Below, one piece after another: positions 1 to 64,000 of a DNA stretch of 64,000 nucleotides. Source of the stretch: Succinispira mobilis DSM 6222 (GTDB lineage Bacteria > Bacillota > Negativicutes > Acidaminococcales > Succinispiraceae); NCBI RefSeq assembly GCF_000384135.1, contig NZ_KB913028.1:124001-188000 (forward strand), written 5' to 3'. The position numbers and the translations under genes were made by a program. The first letter of the stretch is position 1. Every line of letters starts with the position of its first letter. The notes under the pieces were generated by a model. That model saw nothing but the letters and a program-made list of their open reading frames with translations. It was not told where the DNA came from and did no database searches.

Positions 1-484
1 AAATTACCGGTAAGTCACAAACACTTTTAGCGGCCAATAAGCCCGCCCGCATTTCTTGAATATCAATAATTGTCTCTAATAAAATATAATCCACACCCGC
101 TGCTGCTAAAGCCTTAATCTGGCGAGCATAAGCTTCGACCACTACATCAAAATCTATTTCCCCTAAAGGATGTATTAACTGACCTACTGAACCAATCGAG
201 CCAGCAACCTGTGCTTTGCCAGCGGCTTCAGCTTTGGCTATTTTTACCGCTTGTAAGTTAATTTCTTCCGTCTGTGCTTCTAAACCATATTCTTGCAATT
301 TAAGTGGATTTGCCCCAAAAGTATTCGTTTCAATAATATCGGCACCCGCTTCAATATAAGCTCGATGAATACTAGCTACCACTTCTGGATTAGTTATACA
401 CGCATACTCTGGACAAGGCTTGTCGGCCACACCTGCCTGTTGTAACATTGTGCCCATCGCACCATCAAACATTTTTAACTGCAT
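1..484 (-). CDS. metH: Methionine synthase, homocysteine-binding N-terminal domain (partial, runs off window start)
   Basis: The visible 161 residues are the start of a homocysteine S-methyltransferase domain, which binds homocysteine through zinc and takes the methyl group from methylcobalamin. The N-terminus has the family signature FDGAMGTMLQ at residues 5-14, then the typical ETNTFGAN segment near residue 50 and LLETIIDIQE near residue 135. The start is an ATG with a clear AGGAG about 9 bases upstream. The zinc-binding cysteines and the folate, B12 and later domains lie outside the window. A separate activation-domain gene lies just upstream on the same strand, supporting a split MetH system. 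Identification of the domain is secure; whether the full gene also carries folate and B12 domains cannot be seen. Confidence 0.88.
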   Translation of the reverse strand, partial: MQLKMFDGAMGTMLQQAGVADKPCPEYACITNPEVVASIHRAYIEAGADIIETNTFGANPLKLQEYGLEAQTEEINLQAVKIAKAEAAGKAQVAGSIGSVGQLIHPLGEIDFDVVVEAYARQIKALAAAGVDYILLETIIDIQEMRAGLLAAKSVCDLPVI

Positions 485-498
485 ATTTTTTACTCCTT

Positions 499-642
499 TT
501 AACTTTTCTTAAGTTTTTTCAATAATTTCTTATAAATCTTCCTAATTCTTGAATATATTACTAACAAAGTCCCTATAAATAGTACTGGATATCGTAGTAG
601 AAATCTGCACAGATTATTGGTCCTGCCATATTTTCTGTCCAT
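499..642 (-). CDS. Small basic one-TM hypothetical protein
   Basis: I do not recognise this protein. An ATG at 642 preceded by AGGTG gives 47 residues: a basic start (MDRKYGRTN), one hydrophobic segment (about residues 17-33) and a very lysine-rich end (KKLLKKLKKS). A longer frame from a TTG at 723 has no ribosome-binding site, so the shorter start is preferred. It sits between the MetH-activation gene and metH on the same strand with only 14 bases to metH, which suggests co-transcription. It could be a small membrane peptide or a chance frame; no function is claimed. Confidence 0.35.
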   Translation of the reverse strand: MDRKYGRTNNLCRFLLRYPVLFIGTLLVIYSRIRKIYKKLLKKLKKS

Positions 643-764
643 TTTAGCACCTACCAAGCCTCGAAAAAATATCTTAGCCCAAGTATCAGCATAATAATTT
701 GTCTTATGCGCACGCAACTCCAACCTAGCGTCTGTTCATCCGCTATTTTTTTCTTAAATTCAGC

Positions 765-1430
765 CTAACTAAGTTTGCGATAGGCACAATTTTGCTGTAC
801 GCAAGTTTTACACCCCGCTAAACTAGCTTTACCAGCTGTAAAAATCGGGATAACCGCTGTAATGCTTTTTTTCGGTTGCAAAAAACAACTTTCGGTTAAA
901 TTCAAGCCAATTTCACTTAAATCAATTAGTTGTGCCAAGTCTCGTTGCGCAGTCAGTTGCCAATCACCATAACCTGGACTAAATCTTTTGCCCAAATATC
1001 GCCCTTGCTTAAAGTAAGCCGTTTTTTCTAACAACCGTCCCGCATAATCTGCAACCTGCTCAATCAAAGCCGTGGCCGCGGCATTGGCGCATAAGCCCCT
1101 TGCATAATTATCTTGTTTAAATAGGCTTTCAATGTATTCATCGACTTTCCCACCTACAGTAGCTGCTAAAACCACTAGACTTTGGGCATCTTGCAGGTGA
1201 CGCTTTAGCCCAGCACTATTAGGCTGATAGCACTTTGGAGCTATAATCATTCCACTAGTTGAGCAATATTCATAAATTTGATAAGTTGCTTGCGGTTTGG
1301 CCAAAATCAATAATTCTTGGCAAACTTGTGTCCACAACGAACTTTGCCAGTCGGCAGCCTGTTGTAAACCCGCATAGCGTTGTGCTTCACTTAAATCAAT
1401 GTTTCTAATTTGCGGATAAATAACTGGCAT
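765..1430 (-). CDS. Stand-alone MetH activation (reactivation) domain protein
   Basis: The 221-residue protein resembles the C-terminal AdoMet-binding activation domain of cobalamin-dependent methionine synthase, which remethylates B12 that has become oxidised. The recognisable blocks are RFSPGYGDW near residue 150 and the E-S-x-x-L-x-P-x-x-S pattern (ESCFLQPKKS, about 180-190), both characteristic of the AdoMet-binding region. The C-terminus has a Cys-rich ending (CKTC...C) seen in stand-alone versions. It is upstream of metH on the same strand, consistent with a split MetH. Seen: motifs and neighbourhood. Inferred: that it services the adjacent MetH. Confidence 0.8.
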   Translation of the reverse strand: MPVIYPQIRNIDLSEAQRYAGLQQAADWQSSLWTQVCQELLILAKPQATYQIYEYCSTSGMIIAPKCYQPNSAGLKRHLQDAQSLVVLAATVGGKVDEYIESLFKQDNYARGLCANAAATALIEQVADYAGRLLEKTAYFKQGRYLGKRFSPGYGDWQLTAQRDLAQLIDLSEIGLNLTESCFLQPKKSITAVIPIFTAGKASLAGCKTCVQQNCAYRKLS

Positions 1431-1441
1431 CGCTACCCCTC

Positions 1442-2005
1442 CTATTTTTTATTAAATCTATTCATAACTAGATCTATATCTTCTTTTAAAAACAACTCTA
1501 ACGCCTCCGCTGTAACTGTAATTGCAGTTTGAATTAATTGTTGTTCTTCTTTGTTAAAAGGCTCTAATACGTAATTCACTACTTTTTTGCGATCTTTATC
1601 AGGATGGCCAATGCCAATCCGAAAGCGCGCAAAATCCTCACTGCCTAAGTTTTGAATCAAAGAGCGAATTCCATTATGCCCCCCCGCTGAACCTTTACTT
1701 CTAATCCGAATTTTTCCACAAGGCAAATCTAAATCATCTTGAATTACCGCAATCTCATTTGGGCTAATATTATAAAATTTCGCAATTTCTCGCACCGCAT
1801 TCCCACTTAAATTCATATAGGTAGTTGGCTTTACCAGCAACACTTTTTGCGGCAGAAAACAGGTGGCAATTTCGGCTTGCCATTTATTTTGCCAACTGGT
1901 TACCTGCCAGCGTTTTGCCAACTCATCAACCACCATAAAGCCGATATTATGGCGCGTTTTTTCATATTCTTTCCCGATATTTCCTAAACCAACAATTACT
2001 TTCAT
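1442..2005 (-). CDS. pth: Peptidyl-tRNA hydrolase
   Basis: Pth cleaves peptides from peptidyl-tRNA released by stalled ribosomes. The protein (187 residues from the chosen start) opens with KVIVGLGNIGKEYEKTRHN, holding the conserved Asn and the catalytic His of the family, followed by KPTTYMNLSG, QDDLDLPCGK and GSAGGHNG, all hallmark blocks. The start is the ATG at 2005, preceded by AGGGAG at good spacing; a longer frame from 2023 would add six residues lacking conservation. It lies between a polysaccharide deacetylase gene upstream and the MetH-activation gene downstream on the same strand. Length is normal for the family. Confidence 0.95.
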   Translation of the reverse strand: MKVIVGLGNIGKEYEKTRHNIGFMVVDELAKRWQVTSWQNKWQAEIATCFLPQKVLLVKPTTYMNLSGNAVREIAKFYNISPNEIAVIQDDLDLPCGKIRIRSKGSAGGHNGIRSLIQNLGSEDFARFRIGIGHPDKDRKKVVNYVLEPFNKEEQQLIQTAITVTAEALELFLKEDIDLVMNRFNKK

Positions 2006-2023
2006 CTTTATCTCCCTAACCAT

Positions 2024-2809
2024 TTATATATAGTCTTTCACTAACACAAATTTATACCCCTGGGCCTTAAGCTCACGAATAATTATTTGTACCGCTAAAA
2101 TTGTATTAGCGCGTGGTAATTTATTATAAGGACTATCACCATCATGCAATAAAATGATGCTACCATTTTGCACTTGCTTTAAAGTCCGTGCCGCAATTAT
2201 CTCCGGCGCAGGATTTAACCAGTCCTTACTAGCCACATCCCAATTAACAATTTGCAACTTATTTGCTGCAAAAATTGACAGAACTAAGGGATCTTTAAAC
2301 CCATGCGGCGGTCTAATTAGCTTAACTTCACGCCCTGCTAAAGTCTCTAAAACTTTTTTTCCCTGTTGTACTTGATAAGTAGCCTGCTGCCTATCTAGTT
2401 TTAATAAATCTATATGGTCATAGGTGTGGACGCCCAGATCATGCCCCCCAGCCAGAACTTGCTGTACTAATTTGGGATGTTGCAAAGCGTTTTTCCCGAC
2501 CATAAAAAAGGTAGCTGGCACTTGTTCTTTATTTAATACTGCCAACAACTGTTCAGTATAAGGCGGATAAGGTCCATCATCAAAGGTCAAAGCCACAATT
2601 TTATCTGAACTACCTAAACGACTCACTACAGGCCCATAAAAACTATTTCGCGGCAAAACCGCCGCCAAAATACTAGCCAAGAGCAATATTAACCAGAGCC
2701 CCAAAAGTGTTTTTGTATATTTATACTGTTTGTGAAATAAAGCATAAGCAGTGTAAATTATTATCCCAACTAAATTAATTGCGAGCCAAACTTTCAAACT
2801 AATTTCCAT
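2024..2809 (-). CDS. Polysaccharide deacetylase (NodB-fold), membrane anchored
   Basis: This is a 261-residue carbohydrate esterase family 4 protein that would remove acetyl groups from a cell-wall or surface polysaccharide. Two hydrophobic stretches (about 7-24 and 36-52) anchor the N-terminus, so the catalytic domain is outside the cytoplasmic membrane. The NodB motif TFDDGP (about 75-80) supplies the catalytic and metal-binding Asp residues, H-x-x-x-D (HTYDH) gives metal ligands, and RPPHG and LLHDGD complete the conserved set. The start has GGAAAGGGG upstream. Chitin/peptidoglycan/exopolysaccharide specificity cannot be told from sequence. Confidence 0.88.
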   Translation of the reverse strand: MEISLKVWLAINLVGIIIYTAYALFHKQYKYTKTLLGLWLILLLASILAAVLPRNSFYGPVVSRLGSSDKIVALTFDDGPYPPYTEQLLAVLNKEQVPATFFMVGKNALQHPKLVQQVLAGGHDLGVHTYDHIDLLKLDRQQATYQVQQGKKVLETLAGREVKLIRPPHGFKDPLVLSIFAANKLQIVNWDVASKDWLNPAPEIIAARTLKQVQNGSIILLHDGDSPYNKLPRANTILAVQIIIRELKAQGYKFVLVKDYI

Positions 2810-3182
2810 TTTTTCCCCTTTCCTGTAAAGGTTAGTATTCCTATTATACTAAAAGCACTGCTTTGTGTAAATCTAGTTTTCTGCTTTATCTCGCAATATT
2901 ACCAAATGACTTTGTAATATCTGGTGCAATAAGTGTAACAACCCCGCAAACTGTTAGACGTATTTCTCTAAGTCTTAAAAATTCCAATTCTTTCGCTAAT
3001 TGCTTACTATACCCTTACTTATTTCAAAAGTTAAAACTAGCTTAAGAACTTTTACCTTTATAATCTACCCCAAGCTTATTCTTTATTAGGCACACCACAA
3101 CCTTTGAGCTAAAACCCCGCTCTATGTTTTCATGTTGTTAGAAAAAACAGTTTTTATTTTTAGCCGCGATGTACAATAGCCA
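2810..3182. other. Intergenic stretch without a convincing gene
   Basis: A 60-codon plus-strand frame at 2863-3045 has no ribosome-binding site and no recognisable domain, so I leave it out. The region separates two minus-strand units: the ATP synthase operon ends to its right and the deacetylase gene starts to its left, so it probably holds the deacetylase promoter. I see no strong -35/-10 pair. Confidence 0.4.
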
Positions 3183-3223
3183 AAAAACCTAGGCGCAACT
3201 GTGAGTATTGCTCCTAGGTTTTT
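3183..3223 (-). terminator. Second (distal) terminator of the atp operon
   Basis: Inverted repeat AAAAACCTAGG / CCTAGGTTTTT (11-base arms, about 19-base loop) flanked by A and T runs, so it could work in both directions. It lies just beyond the primary atp terminator in the direction of transcription. Confidence 0.6.
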
Positions 3224-3232
3224 CAGATAAAA

Positions 3233-3266
3233 AGGTCGCCACAATAACTTCTTATTGTGGCGACCT
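3233..3266 (-). terminator. Rho-independent terminator of the ATP synthase operon
   Basis: A perfect 15-base-pair stem (AGGTCGCCACAATAA and complement) with a 4-base loop sits 21 bases after the atpC stop codon; on the minus strand it is followed by TTTTT. This is a strong intrinsic terminator for the ten-gene atp unit. Confidence 0.9.
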
Positions 3267-3286
3267 CTTGTAGATAGTTTATAGAA

Positions 3287-3700
3287 TTATTTTTCGCTAC
3301 TATATTTAATAGTATTAAGCCTTGCCAAAGCACGGTGTAAAGCAGCTTCTGCCCGTTGCACATCAACTTCTTTTTTCTGTGCCAAACGTTTTTCTGCCCG
3401 CTCTTTTGCCGCCATCGCCCGATCATAATCTATTTCTTCAGGTACCTCTGCCGCTGGAGTAAGGATCGTGATTTTATTATGTTTTACCTCAATAAAACCA
3501 GCTGCAATACTTATAAAGCGAGAAGTACCATCTAGCATATTTAATTTTGCCGGCCATTCTTTTAATGTAGCAATTAAAGGTGCATGATTGTATAAAATAC
3601 CAATATCACCATCAACCGCACGCACTACTAATGAGCTGATATCATCAGAATACACTATTCTATCAGGAGTTACAATTTCCAGACGGAGCTTTTTACTCAT
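3287..3700 (-). CDS. atpC: ATP synthase F1 epsilon subunit
   Basis: Epsilon (137 residues) couples rotor to catalytic head and can inhibit ATP hydrolysis. The N-terminal beta-barrel starts LRLEIVTPDRIVYSDD and includes GDIGILYNHAPLIATL, the conserved block of the family; the C-terminal part (from about residue 87) is a charged helical hairpin rich in Glu, Lys, Arg and Ala. It is the last gene of the operon, three bases after atpD, with an AAGGAGGG ribosome-binding site inside the end of atpD. Normal length. Confidence 0.96.
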   Translation of the reverse strand: MSKKLRLEIVTPDRIVYSDDISSLVVRAVDGDIGILYNHAPLIATLKEWPAKLNMLDGTSRFISIAAGFIEVKHNKITILTPAAEVPEEIDYDRAMAAKERAEKRLAQKKEVDVQRAEAALHRALARLNTIKYSSEK

Positions 3701-3703
3701 CTA

Positions 3704-5128
<1,425 letters not shown>

Positions 5129-6004
5129 TTATTTTAAAGCTTCCGCCCCGCCAACAATTTCACTGATTTCTCTAGTAATACCAGCTTGACGAAGTTTATT
5201 ATAGTTAAGAGTAAGTTTTGCAATTAAATCACGTGCATTGTCTGTCGCTGAACCCATTGCGGCCATACGTGCGCCCAACTCACTTGCTGCTGATTGCATT
5301 AATGCTGCATAGACAGTTATTTCTAAATATCTTGGCACTAAAGCTTCTAAGGCAACTTCTGGAGATGGTTCAAAGATATATTCGCGAATATCGCTATTAT
5401 CTTCTGCAGTTTGCATTACTGCCGCTTTCGGTGTTTCTACAGGCAATACTTTAATTGAAGTTGGTTCATGGTGTAATGGCGAATAAAACTTCGTATAAAT
5501 TACATGTATTTCGTCATACTCACCACTCACAAACTTTTGAGTCATCTCGTTAGCAATAGTAACCGCATGTTGGTATGTCGGTCTTTCCGAAAAACCAGTA
5601 TACTGATTATCAATTGTATAATTACGACGACGGAAATAATCAAAAGCTTTACGCCCAAGCGTAACGATAGCGATATCTTCTTGTGGTGCAGTACCTACAC
5701 GTTGTACTGCCGCTTTAATTAAGTTAGAGTTATAGGAACCTGCTAAACCTTTATCCGCGCTAACAATAAAATACGCGATTTTTTTAACTTCACGCTCTTC
5801 CAATAAAGGATGTGATAAATCTTTAGTATTCGCAACTACATTAGATAAAACTTCTTTTATTTTTGTAGCATAAGGTTTACTAGCATTAGCTTTTTCTTGA
5901 GCTCTTCTTAATCTTGCCGCCGCAACCATTTTCATGGCTTTAGTAATTTGTTGAATGTTTTTTACACTTTTTATACGACGACGTATCTCTCTTGAACTAG
6001 CCAT
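5129..6004 (-). CDS. atpG: ATP synthase F1 gamma subunit
   Basis: Gamma (291 residues) is the central rotor shaft. The N-terminus has REIRRRIKSVKNIQQITKAM followed by KMVAAARLRRAQ, and the C-terminus has MQSAASELGARM and NYNKLRQAGITREISEI, the two coiled-coil strands that penetrate the alpha/beta hexamer. The gene sits between atpA and atpD with short spacing. Length is normal. Confidence 0.96.
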   Translation of the reverse strand: MASSREIRRRIKSVKNIQQITKAMKMVAAARLRRAQEKANASKPYATKIKEVLSNVVANTKDLSHPLLEEREVKKIAYFIVSADKGLAGSYNSNLIKAAVQRVGTAPQEDIAIVTLGRKAFDYFRRRNYTIDNQYTGFSERPTYQHAVTIANEMTQKFVSGEYDEIHVIYTKFYSPLHHEPTSIKVLPVETPKAAVMQTAEDNSDIREYIFEPSPEVALEALVPRYLEITVYAALMQSAASELGARMAAMGSATDNARDLIAKLTLNYNKLRQAGITREISEIVGGAEALK

Positions 6005-6010
6005 GGCTCA

Positions 6011-8117
<2,107 letters not shown>

Positions 8118-8124
<7 letters not shown>

Positions 8125-8618
8125 GGTAAACCACCCTGCTTATCATCTAATTTTGATAAAACATCAGCGATAATTTGCTTGTCTTTTTGTTCATCTATGC
8201 TTTTGCCAACTATTTGAGTAGCAACAAGCATTGATAAACTAGCAACTTCATTACGTAATTCCATCATAGCTTTTTGTTGTTCACGAGCTATTTGATCTCT
8301 AGCTGCTGCGATTAGACGTTCTTGCTCGGCGCGAGCTTGTGTTATAATTTCTTCACGAGTTTCAGTAGCTAATTTATTAGCTTTATCTAGAATTACTTGT
8401 GCTTCATGTTTAACTTCAGCCAGTTGTTTTTCATACGTAGCCTTAAGTTCTTCACTAGCAATTTTATTTTTCTCCGCATTTTCTAAGTCAGAAATAACGC
8501 GTTGACGACGTGCTTCCATTAAATCCAATAATGGTTTATATGCAAACTTTTTCAGAATAACTAACAAAACGAAAAAGTTTAAAACTTGTGCAATTAGTGT
8601 CATATTAAGATCGAACAC
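8118..8618 (-). CDS. atpF: ATP synthase Fo b subunit
   Basis: The b subunit (166 residues) is the peripheral stalk. One N-terminal membrane helix (about 6-24) is followed by a long charged coiled-coil rich in Ala, Glu, Lys and Arg; the segment KFAYKPLLDLMEARRQRV is typical for the exit of the helix into the stalk. It lies between atpE and atpH and overlaps atpH. Only one b-type gene is present, so the stalk is a b homodimer. Confidence 0.95.
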
Positions 8619-8646
8619 TGAGGGTACCTCCCCTTTCTAGCTTTAA

Positions 8647-8681
8647 TTAAAGGGATTGACAATGATCATCAATCCCTTTAA
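8647..8681 (-). promoter_or_regulatory. Intercistronic hairpin between atpE and atpF
   Basis: A perfect 13-base-pair stem (TTAAAGGGATTGA and complement) with a 9-base loop lies 12 bases after the atpE stop. On the minus strand it is followed by TTAAAGCTAG, not a T run, so it looks like an mRNA-stability or processing element rather than a full terminator. It would help keep c-subunit output above b, a known need of this operon; that role is inferred. Confidence 0.6.
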
Positions 8682-8692
8682 CTTTTGCAAAA

Positions 8693-8944
8693 TTACTTAA
8701 TGAATGGGTTAGCCATAACAAGTACAATTGCTATAACTGATGCGATAATTGGAATAGACTCAACAAGACCGATAGCAATAAGCATGTTGATTTGAAGATT
8801 GCTTACTTGCTCTGGTTGTCTAGACATTGATTCTAAAGCTTTAACTGCAACAGCAGCATCCCCTTTAGTTGCGCCCATTACAGCAGCAACCATGATAACA
8901 GCAGCAGCTAATACTGAAGAAGCAATAATAATAGCGTTTTCCAC
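8693..8944 (-). CDS. atpE: ATP synthase Fo c subunit (rotor ring proteolipid)
   Basis: The c subunit (83 residues) forms the ion-carrying ring. Two membrane helices flank the polar loop RQPE at 42-45, and the ion-carrying Glu is E62 in the motif LVESIP, followed by Ser63. Compared with the family, the helix-1 glycine ladder (GxGxGxGxG) is mostly replaced by Ala/Val/Thr (AAAVIMVAAVMGATKGDAA), with Asp29 at the place of the Gln found in Na+-type rings. Glu-Ser in helix 2 is shared with Na+ rings but the helix-1 Gln is absent, so I do not assign the coupling ion. Confidence 0.95.
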   Translation of the reverse strand: MENAIIIASSVLAAAVIMVAAVMGATKGDAAVAVKALESMSRQPEQVSNLQINMLIAIGLVESIPIIASVIAIVLVMANPFIK

Positions 8945-9021
8945 AGAAATAGTCCCCTTTCAAATTTGTTTTTCTTTTTTATATTTTGATCAAACAGTTG
9001 TTGTTTGAAGCAAAAACTAAA

Positions 9022-9690
9022 TTAATGATGTTCTCTAAACGCCGAAGCAAAATGCGACATTGTTAAAATCGAGAAAATAATGGCTTGTAAGAAACCTACA
9101 GCTAAACTAAATAGTATCCAAATATTAGGCACAAGCCAAGGTGCCAACATATTCAACACTATCAACAGAATTTCTCCTGCTAGAATGTTACCAAAGAGAC
9201 GGAAACCCATAGTAATCGGTTTTGCCGATTCATCAATCAAAGTGATTGGCAAAAACAACGGGTGCGGACTAATAAAATGTTTTAAATATCCTAAACCATG
9301 TTGCATACAACCAACTATTTGTACCGATAAAATAACCATAATTGCTAAACCTAAAGTCGTGTTAATATCATTGGTTGGTGATGTAAAGTGGAATGGAAAT
9401 ACCTGTGGCAACAGACCTATTTCATTACCTATGAAAATATACATAAATAAAGTAATAACGAAAGGTGCCATATACTTTCTGCCCTTATCTCCTAAGTTCG
9501 CTTGCATCAAACTATTTAGCATATCAATCAAAGTTTCTACAACATTTTGAGCGCCACTTGGCAAATATTGCAACTTTCTCGTTGCCAAATACATAACTAA
9601 AATCACAATCGCCATAGTAAACCAAGACATGTATAAAGTCTGCATATTTACCACATGCCCAAATATTTCCTTAGGATAATAATGAATCAT
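9022..9690 (-). CDS. atpB: ATP synthase Fo a subunit
   Basis: The a subunit (222 residues) is the stator half of the ion channel. Five or so hydrophobic helices are seen, and the essential Arg lies in KPITMGFRLFGNILAGE (about 155-171), the best conserved block of the family. It is followed by atpE and preceded by two small accessory membrane genes. Length is slightly short but normal for Firmicutes. Confidence 0.95.
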   Translation of the reverse strand: MIHYYPKEIFGHVVNMQTLYMSWFTMAIVILVMYLATRKLQYLPSGAQNVVETLIDMLNSLMQANLGDKGRKYMAPFVITLFMYIFIGNEIGLLPQVFPFHFTSPTNDINTTLGLAIMVILSVQIVGCMQHGLGYLKHFISPHPLFLPITLIDESAKPITMGFRLFGNILAGEILLIVLNMLAPWLVPNIWILFSLAVGFLQAIIFSILTMSHFASAFREHH

Positions 9691-9719
9691 ATTCTTTCCC
9701 TCCTTTCTCTAAGTTATAA

Positions 9720-10112
9720 CTAATCTAGCTTGTTTTTAGCACGCAAGCTGCCTGCTATGCCTTCTATTAGCAAAATTACATGGCCAATTAATATTCCTAG
9801 CAAAATTGCCCAAGGCATAAAATTTATCTTAATTGCTACTAAAGTAGCTATTAATGCAAACAAAAAGCGACGTAACATCCCTTTTCGCATCAACACCAGA
9901 CTTTTTTGAGGTTGCGCTCTTAGTGCCCCTAACATACTAACGTATAATAAACTAAAATCCACTACTCCAGCAATAAAAGCCACCATAGCCAACTTTATAC
10001 TACTTAACCAGTCTAGTTTTAGTAAACAGAGCCCTGCTAATAATACACAGGCAAAAAAATTTCCCAAAACTATTCGCTTATAATTCAGTGGTAAAGACTT
10101 TTGGTTTTGCAT
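9720..10112 (-). CDS. atpI: ATP synthase accessory subunit I-like membrane protein
   Basis: A 130-residue protein with about four hydrophobic segments located directly upstream of atpB, where AtpI (helper of c-ring assembly or Mg2+ supply) normally sits. The pattern of paired helices with a basic linker (RAQPQKSLVLMRKGMLRR) and the abutting stop/start with the upstream atpZ-like gene (one base apart) support the call. Sequence motifs of AtpI are weak, so position carries much of the evidence. Confidence 0.75.
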   Translation of the reverse strand: MQNQKSLPLNYKRIVLGNFFACVLLAGLCLLKLDWLSSIKLAMVAFIAGVVDFSLLYVSMLGALRAQPQKSLVLMRKGMLRRFLFALIATLVAIKINFMPWAILLGILIGHVILLIEGIAGSLRAKNKLD

Positions 10113-10352
10113 TTACTTATCCTCTTTACCCTTTATTTTTAAAAAATCGTTTTTCAAGGTTCTAATAACACTCCACACCGCAGTTCCCATGCCTAAAACG
10201 ATGCCGATAATTCGTCCCCAAGGAAAATTTAACAAATAATCATCCAATAATTTGCCGATGTAGTAGCCCAAAGTTAAGTTGGCAATAAGAATACTGCTTA
10301 CAGTGCTTACAAAAACTACAGCTCGAATCAGTTGCTCCCTTTTACTGTGCAT
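10113..10352 (-). CDS. atpZ: AtpZ/AtpI-like two-helix protein
   Basis: A 79-residue protein with two membrane helices (about 13-30 and 45-60) and the segment GYYIGKLLDDYL...FPWGRIIGIVLGMGTAV, typical of AtpZ (F0F1-ATPase accessory, DUF-type subunit of the atp operon). The ATG at 10352 is preceded by AGGTGGGAAG; the longer frame from a TTG at 10415 lacks a ribosome-binding site. It is the first gene of the atp unit, about 90 bases after wecB, so it may be transcribed from a wecB promoter. Confidence 0.8.
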   Translation of the reverse strand: MHSKREQLIRAVVFVSTVSSILIANLTLGYYIGKLLDDYLLNFPWGRIIGIVLGMGTAVWSVIRTLKNDFLKIKGKEDK

Positions 10353-10442
10353 CTTCTTCCCACCTAACAGCCCATCCTTATGCTCACTTTGTATTCTATT
10401 CGACATAAATTGCAAAAGTCCTGCTTTTTATTGTTAATTATT

Positions 10443-11606
10443 TTACATCTTACAAGTATATTCTTGGCATTTTTCTGTTGTTAAACCATACTTATTCAGA
10501 ATACAATTAACAATTCTTTGGCAAGCTAAACCATCACCATAAGGATTACAAGCTGTAGACATAACTCTATAACAACCTTCATCAGACAATAACAAGCTTG
10601 TTTTCTGATAAACTTCTTGCTGTTCTGTCCCGATCAATAGTACAGTCCCGGCTTGTATCGCCTCAGGTCGTTCAGTAGTATCGCGCAACACCAAAACTGG
10701 TTTTCCTAGAGCTGGCGCTTCCTCTTGAATACCACCTGAATCTGTCAAAATCAAGTATGAATGTGCCATCAACTGAGCAAAATCTTCATATTCTAGCGGA
10801 TCACACATAATAATTCTAGCTTCGCCGGCCAACTCTTCTGCGGCTACACTGCGAACTTTAGGATTAAAATGTACCGGGAACACTGCGACCACATCGGGAT
10901 TTTCTTGTACAATCTGTTTAATCGCCTTGTAAACATTACGCATTGGTTCGCCAAGATTTTCTCGGCGATGAGTTGTTACCAAGATAATTTTCTTATTCGG
11001 ATATTTATCTAAAATAGTTGCTTGCAAATGCGAAGAAATTCGACCCTTGCTCGTAACTTGTTTTAAAGCATCAATTACTGTATTGCCTGTTACCACTATG
11101 TTTTCCAATTTCACATTTTCCCTCAGCAAATTAGCCTTAGCTTCAGCGGTTGGGGCAAAATGCAACTCCGCAATACTCCCAGTCAATTTACGGTTCATCT
11201 CTTCTGGATAAGGTGAATAAATATCGCCAGTACGTAACCCAGCCTCTACATGCCCTACAGCTATTTGTTGATAGTAGGCGGCCAAAGCACCCGCAAAAGT
11301 TGTAGTTGTATCACCATGCACTAAAACCATATCTGGTTTAGTCTGTTCTAACACTGCTCCTAAGCCAACTAAAGCCCTAGTTGTTATATCATACAAGGTT
11401 TGTCCTTGACTCATAATATCCAGATCATAATCAGGTACTACCCCAAACAGCTCTAAAACTTGATCGAGCATTTGACGATGCTGCGCAGTAACTGCTACCA
11501 CTACCTCAATTTGTTCTGGATGTTTTTGCAACTCTAAAACTAACGGCGCCATTTTTATCGCCTCTGGTCGAGTGCCAAACACAGTCATTACCTTGATTTT
11601 TCCCAT
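10443..11606 (-). CDS. wecB: UDP-N-acetylglucosamine 2-epimerase (non-hydrolysing)
   Basis: Converts UDP-GlcNAc to UDP-ManNAc for surface-polymer synthesis. The protein starts KVMTVFGTRPEAIKMAPL (signature of the family) and contains VHGDTTTTFAGALAAYY, VGHVEAGLRTGD, PEEMNRKL, VTTHRRENLG and ILTDSGGIQEEAP, covering the UDP-binding and catalytic residues. The ATG at 11606 has GGGGGAG upstream; an in-frame start six codons earlier overlaps that site. It is downstream of wecA and directly upstream of the atp genes, a gene order seen in other Firmicutes. Confidence 0.95.
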   Translation of the reverse strand: MGKIKVMTVFGTRPEAIKMAPLVLELQKHPEQIEVVVAVTAQHRQMLDQVLELFGVVPDYDLDIMSQGQTLYDITTRALVGLGAVLEQTKPDMVLVHGDTTTTFAGALAAYYQQIAVGHVEAGLRTGDIYSPYPEEMNRKLTGSIAELHFAPTAEAKANLLRENVKLENIVVTGNTVIDALKQVTSKGRISSHLQATILDKYPNKKIILVTTHRRENLGEPMRNVYKAIKQIVQENPDVVAVFPVHFNPKVRSVAAEELAGEARIIMCDPLEYEDFAQLMAHSYLILTDSGGIQEEAPALGKPVLVLRDTTERPEAIQAGTVLLIGTEQQEVYQKTSLLLSDEGCYRVMSTACNPYGDGLACQRIVNCILNKYGLTTEKCQEYTCKM

Positions 11607-11651
11607 CCTAATTTTCTCCCCCATCGTTTAGCTATTTTTGATAGCAAAAAA

Positions 11652-11697
11652 CGAGTGAGAAGCATTAGGATACAATTATCCTAGCTCTACTCACTCG
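11652..11697 (-). terminator. Terminator after wecA
   Basis: Inverted repeat CGAGTGAG / CTCACTCG with an inner AGGAT/ATCCT stem, followed on the minus strand by TTTTTT. It separates the wecA transcript from wecB and the atp operon. Confidence 0.85.
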
Positions 11698-11716
11698 TCA
11701 TCTATCAGTGCGTGTT

Positions 11717-12745
11717 TTAATGCGTCTTTGCGCTCTCTGTATCATTTAATATACCAATTTTTTTGGCACCAATGAATACCACCGCAATAATAACACCGAT
11801 AATGACCATCGCCACAGAAAAACTCGCTTCTGTAAGCAATATGGCACTAATTCCCAGTACTGCACTAATGCAATACATTAATAATACTGCTTGTTTTTGT
11901 GTAAAACCCATCGCTAATAAACGATGGTGAAAATGCCCTTTATCAGGTTGGAAAATCGGTTTTCCATTGCTATATCGTCGCATAATCGCAAAAGCCGTAT
12001 CCATGATTGGCAGACCTAAAGCAATTGCTGGGACCACTAAGGCAATCGTCGTTGCAGTTTTCACCGCACCCAAAATTGAAATACTCGCTAAAATATAACC
12101 GAGAAACATACTCCCAGTATCACCCATAAAAATTACAGCGGGATTAAAGTTATACTTAATAAATCCTAGCGCTGAACCAGCTACGGCCGCTGTTAAAACT
12201 GCGGCTGGATAAAAGCCTTGCTTTAAAGCCACTAAAATTACCGTAACGGAAGCAATAATGGAAACCCCAGCAGCTAATCCGTCTAGCCCATCTATTAGAT
12301 TAACTACATTTGTCAAACTAACTACCCATATAATTGTAAATGGTATTGCAAAATACTCTAAGTAAACATAATCACCTATTGGATTTGCAATCCAACCAAT
12401 TTTTACATCAAACAAAACTAACACGGCGGCTGCGGCAATCTGCCCCGCCAACTTTACTTTTGCATCTAATTGATAGATATCATCCGCTATACCTAAAGCC
12501 ACAATCATCGTTGCGCCTATTAGCATACCAATAATTTCTTTTGTCAGGTGCATACTAGCTACTACTGCTATAATAAAACCAATATATATTGCCAAACCAC
12601 CCATACGCGGTATGGGGTTCTTGTGAACTTTACGCACATCTGGCTTATCTAAAGCCCCTAACTTTATTGCTAATTTCCTTACATAAGGAACTAAAAACCA
12701 ACTTGCAATCAAACCTATAAAGAACGCCACTGCATATGCTTGCAT
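11717..12745 (-). CDS. wecA: Undecaprenyl-phosphate GlcNAc-1-phosphate transferase
   Basis: A polytopic membrane enzyme (342 residues, about 10-11 helices) of the MraY/WecA/TagO family; it loads a sugar-1-phosphate on the C55 lipid carrier to begin surface-glycan synthesis. Conserved blocks: PRMGGLAIY, IADDIYQLDAKVKL with the DD pair, NVVNLIDGLDGLAAG, FNPAVIFMGDTGSMFLG and the HFHHRLL basic motif on the last loop, which points to WecA/TagO rather than MraY. The ATG at 12745 is chosen since the GTG at 12757 overlaps the ribosome-binding site. wecB next door suggests both feed the same polymer. Confidence 0.92.
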   Translation of the reverse strand: MQAYAVAFFIGLIASWFLVPYVRKLAIKLGALDKPDVRKVHKNPIPRMGGLAIYIGFIIAVVASMHLTKEIIGMLIGATMIVALGIADDIYQLDAKVKLAGQIAAAAVLVLFDVKIGWIANPIGDYVYLEYFAIPFTIIWVVSLTNVVNLIDGLDGLAAGVSIIASVTVILVALKQGFYPAAVLTAAVAGSALGFIKYNFNPAVIFMGDTGSMFLGYILASISILGAVKTATTIALVVPAIALGLPIMDTAFAIMRRYSNGKPIFQPDKGHFHHRLLAMGFTQKQAVLLMYCISAVLGISAILLTEASFSVAMVIIGVIIAVVFIGAKKIGILNDTESAKTH

Positions 12746-12798
12746 GACAATCTGCACCTCTTTTGTTTTTTCTTAACTGTTCTTCCAGTAGTATATAG

Positions 12799-12826
12799 TG
12801 TATAACATATCTATAATTTTTGTCAA
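12799..12826 (-). promoter_or_regulatory. Promoter of wecA
   Basis: On the minus strand TTGACA (12821-12826) is followed 16 bases later by TATACA (12799-12804), about 55 bases before the wecA start. A good sigma-70/sigma-A match. Confidence 0.65.
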
Positions 12827-12879
12827 TAATGAAACACTGTTAAAGACAACTATTCTTAGGAAAATACGCAAAAAAACAA

Positions 12880-12921
12880 AAAGATTATACTTAAAGGCAA
12901 TTACCTCTAAATATAATCTTT
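12880..12921 (-). terminator. Terminator after the upp/dCMP deaminase unit
   Basis: Arms AAAGATTATA / TATAATCTTT with an inner AGG/CCT stem; T-rich on both sides, so it may be bidirectional. It lies just after the dCMP deaminase stop. Confidence 0.8.
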
Positions 12922-12929
12922 TTTATTTT

Positions 12930-13388
12930 TTATTTTTCCCAGCGAACAATTTTCACCTTGGCCGCACATAGCATTTCTTCCGCCAATTTATCTGGATAGT
13001 TGTTGGCAATAATCACTTTTTCAATACCTGCATTAATAATCATTTTCGTACAAACCACACAAGGTTGATGGGTACAATACAAAGTCCCACCCGCAATTTT
13101 TGTGCCATGCACTGCAGCTTGAATAATCGCATTTTGCTCAGCATGTAAGCCACGGCATAATTCGTGTCGTTCTCCCGAGGGAACGCCTAATTGCGCTCTT
13201 ATACAACCAACCTGAGCACAATGCTCTAGCCCCTTCGGAACTCCATTATAGCCAGTGGCCAAAATATTATTGTCTTTAACAATTAAAGCCCCTACCTGCC
13301 GACGGATACAAGTCGAACGAGTAGCTACAACTTGAGCAATTTGCATAAAATAACTATCCCAATCGGGACGCGTATTATTTTGTTCCAA
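12930..13388 (-). CDS. dCMP deaminase / ComEB-family cytidine deaminase
   Basis: A 152-residue zinc-dependent deaminase that converts dCMP to dUMP for thymidylate synthesis. The zinc site is seen as HAEQNAI (His and catalytic Glu) and CTHQPCVVC (two Cys ligands); [18 protein letters not shown] is the conserved substrate strand. I chose the TTG at 13388 because CAGGAG lies 9 bases upstream; an ATG at 13409 has no clear site. Either start overlaps the end of upp, so the two genes are translationally linked. Confidence 0.9.
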
Positions 13389-14001
13389 AAATCCGATCTC
13401 CTGCATCACCCAAGCCTGGTACTATATAACCATGATCATCGAGATAATCATCTACAGCTGCCGTATAGATATCTACATCAGGATGACGTTCTTGCATTAC
13501 CGCTACGCCCTCAGGGGCAGCTACCAAACACATCAATTTGATATTTTTCGCACCTTTGCGCTTTAAAATGTCTACTGCCGCTACAGAAGAATAGCCTGTT
13601 GCCAACATCGGATCCACCAAAATAAATTCTCTTTCTGTCGCATCAGCTGGCAATTTACAATAATATTCTACCGGTTTTAAAGTTTCTGGATCGCGATATA
13701 AACCAATATGACCTACTTTCGCATTAGGAATTAAGTTTAAAACCCCACCTAACATGCCTAAGCCAGCTCTTAGAATTGGCACTACCCCAACTTTGCGACC
13801 CACTAAAATTTTACCAGTACATTCTGCTACTGGAGTTTTAACCTTGAAATCTTCTAAGGGCAGATTACGAGTAATTTCGTAAGCCATCAAAGTAGCAATT
13901 TCTTCGAGCATTTCCCGAAAATCTTTCGTGCCCGTTTTTTCATCACGAATTAAAGTTAACTTATGTTGGATTAATGGATGGTCGACAATATGTACTCCCA
14001 T
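13375..14001 (-). CDS. upp: Uracil phosphoribosyltransferase
   Basis: Salvages uracil to UMP using PRPP. The 208-residue protein has the expected [17 protein letters not shown] start, [11 protein letters not shown], the PRPP loop [14 protein letters not shown] (about 125-138) and the C-terminal [15 protein letters not shown] that binds uracil. It lies downstream of glyA, as in many Firmicutes, and overlaps the deaminase gene. Length is normal. Confidence 0.97.
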
Positions 14002-14017
14002 TTAGCAATCCCTCCTC

Positions 14018-15268
14018 TTATTTTTCTTCAGTTAAACCCACATACATAGGATATTTCGCACACAAAGCCGCAACTCTAGCAATCGCTTCTTGCTTAGCCG
14101 CCGCATCTTCCGGGTTTTTTAGCACCAAGCCAATAATTTTAGCAATTTCTTGCATATCAACTTCCACTAGGCCACGCGTAGTTACCGCTGGCGTACCAAT
14201 TCTTACCCCGCTAGTTACAAAAGGACTTGCTGGGTCAAAAGGAATTGTGTTTTTATTGGTAGTTACGCCAACTTCATCTAATAAATGTTCCGCTACTTTA
14301 CCAGTGAGATTTTGCCCGCGCACATCTACTAATAACAAGTGGTTATCTGTTCCACCCGAAACCAAAGTAAACCCTTCAGCGATTAAAGCTTGCGCTAAAG
14401 CTTGGGCATTTTTTATAATTTGTTGTTGATATTGCTTAAACTCTGGTTGCAAAGCTTCTTTAAAAGCTACTGCCTTAGCCGCAATGGCATGCATCAATGG
14501 CCCGCCTTGAATACCAGGGAAAATCGCCTTATCTATTTTTTGCGCATACTCTTGCTTACACAAAATCATCCCGCCGCGTGGACCGCGCAAAGTTTTATGC
14601 GTAGTGGTCGTAACAATATCAGCATATTCAACTGGATTAGGATGCAAACCTGCCGCAACTAAACCAGCAATATGCGCCATATCTACCATAAACATCGCGC
14701 CAACTTCTTTAGCAATTGCTGCTATTTGTGCAAAATCAATGATGCGCGCATAAGCACTAGCGCCAGCTACAATCATCTTCGGTTTATTAGCAATTGCCAA
14801 CTCCCGCAACTCTGCATAATTTATTCTATGCGTAGTTTCATCTACACCATAAGGCACAATATTAAAATAACTACCCGAGATATTTACTGGACTACCATGG
14901 GTTAAGTGACCACCATGAGCCAAATTCATCCCTAAAATTGTATCTCCAGGTTTTAAAAAAGCAAAATACACCGCGGTATTAGCTTGTGCACCCGAATGAG
15001 GTTGCACATTAGCGTGTTCGGCACCAAATAATTCTTTGGCTCTAGCAATAGCTAAACTCTCCACCACATCTACATGCTCACAACCACCATAGTATCTTTT
15101 ACCTGGATAACCCTCGGCATATTTATTAGTAAGCACACTGCCTAAAGCTTCGAGGACTGGCACACTTACAAAGTTTTCCGAAGCAATTAGCTCAATTTTA
15201 TCTCTTTGTCTGCCTAATTCAGCTTGTATTGCTTGAGCAATTTCAGGATCAAATTTTTTTAATGTCAT
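14018..15268 (-). CDS. glyA: Serine hydroxymethyltransferase
   Basis: PLP enzyme interconverting serine and glycine and charging tetrahydrofolate with a C1 unit. Motifs: [51 protein letters not shown] and the PLP-lysine block [14 protein letters not shown] (about 222-235). The ATG at 15268 follows GGAGGG; a frame from 15283 would read through that site. 416 residues, normal length. Sits between DUF436 and upp, the common Firmicutes order. Confidence 0.97.
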
Positions 15269-15298
15269 GTGTCTTCCCTCCATAAATTATCGCTTAAA

Positions 15299-15868
15299 TT
15301 ATTGTGGTGAATATACTGCTCTTGGCCCGCCGATCAATTTCGGACGCGTATAAGCACACGTTAACTGCGCTTGACCAATTTTAGTAATTTCTAATCGGAT
15401 TGGCACTGCAACTTTTTGCAAATGCATCCCAATTAAAGTCTGCCCAATATCAATCCCCGCCTGTGCCTGAATACTTTCTACCAGCACTGGCTGTTTATAA
15501 AGTTGCATTGCACAAGCCGCCATGCTTCCACCAGCTGTTGCTATTGGATAAGCACTAACCTGTTCTAGATTATACCGCATTTGACAGTTCTTTTCTACAA
15601 CTAAAGCTCTATTTAAATGTTCACAACATTGAATAGCCAAAAAAATATTGCGCTCTTGAACGCTAGTAAGTAGCGAACTTAAAATAACCTGCGCAACTTG
15701 GATTGTTCCACCCTGTCCAATATGCTGCCCGAGTACTTCACTAGTACTACAGCCAACAACCAAAATACTCTCTTGAGGCATACACACCTTAGCAAAAAAC
15801 TCTTTAAGCAATTGTTCCGTTTGTAGTTTTAATTGCTCTAATAAATCCCGGCTAGCCAATTTTATCAC
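15299..15868 (-). CDS. ywlG: DUF436 / TIGR01440 (YwlG-like) protein
   Basis: A 189-residue protein of unknown biochemical role that is conserved upstream of glyA in Firmicutes. Recognisable segments are VGCSTSEVLGQHIG, AIQCCEHLNRALVVE, ATAGGSMAACAM and the C-terminal RPKLIGGPRAVY. It overlaps the end of rpiB by 17 bases, so it is co-translated with it. The family assignment is by remembered sequence pattern and gene order; function is unknown. Confidence 0.85.
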   Translation of the reverse strand: MIKLASRDLLEQLKLQTEQLLKEFFAKVCMPQESILVVGCSTSEVLGQHIGQGGTIQVAQVILSSLLTSVQERNIFLAIQCCEHLNRALVVEKNCQMRYNLEQVSAYPIATAGGSMAACAMQLYKQPVLVESIQAQAGIDIGQTLIGMHLQKVAVPIRLEITKIGQAQLTCAYTRPKLIGGPRAVYSPQ

Positions 15869-16307
15869 AACCTGCTTCTAAAGCCATTATTTTTTCAATT
15901 CTTTGACTATGTCTACCTTGTTGAAATTCGCCAGTCAACCAAGTTTGGACAATCAAACCAGCATGCCCAACACCAGTAACCCGTTCCCCAAGCACTAAAA
16001 TATTAGCATCATTATGTTCGCGACTCATTAAAGCCGAAAATACATCGGTACATAAAGCAGCTCGAATTCCATCAATTTTATTGGCGGCAATACTCATGCC
16101 AATCCCTGTGCCACAAATTAAAATTCCCCGTTCCGCTACCCCACTAGTAACCGCCGTAGCTACTTGCTGCGCAATATCAGGATAATCTACCGAAACTATG
16201 GTATGCGTGCCACAATCCAGCACTTCCACACCTGCTGCTACTAAAACTTCCTTCATAGCTGTTTTTAAATTCAAACCGCCATGGTCAGAACCTATAGCTA
16301 TTTTCAT
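15852..16307 (-). CDS. rpiB: Ribose-5-phosphate isomerase B
   Basis: Interconverts ribose-5-phosphate and ribulose-5-phosphate (RpiB/LacAB family). MKIAIGSDHGGLNLK at the N-terminus, DYPDIAQQVA, the catalytic-Cys region GILICGTGIGMSIAANK and SREHNDANILVLGERV are all present. The ATG at 16307 behind GGAGATG is preferred to the one five codons upstream. About 151 residues, normal length. Confidence 0.94.
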   Translation of the reverse strand: MKIAIGSDHGGLNLKTAMKEVLVAAGVEVLDCGTHTIVSVDYPDIAQQVATAVTSGVAERGILICGTGIGMSIAANKIDGIRAALCTDVFSALMSREHNDANILVLGERVTGVGHAGLIVQTWLTGEFQQGRHSQRIEKIMALEAGCDKIG

Positions 16308-16380
16308 TACTATCATCTCCAAGCTTGTGTTTTTTACCGTCTATATTTTAACACATAATTTTTCTTAGTTCGAGTTCTAC

Positions 16381-17424
16381 TTATATTTTCTTAATAATAT
16401 TGAAAGCCGCCGACTTACGCATCCGATTCATAATCGCCAAACCAAGTCCTGTTACTGGCACCCCTTGCGCATAAATTTCACTCACTTGCGCGCGATCAAA
16501 TTGGCGTAACACTGCATACAACTTTGCCGCTAATTTTTCAGTCTCGCTAAGTTTACCCCAGACCTGCACCTGACAGGCTACTGCCCCTAGTTTTTCAGCT
16601 ACTTCGGCACTTAACAATAAGCCAACTTCTGGTTTATGCGCTAAATTTGCGCGGATAAATTCAATAATTTCCGCATTTGTCAATTCTTCCCAAATAGACA
16701 TTTTAGCTTGTGGTGCATAATGCTTGTATTTCATCCCAGGGGATTTAGGCGTAGCTACTGGCACAAAAGTTTGAATGCTAGCATCTACCGCCACCGCTCC
16801 CACAATTTCTTCGAGCATTGCCAGAGTTATCCCCCCTGGGCGCAATAACTTAGGCTGTGCGGTCGTGCAATCTACCACCGTAGACTCTAAACCAATGGCG
16901 CTACTATCGGCCATAATAATAGCCGCAATTTTGTTTTGTAAATCTTCTAGCACATCCGTCCCACAAGTTGGACTAGGGCGCCCCGAAGTATTCGCCGATG
17001 GTGCCGCAATCGGCACTCCAGCCAGTTCGATTAACTGCTGGGCCAGCTTTAAACTAGGCATCCGAATCGCCACACTATCTAGCCCTGCGGTAACATTATC
17101 GGGCAAACCTGCCGCCTTAGGTAAAACCAAAGTCAAGGGACCAGGACAAAAATTATCAATCAAAGCTTGAGCCTTGGGATTAATTTCCCTAGCAAAACTT
17201 GCATAATCAGCGACTTGGGCGATATGAATAATTAATGGATTGTCCGCAGGCCGACCTTTAGCCGCAAATATTTTTTGAACTGCCGTAGCATCTAAAGCAT
17301 TCGCACCTAAACCATAAACTGTTTCCGTCGGAAAAGCTACTAACTCCCCCTGTCTAATCAACTGCGCGGCGCATGCTAAATCCGCACTACTATTTGTTAA
17401 AATTTGCGTTTTAATAAAAATCAT
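16381..17424 (-). CDS. ywlC: L-threonylcarbamoyladenylate synthase (Sua5/YwlC)
   Basis: Makes the threonylcarbamoyl-AMP used for the t6A modification of tRNA position 37. The N-terminal YrdC domain (about 15-205) has GELVAFPTETVYGLGANA, KIFAAKGRPADNPLIIHI and PSANTSGRPSPT; the extra C-terminal Sua5 domain (about 220-345) is linked by SPGMKYKHYAP, so this is the long Sua5 form rather than the short TsaC. The gene begins one base after prmC ends. Confidence 0.94.
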   Translation of the reverse strand: MIFIKTQILTNSSADLACAAQLIRQGELVAFPTETVYGLGANALDATAVQKIFAAKGRPADNPLIIHIAQVADYASFAREINPKAQALIDNFCPGPLTLVLPKAAGLPDNVTAGLDSVAIRMPSLKLAQQLIELAGVPIAAPSANTSGRPSPTCGTDVLEDLQNKIAAIIMADSSAIGLESTVVDCTTAQPKLLRPGGITLAMLEEIVGAVAVDASIQTFVPVATPKSPGMKYKHYAPQAKMSIWEELTNAEIIEFIRANLAHKPEVGLLLSAEVAEKLGAVACQVQVWGKLSETEKLAAKLYAVLRQFDRAQVSEIYAQGVPVTGLGLAIMNRMRKSAAFNIIKKI

Positions 17425-18288
17425 CTACCTTTGTATAAACAACATTCTTTCAATTCCCGCATAATCGGCGCGAATTTCAAATTTATGATAACCAGCCGCT
17501 TTAAACAAATCCACAATTGCGGCCGCTTGACCTTGCCCATACTCCAAAGCTATCCAGCCCTGAGGCGCCAAATATCTGGCCGCTTCCTGCGCTAATCTAG
17601 CATACAGCGCTAGTCCCTCTTGCGGAGCAAACAAAGCCTGCTCTGGCTCTTGTAGAACTTCCCGACTTAAACTAGCTTTATCTTTTAGGGCAATATACGG
17701 CGGATTCGCCACAATTATTTGATAGTCTGCTTGCGGAATAGACTGAAATAAATCCGACTCAATAAAGTTCATGCGCTCGTTTAATTGATAAGTAGTCGCA
17801 TTTTCCTTAGCTACCTGTAAAGCGGCCACCGAAATATCCGAACTGGTAATTTGCCAAGTGGGGCGATACATGGCCAAAGCGATGCCAATTGCACCACTAC
17901 CCGTGCATAAATCTAAAACCTGCACTGCGTCAGGGGTCGCCAGCGGTAACTGTAACACGCCTTCAACCAGCAGCTCCGTCTCCGGACGCGGGATTAAAAC
18001 TGCCTCATTAACTTTTAGTTCAAAATGCATAAACTGTTTTGTCCCTAAAATATAGGCCACCGGGCAACCTTTTGCTCTTTTGACAACCATTTCCCGATAC
18101 TGACTCAGCTCTGCTTTGGTCAAAGGCTGTTCATAGCGCACATAGAGTTGAATGCGTTCATAGCCCAACACCTTCGCTAGCAAAATTTCGGCATCTAAGC
18201 GTGCACTAGGAATATTTTTTTGTTGAAAAAATTCTTCCGTCCACTTTAAAATTTTAATTATCGTCCAAATTTCTTTTTCACTATTCAT
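17425..18288 (-). CDS. prmC: Release-factor glutamine N5-methyltransferase
   Basis: Methylates the Gln of the GGQ motif in release factors. The AdoMet motif VLDLCTGSGAIGIALA and the catalytic NPPYIAL are clear, and PVAYILGTKQFMHFELKVN plus VLIPRPETELLVE is the characteristic PrmC signature. I chose the ATG at 18288, which overlaps the prfA stop by a few bases; the longer frame from 18324 runs deep into prfA. Its position directly after prfA (its substrate) supports the call. Confidence 0.94.
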   Translation of the reverse strand: MNSEKEIWTIIKILKWTEEFFQQKNIPSARLDAEILLAKVLGYERIQLYVRYEQPLTKAELSQYREMVVKRAKGCPVAYILGTKQFMHFELKVNEAVLIPRPETELLVEGVLQLPLATPDAVQVLDLCTGSGAIGIALAMYRPTWQITSSDISVAALQVAKENATTYQLNERMNFIESDLFQSIPQADYQIIVANPPYIALKDKASLSREVLQEPEQALFAPQEGLALYARLAQEAARYLAPQGWIALEYGQGQAAAIVDLFKAAGYHKFEIRADYAGIERMLFIQR

Positions 18289-18289
18289 T

Positions 18290-19357
18290 TTATTGCATTT
18301 GTTGTAATCTTTCACTTTGGTCAACAGTAATCAAAGCATCGATTAACTCCTGTAAATCTCCATTTACCACCGCTTCTAACTTATGTAAAGTTAGGCCAAT
18401 ACGATGATCCGTTACTCGTCCTTGCGGGTAATTATAAGTACGAATTCGTTCACTTCTATCGCCAGTACCTACTTGACTTTTCCGATCTTGAGCGGTGTTT
18501 TTGCGTTGCTCTTCTTCTGCTAGTTCTAAAAGTTTCGCCCGCAACATCACCATACATTTTTCCCGATTTTGTAGTTGTGATTTTTCATCTTGGCATTGTA
18601 CTACTACGCCAGTTGGAATATGCGTAATCCGCACCGCCGACTCGGTTTTATTAACGTGCTGCCCGCCAGCGCCTGAGGCACAATATGTATCAATCCGTAA
18701 ATCATTAGGATTAATATATACATCTACTTCTTCGGCTTCTGGGAGTACGGCCACCGTTACCGTCGAGGTGTGAATGCGTCCGCTAGACTCCGTCTCAGGT
18801 ACCCGTTGTACACGGTGTACGCCACTTTCATATTTAAATACACTGTATGCGCCAAAACCTTTAATCATAAAAACTACTTCTTTAAAACCGCCTAAGCCAG
18901 TAGGATTAGAATCTAACATTTCTACTTTCCAACCTCGATCTTCGGCAAAGCGCGTATACATTCTAAATAGTACCCCGGCAAATAAAGCAGCCTCATCGCC
19001 ACCTGCACCACCACGAATTTCGACAATAATATTTTTATCATCATTAGGGTCTTTAGGGAGCAATAAAATTTTCAACTTATGCTCTAATGGTTCTACCTGC
19101 GGTTGCAATTCTTCTAATTCCGCTTTAATCATCTCTAACATTTCATGATCATTAGTTGCCGCTTGCATTTCTTTAGCATCATCAATATGATGGCGTACTT
19201 GCTTATATTCACGAAAAACTTCTACTATTTCACTTAACTTAGCATGGGTCCGCGTTAACTTTTGCCACTCGGTTTGATTAGCAATAATACTCGGATCACT
19301 GATTTTACTTTCTAAATCTAAAAATTTATCTTCAATAGCCTGTAATTTTCCTAACAT
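18290..19357 (-). CDS. prfA: Peptide chain release factor 1
   Basis: Recognises UAA/UAG stops and triggers peptide release. The catalytic GGQ lies in [16 protein letters not shown] (about 230-245), and the codon-recognition tripeptide is of the RF1 P-x-T type ([13 protein letters not shown]). 355 residues, normal length. It is the first of the prfA-prmC-ywlC series and is preceded by the DUF1385 gene three bases upstream. Confidence 0.97.
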
Positions 19358-19360
19358 CTC

Positions 19361-20269
19361 TTACTTCCCCTCTATAATTTCAATTTCTTGTTCTTGTTCA
19401 ACACTTACTGCTGCTGGCAACACTGCTTGCAAAGCTTTAATCGCAACTTCAATTTGTTCGCCATCTGGTTCTCTAGTCGTAAGTTTTTGCAATAGCAGAC
19501 CTGGCACAATCAACACACTTACCAAGCTACTTTGAGCATTACGCCCCGCATAACGAATTATTTCATAACTAATCCCTGCGATAAGCGGCATTAATAAAAT
19601 TCTCGAACCAATCCGTTGCCAAATATCTGGCCAACCCATAAAACTAAATACTACCATGCTCACTAACATCACGATTAATAAAAAACTCGTTCCACAACGC
19701 GGATGCAAAGTACTAAAGGGACGCACATATTCAACCTCCAAAGGCACGCCCGCCTCATAAGCATGAATAGTTTTGTGCTCCGCGCCGTGATATTCAAATA
19801 CTCGCTGAATATCACGCACTCGCGAGATTACCGCTACATAAATTACAAAAAATGTCAGTCGAATCAAACCTTCCAATAAATTTAATAACATTAAATTCTC
19901 GGTATAACTCTTTAAAAATTTTGCAATAAAAGTTGGCAACACAATAAATAGCCCAATCGCCAATAAAATCGACGTAAACATTGTTACTAGCATTTCACGA
20001 TCACTCAGTTCTTCCTCTTCTTCACCTGCTAATTGTGCAGAGTTAGACAAAGCCTTCATCCCATAAACTAGTGCCTCACCCAAAGCCACCATACCCCTTA
20101 ATAGTGGTTGTTTTAATATGGGGTATTTATCTGTCAAACTATTTAAAGGTTGTTGTTCAATAGCGATTTCCCCATTGGGTTGCCGTACAGCCATGGCCAT
20201 ATTACCAAAGCCACGCATCATTACCCCTTCAATTACTGCCTGTCCACCTACAACTGGTTTATCTTGCAC
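19361..20269 (-). CDS. DUF1385 family membrane protein (YqhQ-like)
   Basis: A 302-residue membrane protein with the DUF1385 hallmarks VGGQAVIEGVMMRG at the N-terminus, EYHGAEHKTIHAYEAG in the middle (about 158-173) and HPRCGTSFLLIV. About four hydrophobic helices (near 95, 135, 200, 225). The HxxxH-like cluster hints at metal binding but the function is unknown. In many Firmicutes it lies next to rpmE and prfA, as here. Confidence 0.9.
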   Translation of the reverse strand: MQDKPVVGGQAVIEGVMMRGFGNMAMAVRQPNGEIAIEQQPLNSLTDKYPILKQPLLRGMVALGEALVYGMKALSNSAQLAGEEEEELSDREMLVTMFTSILLAIGLFIVLPTFIAKFLKSYTENLMLLNLLEGLIRLTFFVIYVAVISRVRDIQRVFEYHGAEHKTIHAYEAGVPLEVEYVRPFSTLHPRCGTSFLLIVMLVSMVVFSFMGWPDIWQRIGSRILLMPLIAGISYEIIRYAGRNAQSSLVSVLIVPGLLLQKLTTREPDGEQIEVAIKALQAVLPAAVSVEQEQEIEIIEGK

Positions 20270-20318
20270 GCTATTTCACCTCCAAGGTTTCCCTTTTTCT
20301 TCCTTATATATACAAACA

Positions 20319-20345
20319 AAGCAGAGCCCATATTAAGCTCTGCTG
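20319..20345 (-). terminator. Terminator after rpmE
   Basis: AGCAGAGC / GCTCTGCT stem, 29 bases after the rpmE stop, followed on the minus strand by TTGTTTG. A weaker T tract than the other terminators here. Confidence 0.55.
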
Positions 20346-20374
20346 TCTGTTTTGCTATTAATCATTCGGTTTTA

Positions 20375-20572
20375 TTATTTACCATAACGCTTGTTGAATT
20401 GTTCTATACGACCACGCGCTGCTGCAGTACGTTGTTGACCAGTATAAAATGGATGGCATGCAGAGCATACATCTACCTTCAATTCCTTTTGCACCGAACC
20501 ACTTTCGAAAGTATTACCGCATGCGCAAGAAACTTTACAAGCTTCATACTTTGGATGAATTTTTTCTTTCAT
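20375..20572 (-). CDS. rpmE: Ribosomal protein bL31 (zinc-binding form)
   Basis: Large-subunit protein, 65 residues from MKEKIHPKY. Four Cys (two in VSCACGNTF, two in VDVCSACHPFYTG) form the zinc site of the C+ type. The ATG at 20572 is chosen because the family starts MK-x-x-IHP; the six extra upstream residues are not conserved. A strong promoter lies about 100 bases upstream. Confidence 0.95.
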   Translation of the reverse strand: MKEKIHPKYEACKVSCACGNTFESGSVQKELKVDVCSACHPFYTGQQRTAAARGRIEQFNKRYGK

Positions 20573-20674
20573 TGACTTTTTGCACCTCACTTTACATATA
20601 GACTAAAATATTATGCCTAGTAAGATGTGTTCATCTATTCTAGGTATTAATCATGTGTCTGAAAAACCATGTTA

Positions 20675-20703
20675 ATTATAGCATAGGAAAATTCGCTACG
20701 CAA
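20675..20703 (-). promoter_or_regulatory. Promoter of rpmE
   Basis: Minus strand TTGCGT (20698-20703), 17-base spacer, TATAAT (20675-20680). The -10 is a perfect consensus match. It would start a transcript about 95 bases before rpmE and possibly drive the whole rpmE-prfA-glyA series. Confidence 0.7.
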
Positions 20704-20754
20704 GTGTATACAGCTTTTTATTGTATATTAAATTTGACAATATTGCAAGGTTTT

Positions 20755-21948
20755 TTACATAAAGCTCCAACCCAGCAAAAAAATTGTCACTACCAGCGTC
20801 TGCATCACAAATACCGGGCGCAAGGCCTTGAAAAAATCCGCCTTAAAATAATCTAAAGTCACAATAAAACATAAATGCGTCGGGGTAATCATTTGCCCAG
20901 CAACACCCAGCACTAAGGCTAGACTTGCCAATTTAATATCTTGTGGGGCAATCGCCGCCACCAGTGGCATTACCATCGCCACATGCCCTTGAGAAATCCC
21001 CGTTAATACTCCAATCAAGAGCGAAATAATTCCCACCACCATCGCAATCGGCAACGGCGAATTACTTAACACCCGTACAACTTCTTCAAGAGTTTTAGTA
21101 TAAGTTAAAATTTGAATAAAAAAGATAATACTCATCACATTTAAAATTAATTTTTTGTCAAACGCTTCTGTTAACACCTGAAAAACATTTACCGGCCGCC
21201 CGACAAAACGCAATACCAAAAACATGCCTAAGGTTATCACACCCATAGCGATTGCAGGATTAACATAAAAAAACACAATCAAAATAAAATTTAAGACTAC
21301 CGGCGCTAACGCCAAGCTCACTTCTTTTACATCTTGCTTATTTTCTTGGGGCGTTAAAACCTCTGCCTGCACAGTTGGGATGGACTTTTGGCGTGGAATA
21401 CAACAAACCCAACCTACGGCAATTGCCGCTAAAGAAACCCAGTACATACTGCCAATTAATTTACTTAAGGGAATCATGCTAATGGCACTAGCCAAAATCA
21501 AGCCCGGATTAATCGGATTAATATATTCTACCACATGCCGAAACCAAAAATTTATTACCGTTTTTCCTTGAGCATCTAAGGCAATTTTATTGCCCACATT
21601 TTCCACCATCGGCGCCGAAAAACGTGCCCCACCCAAAGATGGTAACAAGCCTAAAAAAGCGGGCATTAATACCAAAGTTAACCGCTCACTTTTAAACCAA
21701 TGTTGCAAAGCACTCATTAACCCATCTAAGGTGCCACTCAACCTTAACTGTAGTTCTAGACACATGACAAAATACAAAGCAAAAATCAATTCGTAAGTGC
21801 GGGGCATAGTCGCAACCGTACTTAGCGATTTAGTCAAAATTTCAACTTGACCACCAGTAAGTAGCCAGACACTTAGGCCACCCGCTAACATCGCCAGCCC
21901 AATTGGTTGGCGTTTGCGCAAAACAAACAAAATTAAAAACATCGCCAC
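20755..21948 (-). CDS. DUF401 family membrane permease
   Basis: A 397-residue protein with about ten membrane helices. It fits the DUF401 group (anion-transporter-like, substrate unknown), with MPAFLGLLPSLGGARFSAPM and YINPINPGLILASAI as recognisable blocks. The start is uncertain: the ATG at 21948 has no ribosome-binding site, and an open frame runs back about ten codons to an ATT near AAGG, so translation may start earlier (GTG or a rare ATT). A nested inverted repeat lies in its leader. Confidence 0.75.
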   Translation of the reverse strand: MAMFLILFVLRKRQPIGLAMLAGGLSVWLLTGGQVEILTKSLSTVATMPRTYELIFALYFVMCLELQLRLSGTLDGLMSALQHWFKSERLTLVLMPAFLGLLPSLGGARFSAPMVENVGNKIALDAQGKTVINFWFRHVVEYINPINPGLILASAISMIPLSKLIGSMYWVSLAAIAVGWVCCIPRQKSIPTVQAEVLTPQENKQDVKEVSLALAPVVLNFILIVFFYVNPAIAMGVITLGMFLVLRFVGRPVNVFQVLTEAFDKKLILNVMSIIFFIQILTYTKTLEEVVRVLSNSPLPIAMVVGIISLLIGVLTGISQGHVAMVMPLVAAIAPQDIKLASLALVLGVAGQMITPTHLCFIVTLDYFKADFFKALRPVFVMQTLVVTIFLLGWSFM

Positions 21949-21982
21949 AAAAATATTAAAAAAAACGTTAATTGTCCTTCAC

Positions 21983-22040
21983 CCCTTGTAATCTCTCTCG
22001 TAACATTTAATTATAAACATTATTTTTATAATTACAAGGG
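21983..22040 (-). promoter_or_regulatory. Nested inverted repeat in the leader of the DUF401 gene
   Basis: Outer arms CCCTTGTAAT / ATTACAAGGG (10 of 10) enclose an inner perfect stem TAATTATAAA / TTTATAATTA at about 22008-22034. It lies between the racemase stop and the DUF401 start. It could be a leader RNA structure or a protein-binding palindrome; there is no T run typical of a terminator. Confidence 0.45.
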
Positions 22041-22054
22041 AAAAAACAGCTTTT

Positions 22055-22759
22055 TTAGCAACTGTACAATTGACGCACACAAGCGTCTGCCAAAGCCCCC
22101 AGACTAGAAACTTCTCGGTTTTTATCTAAATTACTGGCTGCATAAGCTAACGGTAATTCCGTACAGGCTGTCATAATTAACAAATCCTGCTTCTGCCAAA
22201 GTTCTTGCACTAGGTTCTCCATGCGCTCAGCCGCTTGACGAAATTCATTTGCTTTAATTAAGTGAATACAGCTTTGCGCCTGCTCTGCCTGTACGGCATT
22301 CGGCAAAAACAATTTAAGATTATGTTTATCGGCATATTTTTGATATAAACCGCTTTGCAAAGTTCCCAAAGTTGATAACATCCATGCGCCTGCCGGACTA
22401 GCCTTTTTAGTAGCTAATACCGTTTCTTCTACAATATGAACTAGTTTTTTCGACAAGGGCTGCTGAAAACGATCAATAAAATAATGTGCACTATTGCATG
22501 GCACTGCCAATATGTCAGCCCCCAACGAAACCAATAGTTCTAAGTCCGCTCTAATTTGCGCTTGTGGACAAACACCTTTACCCAAAATAGCGGTACTACG
22601 GTCGGGAATTTGCGTATCTCCAACCATATATACTACTGGGTGTTCACTGTCATTACTCGCTGGCGCCTTAACCGCTAGCAAGCGTAAAAATTCTGCTGCT
22701 GCCGCTGGCCCCATTCCCCCTAACACCCCTAATTTATTCCCATTTAAATGATAGCCCAT
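22055..22759 (-). CDS. Aspartate/glutamate racemase family protein
   Basis: A 234-residue cofactor-independent amino-acid racemase. The N-terminal LGVLGGMGPAAAAEF is the family signature, the two catalytic Cys are in VPCNSAHYF (about 85) and MTACTELPLA (about 200). Best fit is aspartate racemase (D-aspartate formation); hydantoin or glutamate racemase is less likely. It stands alone between the DcuC and DUF401 genes on the same strand. Confidence 0.88.
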   Translation of the reverse strand: MGYHLNGNKLGVLGGMGPAAAAEFLRLLAVKAPASNDSEHPVVYMVGDTQIPDRSTAILGKGVCPQAQIRADLELLVSLGADILAVPCNSAHYFIDRFQQPLSKKLVHIVEETVLATKKASPAGAWMLSTLGTLQSGLYQKYADKHNLKLFLPNAVQAEQAQSCIHLIKANEFRQAAERMENLVQELWQKQDLLIMTACTELPLAYAASNLDKNREVSSLGALADACVRQLYSC

Positions 22760-22806
22760 ATTTACAATACTCCTTTTATCCTCTGCGTATACATTATAAT
22801 GAATAA

Positions 22807-22852
22807 AGCCACAAGCGAGTTTTTAGTAATTAACTAAAAACTGCTTGTGGCT
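22807..22852 (-). terminator. Terminator between dcuC and the racemase gene
   Basis: AGCCACAAGC / GCTTGTGGCT stem continuing into GTTTTTAGT / ACTAAAAAC with a small mismatch, about 130 bases after the dcuC stop and 47 before the racemase start. T content after the stem is modest (TTTATT). Confidence 0.6.
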
Positions 22853-22983
22853 GAACTTGAAAACTATGTAATTGTAGTCTACTAGACCTTAACTTATCCT
22901 CAAAAAACAACTATTTAATTTTAGACAAACCCAGATCTAACGCTGGCAACTAGCTAGCTTTCAAATTTAATTTCTGTCAACTA

Positions 22984-24234
22984 CTAACTAAGTAAAAACA
23001 TAATCACGGTAGCCGTTACCACCATTGGTAACGCAGTCCGTTTGGACATTTCCATTGGATTAACTTTAGCAATTTGTGCACACACAATTGCCGCGCCTGC
23101 AACTGGAGACATCGTTCTGCCCAGTGCCCCACTTAATTGTGCCAAAGAACCCATTTGGGCTACACCCATCCCAAAAGATTTAGCATGTGGCGTAATTGCA
23201 CCATTAAAGGCCAAAGTTGCCGCATCACCAGAACCACCTAAGATCGCAATAATAAATGGACCATAGCTTGCTGCTACTTTAGCAATACTTTGCGAATTTT
23301 TCATGGCAACAATCAAAGCATCAGTTAAGCCAATAGCTTTCATCCCCGCAGTAAACACACCCGCAGCAATAATAATCCCGATAATGCTACCAAAAGCTTC
23401 ACCCATACCCCCGAAAAATTGTTTAGTAATCTCACCTGGGTTTTGGCGTGTCACAGCCATCGCAATTATTACCCCTAAAAGCATGGCTTGTGGTACACTA
23501 ATTGCTGGTAAAACCCCAACTTGTTTACTACCTAAAACTAATAAAATCAATGGCAATATTGGAATAATCGCCCACAGATAATTAACTTTAAAACCATCAT
23601 CATCTTTAATTTCATTTTCTGAATGAAAACCCATATGTTCTTTACGGTAAATAGCCAAAGCTGTAAATACCACAATTGACACTAGCGCGCCAATAATTGC
23701 TGGCACCGTATGCACCGCAATGATGCTCATTACATCAGTATTTACCATTTTGGCCATAAAAGCATTATGTGAACCACCAGGGCTAAGCACTCCACCCCAA
23801 GTACCTAACATAACTGAACCGGCCGCTATAGCTGGATGCACACCAGCCGACATAAGTGCGGGAATTAAAATCGAACCAACCGCCGCAGCACAACCCGCAG
23901 CACTTGGAAGCGCAATGCAAATCAACCAAGTAATTACAATTGTCCCTGGAATCATAATTGCCTTGACGCTATTTAAAGGTTTTACAATTAGATGCACCAT
24001 ATGCGCATCACATTTAGTCCACTTCATAACCACGGAAAATCCATAAACTATACAAATTACTGTTACCAAACCAGGATTCACCATGCTAGTCGTAAACGAG
24101 GTTACGGCAGCACCTATTTTGCCAGAAACAATACACATTAGTAAACCACCAGCAATTAGCACCATCCGCGTTTCATACTTTTTAACAATTCCTGCGAACG
24201 TCAACAAAACAATTAACCCACCTAGCCAAACCAT
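22984..24234 (-). CDS. dcuC: Anaerobic C4-dicarboxylate carrier, DcuC family
   Basis: A roughly 416-residue, 10-12 helix membrane protein that would exchange or export C4-dicarboxylates such as succinate and fumarate. GTWGGVLSPGGSHNAFMAKM and LGGSGDAATLAFNGAITPHA are the conserved glycine-rich re-entrant segments of the DcuC family. The ATG at 24234 follows AGGAGG with 8-base spacing; the GTG at 24243 overlaps that site. It suits an anaerobe that forms or uses succinate. Confidence 0.88.
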   Translation of the reverse strand: MVWLGGLIVLLTFAGIVKKYETRMVLIAGGLLMCIVSGKIGAAVTSFTTSMVNPGLVTVICIVYGFSVVMKWTKCDAHMVHLIVKPLNSVKAIMIPGTIVITWLICIALPSAAGCAAAVGSILIPALMSAGVHPAIAAGSVMLGTWGGVLSPGGSHNAFMAKMVNTDVMSIIAVHTVPAIIGALVSIVVFTALAIYRKEHMGFHSENEIKDDDGFKVNYLWAIIPILPLILLVLGSKQVGVLPAISVPQAMLLGVIIAMAVTRQNPGEITKQFFGGMGEAFGSIIGIIIAAGVFTAGMKAIGLTDALIVAMKNSQSIAKVAASYGPFIIAILGGSGDAATLAFNGAITPHAKSFGMGVAQMGSLAQLSGALGRTMSPVAGAAIVCAQIAKVNPMEMSKRTALPMVVTATVIMFLLS

Positions 24235-24359
24235 TAAATACACCTCCTAATAATTTTTTATTATTTATAATAATATTAAGACAATTTAATAAGTTCGACA
24301 CAGTTTAGGAAAATTCCTGTTTACAATTATGTTTTTTTAATGTTTATTTCTGCTTATTC

Positions 24360-25010
24360 TCACAAACCTTTTTGCTGGATATCACTATATAACATGCCCA
24401 TATGCGCCGTATAGTTCAAAAGTACTATTTTCCAAAGTTGTTCGCTTTCGTTATATTCCAGTACATTTATGCAAGTATTATCCTGCTTAATTTGCCAAAA
24501 AGCATCTAATGGAGCACCCAGAATTTGCGCAACCAAGACCTTATTAATCGCATCATGCGCCGCAACGAGTACTGTTTTATCCAAATTAGCCTGCGCAATC
24601 TCATTTAGCGCCTGCCAACTCCGCTTGGCAATCAACTCGAGACTTTCACCCCCAGGCATCAACACTTGCGCTGGTTTAGTTTGCCAAAGCTTTAACAGCT
24701 CACCATATTTGCCCTGCACTTCTTCTGCAAGCAACCCTTCCCACTCACCGTGAGCAATTTCTTGCAAACGCTCATCTATTTGCACGGTTTTGCCTTGCAA
24801 TTGCGCGCAAAAATCAGCGGTCATATAGGCCCGTTTCAATTGACTAGCATAAACTGCATCCAAAGGTACAACTTGCAAAGCTTGTGCTAATAGTCGACCT
24901 TGGGCTAAGCCCCGTTCACTCAAATCCGTATCTACTTGCCCTTGATAACGACCCTCACGATTCCAGTCAGTTTCGCCGTGCCGCACCAAAATTATTCTAC
25001 ATTTAGCCAT
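24360..25010 (-). CDS. Histidine phosphatase family protein (phosphoglycerate mutase-like)
   Basis: A 216-residue protein with the phosphohistidine motif RIILVRHGETDWN at 5-17, the second catalytic region AAHDAINKVL (about 150) and the conserved YASQLKRAYMTADF. The family includes CobC (alpha-ribazole phosphatase) and broad phosphatases; I cannot choose between them. It is downstream of the aminotransferase gene on the same strand, 18 bases apart, so probably co-transcribed. The ATG has AGGGGG upstream. Confidence 0.88.
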   Translation of the reverse strand: MAKCRIILVRHGETDWNREGRYQGQVDTDLSERGLAQGRLLAQALQVVPLDAVYASQLKRAYMTADFCAQLQGKTVQIDERLQEIAHGEWEGLLAEEVQGKYGELLKLWQTKPAQVLMPGGESLELIAKRSWQALNEIAQANLDKTVLVAAHDAINKVLVAQILGAPLDAFWQIKQDNTCINVLEYNESEQLWKIVLLNYTAHMGMLYSDIQQKGL

Positions 25011-25028
25011 TTTAACCCCCTAAACTTC

Positions 25029-26183
25029 TTATTGAGCCTGCAAAAACACCTCTTGCGCCGCCTTTACGCCCGCCCCTAAATTCACTGCTACACCTAAAGT
25101 CTGCAAAGTCATCTCGAGCATACTAATTACTACAAAGACATCGGCCATACTTGCATAACCTAAATGACCAATCCGGAAAATTTTACCCTCTAAAGTTTTT
25201 TGCCCCCCCGCAACGGTAATTCCGTAAACTTCACGCAAATGTTTTTGAATATCTTTCGCCGAAACATTGGCAGGAGCTTTAATCGCCGTAACTACACTAG
25301 AGGAAACACTTTCATCAGCTAACAACTCCAAGCCCAAAGCTTTAACTGCCGCCCGTACCGCTTTAGCCAATAGTTCATGGCGTTTAGCAATATTCTCTAG
25401 CCCTTCTTCAAAAATCATATTTAACGACTCGCGCAACCCAAAAATCAAGCTCACTGGTGGCGTATAGGGATTTTGCCATTTTTCTAAAGATTTTTTCACC
25501 TTTTGCGCATCCCAGTAGTATTTCGGTAACGTACTTTGAGCATATGCCGCCCAAGCTCTTGCCCCAAAAGCGACTAAACCAATACCTGGGGGAATCATCA
25601 AGGCTTTTTGCGAACCCGTAAACACCACATCAATGCCCCATTTATCCATCTGCATCGGAATTGCCCCTAAAGCACTAACTGCATCAACCACTTTCAAAGC
25701 TGGATGTTGCCCACACACTTTAATTACATTTTCAATATCATTAGTAACCCCTGTACTAGTTTCATTATGAGTTAGCAGAATTCCTTTGATTTCCTTATTA
25801 ATATCTGCTTGCAAACGCATCGCTAGTTTTTCAGCGGCAATAGCTTGACCAGGTTCAAAAGATAGTTTTTCAACATCCAAACCATAACTAGTGGCAATTT
25901 CTGCCAAACGATCCCCAAATACCCCAATACTCACAACTAAAACTTTATCGCCAGCACTAAATAAATTAACAATACTAGCTTCCATCGCGCCCGTACCTGC
26001 TGCGGGATACAATAATATATCTGCTTGCGTATTAAAAACTTTTTTCAAATCTTGAACTACACTTTTAAACAACCCTTCATAAGCCACACCCCGATGATTA
26101 ATCATCGGTACATTCATCGCATTTAAGACCCGCTCTGGAACTGGCGTAGGCCCTGGAACCATCAAATATTTTTTGTTTAACAT
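25029..26183 (-). CDS. Alanine-glyoxylate / serine-pyruvate type aminotransferase
   Basis: A 384-residue PLP enzyme of class V. MVPGPTPVPERVL at the N-terminus, LLYPAAGTGAMEASIVN, THNETSTGVTNDI, KVVDAVSALGAIPM and the PLP-lysine block FTGSQKALMIPPGIG (about 185-199) are the family blocks. Substrates may be alanine, serine or aspartate with glyoxylate or pyruvate. The ATG at 26183 is preceded by GAGGGGG; a GTG ten codons earlier overlaps it. Likely co-transcribed with the histidine phosphatase. Confidence 0.88.
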   Translation of the reverse strand: MLNKKYLMVPGPTPVPERVLNAMNVPMINHRGVAYEGLFKSVVQDLKKVFNTQADILLYPAAGTGAMEASIVNLFSAGDKVLVVSIGVFGDRLAEIATSYGLDVEKLSFEPGQAIAAEKLAMRLQADINKEIKGILLTHNETSTGVTNDIENVIKVCGQHPALKVVDAVSALGAIPMQMDKWGIDVVFTGSQKALMIPPGIGLVAFGARAWAAYAQSTLPKYYWDAQKVKKSLEKWQNPYTPPVSLIFGLRESLNMIFEEGLENIAKRHELLAKAVRAAVKALGLELLADESVSSSVVTAIKAPANVSAKDIQKHLREVYGITVAGGQKTLEGKIFRIGHLGYASMADVFVVISMLEMTLQTLGVAVNLGAGVKAAQEVFLQAQ

Positions 26184-26528
26184 TTTTAAAAATCCCCCTC
26201 TGAAATAATTCACTTTTTAGGTAGCACCATAATAAACAAATAGACCGCATACTTGCGGCCCGCAATAATTACGTTTATGGATAAAGCAGCTCTCCAATTT
26301 GTCAAAGTGTTAACTTTTAGAGAAAATTATATCCTAGAAACAAACCAAAGTCAATAATTTTGTTAAATAATTAGGCAATCGAAAAGTATATTATCCCGAT
26401 TATATAGCCCCAGCGAAATATTTTTGAGTGTTGCCTATACCTTTCCCCATCTCTCGACCAATTTTTAACCATATGATAACTCAAACCGCAAATTATTCCT
26501 ATTGCTGGTACTATAAAGCTTTTTTTCA
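26184..26528. promoter_or_regulatory. Leader and promoter region of the aminotransferase gene
   Basis: No gene is seen. On the minus strand a TTGACA near 26305 with TATCCA about 16 bases later could be a promoter. The leader after it has a short hairpin CCGCA-AGTA-TGCGG. I do not recognise a riboswitch class. Confidence 0.35.
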
Positions 26529-26575
26529 TGTTTTTTACCTATTCCCCTTTACTAGCCCCCATGTTAAAACCTGCC
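26529..26575 (-). repeat. Accessory-locus repeat R, copy 1 (partial)
   Basis: About 47 bases matching the right-hand half of a longer repeat at 28993-29086 and 39781-39876 (shared core CCTTTACTAGCCCCCA...GTTAAAACCTGCC). Like the other two copies it lies at or just beyond the 3' end of a candidate immunity gene. No coding potential. Confidence 0.7.
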
Positions 26576-26590
26576 CTCAAATTCTATTAA

Positions 26591-27048
26591 TTAAAATACA
26601 TACAAAAGTAAATACAGCGCTATCGTAGCACAGGGAATTAAAAATGATCCTATTAAATTTGACGATAATTTTTTATATGATGCTATTAGTTCTTCATTTG
26701 TTTTATCTTCTTCTAACTTTAAAAAAGCTAATCTTTTTCTTCCGTAACTCATCAATGGTGCACCAATAGAAAATATAACTAGGTGATATAACTTAAATTC
26801 TACATAATTTATACATACAAATCCCATTATTACATAAAATGTTAAAAGTAGACTTGTGCCTAAAACCAAACTCCATAAATATTTTTTTTCATGATAATAT
26901 TTTTTTCAAGTTCTGACCTAAGCACCATAATCATTAGCGCACTCATTGAAATCGCTCCCCAAACCCCAGCTTCATCTTTGGTTATAGTTTCTTTTGCCAG
27001 TAACACCAACATTACTACCGCTCCTATACAGATAAAATATCCAAACAT
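26591..27048 (-). pseudogene. Frameshifted paralogue of the multi-TM immunity candidate at 39888-40355
   Basis: Two minus-strand frames (26860-27048 and 26591-26869) together match the 155-residue protein at 39888-40355 along its length: the first has a start GYFICIGAVVML like RYLIGFGTLVML, and the second carries NYVEFKLYH and YGRKRLAFLKLEEDK against NYIEFELYH and YGRRKLVYLKMQDDK. The frames meet at a run of seven A (minus strand, about 26901-26907); one more A would restore GAA AAA AAA TAT and the paralogue's YYHEKKY. Four to five membrane helices are predicted when joined. It has a fair start (AGAGGG before ATG) and lies downstream of tpsB with no toxin of its own. Confidence 0.75.
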
Positions 27049-27189
27049 TAAATGTCCCTCTAATCTTTCTAAAATAAAAAGCTTGATTTTATAGTTTTTC
27101 TTTCAAAGTCTAATTCCAGCTTTTTATTTTCTAGAATTAGCACTAATATTTTCTCTCACAAAACTATTCAGCCACCTATCACGTCTATA

Positions 27190-27227
27190 AAAATGGCCCT
27201 AACAAAAATCTGTTAGGGCTATTTTTA
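27190..27227 (-). terminator. Terminator after tpsB
   Basis: GCCCTAACA / TGTTAGGGC stem with A and T runs on both sides, overlapping the tpsB stop codon; probably bidirectional. Confidence 0.85.
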
Positions 27228-28931
27228 TATTTGACAAGTAATTTGAAATCCTAATGCTGTTTTTGCGGTTTTAAAACCTTTAGGTTTGTGCAAGGGCGCA
27301 CCGATAAAGGCATCATAACTGATGTTTTTTCCAACTGTGCCTCTTATCCCTACTACTGTGCCCATCAAACTGTTGCCTAGCAAATACTCTGAGGCCGCCC
27401 CCCATACTCTACCACAATCTAAACCAATATATGGCTCTAGACTACTATTTGCTAGAGGTATGCTTATTTCATTTCTTATTATTATTCCATTTTCAGCCAG
27501 CAAACTTTGTTCACCATCAAATCCTCTTACGCTATATCTACCACCAATACTAATTTGTTCACTGCTATACAGCGCATCTTTGGTGTATTGCCCCTTGATA
27601 TTTAAATTATAGCGACCTTTTACTTTCCCTAATTTCAAAGGCTTAGCTAGATTTAGACTTGCTGACCACAAACTATAACGCGTTGTCAGTTTCCCAGCTT
27701 CAGTATCCGTCAAACCTGGTGCCGCACCAAACCAAGGCACACCTTTTTGATAATAAATTATCGTATCTAGCGTGCTTTCGCCAATATATTGCCGATGTTG
27801 CACCCCTAATTGATATGCTGTAGTTTCTTGTCTTTGTACCCCTATTTCTGTATCATTTATATAACTATGGCGATCTTTTTGAATAATTTTAACAAACCCT
27901 TGGTATTTACGCACTTGATCGCGATATAACAACCGTTTTAATTCAATTTCTAAGGTATCTGATTTACCACTAGAAATAAAGGGCGTTAAATTATTTACCC
28001 GTTGATGATACCGATTTTGATATTTATTGATGCTCAAACTATAATTGCCATAAGGTATGCTGTAATACAAGCTATAGCCTTTATTGCTAGCCGTAGGTAT
28101 TTGTTCTTTGAAGTAATAATCATTTAGGCTATAACTTAACACATCATTTAGTCCGCTTGGATTATATAAGTTAAAGCTACTAGTTGCCTGCATTCTTCCC
28201 ATATGTTCTAAACCTGCATCATCTAGCGAAACCGCTATACTCCAAGGCTTACTGCGTGTTACCTGTATTACTACCTCAGTGTCACCTAACTTTGCTGCGG
28301 GTACTAGTTGCATTTTTACATCTTGATTGGGTACCCGCTTCATTTGTTCTAAACCTTGTTCTAAATCTCGCACATTTAAAATTTTGCCTGCTTTAGTTGG
28401 AAACGCATTTCTCCAAGTTCCCGCTTGTTGTTCCTGGTCAAAACGAATTTTGCTTATTTTCCCAGCAATTAACTGTAGCTCTAGCCTGCCTGTACTTAAA
28501 TCTTGCTCTGGCACTACGATTTTACTTGTAACAAAACCTCTGCCCATTATTTTATCTTGAGCATATTTAGCTAAAATATTTATGCCCTGTACCCCTAATT
28601 TCCTATTTACATACTTTTGCAAATCTTTTTCTAACCAAGCGAATTTCCTAGCTTGTTCGCCAGTTATTACTATTTTGTTGACTGGAAACATGATCTTTTC
28701 TTCAGGAAATTGCAAACTTTCAATATCTGCCTTTGACTTTTGTAAATTCACTTGTGGCTCTTGTAATCGCTTTTGCTCTTCTTCTTGTTGCCTTTTTAAT
28801 TCTTGTTGCCGCTCAATTTTATTGCGTAATATTTCTTGAGTAGCCACGTCGTTCGTACTAGGCGCGGCTATACAACTACTAGCTCCCGCAATTAGTAGCC
28901 CCAAAACTATTAATACTGTTTTTATTCCCAC
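27225..28931 (-). CDS. Two-partner secretion outer-membrane transporter (TpsB; ShlB/FhaC/CdiB family)
   Basis: A 568-residue Omp85-family protein that would export a TpsA/CdiA partner across the outer membrane. Order: signal peptide (1-23, ending in ...SSCIAA), a Gln/Glu/Lys-rich coiled-coil (about 31-70), POTRA domains (about 75-215) and a 16-stranded barrel (about 220-568). The barrel contains the lid-lock motif VRGF at 468-471, the family hallmark. Presence of this protein shows that the cell has an outer membrane. No intact TpsA is visible in the window: the nearest candidate (40355-44543) lacks the TPS domain. A repeat (R copy 2) and the immunity cluster lie upstream on the same strand. 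Confidence 0.93.
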   Translation of the reverse strand: MGIKTVLIVLGLLIAGASSCIAAPSTNDVATQEILRNKIERQQELKRQQEEEQKRLQEPQVNLQKSKADIESLQFPEEKIMFPVNKIVITGEQARKFAWLEKDLQKYVNRKLGVQGINILAKYAQDKIMGRGFVTSKIVVPEQDLSTGRLELQLIAGKISKIRFDQEQQAGTWRNAFPTKAGKILNVRDLEQGLEQMKRVPNQDVKMQLVPAAKLGDTEVVIQVTRSKPWSIAVSLDDAGLEHMGRMQATSSFNLYNPSGLNDVLSYSLNDYYFKEQIPTASNKGYSLYYSIPYGNYSLSINKYQNRYHQRVNNLTPFISSGKSDTLEIELKRLLYRDQVRKYQGFVKIIQKDRHSYINDTEIGVQRQETTAYQLGVQHRQYIGESTLDTIIYYQKGVPWFGAAPGLTDTEAGKLTTRYSLWSASLNLAKPLKLGKVKGRYNLNIKGQYTKDALYSSEQISIGGRYSVRGFDGEQSLLAENGIIIRNEISIPLANSSLEPYIGLDCGRVWGAASEYLLGNSLMGTVVGIRGTVGKNISYDAFIGAPLHKPKGFKTAKTALGFQITCQI

Positions 28932-28992
28932 AGTTTTTCTCCATTTATTTTTTTATCTAACACGCTTATCTTGCCTTAGTTATATCGCATTT

Positions 28993-29086
28993 TCATCTAA
29001 GCCAAATTTCTAAAAAACCAATATTGCAACTGAAACAATGTTTTTTCACCTATTTCCCTTTACTAGCCCCCATGTTAAAATCTGCC
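28993..29086 (-). repeat. Accessory-locus repeat R, copy 2
   Basis: About 94 bases, near-identical to 39781-39876 and partly to 26529-26575. It begins TCATCTAAGCC and ends in the last codons of the 134-residue membrane gene. It lies between that gene and tpsB. Function unknown; perhaps a recombination seam or conserved 3' untranslated sequence. Confidence 0.8.
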
Positions 29087-29479
29087 AAAAAACTTCATCA
29101 ACAAGGTTACGCCAATTAGCAATGTAATTATTCCCTTTGTCTCAGTTTTTATTTTCTTAAGCGCTTCTTGATTATCTTCGACTATGGCTAACTTATATTG
29201 TCCATACAAAGTGCTACCTATTGCTAACACAAATACTATTGTTCTTATAACTTCTATTGCCCACATGCTATCTGTAGGAATAACCAGCCCTAACGTTCTT
29301 GCATACTCCAACTTTAACAATACCTCTACTGCCAAGAACAATCCTGACAAACTCCATAAAAAAGTCCCTATCTTTACGATTACACCGATTTCTTTATTTT
29401 TATATTCTTTAAATATCCAAAAGTTATTAACCAAAAAACTAGCGATTCCTAATAATACAAGGCCTTCATATATTTTCAT
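29075..29479 (-). CDS. Multi-pass membrane protein, candidate immunity (copy next to tpsB)
   Basis: 134 residues with about four hydrophobic helices. I do not recognise a named family. It is clearly homologous to 30160-30591: both have FWIFKEYKNKEI / YWLFKEYKNKEI, a conserved LSGLF/LSGLL helix and LYGQYK/I-x-A-x-x-ED(N/D)QE. Each lies just downstream of a 186-residue GW protein, so the two genes form a repeated pair. The Y-G-x-x-K...DD-x-x-x-E pattern also recalls the 155-residue protein at 39888-40355, hinting at one superfamily. An immunity role is inferred from context only. Confidence 0.6.
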   Translation of the reverse strand: MKIYEGLVLLGIASFLVNNFWIFKEYKNKEIGVIVKIGTFLWSLSGLFLAVEVLLKLEYARTLGLVIPTDSMWAIEVIRTIVFVLAIGSTLYGQYKLAIVEDNQEALKKIKTETKGIITLLIGVTLLMKFFGRF

Positions 29480-29498
29480 TTATCCACCTATTCCTTTT

Positions 29499-30059
29499 TT
29501 ATTTTCTAGAATTGTCATAAATTACTTTTACATTCATTATCGTTTTACCTCTAAGATGTTTTACTTTTTCATATTGAGCATTATCGACAAATTTATAGCT
29601 TAATATCAGTTTACCTTTTACATAAACATTTTCACTATTGTTATCTTGTTGCCAACCGTGCGCTTCTAGGACATATTTATATGTTTTTTTAAATTCAGCT
29701 TCAGTTTTATCCGCATAATATATAGCCTCTAGTTCTCTACCCCCGCCATAGTAGGAATGTATCTTAAATCGTTGACATTCTATGCCAAAATCTCGCCCAT
29801 CTACCAAGTTCTTTTGCGCTTCAATTTTGGCTGAGTTATCCACACCCTCAAGTTGCAAACTATATATTTGTTTAAACTCAACTAAATCTGCTTCCTTTAT
29901 TATTAATTTCTCTTTTTCTATTGCCCCATTCATATTTTTTAGTTCTGTCTTTAATGTCGACACTAACATTATCGTGAAAACTACTGCCAAAACGTAACAA
30001 GTTATTTTCCACGATCCTCTGGTAGCGAATGTATATCCGCCGATAACAAGTTTTCCCAT
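29499..30059 (-). CDS. One-TM 'GW' protein, candidate immunity, copy 3 of 3
   Basis: 186 residues: short basic N-terminus, one membrane helix (about 20-40), then a probably extracytoplasmic domain ending in a conserved YKYVLEAHGWQQ...NVYVKGKLILSYKF block. The first 50 residues are identical to the copy at 35847-36407 except for one or two changes, and the last 60 are almost the same in all three copies. The most variable part is the middle (DFGIECQRFKIHSYY here, DFGIRRQLFK and DFGIICQLFK in the others). Directly upstream is a 48-base remnant of a toxin tip identical to the end of the tip at 36420, so this is the tail of a duplicated module that lost its toxin. Confidence 0.7.
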   Translation of the reverse strand: MGKLVIGGYTFATRGSWKITCYVLAVVFTIMLVSTLKTELKNMNGAIEKEKLIIKEADLVEFKQIYSLQLEGVDNSAKIEAQKNLVDGRDFGIECQRFKIHSYYGGGRELEAIYYADKTEAEFKKTYKYVLEAHGWQQDNNSENVYVKGKLILSYKFVDNAQYEKVKHLRGKTIMNVKVIYDNSRK

Positions 30060-30072
30060 TATTTTCTCCCCC

Positions 30073-30120
30073 TATAGTTCTTTACCTTCAACATTTCTCA
30101 CATATGAGGTTATTGTTATT
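30073..30120 (-). pseudogene. 48-base remnant of a TpsA/CdiA-like C-terminal tip
   Basis: The last 15 codons and stop of the tip at 36420-37195 (ending VEGKEL) are reproduced exactly here, then homology stops sharply at 30120. It is the only trace of a toxin gene in front of GW copy 3 and marks a deletion or cassette end point. Confidence 0.8.
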
Positions 30121-30159
30121 AATAGGGAGTTTCAACATTATCTATTCGAACATTTAATG

Positions 30160-30591
30160 CTATGGCGTATCTCCCCTCCAAAAAAGCTCAAATCCTAAAA
30201 CTTTAACAAAAAAAACACCTACCATTATTAGGAAAATTATTTCGATTATGTCTTTTTTTATCTCCTTAAGGGATTCTTGGTCATCTTCAGCCGTTGCTAC
30301 TATATATTGTCCATATAAAGTCATGCCTATTGATAGAGCAAACACTATTACTCTTACAATTTCCAAATACAATCTTTTATCATTAGAAATAAAAATCCCT
30401 ATAGTTTTAGCAATTTCCGATTTGGGAAATACTGATATTGCTATTAACAATCCTGATAAACCCCAAAATATGGCAGCCCATTTCAGGACTCCTACTATTT
30501 CTTTGTTTTTATATTCTTTAAAGAGCCAATAAATTTTACTTAAAAAGCTTAGTATCCCTAATATAAAAAACCATTGCACTATTATTTCCAT
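30160..30591 (-). CDS. Multi-pass membrane protein, candidate immunity
   Basis: 143 residues, about four hydrophobic helices, paralogue of 29075-29479 (shared FKEYKNKEI, WGLSGLL, LEIVRVIVFALSIG and LYGQY). It follows the GW protein gene at 30613-31173 with 21 bases between, and its start has AGGTTG upstream. It belongs to the second half of the module [tip C - GW protein - multi-pass protein]. Whether it protects against the tip or serves another purpose cannot be told from sequence. Confidence 0.6.
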   Translation of the reverse strand: MEIIVQWFFILGILSFLSKIYWLFKEYKNKEIVGVLKWAAIFWGLSGLLIAISVFPKSEIAKTIGIFISNDKRLYLEIVRVIVFALSIGMTLYGQYIVATAEDDQESLKEIKKDIIEIIFLIMVGVFFVKVLGFELFWRGDTP

Positions 30592-30612
30592 TTATCAACC
30601 TCTCGACCTTTT

Positions 30613-31173
30613 TTATTTTCTAGAATTATCATAAATTACTTTTACATTCATTATAGTTTTGCCTCTAAGATGTTTTACTTTTTCATATTGAGCATTATCG
30701 ACAAATTTATAGCTTAATATCAGTTTACCTTTTACATAAACATTTTCACTATTGCTATCTTGTTGCCAACCGTGCGTTTCTAGGACATATTTATATGCTT
30801 TTTTAAATTCAGCTTCAGTTTTATCCGCATAATATCTTGCCTCTAGTTCTCTACCGCCGCCATAGTAGGAATGCATCTTGAACAGTTGACATATTATGCC
30901 AAAATCTTGACCATCTACTAAGTGCGTTTGCGCTTCAATTTTAGCTGAATTATCCACACCCTTAATTTGCCGACTATATATTTGTTTAAATCCAACTACA
31001 TTAGCTTCCTTTAATATTAATTCCTCTTTTTCTATTGCCCCATTCATATTTTTTAGTTCAGCCTTTAATATCGTAATTGACAGAGCCATTAAAAATATCA
31101 TAATAACACACCAAGCACCTTTCCTTGAACCAGTGCCTGGTATTGGATATCTCTCCCTAACACTTTTTTTCAT
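30613..31173 (-). CDS. One-TM 'GW' protein, candidate immunity to tip C
   Basis: 186 residues, same layout as 29499-30059 and 35847-36407. The first 30 residues differ (MKKSVRERYPIPG...) but from ELKNMNGAIEKE onward it is nearly the same, with differences clustered at DFGIICQLFKMHSYY. One membrane helix (about 20-38) then an outside domain with the HGW and KGKLILSYKF blocks. It starts 13 bases after the stop of the large 710-codon frame, the usual position for an immunity gene. Confidence 0.72.
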   Translation of the reverse strand: MKKSVRERYPIPGTGSRKGAWCVIMIFLMALSITILKAELKNMNGAIEKEELILKEANVVGFKQIYSRQIKGVDNSAKIEAQTHLVDGQDFGIICQLFKMHSYYGGGRELEARYYADKTEAEFKKAYKYVLETHGWQQDSNSENVYVKGKLILSYKFVDNAQYEKVKHLRGKTIMNVKVIYDNSRK

Positions 31174-31186
31174 TATTTGTCTCTCC

Positions 31187-33319
31187 CTACAGCTCTTTGC
31201 CTGTACGATTTCCTATATATGATGTTATTGTTATTCCGCCATTAGCCCCAACACTGCCAGTTATATTATTTGCTGAAGCTGTATAACCTCGAGTAATTAT
31301 TACATTGCCATTTCCTGCTAAACTTACACCTCCATCAAGAACTGTAATATTTGCTGAGCCGCTAACTCCTACACCAATTAATGTGTTTATCTGTTCAAGC
31401 CGATCTTCTACATTTTCTTCATCAAAATTTTTTTTGGGATTTTTTATAAACATTTTTCCCTCTCCATATGATAAATCCCTTCCATTTATAATTTTTTCAA
31501 TTCCGGAAAATTCAATAAATTTTTTATCTTTCCCATAGGATAGTTTGACTTCTTGAAACGTATCCCCGTCGGAATTTATTGATAAAGTTATGGTTGCACC
31601 AAATCCAGCTATATTCACGCCCGTACTTACATAATAAAGTTCGCCTTTGGGCAGACTTTCATAATTATAATTATTTAATGCTTTTTGCAAAAATTGCGGT
31701 GCAATAACTTTCTGATCAACTACTATTTTGCCACCATCTGCGCTAAGATATACTTTGCTACCATTGATATCTACGCCTACAAGTTGCGGAATATAAACTT
31801 TTTCCCCATTAACTTCTATTGGATTCTCATCTTTATGAGCTGCAAACCAAGCGGCCTCTTGAGCTGCATCTATTTTTTGGTTTTCATAATAAGTTTCTAA
31901 TGCATTGCCTCTATTAGCTACCGCTTGGCAATCCTCTAGGAGTTTTTCATACTGATCCAGGGTTAGATAATTATTCTTCGTGCCACTAGCTGCGGTACTT
32001 GCTCCTGTTTGGGCATTACCACCTACTACTTTGGCGGCGGTTGCACCAATTATCGCACTTGCCCATTGGTGTAAATCTGGCTTGTTTTTAAATGTTTTGC
32101 TTAATTTGTCTTGGACAGCTTCATTTAAGCCTGCACCTACTGCACCAGCAAAACCATTGCCCCCACCCAAGTCTGCCATCACCCCACCAACAATGCTATG
32201 TAGGGCTATTTTATTGCTACCACCTTCCGACCATGCCGCAACTTGGGCTTGAAGTTCTTTTATTTTTTTATCATCTTGTGGCTTCTTATCTTGCGCAATT
32301 GCTAAAGCAACTTGGGCTTTCGTTAATTCTTTTACCGAAAGTTTATGTACTTGTTCATAGGCTAGTTCACCAAACATCTTGGCTAATTCTTGCCGTTCTT
32401 GGATAGTTTTTTTGTCGAAAATTTTCCCTAGTTGATTTAAGCTTCCTTTTGTATCGCGACTTAAATTACTTAAATCTTGGTTAGGGTTATCTCGAACTTC
32501 TATTGTCCCTGGGGCAATTGCTGCTTTAGTAGTAGATTGGGCTTTACCTTCTGCCCCAATTCCAATTGCTGGCGTTATCCCTTTTTCGTTATATTTGGCA
32601 TCACCACTGGTATTAACATTTATGCCCATACTGCTAGCCTGATATTCCGCTTTATTGTCAATATCGCTATAACTTAATGTGCCTGTTGACAATTTGTTTT
32701 TCTCAGCTGTAGCTTCACTGGCAATTACTGCACCTTTTAGATCAGTATTCTTGCCAACTTGGATATCAAACCCTGCTTGGCCAGCATAAATACCTGCTTG
32801 TTCGGTTACACTTTGATAATCTGAGTTGATTTTTCCTTTGTTAACCCCACCTGTGATCGCGCCTTTGCCTAAGTTGCCCGTAGGTTTTACTTTAGCGCTT
32901 ACCCCTATTGAAGCCCCTTGGTTTTCTTCTTTATAGCTTTCTTTGGTTTGTAGACTAGCTATCTCTAAGTTACCACCGACTTTAGCTTGTACTTGCTCTG
33001 CTGTGGCTTGAGAGCCAATTACTTGTAGGTCTTTGCCAGTTTCTAGTGCTAATTTGTCGGTTGCAGTTATTTGACTTGCGGTATAGCTCGTACCATTTTC
33101 TTTGATTTTGCCTTGTTGTTTGGCTGCGGCTAAATTTACGCCACTAATACCGCCCACACCTACTTCTACCCCAATACTTGCCGAACTAGTTTGGCTGTTA
33201 CTGCTACTAGTATTGCTATTGGTGCCTGCTAAGATTTGGATATTTTCTTGGGCTTTTAAACTAATATTTTTACCGCTTAACTCTGAGCCTTGGACTTTGC
33301 TATCTGAACCAAAACACAA
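31187..33319 (-). pseudogene. TpsA/CdiA-like C-terminal module C (5'-truncated, orphan cassette)
   Basis: A 710-codon open frame with no credible start (TTG without ribosome-binding site). From VQGSELSGKN it copies the FHA-2 repeat region of the copy at 40355-44338; the match begins sharply near 33296. The pretoxin-like region (LHQWASAIIGATAAKVVGG...GTKNN) ends about residue 450, and the last 260 residues are the variable tip. The tip has a DQYEKLLEDCQAVANRGNAL start, a conserved middle (VYIPQLVGVDINGSKVYLS) and a glycine-rich hydrophobic end (GNGNVIITRG...GGITITSYIG). It is related to tip B but diverges in the last 150 residues. Probably silent unless recombined onto an expressed N-terminus. 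Confidence 0.8.
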
Positions 33320-33356
33320 TATCTGAAATTTTATAGCGTTGAAAATTTATCTTTGC

Positions 33357-33824
33357 TTATTTCTTGCTCATGAAAAAATTCCATTTTCCTTCTAAATATG
33401 TGAGATTTATTTGATATTGCTGCTTTTCATAAATCCAATTGTTTTTTTGCTCCGAAACCAATTTCCAACCGTTTTTTGTAAAACTCTTCTGATAATATTT
33501 CAACACCTCATCTTTCGCCAAAGTATAGTCAAATATTATATGTAACTTACTATATGAACCTCTTTTCCCCTTATCCATCTCATAGCTAATTAGTTTTTCC
33601 ATTTCTGGAGTACCAATCATTTTCAACTCTACAAGATACTTTGAAGTGGTATCGTTGTATTCCAATTGATTATGCAAGACATTTCTGTCAACAAATTTAA
33701 TAACTTCACAAAAAACAATTGAAGATAAAAATACTACTACTAAAATACTTATTGATATATTGTCCCAATATTTCTTTGTCTCATCGTTTTTTTGCAATAT
33801 ATTCGCCCCATTCACCGTTTTCAT
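33357..33824 (-). CDS. One-TM protein of the 'GW' immunity-like group
   Basis: 155 residues: a membrane helix at about 25-43 (ISILVVVFLSSIVF), then an outside domain with LKYYQKSFTKNGWKLVSEQ followed by WIYEKQQYQINLTYL. This has the same order of features as the 186-residue proteins (a KxxxKxY-like helix, GW, then a short K-rich strand pair) but little identity. The gene overlaps the next one upstream (33781-34191) by 44 bases. I do not recognise a named family. Its place in a string of such genes without a matching toxin suggests an orphan immunity gene. Confidence 0.6.
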   Translation of the reverse strand: MKTVNGANILQKNDETKKYWDNISISILVVVFLSSIVFCEVIKFVDRNVLHNQLEYNDTTSKYLVELKMIGTPEMEKLISYEMDKGKRGSYSKLHIIFDYTLAKDEVLKYYQKSFTKNGWKLVSEQKNNWIYEKQQYQINLTYLEGKWNFFMSKK

Positions 33825-34191
33825 AAGAAATTAATTGATATATATATTCCCCTTTTTCAAAATGTAAATAAAAACTTTTTTTATTTTTATCTATAATTTC
33901 TTTTTTCTTAAAAACCCAGCCTTGGTTTATTAATTGTTTTTCCAATTGTCCTAAATTAACATTATCTCCCTTAAATACAGCTGCAATAATCGGTATTCCA
34001 CTCTTTGTTCCAATTTTATTATACGAAACACCCTCACATTGATTTGGAAGTTTTACAGATAAATAAAAATTTTTTTCATCTAAATCAATTTTTTTCCATT
34101 CTTTGTTTTCTTGAAAACTATTTACTACCACTAAAATAAATATACAAAAACTAAGGATTGTTGTTATTATAATTTTATTACTCATTTTCAC
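33781..34191 (-). CDS. One-TM protein of the 'GW' immunity-like group
   Basis: 136 residues with an N-terminal membrane helix (about 6-22) and an outside domain containing LEKQLINQGWVFKKKE and FEKGEYIYQLISYENGEW, again the GW then K/E-G strand pattern. The start ATG is preceded by GGGAGTG. It overlaps the downstream gene, so the two are probably made together. Upstream lies a scrap of the large tpsA-like gene (34206-34345). Function inferred from context only. Confidence 0.6.
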   Translation of the reverse strand: MKMSNKIIITTILSFCIFILVVVNSFQENKEWKKIDLDEKNFYLSVKLPNQCEGVSYNKIGTKSGIPIIAAVFKGDNVNLGQLEKQLINQGWVFKKKEIIDKNKKSFYLHFEKGEYIYQLISYENGEWGEYIAKKR

Positions 34192-34205
34192 TCCCTACTT
34201 AGCTT

Positions 34206-34345
34206 AAATACGATCTCGACTTGGACTTGCGTTGCTCGCTCTAGCGGTTGTGCTACTTATTGTACTTTACTTACTAAGCCTCCACCTAGGCCGATACTTA
34301 TGCCACTTTGTTTGTTTTCTTGCTGTTCTTTACTGCTATATTCTG
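34206..34345 (-). pseudogene. Fragment of the tpsA-like gene (scrap 1)
   Basis: About 140 bases that match 38549-38690 and 42442-42583 of the two long copies at roughly 95% identity (the region coding SKEQQESKQSGLSIGLGGGL). It is isolated between candidate immunity genes, in no relation to the native gene order. It ends sharply on both sides. Confidence 0.8.
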
Positions 34346-34403
34346 CCTGCGCATCTATAATGTATATATTTTTGACTTTAGTCCCATTGCCATATTTATA
34401 TAA

Positions 34404-34856
34404 TTATGTTTCTTCAAATACAGTGATAAACATTTCTCCATCATTTTCCTCAAACACTTCTACTTTAATTAAGCGTTCAGGAAATCTATTCTTAAAGCTC
34501 ATACCCCAAAACAGTACTAAAACATCTCCAAGCGCCTTAATTTGAGATTCCAGGTTTCCATCATCTTGAGTTTTAAGATGAAAAAAATCTCTCAATTGAT
34601 ATAAATTCATCATTTTTTCTATGCAACTTTTTTCTCCTTTACATTCATCTCTCCAAAGTTCATATAATTCTTCTGAAAACTTATCTTTTAATAAAATACA
34701 ACCATCTACTTCAACAATTTCAGGATAATATAATTTTGCAAATCCTAGTGCAGTCTGCAAATCCGACTTTAGATTTACATAATTCCACCAACTAAAATTT
34801 TTTGGATTGGCATTTCTCCATTTAATAAATTCCGAAATTAAATTATCTTTAAACAT
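34404..34856 (-). CDS. Soluble hypothetical protein, candidate immunity (unrelated to GW group)
   Basis: 150 residues without a membrane helix. Trp- and Phe-rich N-terminus (SEFIKWRNANPKNFSWWNYV), then an acidic, mostly helical middle and the ending VEVFEENDGEMFITVFEET. Acidic soluble proteins of this size are common as immunity partners of cytoplasmic toxins. It is bracketed by two scraps of the tpsA-like gene (34206-34345 and 34905-35085) and has no toxin of its own. I do not recognise a named family. Confidence 0.6.
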   Translation of the reverse strand: MFKDNLISEFIKWRNANPKNFSWWNYVNLKSDLQTALGFAKLYYPEIVEVDGCILLKDKFSEELYELWRDECKGEKSCIEKMMNLYQLRDFFHLKTQDDGNLESQIKALGDVLVLFWGMSFKNRFPERLIKVEVFEENDGEMFITVFEET

Positions 34857-34904
34857 TTCTATTCACTATGCTCCCCTCTTGCCTATTCTTCCACTTTCTA
34901 TCCG

Positions 34905-35085
34905 CTTAACTCTGAGCCTTGGACTGTTAGATCACCTGCTGTCGCGGTAATTTCTAGATTTTCTTGGCTTTGAAGGCTACTACCTTGACTTACTTGGCTA
35001 TAGCTTTCGCTGTTACTGCTACTTTTGCTTGTTCCTAAACTAATATTTAGCTTTAAATCCCGACCTGTTGTATCTGCTAGTTTAT
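34905..35085 (-). pseudogene. Fragment of the tpsA-like gene (scrap 2)
   Basis: About 180 bases nearly identical to 42209-42380 of the long copy (coding region around SYSQVSQGSSLQSQENLEI and GDLTVQGSELSG). This exact stretch is deleted in the copy at 36420-39713, so the scrap derives from a copy of the 40355-44338 type. It directly precedes the 150-residue gene. Confidence 0.8.
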
Positions 35086-35119
35086 TGAACGAGCATGAAA
35101 ATTCTTACATTTGAATATT

Positions 35120-35548
35120 TCAAAAATTAGCCCCATCACCAGCATAATATAACCCAACACTAGCTTCGTTATTTTTAGCTATTAATACAACGATAAGATT
35201 GCCTTTTTTAAATTCTAGGCTACCATCCTTAAATGTTTTATCATAACTCCAGCCTTTTAGCGATAATTCATTTCTATAATACTTTTCTATTTCTTCCTTG
35301 CTCATCTCAACCTGGTAGTCAGCTGATATCCAAATTTGCGTAACTTTAGAATATGTTTTTTTATCAATTTCCTTAGCTCCACTTGGTGGTATTATATTTT
35401 CATATTCGATTTTCATATTCGCCTTTCTGTCTTTATAGATATTCGGATTAGGAATATATTCGCCTAAAAATGTAAGTATGGGTATGCTAAAACCTATTAT
35501 TAGAAAAATTGAAAATAAAATTTGAAACTTGCGAAATTTATTTTTCAT
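35120..35548 (-). CDS. One-TM protein of the 'GW' immunity-like group
   Basis: 142 residues: membrane helix at about 8-27, then an outside domain with IWISADYQVEMSKEEIEKYY, LKGWSYDKTFKDG and LEFKKGNLIVVLIA. The order of a helix with K/E, GW, then a K-G strand matches the other members, at low identity. Start ATG preceded by GAGGATG. No toxin is linked: upstream is 290 bases of non-coding DNA and then the tip-B immunity gene. Confidence 0.6.
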   Translation of the reverse strand: MKNKFRKFQILFSIFLIIGFSIPILTFLGEYIPNPNIYKDRKANMKIEYENIIPPSGAKEIDKKTYSKVTQIWISADYQVEMSKEEIEKYYRNELSLKGWSYDKTFKDGSLEFKKGNLIVVLIAKNNEASVGLYYAGDGANF

Positions 35549-35846
35549 TTATTCATCCTCCGTAAGCTGTCTAGATAAATAATTCGTCTTGTACTTGCTA
35601 TACTTTAATTTACGCTATGCGCAATCTCTTTTTCTAGTCACTTTTCAACTTTGCCGTATTTATTAATATACCCAGTTTATGCGTTTACTGAACCTCTTAT
35701 AGTCTATACTAAGCGAAAATATACTAAATATATCAACGATAGTTCCCTCTATAGCCAGCCAAAATATTATCCCAATTTATTATTACTCTTAAAATTGAAA
35801 TCGGCTTCATACTCCCTCTCTTTTCGCCTATAGCTTGTACTAATTT

Positions 35847-36407
35847 TTATTTTCTAGAATTATCATAAATTACTTTTACATTCATTATCGTTTTACCTCT
35901 AAGATGTTTTACTTTTTCATATTGAGCATTATCGACAAATTTATAGCTTAATATCAGTTTACCTTTTACATAAACATTTTCACTATTGCTATCTTGTTGC
36001 CAACCGTGGGCTTCTAGGACATATTTATATGTTTTTTTAAATTCATCTTCAGTTTTATCCGCATAGTATATGGCCTCTAATTCTCTACCGCCGCCATAGT
36101 AGGAATGTATCTTGAAAAGTTGACGTCTTATGCCAAAATCTCGCCCATCTACCAAATTTTTTTGCGCTTCAATTTTGGCTGAATTATCCACACCCTCAAG
36201 TTGCAAACTATATATTTCTTTAAACCCAACCAAACGTGCTTCCTTTCTTATTAATTCCTCTTTTTCTATTGCCCCATTCATATTTTTTAGTTCTGTCTTT
36301 AATGTCGACACTAACATTATCGTGAAAACTACTGCCAAAACGTAACAAGTTATTTTCCACGATCCTCTGGTAGCGAATGTATATCCGCCGATAACAAGTT
36401 TTCCCAT
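35847..36407 (-). CDS. One-TM 'GW' protein, candidate immunity to tip B
   Basis: 186 residues, identical over the first 50 to the copy at 29499-30059 and nearly so at the C-terminus. The membrane helix is at about 20-40, and the HGW and KGKLILSYKF blocks are conserved. Differences to its paralogues are concentrated in EELIRKEARLVGFKEIYS and DFGIRRQLFKIHSYY, so these are likely the specificity surface. It starts 12 bases after the stop of the 1097-codon tip-B frame, the classic immunity position. Confidence 0.75.
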   Translation of the reverse strand: MGKLVIGGYTFATRGSWKITCYVLAVVFTIMLVSTLKTELKNMNGAIEKEELIRKEARLVGFKEIYSLQLEGVDNSAKIEAQKNLVDGRDFGIRRQLFKIHSYYGGGRELEAIYYADKTEDEFKKTYKYVLEAHGWQQDSNSENVYVKGKLILSYKFVDNAQYEKVKHLRGKTIMNVKVIYDNSRK

Positions 36408-36419
36408 TATTTTCTCCCC

Positions 36420-39400
36420 CTATAGTTCTTTACCTTCAACATTTCTCACATATGAGGTTATTGTTATTCCCCCTCCAATGCCTGCACCGTCTATTGAAGC
36501 TGTACTGCCTTCAGTAAGTATTACATTGCCATTTCCAGCGAAACTAATACTTAAATCCGCACTCATCATATTTCCTGAAAAATTCACCCCTACACCTGTC
36601 ATTGTATTTATCTGCTCATGCCTATTTTCTACATTGGGTTGCTCTTCCATATTTTTCAATGATTTTTTTATAACCATCGTACCATCACCATATGAAAAAC
36701 CAAACTCCTTAATCGCTTTTGAAATTTTAGAAAACTCAATTGCGCTAACTCCTTTACTATAGGAGAGTTTAACTTCTTGAAACGTATCCCCATCGGAATT
36801 TATTGATAAGGTTATGGCTACACCACATCCAGCTATATTACCACTCGTACTTACATAATAAAGTTTGTCTTTGGGCAGACCTTTGTAATTATAATTATTT
36901 AATGCCTGTTGCAAAAATTGCGGTGCAATAACTTTCTGATCAACTACTATTTTGCCACCATCTGCGCTAAGATATACTTTGCTACCATTGATATCTACGC
37001 CTACAAGTTGCGGAATATAAACATCTCTACCATTAACTGATACTGGCTCCTCATTTTTATGTTCTGCAAACCAAGCAGCCTCTTGAGCTGCATCTATTTC
37101 TCTATTCTTATAATAAACTGCTAATGCATTGCCTCTATTAGCTACCGCTTGGCAATCCTCTAGGAGTTTTTCATACTGATCCAGGGTTAGATAATTATTC
37201 TTCGTGCCACTAGCTGCGGTACTTGCTCCTGTTTGGGCATTACCACCTACTACTTTGGCGGCGGTTGCACCAATTATCGCACTTGCCCATTGGTGTAAAT
37301 CTGGCTTGTTTTTAAAGGTTTTGCTTAATTTGTCTTGGACAGCTTCATTTAAGCCTGCACCTACTGCGCCAGCAAAACCATTGCCCCCACCTAAGTCTGC
37401 CATCACCCCACCAACAATGCTGTGTAGGGCAATTTTATTGCTGCCACCTTCCGACCATGCCGCAACTTGGGCTTGAAGTTCTTTTATTTTTTTATCATCT
37501 TGTGGCTTCTTATCTTGCGCAATTGCTAAAGCAACTTGGGCTTTCTTTAATTCTTTTACCGAAAGTTTGTGTACTTGTTCATAGGCTAGTTCACCAAACA
37601 TCTTGGCTAATTCTTGCCGTTCTTGGATAGTTTTTTTGTCGAAAATTTTCCCTAGTTGATTTAAGCTTCCTTTTGTATCGCGACTTAAATTACTTAAATC
37701 TTGGTTAGGATTATCTCGAACTTCTATTGTCCCTGGGGCAATTGCTGCTTTAGTAGTAGATTGGGCTTTACCTTCTGCCCCAATTCCAATTGCTGGCGTT
37801 ATCCCTTTTTCGTTATATTTGGCATCACCACTGGTATTAACATTTATGCCCATACTGCTAGCCTGATATTCCGCTTTATTGTCAATATCGCTATAACTTA
37901 GCGTGCCTGTTGACAATTTGTTTTTCTCAGCTGTAGCTTCACTGGCAATTACTGCACCTTTTAGATCAGTATTCTTGCCAACTTGGATATCAAACCCTGC
38001 TTGTCCAGCATAAATACCTGCTTGTTCGGTTACACTTTGATAGTCTGAGTTGATTTTTCCTTGGTTAACCCCACCTGTGATCGCGCCTTTGCCTAAGTTA
38101 CCCGTAGGTTTTACTTTAGCGCTTAGCCCTATTGAAGCCCCTTGATTTTCTTCTTTATAGCTTTCTTTGGTTTGTAGACTAGCTATCTCTAAGTTCCCAC
38201 CGACTTGGGCTTGTACTTGCTCTGCTGTGGCTTGAGAGGCAATTACTTGTAGGTCTTTGCCACTTTCTAGTGCTAATCTGTCGGTTGCAGTTATTTGACT
38301 TGCGGTATAGCTCGTACCATTTTCTTTGATTTTGCCTTGTTGTTTGGCTGCGGCTAAATTTACGCCACTAATACCGCCCACACCTACTTCTACCCCAATA
38401 CTTGCCGAACTACTTTGGCTGTTACTGCTACTTTTGCTTGTTCCTAAACTAATATTTAGCTTTAAATCCCGACCTGTTGTATCTGCGGTTTTTAAATCTT
38501 GTAGCTTATCTACCGCTTTATAGGCATAGAGTGCTTGCAAGCGTTTATCTTGGACTTGCGTTGCTCGCTCTAGCGGTTGCGCTACTTCTTGTACTTTACT
38601 TACTAAGCCTCCACCTAGGCCAATACTTAGGCCACTTTGTTTGCTTTCTTGCTGTTCTTTACTGCTATATTCTGCCTGCGCATCGGTAATATTTACTTGG
38701 CTACCACTAATTTTTAGGTCTTTGCCTGCTTTTATATTACTAGCTTGCACTGTTACTGCCGCTTGGCTTTCAATGTCTACGGTTCCTTGGACACTACCAA
38801 CTACACTTCCTAAATTGGTCGTTTCTCCCTGTTGGTAGGCATTTTTATTACTTTGTTTCCCTAGCGTGATGTTTAGTCCACTCGTAAATAGGCCGGATTT
38901 TTTCTCTTGCGTATGGCTACTACTTACCAGTTTTTCTTGTCCAGCCTCAATTACTATACCTTTATCTGCTTTTAATTGTACATCTTGCTCCCCAACTACA
39001 TTACTCGCCTGAATTTGAATGGTCTCTTGGGCTTGTAGTTGAACTGTTCCGCCTGACAAAGTACTAGCACTTAAACTTTGTTGGCTACTAGTTTGCTGTA
39101 CGTCTTTGCTAGATTTAGAAAACATTCCCGCTTTGCGACTGCTTTCTTGACTACTACTGCTAGTGCTATTTTGACCAGCTTTTATTTTTATCTGCTCCGT
39201 TGCTTGGACTTTCAGCTCTTGTTCAGCCGTTATTTGGCCTTGTTCAACCGCAACATTTTGTCCTGTTATGCTGATATTTTTTCCTGCTAAATTGCTGGCA
39301 ATACTTTCGCTGGCTTGTAAACTTTGATTAGTGCGTGTCGTTATTTTACTACCGCCACCGCTTTTACCTGTATTTAAGTGATTTTCTTGTACTTGTACTT

Positions 39401-39707
39401 GTGTTTTGCCAGCTTGAATAGTCACGTTTTTTTCTGCTTGCAATGTTAGTTGTTCAGAACTGCCGACATTACTCGCACGAATTTCTAAATTCTCGCCCGC
39501 TTTTATTTTTAAATTGCCAGCTGCCACTACCTGACTGCCTATTTCTTGACTAGTATAGTCTTGGCGTTTATTATTTGCATCCCATTCCAGATTATGCCCT
39601 TCGGCTACAGTCACTGTGCTAATTTTTACTTGGCCTTGGGCGGTTAAATCTGCACTACCTGCACTTTGCACATTACTAGCTTTTAAGTTCAAATCACGTC
39701 CTGCTTT
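36420..39707 (-). pseudogene. TpsA/CdiA-like C-terminal module B (5'-truncated, orphan cassette)
   Basis: A long open frame without a credible start (TTG, no ribosome-binding site). Up to about residue 835 it repeats the FHA-2 and pretoxin body of the 40355-44338 copy at near identity at the DNA level. Homology stops at 39707. Relative to that copy it lacks 62 residues between two SSSNS repeats, a likely slip or recombination between short repeats. The tip (last about 258 residues, after GTKNN) is related to tip C but differs strongly in its last 150 residues (ending GGGITITSYVRNVEGKEL). Followed 12 bases later by its GW gene. Probably a silent donor cassette. Confidence 0.82.
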
Positions 39708-39780
39708 AAGCAAATTTGAACTAATCTAAGTCGCCAAACAATAATTTGTTTTATCTGCAAATTAACACTGTATTACATAA

Positions 39781-39876
39781 TCATCTACGCCAAATTTCTA
39801 AAAAAACCAATATTGCAACTAAAACAATGTTTTTTCACCTATTTCCCTTTACTAGCCCCCACAGTTAAAACCTGCC
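39781..39876 (-). repeat. Accessory-locus repeat R, copy 3
   Basis: About 96 bases nearly identical to 28993-29086. It lies just after the stop of the multi-pass gene at 39888-40355 and before the broken 5' end of module B, i.e. at a cassette border. Confidence 0.8.
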
Positions 39877-39887
39877 CTCTCTAATGC

Positions 39888-40355
39888 TTAAGACAAATAC
39901 AAAAAAATTATATATACACATATTGCTAAAAATAAAGTCAATGTAAAATATGCTTTTTTTAAAGACGATGATAACCTTTTGTACTCTTCTATTAGATCTT
40001 TACTGGACTTATCATCTTGCATTTTTAGATACACTAACTTTCTTCTACCATAAATGGTTAGCGTTGCCCCAAAAATTAACATTGCTATATGATACAACTC
40101 AAATTCAATATAATTAAAATAAGATAGTGCAAATGCTATGATGCTAATTATTAGCATCAGCATGCCTAAAATAAAATTCCACATATATTTTTTTTCATGA
40201 TAATATTTTTTGTCTAAATTATCAAAAAACACCTTGAAAAATTCATGAAAAACTACAATAAATGACCAAATTATTAACCACCTCTTCGGTATTACTTGTA
40301 TCAGCACCAAAAATAGCATTACCAGTGTTCCAAAACCAATTAAATATCGTAGCAC
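39888..40355 (-). CDS. Multi-pass membrane protein, candidate immunity to tip A
   Basis: 155 residues with four to five hydrophobic helices (about 4-22, 27-43, 60-82, 85-103, 135-153) and a charged loop YGRRKLVYLKMQDDKSSKDL. Its start overlaps the stop of the large tip-A frame by one base, the position expected of an immunity gene. A frameshifted paralogue lies at 26591-27048. A fully membrane-embedded partner suggests that tip A attacks the inner membrane. No named family recognised. Confidence 0.68.
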   Translation of the reverse strand: MLRYLIGFGTLVMLFLVLIQVIPKRWLIIWSFIVVFHEFFKVFFDNLDKKYYHEKKYMWNFILGMLMLIISIIAFALSYFNYIEFELYHIAMLIFGATLTIYGRRKLVYLKMQDDKSSKDLIEEYKRLSSSLKKAYFTLTLFLAICVYIIFLYLS

Positions 40356-43300
40356 TATTTATCACCATTCCTTCTATCAAAATCCTTTATAATTTCACGA
40401 AATTTTTTGCCTGTTGCATCACCTAACATTCCGCATCCAATATTAATACCTACTCTTGTTCCATATATAATGACCATCGCAGTTCCAACTGTATTTTCTA
40501 TTTTCAATGCATTAGAAAATACTTCCCCTGCTCCATATCCTGCTACATCAGATATCACGGCAATACCAAAATCTTTTCCGCTATGTTTCTTGGAATCTTC
40601 ATTTATAACAATCATCAAATTTAATCTCCCAACAGGACCATCTATACCAGTAGCTTTTGATAAAACACTATCTGGTATTGTCGTCGCTGTATTTATAATA
40701 AGGGATTCTTTATCAATAAGATCTCCAAGTTTCATATTCTCCTTATATTCATAGGTAATTGTTCCATCAGGTTGCGTGACAATTATTGTATTTTTATCTA
40801 GTCTGGCCTCAGCCAATGCATCTATATAGTACCTGTTACTCTCTGTCAAAATTTCATAATCAGATGCACCGTTTTGAGCTAAAATTTCCTCATCCAAGTT
40901 ATTATTCTTCGTGCCACTAGCTGCGGTACTTGCTCCTGTTTGGGCATTACCACCTACTACTTTGGCGGCGGTTGCACCAATTATCGCACTTGCCCATTGA
41001 TGTAAATCTGGCTTGTTTTTAAAGGTTTTGCTTAATTTGTCTTGGACAGCTTCATTTAAGCCTGCACCTACTGCGCCAGCAAAACCATTGCCCCCACCCA
41101 AGTCTGCCATCACCCCACCAACAATGCTATGTAGGGCTATTTTATTGCTGCCACCTTCCGACCATGCCGCAACTTGGGCTTGAAGTTCTTTTATTCTTTT
41201 ATCATCTTGTGGCTTCTTATCTTGCGCAACCGCTAAAGCAAATTTCGCTTTCGTTAATTCTTTTACCGAAAGTTTATGTACTTGTTCATAGGCTAGTTCA
41301 CCAAACATCTTGGCTAATTCTTGCCGTTCTTGGATAGTTTTTTTGTCGAAAATTTTCCCTAGTTGATTTAAGCTTCCTTTTGTATCGCGACTTAAATTAC
41401 TTAAATCTTGGTTAGGGTTATCTCGAACTTCTATTGTCCCTGGGGCAATTGCTGCTTTAGTAGTAGATTGGGCTTTACCTTCTGCCCCAATTCCAATTGC
41501 TGGCGTTATCCCTTTTTCGTTATATTTGGCATCACCACTGGTATTAACATTTATGCCCATACTGCTAGCCTGATATTCCGCTTTATTGTCAATATCGCTA
41601 TAACTTAACGTGCCTGTCGACAGTTTATTTTTCTCCGCTGTAGCTTCACTGGCAATTACCGCGCCTTTTAGATCAGTATTCTTGCCAACTTGAATATCAA
41701 ACCCTACTTGGCCAGCATAAATACCTGCTTGTTCGGTTACACTTTGATAGTCTGAGTTGATTTTTCCTTGGTTAACCCCACCTGTGATCGCGCCTTTGCC
41801 TAAGTTGCCCGTAGGTTTTACTTTAGCGCTTAGCCCTATTGAAGCCCCTTGATTTTCTTCTTTATAGCTTTCTTTGGTTTGTAGACTAGCTATCTCTAAG
41901 TTACCACCGACTTTAGCTTGTACTTGCTCTGCTGTGGCTTGAGAGCCAATTACTTGTAGGTCTTTGCCACTTTCTAGTGCTAATTTGTCGGTTGCAGTTA
42001 TTTGACTTGCGGTATAGCTCGTACCATTTTCTTTGATTTTGCCTTGTTGTTTGACTGCAGCTAGATTTACGCCACTAATGCCGCCCACACCTACTTCTAC
42101 CCCAATACTTGCCGAACTACTTTGGCTGTTACTGCTACTAGTATTGCTATTGGTGCCTGCTAGGATTTGGATATTTTCTTGGGCTTTTAAGCTAATATTT
42201 TTACCGCTTAACTCTGAGCCTTGAACTGTTAGATCACCTGCTGTCGCGGTAATTTCTAGATTTTCTTGGCTTTGAAGGCTACTGCCTTGGCTTACTTGGC
42301 TATAGCTTTCGCTGTTACTGCTACTTTTGCTTGTTCCTAAACTAATATTTAGCTTTAAATCCCGACCTGTTGTATCTGCGGTTTTTAAATCTTGTAGCTT
42401 ATCTACCGCTTTATAGGCATAGAGTGCTTGCAAGCGTTTATCTTGGACTTGCGTTGCGCGCTCTAGCGGTTGCGCTACTTCTTGTACTTTACTTACTAAG
42501 CCTCCACCTAGACCGATACTTAGGCCACTTTGTTTGCTTTCTTGTTGTTCTTTACTGCTATATTCTGCCTGGGCATCGGTAATATTTACTTGGCTACCGC
42601 TAATTTTTAGGTCTTTGCCTGCTTTTATATTACTAGCTTGCACTGTTACTGCCGCTTGGCTTTCAATGTCTACTGTTCCTTGGACACTACCAACTACACT
42701 TCCTAAATTGGTCGTTTCTCCCTGTTGGTAGGCATTTTTATTACTTTGTTTCCCTAGCGTGATGTTTAGTCCACTCGTAAATAGGCCGGATTTTTTCTCT
42801 TGCGTATGGCTACTACTTACCAGTTTTTCTTGTCCAGCCTCAATTACTATGCCTTTATCTGCTTTTAATTGTACATCTTGCTCCCCAACTACATTACTCG
42901 CCTGAATTTGAATGGTCTCTTGGGCTTGTAGTTGAACTGTTCCGCCTGACAAAGTACTAGCACTTAAACTTTGTTGGCTACTAGTTTGTTGTACGTCTTT
43001 GCTAGATTTAGAAAACATTCCTGCTTTGCGACTGCTTTCTTGACTACTACTGCTAGTGCTATTTTGACCAGCTTTTATTTTTATCTGCTCCGTTGCTTGG
43101 ACTTTCAGCTCTTGTTCAGCCGTTATTTGGCCTTGTTCAACCGCAACATTTTGTCCTGTTATGCTGATATTTTTTCCTGCTAAATTGCTGGCAATACTTT
43201 CGCTGGCTTGTAAACTTTGATTAGTGCGTGTCGTTATTTTACTACCGCCACCGCTTTTACCTGTATTTAAGTGATTTTCTTGTACTTGTACTTGTGTTTT

Positions 43301-44338
43301 GCCAGCTTGAATAGTCACGTTTTTTTCTGCTTGCAATGTTAGTTGTTCAGAACTGCCGACGTTACTCGCACGAATTTCTAAATTCTCGCCCGCTTTTATT
43401 TTTAAATTGCCGGCTGCCACTACCTGACTGCCTATTTCTTGACTAGTATAGTCTTGGCGTTTATTATTTGCATCCCATTCCAGATTATGTCCTTCGGCTA
43501 CAGTTACTGTGCTAATTTTTACTTGGCCTTGGGCGGTTAAATCTGCACTACCTGCACTTTGCACATTACTAGCTTTTAAGTTCAAATCACGTCCTGCTTT
43601 AATTTGCAGCTTGCCGTTATTTGCCGCTACTTCTACGCTACTTACACTAGCAATATTGCGTACTTGACCTTGGGCATTGCGTTGCTCATTTACCGTACTT
43701 TCTAAATTTACATCGCCTCCCGCCTCAAGTGTAATTTGTTGCGTTGCTAAGATTTTGCCCCCACGATTATTAAAATCTTCTACCGCTTTAATTGCGATTT
43801 CCGAGCCTTGTATTTTGCCACCGTTATTATTAATATTAGTGGCCGCCAACTGCAACTTGTCTTTAGCGACAATTGTTCCTTGGTTTAAAATTTCATTAAC
43901 TACTTTAAAATCTATTTCTTGAGCGCCAATTACAGCATTGCCTTGCGCCCCTTTGCTACTATCAGCTTGCAAGTATACCTGTGGTACTAAGGCTTTCACT
44001 ATTTTGCCATCTGGCAAGAGCACTTCTTTTTCTACTAACCACACAATATCTTGTTTTAAGTTTTGTAATTGCGTTGCCGTCAGTGCTACGCCTAGTTGTG
44101 CACCGCTACTTTGCCCAAATTTCACAGCATTTTCCATTAGTCCTTGGTATTGTGCTTGGGCATCTTGGTAAGTCCCTAGATATTTTTGCCCAGTTATCGC
44201 CATAACTTGTTCATTTACTAATTTTTGCTCATAAAACCCATCCCCTAATTTTTTGTGCGTTACGTCAGGGTCATATTTTAGTTGCTCTTGAAAATAGTCG
44301 GAAGATAACCAAGTTTTATAATTAAATAACCGGCGCAA
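40355..44338 (-). CDS. TpsA/CdiA-like protein, body and tip A (lacks TPS and FHA-1 domains)
   Basis: A 1327-codon frame beginning LFNYKTWLSSDYF...DVTHKKLGDGFYEQKL, then GVALTATQLQNLKQDIVWLV and VLVPQVYL-like KALVPQVYL, blocks known from CdiA proteins just before the FHA-2 repeats. Residues about 150-1000 are FHA-2-type repeats (KAGRDLNLKASN, LEIRASNV, Ser/Gln-rich linkers). A pretoxin region ends in GTASGTKNN-like ASGTKNN, at the place of the VENN motif. The last about 185 residues are tip A, with a hydrophobic glycine-rich end (GTAMVIIYGTRVGINIGCGML) suggesting membrane action. The apparent TTG start at 44338 has no ribosome-binding site; the frame looks like the downstream half of a gene whose signal peptide is at 44322-44543, joined out of frame. 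Confidence 0.82.
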   Translation of the reverse strand: MRRLFNYKTWLSSDYFQEQLKYDPDVTHKKLGDGFYEQKLVNEQVMAITGQKYLGTYQDAQAQYQGLMENAVKFGQSSGAQLGVALTATQLQNLKQDIVWLVEKEVLLPDGKIVKALVPQVYLQADSSKGAQGNAVIGAQEIDFKVVNEILNQGTIVAKDKLQLAATNINNNGGKIQGSEIAIKAVEDFNNRGGKILATQQITLEAGGDVNLESTVNEQRNAQGQVRNIASVSSVEVAANNGKLQIKAGRDLNLKASNVQSAGSADLTAQGQVKISTVTVAEGHNLEWDANNKRQDYTSQEIGSQVVAAGNLKIKAGENLEIRASNVGSSEQLTLQAEKNVTIQAGKTQVQVQENHLNTGKSGGGSKITTRTNQSLQASESIASNLAGKNISITGQNVAVEQGQITAEQELKVQATEQIKIKAGQNSTSSSSQESSRKAGMFSKSSKDVQQTSSQQSLSASTLSGGTVQLQAQETIQIQASNVVGEQDVQLKADKGIVIEAGQEKLVSSSHTQEKKSGLFTSGLNITLGKQSNKNAYQQGETTNLGSVVGSVQGTVDIESQAAVTVQASNIKAGKDLKISGSQVNITDAQAEYSSKEQQESKQSGLSIGLGGGLVSKVQEVAQPLERATQVQDKRLQALYAYKAVDKLQDLKTADTTGRDLKLNISLGTSKSSSNSESYSQVSQGSSLQSQENLEITATAGDLTVQGSELSGKNISLKAQENIQILAGTNSNTSSSNSQSSSASIGVEVGVGGISGVNLAAVKQQGKIKENGTSYTASQITATDKLALESGKDLQVIGSQATAEQVQAKVGGNLEIASLQTKESYKEENQGASIGLSAKVKPTGNLGKGAITGGVNQGKINSDYQSVTEQAGIYAGQVGFDIQVGKNTDLKGAVIASEATAEKNKLSTGTLSYSDIDNKAEYQASSMGINVNTSGDAKYNEKGITPAIGIGAEGKAQSTTKAAIAPGTIEVRDNPNQDLSNLSRDTKGSLNQLGKIFDKKTIQERQELAKMFGELAYEQVHKLSVKELTKAKFALAVAQDKKPQDDKRIKELQAQVAAWSEGGSNKIALHSIVGGVMADLGGGNGFAGAVGAGLNEAVQDKLSKTFKNKPDLHQWASAIIGATAAKVVGGNAQTGASTAASGTKNNNLDEEILAQNGASDYEILTESNRYYIDALAEARLDKNTIIVTQPDGTITYEYKENMKLGDLIDKESLIINTATTIPDSVLSKATGIDGPVGRLNLMIVINEDSKKHSGKDFGIAVISDVAGYGAGEVFSNALKIENTVGTAMVIIYGTRVGINIGCGMLGDATGKKFREIIKDFDRRNGDK

Positions 44339-44543
44339 CTGCTCCTTCGGCGTAGTTATTTATTTCCCCGCCCGCTAAAGCAATTTCGTCGGCATATATT
44401 TTACCCGTATTTTTATCCACTTCGACTTGGGATTGTTCTGCTAACACTGTACTTGAAAAAATTGGCTGTAGTACTAAATTTGCTACTAAGCCCCAAAGGG
44501 TTAACTTGGTCTGCCAGTTTTTTGAGTTGCTTTTTAAAAACAT
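44322..44543 (-). pseudogene. TpsA-like N-terminal fragment (signal peptide) frameshifted from the body
   Basis: 73 codons with a good ATG (AAGGAG upstream): a long TpsA-type signal peptide (KLTLWGLVANLVLQPIFSS, cleavage near TVLAEQ) and about 38 further residues (VDKNTGKIYADEIALAGGEI, resembling an FHA repeat rather than the start of a TPS domain). The frame stops at 44322 while the body continues in another frame from about 44338. Normally several hundred to a thousand residues (TPS domain, FHA-1) separate these parts. So this is a deletion with frameshift, or an assembly collapse of the repeats. Confidence 0.8.
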
Positions 44544-44675
44544 GCCGAGCTCCTTAGTTTCAGTATTTGGTTTTTATGGACAATTTCCACAATATCAAGG
44601 GGTATAGATATACATTTTTTTGTTTTCCGCACACGGCTCCTTTTAATTTCTATCAGTTACGCAATAAATGCATAT

Positions 44676-44704
44676 ATTTTACTATGTTCGTTATTTTTTG
44701 TAAA
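44676..44704 (-). promoter_or_regulatory. Promoter of the tpsA-like gene
   Basis: Minus strand TTTACA (44699-44704), 17-base spacer, TAAAAT (44676-44681), about 130 bases before the ATG at 44543. Confidence 0.65.
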
Positions 44705-44728
44705 CATTATGCAAAATTTCGCGACTTT

Positions 44729-44767
44729 AGTCCTGGTTTTTGTAGGTTTTAAGTCCTATTTTGTAGG
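44729..44767 (-). promoter_or_regulatory. Direct repeat upstream of the tpsA promoter (candidate activator site)
   Basis: Plus-strand reading AGTCCTGGTTTTTGTAGG (44729-44746) and AGTCCTATTTTGTAGG (44752-44767): two near-identical units 23 bases apart, starting 24 bases upstream of the -35. The second also forms a small palindrome AGTCCTA/TAGGACT. Two helical turns of spacing suit a dimeric activator. Confidence 0.45.
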
Positions 44768-44861
44768 ACTATTTTTAATTTTTCTTTAATAATTTAACGC
44801 TTTAACTAATTAAAATGCAGTATTCCGCTTGTCACTAATGTATTTCTGATACATACAAACA

Positions 44862-44902
44862 AAAAAACAACTGATGACTTTTTGTCTATCAGTTGTTTTT
44901 TA
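44862..44902 (-). terminator. Terminator after the DUF2680-like gene (bidirectional)
   Basis: AAAAAACAACTGAT / ATCAGTTGTTTTTT stem with a 12-base loop, about 60 bases after the stop of the secreted protein gene. A and T runs on both sides. Confidence 0.85.
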
Positions 44903-44962
44903 TATTTATTTAAAACCAGAGGAGATTTTACCTGCTAAAGCTAAGTTGTTCAATTGTTGTAC

Positions 44963-45544
44963 TTAGTTGTTAGGGCATTCCTCACGGTGCATCCCATGTC
45001 CTCCAGGACCTTTGTGCATTCCTTCTGGGCCATGGCCTTTATGTTGATTGCCTTTAGGGCCTGCTTGCATAGTTGCCATACGCTCTAACATTTTATCAGC
45101 TTGCTCTTGAGTCATACTTTTATTAGCTACCATATTTTTAATATGTTCTTTATTTAGAGCAAACATTTTATCACGAAATTCTTGGTGTTGCGCTCGATCT
45201 TGCTCGGACATTGCCCCCGCCATTCTGTTTTGGAAATTGCCAGACTGCATTGCTTTAAAACGCTCTTGCATTAAAGTTATTTTAGCATCTGCTTCTGCTT
45301 GAGTCATTTTACCTGCGGCAACTTGACTTTGCAAAAACTCTTGGTGTAAATTGATTTTTCTTTGATGGTAGTTTTGCATTTCTGCTTTACCCTCTTGACT
45401 TAAATCTGCATAGTTGCAATGTACCCCATCCCGAAAGCCTTTACCGAGTTTTTCAGCTGCAAAAGCTGGTGAAGTTGCCATTACGGCTCCCCCTAATACC
45501 ACTGCTCCTAAAGTTAACCCTGCCAAAATCTTTTTCATATTCAT
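44963..45544 (-). CDS. Secreted DUF2680-like His/Met-rich protein
   Basis: 193 residues with a clear signal peptide (cleaved after SPAFA, about residue 29). Two similar helical repeats follow: QSQVAAGKMTQAEADAKITL and KNMVANKSMTQEQADKMLER, the pattern of DUF2680/YckD proteins. The C-terminus is rich in His, Gly and Met (GHGPEGMHKGPGGHGMH), possibly metal binding. AAGGAG precedes the ATG. Function is unknown; a periplasmic or envelope role in metal or stress response is an inference. Confidence 0.75.
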   Translation of the reverse strand: MNMKKILAGLTLGAVVLGGAVMATSPAFAAEKLGKGFRDGVHCNYADLSQEGKAEMQNYHQRKINLHQEFLQSQVAAGKMTQAEADAKITLMQERFKAMQSGNFQNRMAGAMSEQDRAQHQEFRDKMFALNKEHIKNMVANKSMTQEQADKMLERMATMQAGPKGNQHKGHGPEGMHKGPGGHGMHREECPNN

Positions 45545-45718
45545 AATTCAACACTCCTTATTTTTTATTTTTATTATGTTTTAGCTATTTAAGCTCTATC
45601 TGCTTAACTTGTGTTTATTATAGCAAAAGATTTTGTCAAACCAAGGTCCATTTTGTGACTTAATTGTGAACTGTTAATTATCTTTGATTTTAATTTTAAA
45701 ATTTTTCCAGTAAAATAG

Positions 45719-45747
45719 TTGACAAGTTTTTTAAAATATAATATAAT
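45719..45747 (+). promoter_or_regulatory. Promoter of tRNA-Ala
   Basis: TTGACA (45719-45724), 17-base spacer, TATAAT (45742-45747): perfect consensus, 18 bases before the tRNA. Confidence 0.9.
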
Positions 45748-45764
45748 AAACAAGTAATCTTTTT

Positions 45765-45840
45765 GGGGGCGTAGCTCAGCTGGGAGAGCACCTGCCTTGC
45801 AAGCAGGGGGTCAGCGGTTCGATCCCGCTCGTCTCCACCA
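45765..45840 (+). tRNA. tRNA-Ala (anticodon TGC)
   Basis: 76 bases folding as a standard cloverleaf. The acceptor GGGGGCG pairs with CGTCTCC (two G-U pairs), the D-arm is AGCTCAGCTGGGAGAGC, the anticodon stem CCTGC/GCAGG carries loop CTTGCAA with anticodon TGC, and the T-arm has GGTTCGATCCC. CCA is encoded. A solitary tRNA with its own promoter and terminator. Confidence 0.97.
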
Positions 45841-45854
45841 AATTTGATAGTAAA

Positions 45855-45884
45855 ACACACTAGTATTAACTAGTGTGTTTTTTG
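45855..45884 (+). terminator. Terminator of tRNA-Ala
   Basis: AACACACTAGT / ACTAGTGTGTT perfect 11-base-pair stem, 4-base loop, followed by a T run. Confidence 0.92.
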
Positions 45885-46055
45885 TTTTACCCAAATTTTT
45901 CAGTTTAAATTTTTTAATTTTTTTATATTTTTTTGCTTAATACTGTATATTTTCTTGTTAATCCTAGTGTTTTGCGATAAAATTTAACATATGAGATAAA
46001 ACGTAAGCAGAAACGTTATGAGCCAGCACTTTATTTGTAAAGCGAGGTGAACGTC

Positions 46056-46107
46056 TGCTATTTGTCCTGCAAAGCGAGTACTAGTTGTCATTCGCTTGCA
46101 AATAGCA
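46056..46107 (+). promoter_or_regulatory. Two-part hairpin in the leader of the rseC-rnf unit
   Basis: TGCTATTTG (46056-46064) pairs with CAAATAGCA (46099-46107), and inside it AAGCGA (46072-46077) pairs with TCGCTT (46092-46097). The structure ends 9 bases before the rseC ATG, where no clear ribosome-binding site is seen, so folding may influence translation. Confidence 0.45.
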
Positions 46108-46116
46108 AACAATACT

Positions 46117-46536
46117 ATGGCTAAACATCAAGAAGGAATTGTAATCGAGCTCCAAGAGTATACCGCCTCTGTTAAAACTAGTCGTCACAATGATTGTGAT
46201 AACTGTGGTGCCTGTCCAGGGAATAATGCCGCAGTTATTCAAGCTTTAAATCCCATTAACGCACAAATCGGGCAACTAGTGTTAGTGGCAATTCCGCAAA
46301 AAAACTTATTGCTCGCCGCCTTTGTTGTCTATTTGCTACCAATAATTTTAACCACCAGCGGTATTATTTTTTTTGTAAGTATTTCCCGCTATTTACATAT
46401 TTCTTTTTCCGCCTTTGAGCAAACACTCGTAGGGGGGATATTTTTTGCCCTTTCACTCTTTATCATTTTAACGTATGAAAAATATACGCGTGGCAAGCAA
46501 GCCCAATTACCAATTATTACGGCTATTCTCCGCTAA
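46117..46536 (+). CDS. RseC/MucC-like (SoxR-reducing family) membrane protein
   Basis: 139 residues: an N-terminal soluble part with the Cys motif CDNCGACPG (about 28-36), then two membrane helices (about 65-88 and 98-120) and a basic tail. This matches the RseC/RsxC-accessory family that often precedes rnf operons and is thought to help maintain or regulate the Rnf/Rsx system. The ATG at 46117 is used; a TTG seven codons earlier is also possible, neither with a strong ribosome-binding site. It is 23 bases upstream of rnfC. Confidence 0.82.
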   Translation: MAKHQEGIVIELQEYTASVKTSRHNDCDNCGACPGNNAAVIQALNPINAQIGQLVLVAIPQKNLLLAAFVVYLLPIILTTSGIIFFVSISRYLHISFSAFEQTLVGGIFFALSLFIILTYEKYTRGKQAQLPIITAILR

Positions 46537-46559
46537 AAATTTATTAACTGAGGTGACCT

Positions 46560-47873
46560 ATGTTTAAAAAATTTTTTCAAGGTATTCATCCGCCTACCAA
46601 TAAGCACTTTACAGCTGGCAAACCTATTAAAGATTTGCCTTTGCCAGAAAAACTGTATATCTCTACCCATCAAAACATTGGTGCCGCCAGTCAACCTGTA
46701 GTCGCTGTAGGCGAGAAGGTTCGCAAAGGACAAGTAATTGCGCAAGCTGATGCTTTTGTAAGTGCTCCCATTCATGCGCCGACATCTGGAGAAATTGTGG
46801 ATTTAATTAGTAAAAGTTACTCGCCTTGTGGCGAATGTGAATATATTGTTTTGCAACCCGATTTTCAAGATAATTGGCTAACTGGTTTAAATCAACCCCA
46901 AGCTTGGGAAAGTTTTAGTAGCGATGAACTAAAAGCACGAATCCAAGCGCACGGCTTAGTAGGTATGGGCGGTGCGGCTTTTCCTACACATGTCAAACTT
47001 CAACCCCCTAGTAGTAAGCAATTAGAAATTTTAGTAGTTAATGGGGCTGAATGTGAACCTTATTTGACGGCCGATCATCGTACAATGCTCGAGTCCGCGA
47101 CCGAACTATTTACTGGTATTGCTATTATTTTAAAAATTTTATCCTTAAAACAAGCCTATATCGGCATTGAAAGTAACAAAGCTGATGCTATTGCCCTTTT
47201 ACGTCAACTAAATCCTCCCGAAAATATCCAAATCGTGGAGTTACCTTGCCAATATCCGCAAGGTGCTGAAAAAATGCTCATTAAAACTATTTTACAGCGT
47301 GAAATCCCTAGCGGCGGCTTGCCCATGGATGTTGGTGTCATTGTGCAAAATGTCAGCACTTTAGTTGCAGTGGCGCGAGCGGTTTGCCAAAACATTCCAC
47401 TTATTGAGCGTACCGTTACTATTGCGGGCGATTGTATTGCCGAACCGCAGAATGTGCGCGCTCGAATAGGCACCACGCTCCAATTTGCGATTGAAGCCTG
47501 CGGGGGCTTTACCCAACAGCCCGCGAAAATTCTCTTGGGTGGCCCGATGATGGGCATTGCCCAAAATAGTTTAAGCGTGCCGATTATTAAAAGCACTTGC
47601 GGTATTTTGGCGCTGAGTCCTAAACTAGCAGAAATTCCTGCTGAGCATGCTTGTATTCGTTGTGGTAGTTGCGTAACTGCCTGTCCTATGCAACTGCTCC
47701 CCAATATGCTTAGCATTCTAGGCGAACGCCGCTTATTTAATGTTGCTAAAGAAGAATATCATCTGTTAGATTGCATTGAGTGTGGCTGTTGCACCTTTGT
47801 CTGTCCAGCCAAACGCAATATTGTCCAATATATCCGCTTATTAAAATTGTTAAATGCTCAGAATAATAAATAA
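46560..47873 (+). CDS. rnfC: Rnf complex subunit C (NADH-binding, Fe-S)
   Basis: 437 residues. RnfC is the peripheral subunit that handles NAD(H) at the cytoplasmic face. The central block GLVGMGGAAFPTHVKL and VVNGAECEPYLTADH are the NADH/FMN-site signatures; the C-terminal region has two 4Fe-4S motifs, CIRCGSCVTACP and CIECGCCTFVCP (about 365-410). AGGTGA precedes the ATG. First of six consecutive rnf genes. Confidence 0.96.
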   Translation: MFKKFFQGIHPPTNKHFTAGKPIKDLPLPEKLYISTHQNIGAASQPVVAVGEKVRKGQVIAQADAFVSAPIHAPTSGEIVDLISKSYSPCGECEYIVLQPDFQDNWLTGLNQPQAWESFSSDELKARIQAHGLVGMGGAAFPTHVKLQPPSSKQLEILVVNGAECEPYLTADHRTMLESATELFTGIAIILKILSLKQAYIGIESNKADAIALLRQLNPPENIQIVELPCQYPQGAEKMLIKTILQREIPSGGLPMDVGVIVQNVSTLVAVARAVCQNIPLIERTVTIAGDCIAEPQNVRARIGTTLQFAIEACGGFTQQPAKILLGGPMMGIAQNSLSVPIIKSTCGILALSPKLAEIPAEHACIRCGSCVTACPMQLLPNMLSILGERRLFNVAKEEYHLLDCIECGCCTFVCPAKRNIVQYIRLLKLLNAQNNK

Positions 47874-47882
47874 GGAGGCCTC

Positions 47883-48911
47883 TTGATGAAGAACGCAACT
47901 ACTGATTATCCGCTTTTGACTGTGTCCTCTTCACCACATATTCGCAATCAAGAAACTATTGCGCGGATTATGTGGTCAGTTGTTTTTGCTTTATTACCAG
48001 CTACGCTCTTTAGCATTTATTTATTTGGCTTACCAGCCCTAAAAACAATTGCTTGGTGTATTGGCGCTTGTGTCGGCAGCGAATTTCTTATTCAAAAATG
48101 GCAAAATAAATGCCCCAGCATAACCGATGGTAGTGCGGTTATTACGGGTTTACTTTTGGCTATGAATTTACCCGCCAATTTACCTTGGTATATGTGTATC
48201 AGTGGCGCAGTTGTCGCGATCGGCCTCGCCAAACATACGATGGGTGGCTTAGGCTATAATATTTTTAATCCCGCACTAATTGGCCGCGCTTTTTTAATGG
48301 CCTCTTGGCCTTTAGCCATGACCACTTGGCCTAAAGTTGATTTTTACCAACAGCTAGATAGTCTCGCCTATGCTACTAATAAAGTTGATGCCCTCACCGC
48401 TGCTACGCCTTTAGGCATTTTAAAAGGCCAAGGTTATGAGGCGTTGGTACAAAGTTTTGGCAGTAGCCAAGATTTATATACTGCCTTATTTTTAGGTCTA
48501 CGCGGTGGTTGTTTGGGTGAAACATCCTGTTTATTGTTGCTCTTAGGCGGCATTTTCTTAATTTATCGCGGCTATATCAATTGGCAAGTACCTGTAACCA
48601 TGATTGCCACTGTTGGCGTGTTAAGCTGGATTTTTGGCGGCTCGACTTTATTTAGCGGCGATCCTCTTTTGCATATGCTCTCTGGCGGTCTGTTCTTAGG
48701 CGCTTTTTTCATGGCTACCGATATGGTTACTATTCCGATTACTAAAAAAGGTCAGTTCGTTTTTGCGCTCGGCGCGGGTATTATCGCCACACTAATTCGC
48801 CTTAAAGGCGGTTATCCCGAAGGTGTAAGTTATTCAATTTTACTTATGAATGCAGTGACACCTTTAATTGACAAGTTAATCAAGCCCACACCATTTGGGC
48901 ATCGGAGGTAA
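47883..48911 (+). CDS. rnfD: Rnf complex subunit D (FMN-bearing membrane subunit)
   Basis: 342 residues with about ten helices; part of the ion-translocating core. SSPHIRNQETIARIMW is the conserved N-terminus, and DALTAATPLG (about 180) holds the Thr to which FMN is linked by ApbE. DGSAVITGLLLAMNLP and MGDTG-like FFMATDMVTIP are further family blocks. Followed by rnfG after two bases. Confidence 0.94.
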   Translation: MMKNATTDYPLLTVSSSPHIRNQETIARIMWSVVFALLPATLFSIYLFGLPALKTIAWCIGACVGSEFLIQKWQNKCPSITDGSAVITGLLLAMNLPANLPWYMCISGAVVAIGLAKHTMGGLGYNIFNPALIGRAFLMASWPLAMTTWPKVDFYQQLDSLAYATNKVDALTAATPLGILKGQGYEALVQSFGSSQDLYTALFLGLRGGCLGETSCLLLLLGGIFLIYRGYINWQVPVTMIATVGVLSWIFGGSTLFSGDPLLHMLSGGLFLGAFFMATDMVTIPITKKGQFVFALGAGIIATLIRLKGGYPEGVSYSILLMNAVTPLIDKLIKPTPFGHRR

Positions 48912-48913
48912 TT

Positions 48914-49480
48914 ATGTCAGCAAATAATAGTATTTTTAAAATCGGCACTAATTTGGCCCTCGCTTGTATTTTATCTGGCGCAATTATTGCGGCTACTTAT
49001 GCCGTTACAGCTCCTATCGCAGCTCAAGAAGCTGTCAAAATGAAAGAAGCGGCCTTGCAAGAACTAGTACCGCAAGCTAATAAATTTAAGCCGATTCCCG
49101 AAAAAGCTGGTTGGTATTTAGCGCAAAAAGATGGACAGTTATTAGCTGTAATTGCGCCCGCGCACGGCCAAGGTTATGGCGGCGAAATCAAAATGTTAGT
49201 GGCAATTTCCCCCACTTTTCAGGCTCTAGATTATCGGATTCTTAAACACAATGAAACGCCAGGTCTGGGCGATAAAGCAACTAAACCAGTTTTTCGCGAA
49301 CAATTCGCGGGCAAAACGCTCGAGGAGCTAGTCGTAGTCAAAACACCTAGCAAAAATAATATTCAAGCGCTCACGGGAGCTACCATTACCTCTCGCGCCG
49401 TAACTAACTCTTTTAAAACCGCTTTGCAGGAAGCTAAAGAATATTTTGCCCAACATCCCGAACAAATATCTAAAAAATAA
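48914..49480 (+). CDS. rnfG: Rnf complex subunit G (covalent FMN subunit)
   Basis: 188 residues: one N-terminal membrane helix (about 10-30) and an extracytoplasmic FMN-binding domain. The flavinylation motif is LTGATITSRAV (about 155-165), with GHGQGYGGEIKMLVAI and HNETPGLGDKA upstream, all typical. ApbE, encoded further down, would attach the FMN. Confidence 0.95.
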   Translation: MSANNSIFKIGTNLALACILSGAIIAATYAVTAPIAAQEAVKMKEAALQELVPQANKFKPIPEKAGWYLAQKDGQLLAVIAPAHGQGYGGEIKMLVAISPTFQALDYRILKHNETPGLGDKATKPVFREQFAGKTLEELVVVKTPSKNNIQALTGATITSRAVTNSFKTALQEAKEYFAQHPEQISKK

Positions 49481-49492
49481 CGGAGGTTCACT

Positions 49493-50116
49493 ATGAAGTT
49501 GTGGTCTGTTTTTTATAAAGGTTTGTTTGAACAAAATCCCATTTTTCGTCTCGCGCTTAGTCTCTGTCCTGCTTTAGCTGTTACATCTAATGTGCAAGAT
49601 GGGCTAGGCATGGGCTTGGCTGTACTATTTGTTATTACAGCTAACAACACGGTTGTTTCTATTTTTCGTAATCATATTTTACCAGAAGTTCGAGTGCCGG
49701 TATTTATTACCATTATTGCCACGCTCGTAACGCTAGTTCAATTGTTTTTATCCGCCTACTTCCCATTAATTTATGCTTCTTTAGGTATTTACCTATCTTT
49801 AATTGTGGTGTTTGCGATTATTTTAGCCCGCGCTGAAGTTTTCGCTACCAAAAATACCGTAGTGCCTTCTTTTTTTGACGGTCTCGGCATGGGGACAGGC
49901 TTTTTGCTAGCGATGGTGTTAATCGGCTGTATCCGTGAACTTTTTGGTAGTGGTAGTATTTTAGGCTATCAAATTTTAGGTAGCTGGTATAATCCCGCGC
50001 TAATTTTTATCCTCCCGCCAGGTGGGTTTTTGGTAATTGGCCTGTTAATCGGTGGCTTTAACCTCCTCCAAGCCCATCAAGAAAAAAAAGTCGCCCTGGC
50101 TAAAGGAGGCAACTAA
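49493..50116 (+). CDS. rnfE: Rnf complex subunit E
   Basis: 207 residues, six membrane helices, homologous to RnfA. NPIFRLALSLCPALAVT and VRVPVFITIIATLVT are family blocks; the Cys in the helix LVLIGCIRELFGSG is part of the intramembrane Fe-S site formed with RnfA. A GGAGG site precedes the ATG. Confidence 0.95.
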   Translation: MKLWSVFYKGLFEQNPIFRLALSLCPALAVTSNVQDGLGMGLAVLFVITANNTVVSIFRNHILPEVRVPVFITIIATLVTLVQLFLSAYFPLIYASLGIYLSLIVVFAIILARAEVFATKNTVVPSFFDGLGMGTGFLLAMVLIGCIRELFGSGSILGYQILGSWYNPALIFILPPGGFLVIGLLIGGFNLLQAHQEKKVALAKGGN

Positions 50117-50118
50117 TT

Positions 50119-50709
50119 ATGGATTTAACTGCATATTTTTTATTATTTATGAGTGCCGCGATTGTTAATAATTTTGTCTTAACTAGATTTTTAGGCTTAT
50201 GTATTTTCTTTGGCGTATCGAAAAGCTTAGATGCTTCGATCGGCATGGGCATGGCTGTAACCGCAGTTATGACGGCTAGCTCCGCCTTAGCTTGGCTAAT
50301 TTATAACTTTTTGTTAGTGCCGCTTGATTTAACCTTTTTAACTACAATTGTTTTTGTCCTGTTAATTGCTAGTTTTGTGCAATTATTGGAGATGGTTATC
50401 AAAAAATATGCCCCGACTCTCTATAATATGTGGGGTATTTATTTGGTTTTAATTGCTACAAATTGTATTGTCTTAGGGGTACCTTTAATTAGCTCCGAAC
50501 TCGGCTATGGGTTTTTACAAACGGTAGTTTTCGCGCTTGGCTCTGGTGTGGGTTTTGCCCTGGCAATAATTCTTATGGCCAGTTTACGCGAAAAGTTACA
50601 ATATGCCGCAGTCCCAAAATCCTTGCAAGGTCTAGGCATTGCCTTTATTTTGGCTGGCCTTTTGGCTCTAGCTTTTTTTGGTTTTGCCGGGATGATTCCG
50701 CTAACCTAA
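50119..50709 (+). CDS. rnfA: Rnf complex subunit A
   Basis: 196 residues, six membrane helices. AIVNNFVLTRFLGLCIFFGVS at the N-terminus (quoted Cys is the Fe-S ligand shared with RnfE) and ATNCIVLGVPL (about 115) are the family hallmarks. It follows rnfE after two bases. Confidence 0.95.
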   Translation: MDLTAYFLLFMSAAIVNNFVLTRFLGLCIFFGVSKSLDASIGMGMAVTAVMTASSALAWLIYNFLLVPLDLTFLTTIVFVLLIASFVQLLEMVIKKYAPTLYNMWGIYLVLIATNCIVLGVPLISSELGYGFLQTVVFALGSGVGFALAIILMASLREKLQYAAVPKSLQGLGIAFILAGLLALAFFGFAGMIPLT

Positions 50710-50735
50710 AGTAATTGTTAAGGGAGATAGAAACT

Positions 50736-51542
50736 ATGAATACAGCCCTAATAATTTTATTAATTATGACGATCTTAGGCATTGCTTTTGGCTTTTTATT
50801 AGCCTATGCCAATAAAAAATTTAAAACTGAAGTCAATCCGCTCATTCATATTGTCGAAGATATTTTACCCAAAGGGCAGTGTGGTGCCTGTGGTTACCCT
50901 GGCTGTTTAGCCTATGCTGAAGCGGTAGTTTTAGATCCTAAAGTGCCCGCTAATTTATGTATTCCTGGTAAAGATATGGTCGCTAAAGAAGTTGCTAAGT
51001 TAACTGGCAAACAAGCTGCCGCCATTGAGCCCAAAATTGCTAAAATTCATTGTGCTGGCACGCCTGCTGTGGCCCAAAACAAATATTTGTATCAAGGCAT
51101 CAAGGATTGCGCCGCTGCCAATAGTTTATTTAATGGTGCTAAAGCTTGTCAATTTGGCTGTTTAGGTTTGGGCAGTTGTATCCAAGCCTGTCCGTTTGAA
51201 GCCTTATCCTTAGGTGCAAACCATTTACCGGTAGTGGACGCCCATAAATGTACGGCCTGCGGTAAATGTCAAGAAGCCTGTCCCAAGCAACTAATTTCCC
51301 TAGTACCTTTAACCGCCAAAGTGCACGTTGCCTGTCATAGCCTGGGCAAAGGTGCTAGCGCAAAAAAAGATTGCAGTGCTGCTTGTATTGGTTGCACTAT
51401 TTGCGCTAAAACCTGCCCCTTGCAAGCAATTACCATGCACAATAACTTACCTGAAGTGCAGCACGAAATTTGTCAAACTTGCACAAACGCTGTTTGTTTA
51501 ACTAAGTGCCCGACCAAAGCTTTGCAAGCATTTTTAGTTTAG
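50736..51542 (+). CDS. rnfB: Rnf complex subunit B (multi-cluster ferredoxin)
   Basis: 268 residues: one N-terminal membrane helix, then an Fe-S domain CGACGYPGCLAYAEAV and a ferredoxin-type region with several Cys clusters (CLGLGSCIQACP, CTACGKCQEACP, CIGCTICAKTCP, CQTCTNAVCLTKCP), i.e. about five clusters in all. It is the entry point for electrons from reduced ferredoxin. The ATG at 50736 has GGGAG upstream; a TTG at 50715 would add seven residues. Last gene of the rnf block. Confidence 0.93.
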   Translation: MNTALIILLIMTILGIAFGFLLAYANKKFKTEVNPLIHIVEDILPKGQCGACGYPGCLAYAEAVVLDPKVPANLCIPGKDMVAKEVAKLTGKQAAAIEPKIAKIHCAGTPAVAQNKYLYQGIKDCAAANSLFNGAKACQFGCLGLGSCIQACPFEALSLGANHLPVVDAHKCTACGKCQEACPKQLISLVPLTAKVHVACHSLGKGASAKKDCSAACIGCTICAKTCPLQAITMHNNLPEVQHEICQTCTNAVCLTKCPTKALQAFLV

Positions 51543-51911
51543 CAAATTAAATGGTGTTGGTGTCTAGCGTTAACTATCTTGTTTTCTAGCTACAAACCTA
51601 GCGTGAAAATTACTTTCAGATTTTGGGTGTCTGGCATTAGCTATATTACTTTAGCTATTTTTCATAACTATCGTGCATTAGTTCTTTGCATTAGTTCTTT
51701 GCATTAGTTCTTTGCATTAGTTGCTATTTATCTTGAGTGCACTAACGACCTGGCAGTAATTTCCTGGCATTAGCTCCGTGCATTAGTTATCTTATATTTT
51801 TAAGTTTTTGTTTTTATATTTTAAGCAAACGCTTATTTTTTCTGCAATATCTCTATAAATAGTTAACAATTCTTTCCTATTATATAGCTTTATCCAATGC
51901 TTTCTTTTATA
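51543..51911. other. Repeat-rich non-coding stretch after rnfB
   Basis: No gene is seen. It contains degenerate repeats of GCATTAGTT-like words, with three exact 13-base units (GCATTAGTTCTTT) and a partial fourth at 51675-51722, and looser forms (GGCATTAGCT) on either side. There is no clear terminator for the rnf unit. Confidence 0.6.
51675..51722 (+). repeat. 13-bp tandem repeat (GCATTAGTTCTTT)
   Basis: About 3.7 head-to-tail copies in the gap between rnfB and apbE. Similar degenerate words occur up to 51790. Confidence 0.8.
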
Positions 51912-52019
51912 TAGTGTTCTTAGTGTTCTTAGTGTTCTTAGTGTTCTTAGTGTTCTTAGTGTTCTTAGTGTTCTTAGTGTTCTTAGTGTTCTTAGTGTTT
52001 TTAGTGTTCTTAGTGTTTT
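51912..52019 (+). repeat. 9-bp tandem repeat, 12 copies (TAGTGTTCT)
   Basis: Twelve head-to-tail 9-base units. Ten are exact; units 10 and 12 have C to T at position 8. The array ends 28 bases before the apbE ATG, just ahead of its GGAG ribosome-binding site. The unit length is three codons, so copy-number change keeps the reading frame. One frame (Ser-Val-Leu)n is open into apbE but has no ATG/GTG/TTG start; another, (Val-Phe-Leu)n, has GTG starts and stops at a TAA overlapping the apbE ATG. Confidence 0.95.
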
Positions 52020-52047
52020 TATATTTGGTATATATGGAGTATCTATA

Positions 52048-53076
52048 ATGTATATAAATCGTAAAATTCATTGGCGGCACAAACTAGTTATTGTCCTTAG
52101 TTTGCTAATTTTCTTATCGATAACTGGTTGTAGTCCTAACAAACAAGCTCATAAAACCACCCTGTTTGCTCTAGATACAGTTATCGAAATTACAGCCTAT
52201 GGCGAGCAAGCGCCGCGCGCTCTCGAACAAGCAAGCGCTGAAATCAAACGCTTAGAAGCTTTATTCGATGCGCACCAAAAAACTAGTGAAATTAGTCAGC
52301 TAAACCAACAAGCTGGCCTAGCTCCTGTAAAACTTAGCCCCGAAACTTTTGCAGTCTTAGCACAAGCGCAACTTTATGCCCAACAAAGCAACGGAGCTTT
52401 TGACCCTACTATTAAACCACTAGTAGACTTATGGGCAATTGGCAAGGGGCAAGAAACTGTACCTAGCGCAGCGGCTATTCGCCAAAGTTTAAGCTTAGTC
52501 AATTTCAAGCGCCTCCAATTAGATGCAACCACCCAAACTGCCTTTCTCTTGGATAAAAATATGGGGGTAGATTTAGGTGGTATCGCTAAAAACTATATTT
52601 TATTACAGGTGCGTTCCCTCCTTGCCCAACAGCAAGTTAAACACGCTTTAATAAATGGTGGTGGTGATATCTACACTCTCGGTCAAAACCCGCAAGGCCA
52701 GCCCTGGACAATCGGTGTGCAACATCCACGAAACTCCCAAGCCATAATCGCTAAAGTCCGCCTAGAATCTTGGGATCAAGTAGCTACCTCTGGCGACTAC
52801 CAACGCTATTTTCTCGTCGATAACCAGCGTTATCATCATATTTTTGATCTCAAAACAGGTTATCCAACTAACAGTCTGAGTTCGGCCACCCTATTTGCTA
52901 AATTTCCCGCGCCAACTTTTCCCTCGAGTCTCTGTCTAATTTTAGGCAAATCTGCCACTTTAGAATTTATCGCTCAACATTATCCGCATGTACAGGCTTT
53001 ACTGGTTGATTCTCAACAACAAGTCACCAGCACTGCGGCTTTAACTGCTCAAATGACTATCTCGAAGCCGAACTAA
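52048..53076 (+). CDS. apbE: FAD:protein FMN transferase (ApbE), lipoprotein
   Basis: 342 residues. ApbE attaches FMN covalently to Thr in RnfD and RnfG outside the cytoplasmic membrane. The N-terminus is a lipoprotein signal with lipobox SITGC (Cys about 27). Catalytic-domain blocks: FALDTVIEITAYG, GAFDPTIKPLVDLW, GVDLGGIAKNYIL, INGGGDIYTLG and VATSGDYQRYF. GGAG lies 8 bases before the ATG. Placement behind rnfB fits its substrates. Confidence 0.94.
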   Translation: MYINRKIHWRHKLVIVLSLLIFLSITGCSPNKQAHKTTLFALDTVIEITAYGEQAPRALEQASAEIKRLEALFDAHQKTSEISQLNQQAGLAPVKLSPETFAVLAQAQLYAQQSNGAFDPTIKPLVDLWAIGKGQETVPSAAAIRQSLSLVNFKRLQLDATTQTAFLLDKNMGVDLGGIAKNYILLQVRSLLAQQQVKHALINGGGDIYTLGQNPQGQPWTIGVQHPRNSQAIIAKVRLESWDQVATSGDYQRYFLVDNQRYHHIFDLKTGYPTNSLSSATLFAKFPAPTFPSSLCLILGKSATLEFIAQHYPHVQALLVDSQQQVTSTAALTAQMTISKPN

Positions 53077-53378
53077 CACCCTACTAACTAAACTAAAAAA
53101 TACTGGATATTGTCGAATATGAAACCTAGTTTCTTTCTACTCAGCAAATACCCCTTAAAATTAAGAAACAATTAGCTAGCTAATAGCTAGATTAACTCCC
53201 CTACGCCTACAGAGGTGGGGACTTCTTGAGACGTATCATAATGTAATATACTTACCAAGTACTTACTAAGCTATCTCCTTTTGCCCAACGACTCTTATTA
53301 CAGCTTAGGATTTAAAAAGCAATTCGCTAGCTAAGGGCTAGTTCAAATAACCAGCAACCACAAAATCGAGGTGAAGAG
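53077..53378. other. Non-coding stretch with IS200/IS605-like end hairpin
   Basis: No gene. It has two similar words (GCTAGCTAATAGCTAG at about 53173 and GCTAGCTAAGGGCTAG at about 53327) and a hairpin CCCCTAC...GTGGGG at 53195-53222. On the minus strand the hairpin context (AAGTCCCCACCTCTGTAGG) looks like the end of an IS200/IS605 element. No transposase is nearby. Confidence 0.4.
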
Positions 53379-53747
53379 ATGCTAAAACCTGCCGACAAAT
53401 TTTTAATTGTCAGCCTACTAAGCCTAGCTTTACTACTGTTTCTGCAACAATCACCCACTAACCAGACGGCTACCCAAGTATTTGTAAGTGTCGATGGTTT
53501 GATAAAATATAAACTACCACGTAGTTCCGAACCCAGTAGTTTGATTATTCAAGGCGTGCACGGCCAGCTAACCCTCGTCGCTGATGCCCAAGGTTTTTAT
53601 GTGCAAAATGCAGACTGCCCCGACCATGACTGCGAACGCCTGGGCGCCATTAATCATTACCCGCAACAGATAGTTTGCCTACCAAACAAGGTTGTCATTT
53701 TCTTTCCTGAACCTCAGGAGAGCGAATTTGATGCAATCATAAAGTGA
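53379..53747 (+). CDS. NusG-domain-II-containing membrane-anchored protein
   Basis: 122 residues: N-terminal membrane helix (about 8-24) and a small beta domain with ADCPDHDCERLGAI, the Cys motif of the NusG_II family often found with rnf, apbE and Gx transporter genes. GAGGTGAAGAG precedes the ATG. It may help in Rnf/ApbE-related electron or flavin handling; the exact role is unknown. Confidence 0.82.
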   Translation: MLKPADKFLIVSLLSLALLLFLQQSPTNQTATQVFVSVDGLIKYKLPRSSEPSSLIIQGVHGQLTLVADAQGFYVQNADCPDHDCERLGAINHYPQQIVCLPNKVVIFFPEPQESEFDAIIK

Positions 53748-53754
53748 GGCCCTT

Positions 53755-54276
53755 ATGTCTACTAAACAACTTTTACAATTGGCGCTGTTAACGGCGCTAG
53801 CTTTGTGCTTACAATTGCTAGAACGCAGCTTAGAGTTGCCACTACTATTTCCTGGCTTCAAACTAGGACTGTCCAATATTGTTTCTCTATATCTACTAAT
53901 AGTAATGGGTTTACTCCCTGCTCTTGGCGTTACTCTATTACGTGTCTGCCTAAGTAGTCTACTCAGTGGTACTTTATTTGCCCCTGGTTTTTTTCTCGCT
54001 ATAGCTGGAGGTATAAGCGCTTGTTTGCTTATGTATGTTGCTCAAAGTCAAAATTATTTTCGCTTTTCTTATTATGGACTCAGCATTATTGGGGCCACTA
54101 GCCACAACCTAGCTCAATTAAGCGTAGCTAGTTATCTATTGTCAACTAATTTTGTTTACTACTATCTACCTTATATGTTAGTTATATCAGTTCCCACGGG
54201 CCTATTAACTGGCTTATTATTAAGTCGGCTGCTACGCCAACTCCCGCTAGCTTATCAACATCAAAGTTCCAACTAG
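53755..54276 (+). CDS. Gx transporter family (ECF S-component-like) membrane protein
   Basis: 173 residues with five to six hydrophobic helices. LFPGFKLGLSNIVSLYLL and LLSGTLFAPGFFLAIAGG are the signature blocks of the Gx transporter family, formerly called heptaprenyl diphosphate synthase component I. Usually encoded after a NusG_II protein, as here (seven bases apart). Substrate unknown; flavin-related cargo would fit the apbE/rnf neighbourhood but is speculation. Confidence 0.85.
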   Translation: MSTKQLLQLALLTALALCLQLLERSLELPLLFPGFKLGLSNIVSLYLLIVMGLLPALGVTLLRVCLSSLLSGTLFAPGFFLAIAGGISACLLMYVAQSQNYFRFSYYGLSIIGATSHNLAQLSVASYLLSTNFVYYYLPYMLVISVPTGLLTGLLLSRLLRQLPLAYQHQSSN

Positions 54277-54318
54277 CGCTACAATGCTGGCCGAGAATAA
54301 AGTTAATTCAAAATAAAA

Positions 54319-54377
54319 AAGCACATACTTTCTTAGCTAAGCCTTGTCATTAACAAGGATGCAAAAAGTATGTGCTT
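54319..54377 (+). terminator. Terminator of the rnf-apbE unit
   Basis: AAGCACATACTTT / AAAGTATGTGCTT with an inner CCTTG/CAAGG stem, followed by TATATTTTTT. It lies 42 bases after the last gene. Confidence 0.88.
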
Positions 54378-54521
54378 ATATTTTTTATTGTAACTGCCAT
54401 CAGCTAACTTCGCTTTAGCTAAGCCTAAACTTAACTAATTTAAAAATCTGGTTAATTTTCACTCTTAATACGGCAACTAACTTCAAACTTCGCCTGACAA
54501 CACCACAAGCTTAGCCTAGAA

Positions 54522-54950
54522 TTAATGCCCTCCACAACAGCCATGACAATCATGATCGCAAATTTGCAAGTCGCTTACATCTTCACCTTGATTTTTTTTG
54601 TAATCAATAATAGCTGCTTTTAGCGCATCTGCGGCCAAATTAGAACAGTGCATTTTTACAGGTGGCAAGCCATCTAAAGCTTCTGCTACAGCTTTATTAG
54701 TTAATTCCAACGCCTGTTCAATAGTTTTACCTTTAGCTAATTCGGTAGCCATACTACTAGTAGCAATCGCCGCCCCACACCCAAAAGTTTTAAACCGAAT
54801 ATCTGTAATAATATTATCTTCAACCACAATATAAAACCGCATAATATCGCCACATGTAGGATTACCTACTTGGCCTACACCACTTGCATTTTCTATTTCC
54901 CCTACATTGCGAGGATTAGAAAAATGATCCATTACTTTTTCGCTGTACAT
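54522..54950 (-). CDS. Fe-S cluster scaffold protein (IscU/NifU-N type)
   Basis: 142 residues. The scaffold receives sulfur from IscS and builds clusters for transfer. YSEKVMDHFSNPRNVGEIE, NPTCGDIM (first ligand Cys), FKTFGCGAAIATSSM (second) and KMHCSNLAADAL (third) give the three conserved Cys. The C-terminus has an unusual His/Cys tail CDHDCHGCCGGH. It follows the desulfurase gene after 12 bases. Confidence 0.94.
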   Translation of the reverse strand: MYSEKVMDHFSNPRNVGEIENASGVGQVGNPTCGDIMRFYIVVEDNIITDIRFKTFGCGAAIATSSMATELAKGKTIEQALELTNKAVAEALDGLPPVKMHCSNLAADALKAAIIDYKKNQGEDVSDLQICDHDCHGCCGGH

Positions 54951-54962
54951 ACTTACCTCCTG

Positions 54963-56183
54963 TTATTTACACGCCCTAAGGCAATCATTTCCACGTTGTT
55001 CTGCACGAGCACATTGCAAAACTTTAGCATCATACAATGGTGACATCGCTCTTAACCGTTCTACGATTGGGGGCAATTTTTCTAATACATATTCAATATC
55101 TGCCAAAGTTGTTTCATGTGACAAACTTAAGCGTAAAGAACCATGTGCTGTCGCATGGTCTAAGCCAGTCGCCAAAAGCACATGCGATGGGTCTAAAGAG
55201 CCACTGGTACATGCCGAACCGCTAGATGCCGCAATACCCACCATATCTAAGCTCAATAACATCCCTTCACCTTCAATATATTCGATGCTCACATTCGCAT
55301 TATTAGCTAGTCTTTGCGTTGGATGTCCATTTAAGCGTAAAAACGGAATTTTTTCAAACAAGCCACTTATTAACTTGTCGCGTAAATCGGCCACATAAGC
55401 GGAATTCTTTCCTAAATTCTCTCTAGCAAGTTCTGCCGCCAAACCTAAGCCTGCAATGCCTGGCACAGCTTCTGTCCCTGGACGCACTTGACGCTCTTGG
55501 GCACCGCCACGTAACATTGGTTGTAACCGCACGCCACGGCGAATATAAATTGCGCCCGAACCTTTAGGCCCGTGAATTTTATGGGCTGTCATACTTAATA
55601 GGTCCACATTATCGCGCACTACATCTAATTCTAGTTGGCCTGCGGCTTGCACCGCATCCGTGTGAAACAAAATTCCTTTAGCCCGAGCCAAAGCACCAAT
55701 TTCTTTAATCGGCATAATTGTGCCAATTTCATTATTAGCATACATTACACTAATTAAAATAGTCTCTGGCGTAATTGCCGCCTCTACCGCAGCTACACTT
55801 ACCATCCCATATTCATCTACAGGTAAATAGGTTACACTAAAACCTTCTTTTTCTAATTGCTCACAAGCATGCAAAATCGCATGATGCTCCACCTGTGTTG
55901 TAATAATATGTTTGCCTTTAGCACGTTTTGCGTAAGCCACGCCGCGCAAGGCCATATTATCGGACTCAGTCCCACCACTAGTAAAAAATATTTCATCTTT
56001 TTGGGCATTTAACAAAGCTGCTACTTGTTCCCGAGCCTTATCTAAATACACCTTAGCTTTACGACCTACTCTATGTACACTAGATGGATTGCCATAGGCA
56101 TCCAACATTACTTCTGTCATTAATTTAACTATGCGCTCATCTACTCGCGTAGTAGCGGCATTATCCAAATAAACCTCTCTCAC
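54963..56183 (-). CDS. iscS: Cysteine desulfurase (IscS/NifS family)
   Basis: 406 residues. PLP enzyme that takes sulfur from cysteine for Fe-S clusters. VYLDNAATTRVDERI, FTSGGTESDNMALRG, HHAILHACEQLEKEG, the PLP-lysine block MTAHKIHGPKGSGAIYIR (about 200-217) and the active-site Cys in SSGSACTSGSLDPSHVLLA (about 325) are clear. It is transcribed with the scaffold gene downstream. The C-terminus carries extra Cys (CLRACK). Confidence 0.94.
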   Translation of the reverse strand: MREVYLDNAATTRVDERIVKLMTEVMLDAYGNPSSVHRVGRKAKVYLDKAREQVAALLNAQKDEIFFTSGGTESDNMALRGVAYAKRAKGKHIITTQVEHHAILHACEQLEKEGFSVTYLPVDEYGMVSVAAVEAAITPETILISVMYANNEIGTIMPIKEIGALARAKGILFHTDAVQAAGQLELDVVRDNVDLLSMTAHKIHGPKGSGAIYIRRGVRLQPMLRGGAQERQVRPGTEAVPGIAGLGLAAELARENLGKNSAYVADLRDKLISGLFEKIPFLRLNGHPTQRLANNANVSIEYIEGEGMLLSLDMVGIAASSGSACTSGSLDPSHVLLATGLDHATAHGSLRLSLSHETTLADIEYVLEKLPPIVERLRAMSPLYDAKVLQCARAEQRGNDCLRACK

Positions 56184-56551
56184 AACCGAATCCTCCCTCG
56201 CGTATTTTTCAACTTAGAAATCATAGAGTTTTTATATCCGACTATTTTACTCCACTTTCTTTGTTTATAGTAACAGAAAAACTATAATTTGTAAATACTT
56301 TTCCCGTTATTTTCTTAGTACTTCGCTAATTTTTCCACACTTTTTATTATTTTCCTCTCCAGTTCCCATCTGTAGCTATTGGACTCCCCCTAGCTGAATA
56401 AAAATTATTTGGGAATATTGGGGGACAAGTCCCCCAGCTAAGTCTCTGCCCTTAGTTCGACTAAAACTAGCGCAAGCTGTTTAGGTTGCCAAACGGTTAC
56501 AAACTTTCTGCAAGTGGAGTTAAGCTAGCAAGACCTTAAAACTTTGCTAGC
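56184..56551. other. Non-coding stretch with a G/C palindrome
   Basis: Contains the iscS upstream region (TATAAT-like words near 56284) and a short palindrome GGGGGAC-AA-GTCCCCC at 56420-56435. A similar word (CCCCCTAGCTGA) precedes it. No gene seen. The palindrome could be a protein-binding site or an old mobile-element end. Confidence 0.4.
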
Positions 56552-56788
56552 TTAGTTTTTAAATGCCCCATTTCCGCTCTTGAGACTATTTTCGCAGTTT
56601 ACTTGCTCACCCAATAAAATTTCTTTATTTGTCTGCATCTCTGTTAACCCGGAGCCTTGCCGTAACAAGTGTTCAAAATAGCAATCATGCTTTTTATAAC
56701 ATTCTTCGCAAAATGCTAAGCCACATTCACTACAAATTATACAGTCCACCATATAAAAAAAATTTTTACATTTTTCGCAATTAGGCAT
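56552..56788 (-). CDS. Small Cys-rich zinc-binding protein
   Basis: 78 residues with CEKCKNFF, CIICSECGLAFCEECYKKHDC: about eight Cys and one His spaced as two interleaved zinc knuckles, like a short B-box or RING-type fold. The C-terminal half has no recognisable features. GGGAG precedes the ATG. It stands alone. Function unknown; protein or nucleic-acid binding is possible. Confidence 0.7.
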   Translation of the reverse strand: MPNCEKCKNFFYMVDCIICSECGLAFCEECYKKHDCYFEHLLRQGSGLTEMQTNKEILLGEQVNCENSLKSGNGAFKN

Positions 56789-57262
56789 ATGGTTTCATCT
56801 CCCGTTATTCTTCTTATTTCTTATATTATATTATTTTTAATATTTAAACAAGTTAATTTACTGGAAAGCCGCCAAGTTAGCCAAAACTAACATTTTTGTC
56901 TAGCTAATTTTTTACTGGAGCTTACCTGTCTAAACACCGAATTTAGCCTAACTCAAGTCATATCTTTAGCTAAAAAACTAATTTGGCAAACTATTAATTC
57001 GCCGCTACTTGCGTTTTTAGGCAAATCTAGGGCTTGACAAAAATCTATAAAAGTTACATAATATTTATCGTTGGTAATGGTTTTCATTTTCATTAATTTG
57101 TTTTAACTGATTCTGATATTTTTTATTTTAAGCTCTTATCTTCCGAAATTTTATTTTCTTACGAAATCTTATTTAAAACAGAAGCCTGAAACAGCCCCGC
57201 CAACAATTTAACTCAAATTTTTTAGCCTTCCTAAAAGTGCTAACTTTGAGTGAGGTGAAAAT
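56789..57262. other. Non-coding region upstream of the Com-like gene
   Basis: No gene. A TTGACA at 57035-57040 followed 17 bases later by an A/T-rich CAT-A word forms a promoter candidate. Just after it is GGTAATGGTTTTCATTTTCATT (about 57073-57094, given here only as a site) that resembles a Fur box (repeated hexamers of the NATWAT type). Confidence 0.45.
57035..57063 (+). promoter_or_regulatory. Candidate promoter upstream of the Com-like gene
   Basis: TTGACA with 17-base spacing to an A/T-rich -10-like word starting CAT. The putative transcript would have a leader of about 190 bases before the Com-like ATG. Confidence 0.5.
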
Positions 57263-57424
57263 ATGCAAGAAGTCCGTTGTCAAAAGTGTAATCGTTTATT
57301 GTTTCGCGGTAGCGTGAAAGCTATTGAAATTAAGTGTCCGAAGTGTAACCATGTGCAAATAATTACAGCTAAGGATCACAGCGTAACTAAACCTAAAGGC
57401 ACCCCTTCTCTAGAGAGCCGTTAG
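57263..57424 (+). CDS. Com-family zinc-ribbon protein
   Basis: 53 residues: MQEVRCQKCNRLLFRG and IEIKCPKCNHVQIITA give two CxxC zinc knuckles of the Com type (first described as the translational activator Com of phage Mu). AGGTGA lies before the ATG, and a terminator follows at once, so this is a single-gene transcript. Chromosomal Com genes are often found in Negativicutes-like genomes with no known target. It may bind RNA; that is inference. Confidence 0.8.
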   Translation: MQEVRCQKCNRLLFRGSVKAIEIKCPKCNHVQIITAKDHSVTKPKGTPSLESR

Positions 57425-57460
57425 AGCTCCGTGACATAATACATCATGTCCGGGGCTTTT
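57425..57460 (+). terminator. Terminator of the Com-like gene
   Basis: AGCTCCG-GACAT / ATGTC-CGGGGCT imperfect stem (one G-U, one bulge) followed by TTTTTT, directly after the stop codon. Confidence 0.85.
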
Positions 57461-57689
57461 TTATTTTAAGATAAGATTAGCCTAGGCTAACTGTTTTGAG
57501 TGTCTATTTCTGCCTGTCTATTTGTAACTGCACAATTATTGTAAAAACACAAGGTATTTAATATGAAGTTTTTTAATTTTCTTATTGTCTCATATATTAG
57601 TGTTTTGTATTCCTTGGACTGATATTCCCTATAGATGAGTCTATGAAATTCTTAGCAATTAATAAGTTTTATAAAAGGAAGGTAATAGC

Positions 57690-58301
57690 ATGAGTAGTTT
57701 TTTCTTAAAAGGCGGCCCGTTAATGTATCCGCTTTTACTGTGTTCTATTTTAGTTGTAGCTTTAATTTTAGAAAGAAGCTATCATTTTTGTCGTGCCAAT
57801 CGCAACAAAAATTTTTATTCCCAGTTTAAACAATTAGTAAAAGAGCAAAATTTTTCTCAAGCTGAGCAATTAGCCAAAGAAACTCCTGGTCCTGTTGCCG
57901 CTTTAAGTTTTGTAGCTCTTACCGCTCCTGATAAAAGCCTTACGGCTTTAGAAGAATTATTGTCTACCTCTGGCTCGTTAGAATTACAACGTTTAAACGA
58001 ACGCTTGCATATCTTAGAGTTAATTGGGCGCATCGCCCCCTTAATTGGTCTTTTAGGTACAGTTTTGGGGATGGTTGAAGCCTTTAGAAGTCTAGCCGAA
58101 ATCAAAGGCATAGTCGATCCTTCTTTACTAGCAGGCGGAATTTGGGAAGCCTTAATTACTACTGTCGCGGGTTTATTTGTGGCAATTCCGACAATGATTG
58201 CGCATCATTTTTTAGAAGACAAAGTGAAATCTTGGGCTTTTAAAATGCAACATTGTGCCAATGACCTGGTACATTTGCTAGGGAGTGAGAAAGTTGATTA
58301 G
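57690..58301 (+). CDS. exbB: MotA/TolQ/ExbB proton-channel family protein
   Basis: 203 residues with three membrane helices (about 12-30, 118-140, 152-175). The block LIGRIAPLIGLLGTVLGMVEAF and GGIWEALITTVAGLFVAIPTM are family hallmarks. Forms an inner-membrane proton-driven motor with ExbD, overlapping by 17 bases here. ExbB versus TolQ cannot be decided by motif alone; pairing with ExbD and absence of tol/pal genes favours ExbB. Confidence 0.93.
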   Translation: MSSFFLKGGPLMYPLLLCSILVVALILERSYHFCRANRNKNFYSQFKQLVKEQNFSQAEQLAKETPGPVAALSFVALTAPDKSLTALEELLSTSGSLELQRLNERLHILELIGRIAPLIGLLGTVLGMVEAFRSLAEIKGIVDPSLLAGGIWEALITTVAGLFVAIPTMIAHHFLEDKVKSWAFKMQHCANDLVHLLGSEKVD

Positions 58302-58695
58302 GTTTAATGAACATGAACCCAAACGCAGTCAGCTAGATTTAACACCGCTAATTGACGTAGTGTTTCTGCTACTTATTTTTTTCATGTTAACTTCCTGTTA
58401 TGCCAAACCACAATTACCTGTAGCTTTACCCGAGGCCGAAAGTGGTCAAGTTCAAGGGCAAACTACCGTAATTTTAACTATTAAAGCCGATGGCAGTATT
58501 TATCTAGCCGAAAACCAGGTAGCTCCAGAGCAAGTTTATGCGGCACTTGCGGCTATTTACCAAAACAAGCCAGGAGCTAAAACTTTAGAAATTCAATCGG
58601 ATAAAGTTATTCCCTTTGGCTCAGTTGTAAAAATTCTCGATGAAGCTAAAAAAGCTGGCGCCGAAAACATTTCGATTGCTACTGAACCCAAATAA
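58285..58695 (+). CDS. exbD: Biopolymer transport protein ExbD/TolR family
   Basis: 136 residues: one membrane helix (about 20-40) with the conserved Asp in LDLTPLIDVVFLLLIFFML (Asp about 25), then a periplasmic domain. It is the partner of the upstream ExbB. A complete energiser would need TonB; no tonB gene is seen in the window. Confidence 0.93.
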   Translation: MRKLIRFNEHEPKRSQLDLTPLIDVVFLLLIFFMLTSCYAKPQLPVALPEAESGQVQGQTTVILTIKADGSIYLAENQVAPEQVYAALAAIYQNKPGAKTLEIQSDKVIPFGSVVKILDEAKKAGAENISIATEPK

Positions 58696-58726
58696 CAGGC
58701 TCAGTTAGTATATAACTACCCTCTCA

Positions 58727-58769
58727 AAAAGTTTCAGGGAAATATCTAACATATTTTCCTGAAACTTTT
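58727..58769 (+). terminator. Terminator of exbB-exbD
   Basis: 19-base-pair stem (AAAAGTTTCAGG...) with one G-U pair and a 5-base loop, T-rich end, 32 bases after exbD. Confidence 0.88.
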
Positions 58770-58799
58770 CTCTCAATTTTAGATTTTTTGGAGGTATTA

Positions 58800-59110
58800 T
58801 GTCTACGTTTGAACTACCACCACTTACAGAAGTTGTGGATTCTTGGGAACACCCTGACCTGTGCCAGAGTTTAACCAAGCTATCCCCGTAATTCCTACGG
58901 TTCTTTGGCCACTAAGCCAAAAGTCGAAGTCCTTTATAGTTAATCATCGCATCGTATTCTTCATATGCTTCTTTGCGTTTCGCAAGAAAGTGGTTATACA
59001 CAAAACGATTACAACCGATTGACTTAGTTATTACTGTTTCTTGTTCTTTTGTCGGGTACAAACGAAATTTATAAGCTTTATGCATTTACTTTCACCCCCT
59101 TCACCCATAT
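58800..59110 (-). mobile_element. IS200/IS605-family remnant (truncated TnpB plus right end)
   Basis: Minus strand: a TnpB N-terminus (58912-59085) runs straight into what looks like an element right end: CCGTAGGAATTACGG hairpin (about 58886-58900), then CCAC...GTGG hairpin near 58815-58840 next to the word GGTAGTTCAAAC, as in IS605 ends. The middle of tnpB and any tnpA are gone. The limits are approximate. The region includes what would be the guide-RNA (omega-RNA) scaffold of TnpB. Confidence 0.65.
58912..59085 (-). pseudogene. tnpB: TnpB N-terminal stub (57 codons)
   Basis: MHKAYKFRLYPTKEQETV, then IGCNRFVYNHFLAKRKEAY: this is the conserved start of IS605 OrfB/TnpB (N-terminal helix-turn-helix region). 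It stops after 57 residues where the full protein has 350-400, so the RuvC nuclease domain is absent. GGGGGTG lies before the ATG. Confidence 0.8.
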
Positions 59111-59626
59111 CATATGCATATACACTTACTGAGTCAATATAAGCAATTCGTTATGCGAGTTAAATTTATGAGCGCAAAAGTAAAACAACACTAACTGTAG
59201 TTTTTAAACCTAGCCGGCGATTAACATCTATGATTTCCTAGACAACTTGTATTTTGCTAAAATTAAATGCTTTGTCGTCAGTTTAATTAACTAAAAAAGC
59301 TACCACATTAGTGCGGTAAACTTATCTCTGGATATGCTCCCTTCTAGATAAACAAGTGCCATAACAAAACACTTGAATATTTGATGGGAGTTTTTTCTGT
59401 ATTTTAACCATACTCTGTTCTTTATTATTTTTATTAGTTTTTTTATTTTAGATATATTTTGTTTTTTTGTATATTACTAGAAAAATTACGCTTTACCCAA
59501 CTTAATTATAATAAACACTCCGCAACAATTTAGTAACTGGTTCACTTGTATTTAATTTGTGAATTTAATTTTTTAACCTAGTTGCACGCACTAGCAACGG
59601 TTTTTTCGTGCAACAAAATAAAAAAA
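59086..59626. other. Non-coding region with several hairpins
   Basis: No protein gene. It contains a minus-strand terminator-like stem (TACCGCA...TGTGGTA then CTTTTTT, about 59298-59320). A nested plus-strand structure at about 59339-59389 has CTCCC and CAAGTG paired with CACTTG and GGGAG, then TTTTTT. A GTTGCACG / CGTGCAAC hairpin lies at 59581-59614. Possibly an unannotated small RNA. Confidence 0.4.
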
Positions 59627-59650
59627 CCTGCACATTAGCTGTACAGGCTG
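59627..59650 (-). terminator. Terminator of tRNA-Arg
   Basis: Minus strand CCTGTACA / TGTGCAGG stem (one G-U) followed by TTTTTTT, 9 bases after the tRNA. Confidence 0.85.
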
Positions 59651-59658
59651 AATTTTCG

Positions 59659-59735
59659 TGGTGCGCCTAGGGGGAATCGAACCTCCGACACACGGTTTAG
59701 GAAACCGCCGCTCTATCCTACTGAGCTATAGACGC
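59659..59735 (-). tRNA. tRNA-Arg (anticodon CCT)
   Basis: 77 bases. Acceptor GCGTCTA/TAGGCGC, D-arm TAGCTCAGTAGGATAGAGC, anticodon stem closing loop TTCCTAA with anticodon CCT, T-arm GGTTCGATTCC, encoded CCA. Reads AGG. Has its own promoter and terminator. Confidence 0.96.
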
Positions 59736-59749
59736 ATGATACATGTGGT

Positions 59750-59778
59750 ATTATAGCAAAATTCTTGCAATCTGTAAA
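59750..59778 (-). promoter_or_regulatory. Promoter of tRNA-Arg
   Basis: Minus strand TTTACA (59773-59778), 17-base spacer, TATAAT (59750-59755), 15 bases before the tRNA. Confidence 0.85.
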
Positions 59779-59957
59779 CCAGACTTTTTTTTCAATATCA
59801 AAACTTACAAAAGTTTATCCTAATTGTATTGTTAGTGTAAATATGCTAAAATTATTAAGCGATTAGTGACTTTTTAAGTAGAATTTGCGTGAAAATTAAG
59901 TTCTTGGATTTTTTTTAGGCTGTGTATGCTATTTTTTAAATTAGCGAGGGTGAAGAT

Positions 59958-60641
59958 ATGCGTTTAGCCAAAAAATTTTTTCTTGTTTTTTTCTTGCTGG
60001 TTACCTTATTTCCCCACCTAACTTTTGCCCAAACTCCAGACTTTAAGTTAGGTGACAAAAATTGGAAAATCACTTTAGTACAACGGGCCTTATCTGATTT
60101 GAAATTTCCCGTGGATCGAACTGATGGAATTTTCACCAAAAAAACTATCAGCGCCTTGAAAAGCTTTCAAACCAAAAACAAACTGCCTAGCACTGGAAAA
60201 ATTGATGATCCTACTTATAAATTGCTGATGCAATTACATAAGCAAACTACACCAACGACTAATCTCGCCGACAAACTGCTCCTTACGGCAGCAAAATATA
60301 AAGGCGTACCGTATAGATTTGGTGGTACTACGCCCAAGGGCTTTGACTGTTCTGGTTATACCAGTTTTGTCTTCCGCGAACATCGACTGATTTTAAAACG
60401 TGCCGCCGATGAACAATATACCCAAGGTCGACCTATCGCCAAACGCGATTTGCGCAAAGGAGATTTAGTATTTTTTGCTATCAACGAAAAAAGCGCTTCC
60501 CATGTCGGCATTTACGCTGGCAACAATTCTTTTTGGCATGCCTCTTCTAGTAAAGGCGTCATGCTAAGTAAGCTAGATAATGTCTATTGGAAAAAATATT
60601 ATCTAGGTGCAAGACGAATTCCCGAATTTTTTAGCAAATAA
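59958..60641 (+). CDS. Peptidoglycan-binding NlpC/P60 endopeptidase
   Basis: 227 residues: signal peptide (cleaved near TFAQT, about 25), a PG_binding_1 domain (about 30-95, LVQRALSDLKFPVDRTDGIFT) and an NlpC/P60 domain (about 105-227). The catalytic Cys is in GFDCSGYTSFV, the His in SHVGIYAG and the third residue in WHASSSKGV. It would cleave peptide cross-links in the cell wall. GAGGGTGAAG precedes the ATG. Neighbouring regulator follows after 26 bases. Confidence 0.92.
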   Translation: MRLAKKFFLVFFLLVTLFPHLTFAQTPDFKLGDKNWKITLVQRALSDLKFPVDRTDGIFTKKTISALKSFQTKNKLPSTGKIDDPTYKLLMQLHKQTTPTTNLADKLLLTAAKYKGVPYRFGGTTPKGFDCSGYTSFVFREHRLILKRAADEQYTQGRPIAKRDLRKGDLVFFAINEKSASHVGIYAGNNSFWHASSSKGVMLSKLDNVYWKKYYLGARRIPEFFSK

Positions 60642-60667
60642 TTTTTTAATTTTTAGGAGGCAGCATT

Positions 60668-62506
60668 ATGATTAGAGAACGTCGCAATAAAGAAAAACTT
60701 AAATTATATTATGAAAAATTTATCAACGAAGGTATTATTGACCCTAATGTTCATCCTTGGGTAGCCGCATCTTGGCAAAAATGTCGGGAACTAAATATCC
60801 CTAACAAAAAAATGCCGAAACTCCACCAACTCAGCAAACAAGATCTAGCGCTTCGTCGCGCCAAACACGAACCCGCTATAGAGTTTATGGACGGCTTATA
60901 TGAGCAAAGTAAACAACATTTTAATATTTATAATCTCAGTATGTTATTAGTCGACGAGAATGATTTCGTCTTAAAAAACTATGCACTTCCCTTTTTCCAA
61001 CGCATTTTAGATGATGTTCAAGGCGGACGTGTGGCTTTTGAAGATATCGGGACTACTAGTATCGAAATTGCCAAAGAACATGGTGTGCCCTTTTTACTAT
61101 TTGGACCTGAAATGTGGATTGAAGAATGTCATTCTGGCGATGCTTGTGCTGCGCCAATTATTGTTGACGGCAAAATCCGCTATGTAATCTCACTCTTTTC
61201 TTTAGACCAAAAAGACTTGCCTTATGATATTGTTATTTCTTTACTCTTAAGTATGAAGTATTCTTTAGAAAAATATTTGGCAACTTATGATCAATTAGCG
61301 GCTACTAATATTTTGTTAGATGAACTACCACATGCTATTTATTATTTGAAAAACGGCGGTAAAATTTCTTTCGCTAATAAAGCGGCTAAATTGCGTGTCG
61401 GTAGTCATAAATATCTTAGCGATGTCTTCCTCAATTATGAACATCTTCCAATTAACAAGGGCTTTAATAACATTGCCAGCCATAATCGTGAAGTTACTTG
61501 GTTAACCCCCGAAAAAACTTACGAAGATATTACTTCCGTACTGCCGATAAAAAATGCCAATGATGTAACTAATGTTATGGTCGTAACTACTTCTATTGAA
61601 GATTTAAAAACTACCATTGCCCATGCTACTGGCTACTCAACACGGTACAGCTTATTTAGCATGGTTGGTAATAGTGAAGAATTTTTGGCTCTACAAGCGA
61701 AAGCAAGTCGTCTAGCGCGAGGCACTGGTAATATTTTATTACAAGGTGAACCAGGTACAGGTAAACAACGCCTGGCATATGGAATCCATCAGTCTAGCCC
61801 ACGAGCAGCCGCACCCATGATTATTGTTAAATGCAGCAATGATGAACAAGCCCTCTCGTTAGAGTTATTTGGTAATGATTTAGATATCACTAACAAAATC
61901 CACTTAGCTAGCGAAGGAACCTTATTTATCGATGAAATAGAAAAAATGCCCGTAACCATTGGCGATAAATTGGCCTCAATCCTTAAAGAAGATGGCGATA
62001 AGCTCAATGTACGCTTAATTGCGGCCTGTGATTCTAACTTGAAAAAACTTACTGATAAAGGTCTCTTCTCTAAAGATCTTTATGAACTACTTATGAAAAC
62101 AGTACTTCGTATTCCACCATTGCGGGAGCGCGTAGAAGATATCGAAGTTATTGCTAAACATATCCTTATGGAAATGTCCAATCAACATCATTTACCTTTA
62201 AAAACCCTATCCCGGGAATCTATAGGGATGTTAAAACGCTGTGTTTGGTTAGGCAATATCAAACAATTACAAGGTGTAATCGAAATGGCCTTTTTCCACA
62301 CTGCGGGTACAACCATTTATCCCGAAAATATTAAGCTTCCGGCGGATAAAACCTTAGAAAAATCTTGGAAATATGACAAGCAATCTTTTATTGAGGTTTG
62401 GAAAGCTGCGGGCGGAAACATTAGTAAATTATCCGATATGCTTGATGTTAGTCGCGTTACGCTTTATCGTTATTTGAAAAAATACGGTCTAACTAAACCA
62501 GAATAA
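60668..62506 (+). CDS. AAA+ transcriptional regulator of sigma-54 type (AcoR-like), without GAFTGA loop
   Basis: 612 residues. An N-terminal sensory part resembles the GAF region of AcoR-like regulators (about 60-210; GGRVAFEDIGTTSIEIAKEH), then a PAS-like segment (about 215-310). The AAA+ domain has Walker A GEPGTGKQ (about 365), Walker B GTLFIDEIEK and arginine finger IPPLRERVEDIE. The C-terminal Fis-type HTH has GGNISKLSDMLDVSRVTLYRYL (22 residues here split: GGNISKLSDML and DVSRVTLYRYL). In true sigma-54 activators ELFG is followed by GAFTGA; here ELFGNDLDITNKIHLASEG skips it. It may thus act without sigma-54. GGAGG lies before the ATG. Confidence 0.88.
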   Translation: MIRERRNKEKLKLYYEKFINEGIIDPNVHPWVAASWQKCRELNIPNKKMPKLHQLSKQDLALRRAKHEPAIEFMDGLYEQSKQHFNIYNLSMLLVDENDFVLKNYALPFFQRILDDVQGGRVAFEDIGTTSIEIAKEHGVPFLLFGPEMWIEECHSGDACAAPIIVDGKIRYVISLFSLDQKDLPYDIVISLLLSMKYSLEKYLATYDQLAATNILLDELPHAIYYLKNGGKISFANKAAKLRVGSHKYLSDVFLNYEHLPINKGFNNIASHNREVTWLTPEKTYEDITSVLPIKNANDVTNVMVVTTSIEDLKTTIAHATGYSTRYSLFSMVGNSEEFLALQAKASRLARGTGNILLQGEPGTGKQRLAYGIHQSSPRAAAPMIIVKCSNDEQALSLELFGNDLDITNKIHLASEGTLFIDEIEKMPVTIGDKLASILKEDGDKLNVRLIAACDSNLKKLTDKGLFSKDLYELLMKTVLRIPPLRERVEDIEVIAKHILMEMSNQHHLPLKTLSRESIGMLKRCVWLGNIKQLQGVIEMAFFHTAGTTIYPENIKLPADKTLEKSWKYDKQSFIEVWKAAGGNISKLSDMLDVSRVTLYRYLKKYGLTKPE

Positions 62507-62510
62507 TCAT

Positions 62511-62552
62511 AAGATATACCTATTATATTGCTTAATATAATAGGTATATCTT
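62511..62552 (+). terminator. Perfect 19-bp hairpin between the regulator and trmB
   Basis: AAGATATACCTATTATATT and its exact complement with a GCTT loop. It starts 4 bases after the regulator stop. The T run is weak, so it may be a terminator with low efficiency or a protein-binding palindrome. Confidence 0.65.
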
Positions 62553-62589
62553 CAACTATAAATCTTTTATTGTAGGAGTTAATATATTT

Positions 62590-63234
62590 ATGCGTCTTAG
62601 AAAAAAACCGTGGATCGAGCAAGCGATCTTAGAACATTCAGATTTGGTTATCTTAGATGACCTAACAACACATAAAGGTAATTGGCAAAAGCTTTTTCCT
62701 ACATCGCAACCTTTGTGTTTAGAAATTGGTACGGGTCGTGGCTCTTTTATCGTGGGCATGGCGCAAAAATATCCCGAAAGAAACTTTATTGGTATTGAAG
62801 CTAACTTAGACGTACTTTATGATGTAGTCAAAAAAGTACGCGCTTTACAGCTACCTAATATCCGTTTAATTCGCGATAACGCGATTAGTCTCACGGAATG
62901 GTTTGCCCCCGCAGAAATTGAAACTTTATACTTGAACTTTTCCGACCCTTGGCCCAAAAATCGTCATGCCAAACGTCGCTTAACCCATAATAATTTTTTA
63001 AAAATGTACCAGCAGATTTTAAAATCAGGTAATAGTGTGCATTTTAAAACTGATAACGATCAGCTTTTTGCTTTTACCCTCGAAGAATTAGCTACTCACA
63101 ACTACCAAATAAAGCAATATACCACCGATTTGTATAATTCTTCTATCCCTAATTCTGTAGCTACAGAATACGAACAAAAATTTGTCGCCCTCGGCAAAAA
63201 CATTAATTATTGTGAGTTTACCCTTAGTATTTAG
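62590..63234 (+). CDS. trmB: tRNA (guanine-N7-)-methyltransferase
   Basis: Methylates G46 in the variable loop of tRNA. 214 residues: LCLEIGTGRGSFIVGMA (AdoMet site), NFIGIEANLDVLY, and LYLNFSDPWPKNRHAKRRL (about 118-136), the TrmB signature, plus a C-terminal FKTDNDQLF. AGGAG precedes the ATG. Normal length. Confidence 0.96.
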   Translation: MRLRKKPWIEQAILEHSDLVILDDLTTHKGNWQKLFPTSQPLCLEIGTGRGSFIVGMAQKYPERNFIGIEANLDVLYDVVKKVRALQLPNIRLIRDNAISLTEWFAPAEIETLYLNFSDPWPKNRHAKRRLTHNNFLKMYQQILKSGNSVHFKTDNDQLFAFTLEELATHNYQIKQYTTDLYNSSIPNSVATEYEQKFVALGKNINYCEFTLSI

Positions 63235-63243
63235 GAGGCCATT

Positions 63244-64000
63244 ATGAGCATTTTGCAAAGCATTCGCGGTAGAATTTTTTTAAATATTCTCGCTATCATG
63301 GTTATTGGTAGTATTAATATCCTAAGCTCAAGCTTTGCAATTGCAAGTATTGAGCAAGGTAATAGCACCTTTTTCTTATTTAAATATGCTTTGTTTGCTT
63401 TTATTGGCTTTATTGCTTGGGCTATCTTAGCAAAGATACCTTATAAAATTTGGCTTAACCGCTATACAACCTATGGAATTTTATTGTTTATTTTTTCTTT
63501 ATTAGTTTTAGTTCATTTTTTTGGTACTACCGAAAATGGGGCTAAACGTTGGTTGCTAATTGGCAGTTTTAGTTTACAGCCTTCAGAATTAGTAAAGGTC
63601 GGCGCAATTTTATTGATGTCTTCTTATATTGGCGATAATTTAAATAAAAATCGTCGAGTTACCTTGTTAACCGGAGAGTTTTTCGCTATTTTAGTTTGCG
63701 CCGCTTTCGTATATAAACAACCAGATTTAGGTACCGCAGCAATTATTGTGGCTTTACCCTTGGTAATGCTCTTAATCTGTAAATTGCCGCCGCGCGATTA
63801 TTTATTAATTTTCGGCGGCGCAACCCTGGGGATTTTATATTTAAGCACCGCCGCCGCTTATCGCGCCGACCGTATTAAAGCTTGGCTAAATCCTTGGGCT
63901 TACCAAGCTAACGAAGGTTTTCAGGCCGTGCAATCTTTTTTAGCTATTGGTAGTGGCGGTCTTACTGGTACTGGAATTGGGCAAGGTATTAGCAAACTTT
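63244..64000 (+). CDS. SEDS-family glycosyltransferase (FtsW/RodA-like), partial at window end
   Basis: The first 252 codons of a polytopic membrane protein. Hydrophobic helices recur every 25-30 residues; GAKRWLLIGSFSLQPSELVK (about 92-111) and KQPDLGTAAIIVALPLVML (about 159-177) are the SEDS signatures, and FQAVQSFLAIGSGGLTGTGIG near the end is the conserved extracellular region. It polymerises peptidoglycan glycan strands. TAGGAGG precedes the ATG. FtsW/RodA/SpoVE cannot be told apart without the remainder. Confidence 0.92.
   Translation, partial: MSILQSIRGRIFLNILAIMVIGSINILSSSFAIASIEQGNSTFFLFKYALFAFIGFIAWAILAKIPYKIWLNRYTTYGILLFIFSLLVLVHFFGTTENGAKRWLLIGSFSLQPSELVKVGAILLMSSYIGDNLNKNRRVTLLTGEFFAILVCAAFVYKQPDLGTAAIIVALPLVMLLICKLPPRDYLLIFGGATLGILYLSTAAAYRADRIKAWLNPWAYQANEGFQAVQSFLAIGSGGLTGTGIGQGISKL

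What the first reader, a model, noticed from the sequence alone, without database searches (positions are those of the whole stretch)
44322..44345. Leading tpsA/cdiA copy lost its TPS and FHA-1 domains and is frameshifted at the join
A good start and signal peptide (44322-44543) are followed after only about 38 residues by a sequence that normally lies more than a thousand residues downstream (NYKTWLSSDYF...), in another frame. Without a TPS domain the protein cannot be taken up by TpsB. Either the locus is degenerate, or the internal repeats were collapsed in assembly, or another tpsA exists elsewhere to which these cassettes can be joined.
Basis: partly seen in the sequence, partly recalled or inferred. 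Interest (0 to 1): 0.6.

Follow-up and report, generated by a model that had tools for sequence, protein, structure and literature searches.

The report
Beheaded CdiA toxin-delivery gene, recently broken
The first gene of a bacterial contact-killing (CDI) locus has lost, through two separate deletions, the parts needed to export and aim its toxin and is out of frame at the second join, so this strain seems to keep its toxin/immunity cassettes and outer-membrane exporter without a working delivery arm: an ordinary, probably recent, gene decay.

Summary
The 73-codon ORF 44543-44322(-) is a TpsA/CdiA signal peptide, about 10 residues of the mature TPS N-terminus, and about 28 residues of the last FHA-1 repeat. 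There are two junctions, not one: J1 (about 44409, in frame) removed TPS and nearly all FHA-1; J2 (about 44325) removed the rest of FHA-1 and the receptor-binding equivalent and shifted the frame. The 1327-codon body (44338-40355) starts at the YP-like domain (NYKTWLSSDYF) and keeps FHA-2, pretoxin and CT. In 62 evaluable relatives 56 have TPS and this domain in one ORF and 6 have a frame break; none has this fusion. The single-contig genome holds no complete TPS domain: its only hit, at 667 kb, is a paralogue relic cut at both ends. TpsB is intact but partnerless. The missing DNA is nowhere else and the junction is unique, so repeat collapse is unlikely, though no reads were available. Copies of the body differ mainly at silent sites (dN/dS about 0.08; lead-specific 4 N: 12 S), so the loss is probably recent. 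Best reading: a genuine, recent pseudogene of a known kind of system.

The parts
44439..44543 (-). Signal peptide of the TpsA/CdiA (codons 1-35, MFLKSNSKNWQ...STVLA)
   Evidence: weak similarity to the signal peptide of the 2763-aa TpsA of G008 (36% over 28 aa, E 0.69)
44409..44438 (-). About 10 residues read as the mature TPS N-terminus (EQSQVEVDKN); J1, the in-frame join, follows
   Evidence: cf. ADKNA.., VDPQAP.. starts of TPS domains; boundary inferred
44325..44408 (-). Remnant of the last FHA-1 repeat (TGKIYADEIALAGGEINNYAEGAVAPVI)
   Evidence: 23.2 bits vs at most 7.1 in 2000 shuffles; same motif in about 50 relatives
44322..44327 (-). J2, out-of-frame join between ...GTTATT and TAATTATAAA...; stop codon TAA 44324-44322 of the lead frame
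44336..44347 (-). Possible accidental internal start: AAGGAG (44347-44342), 3 nt, TTG (44338-44336), in the body frame
   Evidence: sequence reading only, spacing short
40355..44338 (-). Headless CdiA body, 1327 aa: YP-like domain (from 44323), FHA-2 repeats, pretoxin ending SGTKNN
   Evidence: (PF13332 E 7e-58)
40358..40894 (-). Variable C-terminal (CT) region of the leading copy, no family match
   Evidence: (identity with the other cassettes ends at KNN)
39888..40355 (-). Putative immunity gene of the leading CT (155 aa, membrane-like)
   Evidence: by position
36420..39713 (-). Orphan cdiA fragment 2 (1097 aa, no proper start), 822 codons homologous to the lead with 48 nt differences
35847..36407 (-). 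Putative immunity gene of orphan 2 (186 aa)
   Evidence: by position
34212..35083 (-). Decayed cdiA fragments with internal stops (34212-34397, 34883-35083)
31187..33319 (-). Orphan cdiA fragment 3 (710 aa)
27225..28931 (-). TpsB/CdiB (568 aa, POTRA_2, POTRA_3, ShlB): intact but without a partner

Best explanation
This is a CDI (two-partner secretion) locus in the Burkholderia-type order cdiA-cdiI-orphan cassettes-cdiB. Two real deletions in the leading cdiA have beheaded it: J1 fused the signal peptide and TPS tip in frame to the last FHA-1 repeat, and J2 fused that repeat out of frame to the YP-like domain, removing the receptor-binding-domain equivalent. The lead peptide (73 aa) would at most enter the periplasm. 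The 1327-aa body is not translated, or only as a cytosolic product from a chance internal start. CdiB then has nothing to export, so the strain is disarmed; the downstream immunity genes may still protect it. Shown: the fusion, the frame, the absence of any complete TPS in the genome, the intact CdiB, the silent-site bias. Inferred: that the joins are biological, that the loss is recent, that immunity is still expressed.
For: Lead and body frames. Last-FHA-1 stub. 56 of 62 evaluable relatives carry TPS and the YP-like domain in one ORF. The closest relative, G003 (55% identity), keeps TPS in frame. No complete TPS in the genome. The lost middle part is absent. Only one ShlB-type TpsB; the second hit is a BamA-like protein. 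Older decayed cassette pieces in the same array. dN/dS 0.0055/0.073 lead vs orphan 2 and lead-specific 4 N: 12 S, P = 7e-5 under neutrality point to a recent loss. Domain order and export role of TPS: PMC9086364, PMC8510554.
Against: The body is still an open frame over 1327 codons and its changes look constrained, as if the protein were in use; the same bias in the orphans shows that this test cannot separate 'recently dead' from 'kept by recombination'. Two deletions leaving an ~84-nt stub is less simple than one. No reads or sister strains could be examined.
Confidence: 0.8

Rival explanations
1. Assembly or sequencing artefact: part of the repetitive cdiA was dropped, and an indel error adds the frameshift.
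For: cdiA arrays with 98% identical cassettes are hard to assemble; G000 is one contig of unknown read type.
Against: The junction DNA is unique in the genome, so there is no repeat across which to collapse; no copy of the lost part remains; both joins are between non-homologous sequences; the long ORFs of neighbouring operons are intact; the 98%-identical cassettes themselves were resolved.
Confidence: 0.1
2. Silent reservoir: the headless lead and the orphans are kept as cassettes that can be joined by recombination to an intact cdiA arriving from other strains or present in part of the population.
For: Silent-site bias in all three copies; recombination of orphan modules onto cdiA is documented (PMC3150448); CdiB is retained.
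Against: No acceptor cdiA in this genome; selection on a reservoir cannot be told from recent loss.
Confidence: 0.07
3. A working two-frame gene: ribosomal frameshifting in the overlap 44359-44325 makes a signal-peptide/YP/FHA-2/CT protein with a periplasmic role.
For: The frames overlap by about 11 codons and there is an SD-like AAGGAG upstream.
Against: No known +1 slippery codon before the stop (AUU UAA); the product would lack TPS and RBD, so CdiB could not export it; not seen in relatives.
Confidence: 0.03

Closest known systems
CDI loci (cdiA/cdiI/cdiB), Burkholderia-type order with orphans between cdiI and cdiB (PMC9086364)
   Same: CdiB with POTRA domains, YP-like and FHA-2 domains, a conserved pretoxin edge followed by a variable CT, small genes after each CT, orphan modules before cdiB
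   Different: The leading cdiA lacks TPS, nearly all FHA-1 and the RBD equivalent; the pretoxin edge reads SGTKNN rather than VENN or ELYN
Orphan cdiA-CT/cdiI modules (Poole et al. 2011, PMC3150448)
   Same: cdiA fragments without translation start, nearly identical to the main gene upstream of the CT, each followed by an immunity-like gene
   Different: The leading copy keeps the true cdiA start and signal peptide but is itself reduced almost to an orphan
Frame-broken tpsA genes in relatives (G012, G014, L032, L065, L070, L087, L093, L094)
   Same: The reading frame is broken within the TpsA
   Different: There the TPS domain remains upstream in another frame; nothing comparable is deleted

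Membership tests
Functional CDI / TpsA exoprotein | N-terminal signal peptide | tested here: met
   (by sequence inspection; no predictor was run)
Functional CDI / TpsA exoprotein | TPS domain (PF05860) following the signal peptide in frame | tested here: not met
   no TPS in the window; the genome has one partial TPS, at 667 kb
Functional CDI / TpsA exoprotein | FHA-1 filament and RBD before the YP domain | tested here: not met
   only a ~28-residue stub of the last FHA-1 repeat remains; 310-627 aa normally lie between that motif and the YP-like domain
CDI locus (as a remnant) | YP-like and FHA-2 region | tested here: met
CDI locus (as a remnant) | Conserved pretoxin edge and polymorphic CT | tested here: met
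   copies near-identical up to SGTKNN, then unrelated; no VENN
CDI locus (as a remnant) | Immunity gene after each CT | tested here: inconclusive
   small ORFs in the right place, no family match
CDI locus (as a remnant) | Cognate TpsB/CdiB | tested here: met
Functional CDI / TpsA exoprotein | Contact-dependent growth inhibition | not testable with these tools
   needs co-culture

The most novel reading that the evidence does not exclude
The headless leading cdiA is not dead weight: body and orphan cassettes are kept under selection, either as a recombination reservoir for incoming or population-level intact cdiA genes, or because a short TPS-less product has a role inside the producing cell. 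This would be an 'immune but disarmed' CDI state that can be re-armed.
Probability: 0.08. Interest if true: 0.5.

Novelty: new member of a known kind. Interest (0 to 1): 0.25.

Why it matters
It is a dated snapshot of how a contact-killing system is lost: the delivery arm goes first (TPS, filament, receptor-binding part), while exporter, toxin tips and immunity genes remain with coding sequences not yet decayed. It also shows that annotating a genome as CDI+ from cdiB and CT/immunity cassettes alone can be wrong. Two same-genus relatives carry independent frame breaks in near-identical tpsA genes, so loss of delivery may recur in this order; this is suggestive only.

Tried and rejected
Programmed frameshifting: no slippery site, and the product would lack TPS. 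Phase variation at a homopolymer: the join has no long tract. Moved, not lost: the 667-kb TPS fragment was considered as the missing head, but it carries its own YP-like domain (40% identity) and aligns best with another TpsA subfamily. IS-mediated deletion at the window locus: an IS3-family element truncates the 667-kb relic and has other copies in the genome, but none is near the window joins. Microhomology at J1/J2: cannot be judged without the ancestral sequence; an 11-nt inverted repeat flanks the stub (44320-44330/44355-44365) but may be chance. The viral-contig scan found no relative. PADLOC and NCBIfam gave no toxin or immunity assignment.

Full report
Observation. On the minus strand an ATG ORF with an AAGGAG ribosome site runs 44543-44322 (73 codons). 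It begins with a signal peptide and ends in TAA. The next frame is open from 44359 to 40355; from the TTG at 44338 it gives 1327 aa starting LRRLFNYKTWLSSDYF.

What the lead contains. Relatives with the same post-FHA-1 domain were found in the order and as 80 named loci in bacterial genomes. In most of them a conserved last FHA-1 repeat (GTGRIYGDHVAIGATTLNN..ENGVAPVIAARxRLDIGA) lies 310-627 aa (median 379) before the YP-like domain. The last ~28 residues of the window's lead match a profile of that repeat at 23.2 bits, against a best of 7.1 in 2000 shuffles. So the lead is signal peptide + ~10 residues read as the TPS tip + last FHA-1 repeat, and there are two junctions. J1 (about 44409) is in frame. 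J2 (about 44325) is not: it joins ...GTTATT to TAATTAT..., which an out-of-frame deletion explains. If the ancestor resembled the closest relative (G003, L025, 55% identity; first-residue positions AATVVVPD 30, GRIYGTQ 430, APVIAAR 452, NYKNYLSS 752), about 390 + 296 aa, or about 2 kb, are gone. By the published order SS-TPS-FHA-1-RBD-YP-FHA-2-PT-CT (PMC9086364), J2 removed the receptor-binding region. Equating NYKTW... with the YP domain is my inference from that order.

How unusual. Of 66 loci whose ORF does not run off the 5' end of the stored DNA, 56 have TPS in the same ORF, 6 have TPS upstream in another frame (L032, L065, L070, L087, L093, L094), and 4 lie too near an edge or cannot be judged (L031, L039, L044, L061). 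No evaluable locus has a signal peptide fused near the YP-like domain. Two same-genus relatives (G012, G014) have near-identical tpsA genes, each broken at a different place.

Is there another TpsA? The genome is a single 2,085,243-bp contig, 98.4% complete. PF05860 and a profile of relatives' TPS domains both find only C1:667230-667724. That ORF (667227-669518) lacks a signal peptide and the first third of TPS, begins right after a gene end, and stops in a 1270-bp IS3-family element (inverted ends L011:7467-7507 and 8696-8736), with no tpsA sequence beyond it. It is a different paralogue. The only ShlB-type TpsB is the one in the window; the second, weak ShlB hit is a BamA-like protein. CdiB is therefore intact but without a partner.

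Artefact? The 401 bp around the joins occur once and the lost FHA-1/RBD stretch has no near copy elsewhere (best E 0.07). Collapse needs a repeat, and none is there. Long ORFs of the neighbouring operons (Rnf, ATP synthase) are intact. Reads were not available, so this rival keeps 10%.

When? Lead and orphan 2 share 822 homologous codons with 48 nt differences, dN 0.0055, dS 0.073. In 383 codons shared by three copies, lead-specific changes are 12 silent and 4 replacement; with 74% replacement expected under neutrality this has P = 7e-5. Orphans 2 and 3 show the same bias (10:4 and 6:3). Most divergence therefore arose while the sequences encoded working protein, and the loss of the head is late. 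Caveats: small counts, and gene conversion among copies.

Mechanism and verdict. CdiB recognises the TPS domain (PMC8510554); without it the product cannot be exported. The strain is most likely disarmed, perhaps still immune: orphan immunity genes are expressed in E. coli EC93 (PMC3150448); here that is untested. This is a recent pseudogene within a known kind of system. The possibility that the cassettes serve as a reservoir is not excluded but not needed.

Noticed in passing
L011 (G000:C1:667227-669518): Relic of a second, different tpsA (partial TPS, FHA-1, start of the YP-like domain), cut at the 5' side near the end of a CobN-like gene and at the 3' side by an IS3-family element that has further copies in the genome.
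   Followed up: partly
L027:6922-15210 (-), genome G008: A 2763-aa TpsA with two TPS-like domains in one ORF (about residues 45-300 and 690-930).
   Followed up: no
L028:5326-12667 and L029:5577-12937: Near-identical tpsA genes of two same-genus genomes are each broken by a frameshift at a different position, as if TpsA inactivation recurs in this order.
   Followed up: partly
window 26531-26590, 29042-29101, 39831-39890: Repeated ~60-110-bp intergenic element (CACCTATTTCCCTTTACTAGCCCCCA...) at ends of toxin/immunity modules, perhaps module boundaries.
   Followed up: no
window 36420-40900: The pretoxin edge in this locus reads SGTKNN (SGMKNN in L026) rather than VENN; CTs and neighbour ORFs match no family.
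   Followed up: partly
window 44320-44330 / 44355-44365: An 11-nt inverted repeat flanks the FHA-1 stub at J2; could be chance in AT-rich DNA.
   Followed up: no
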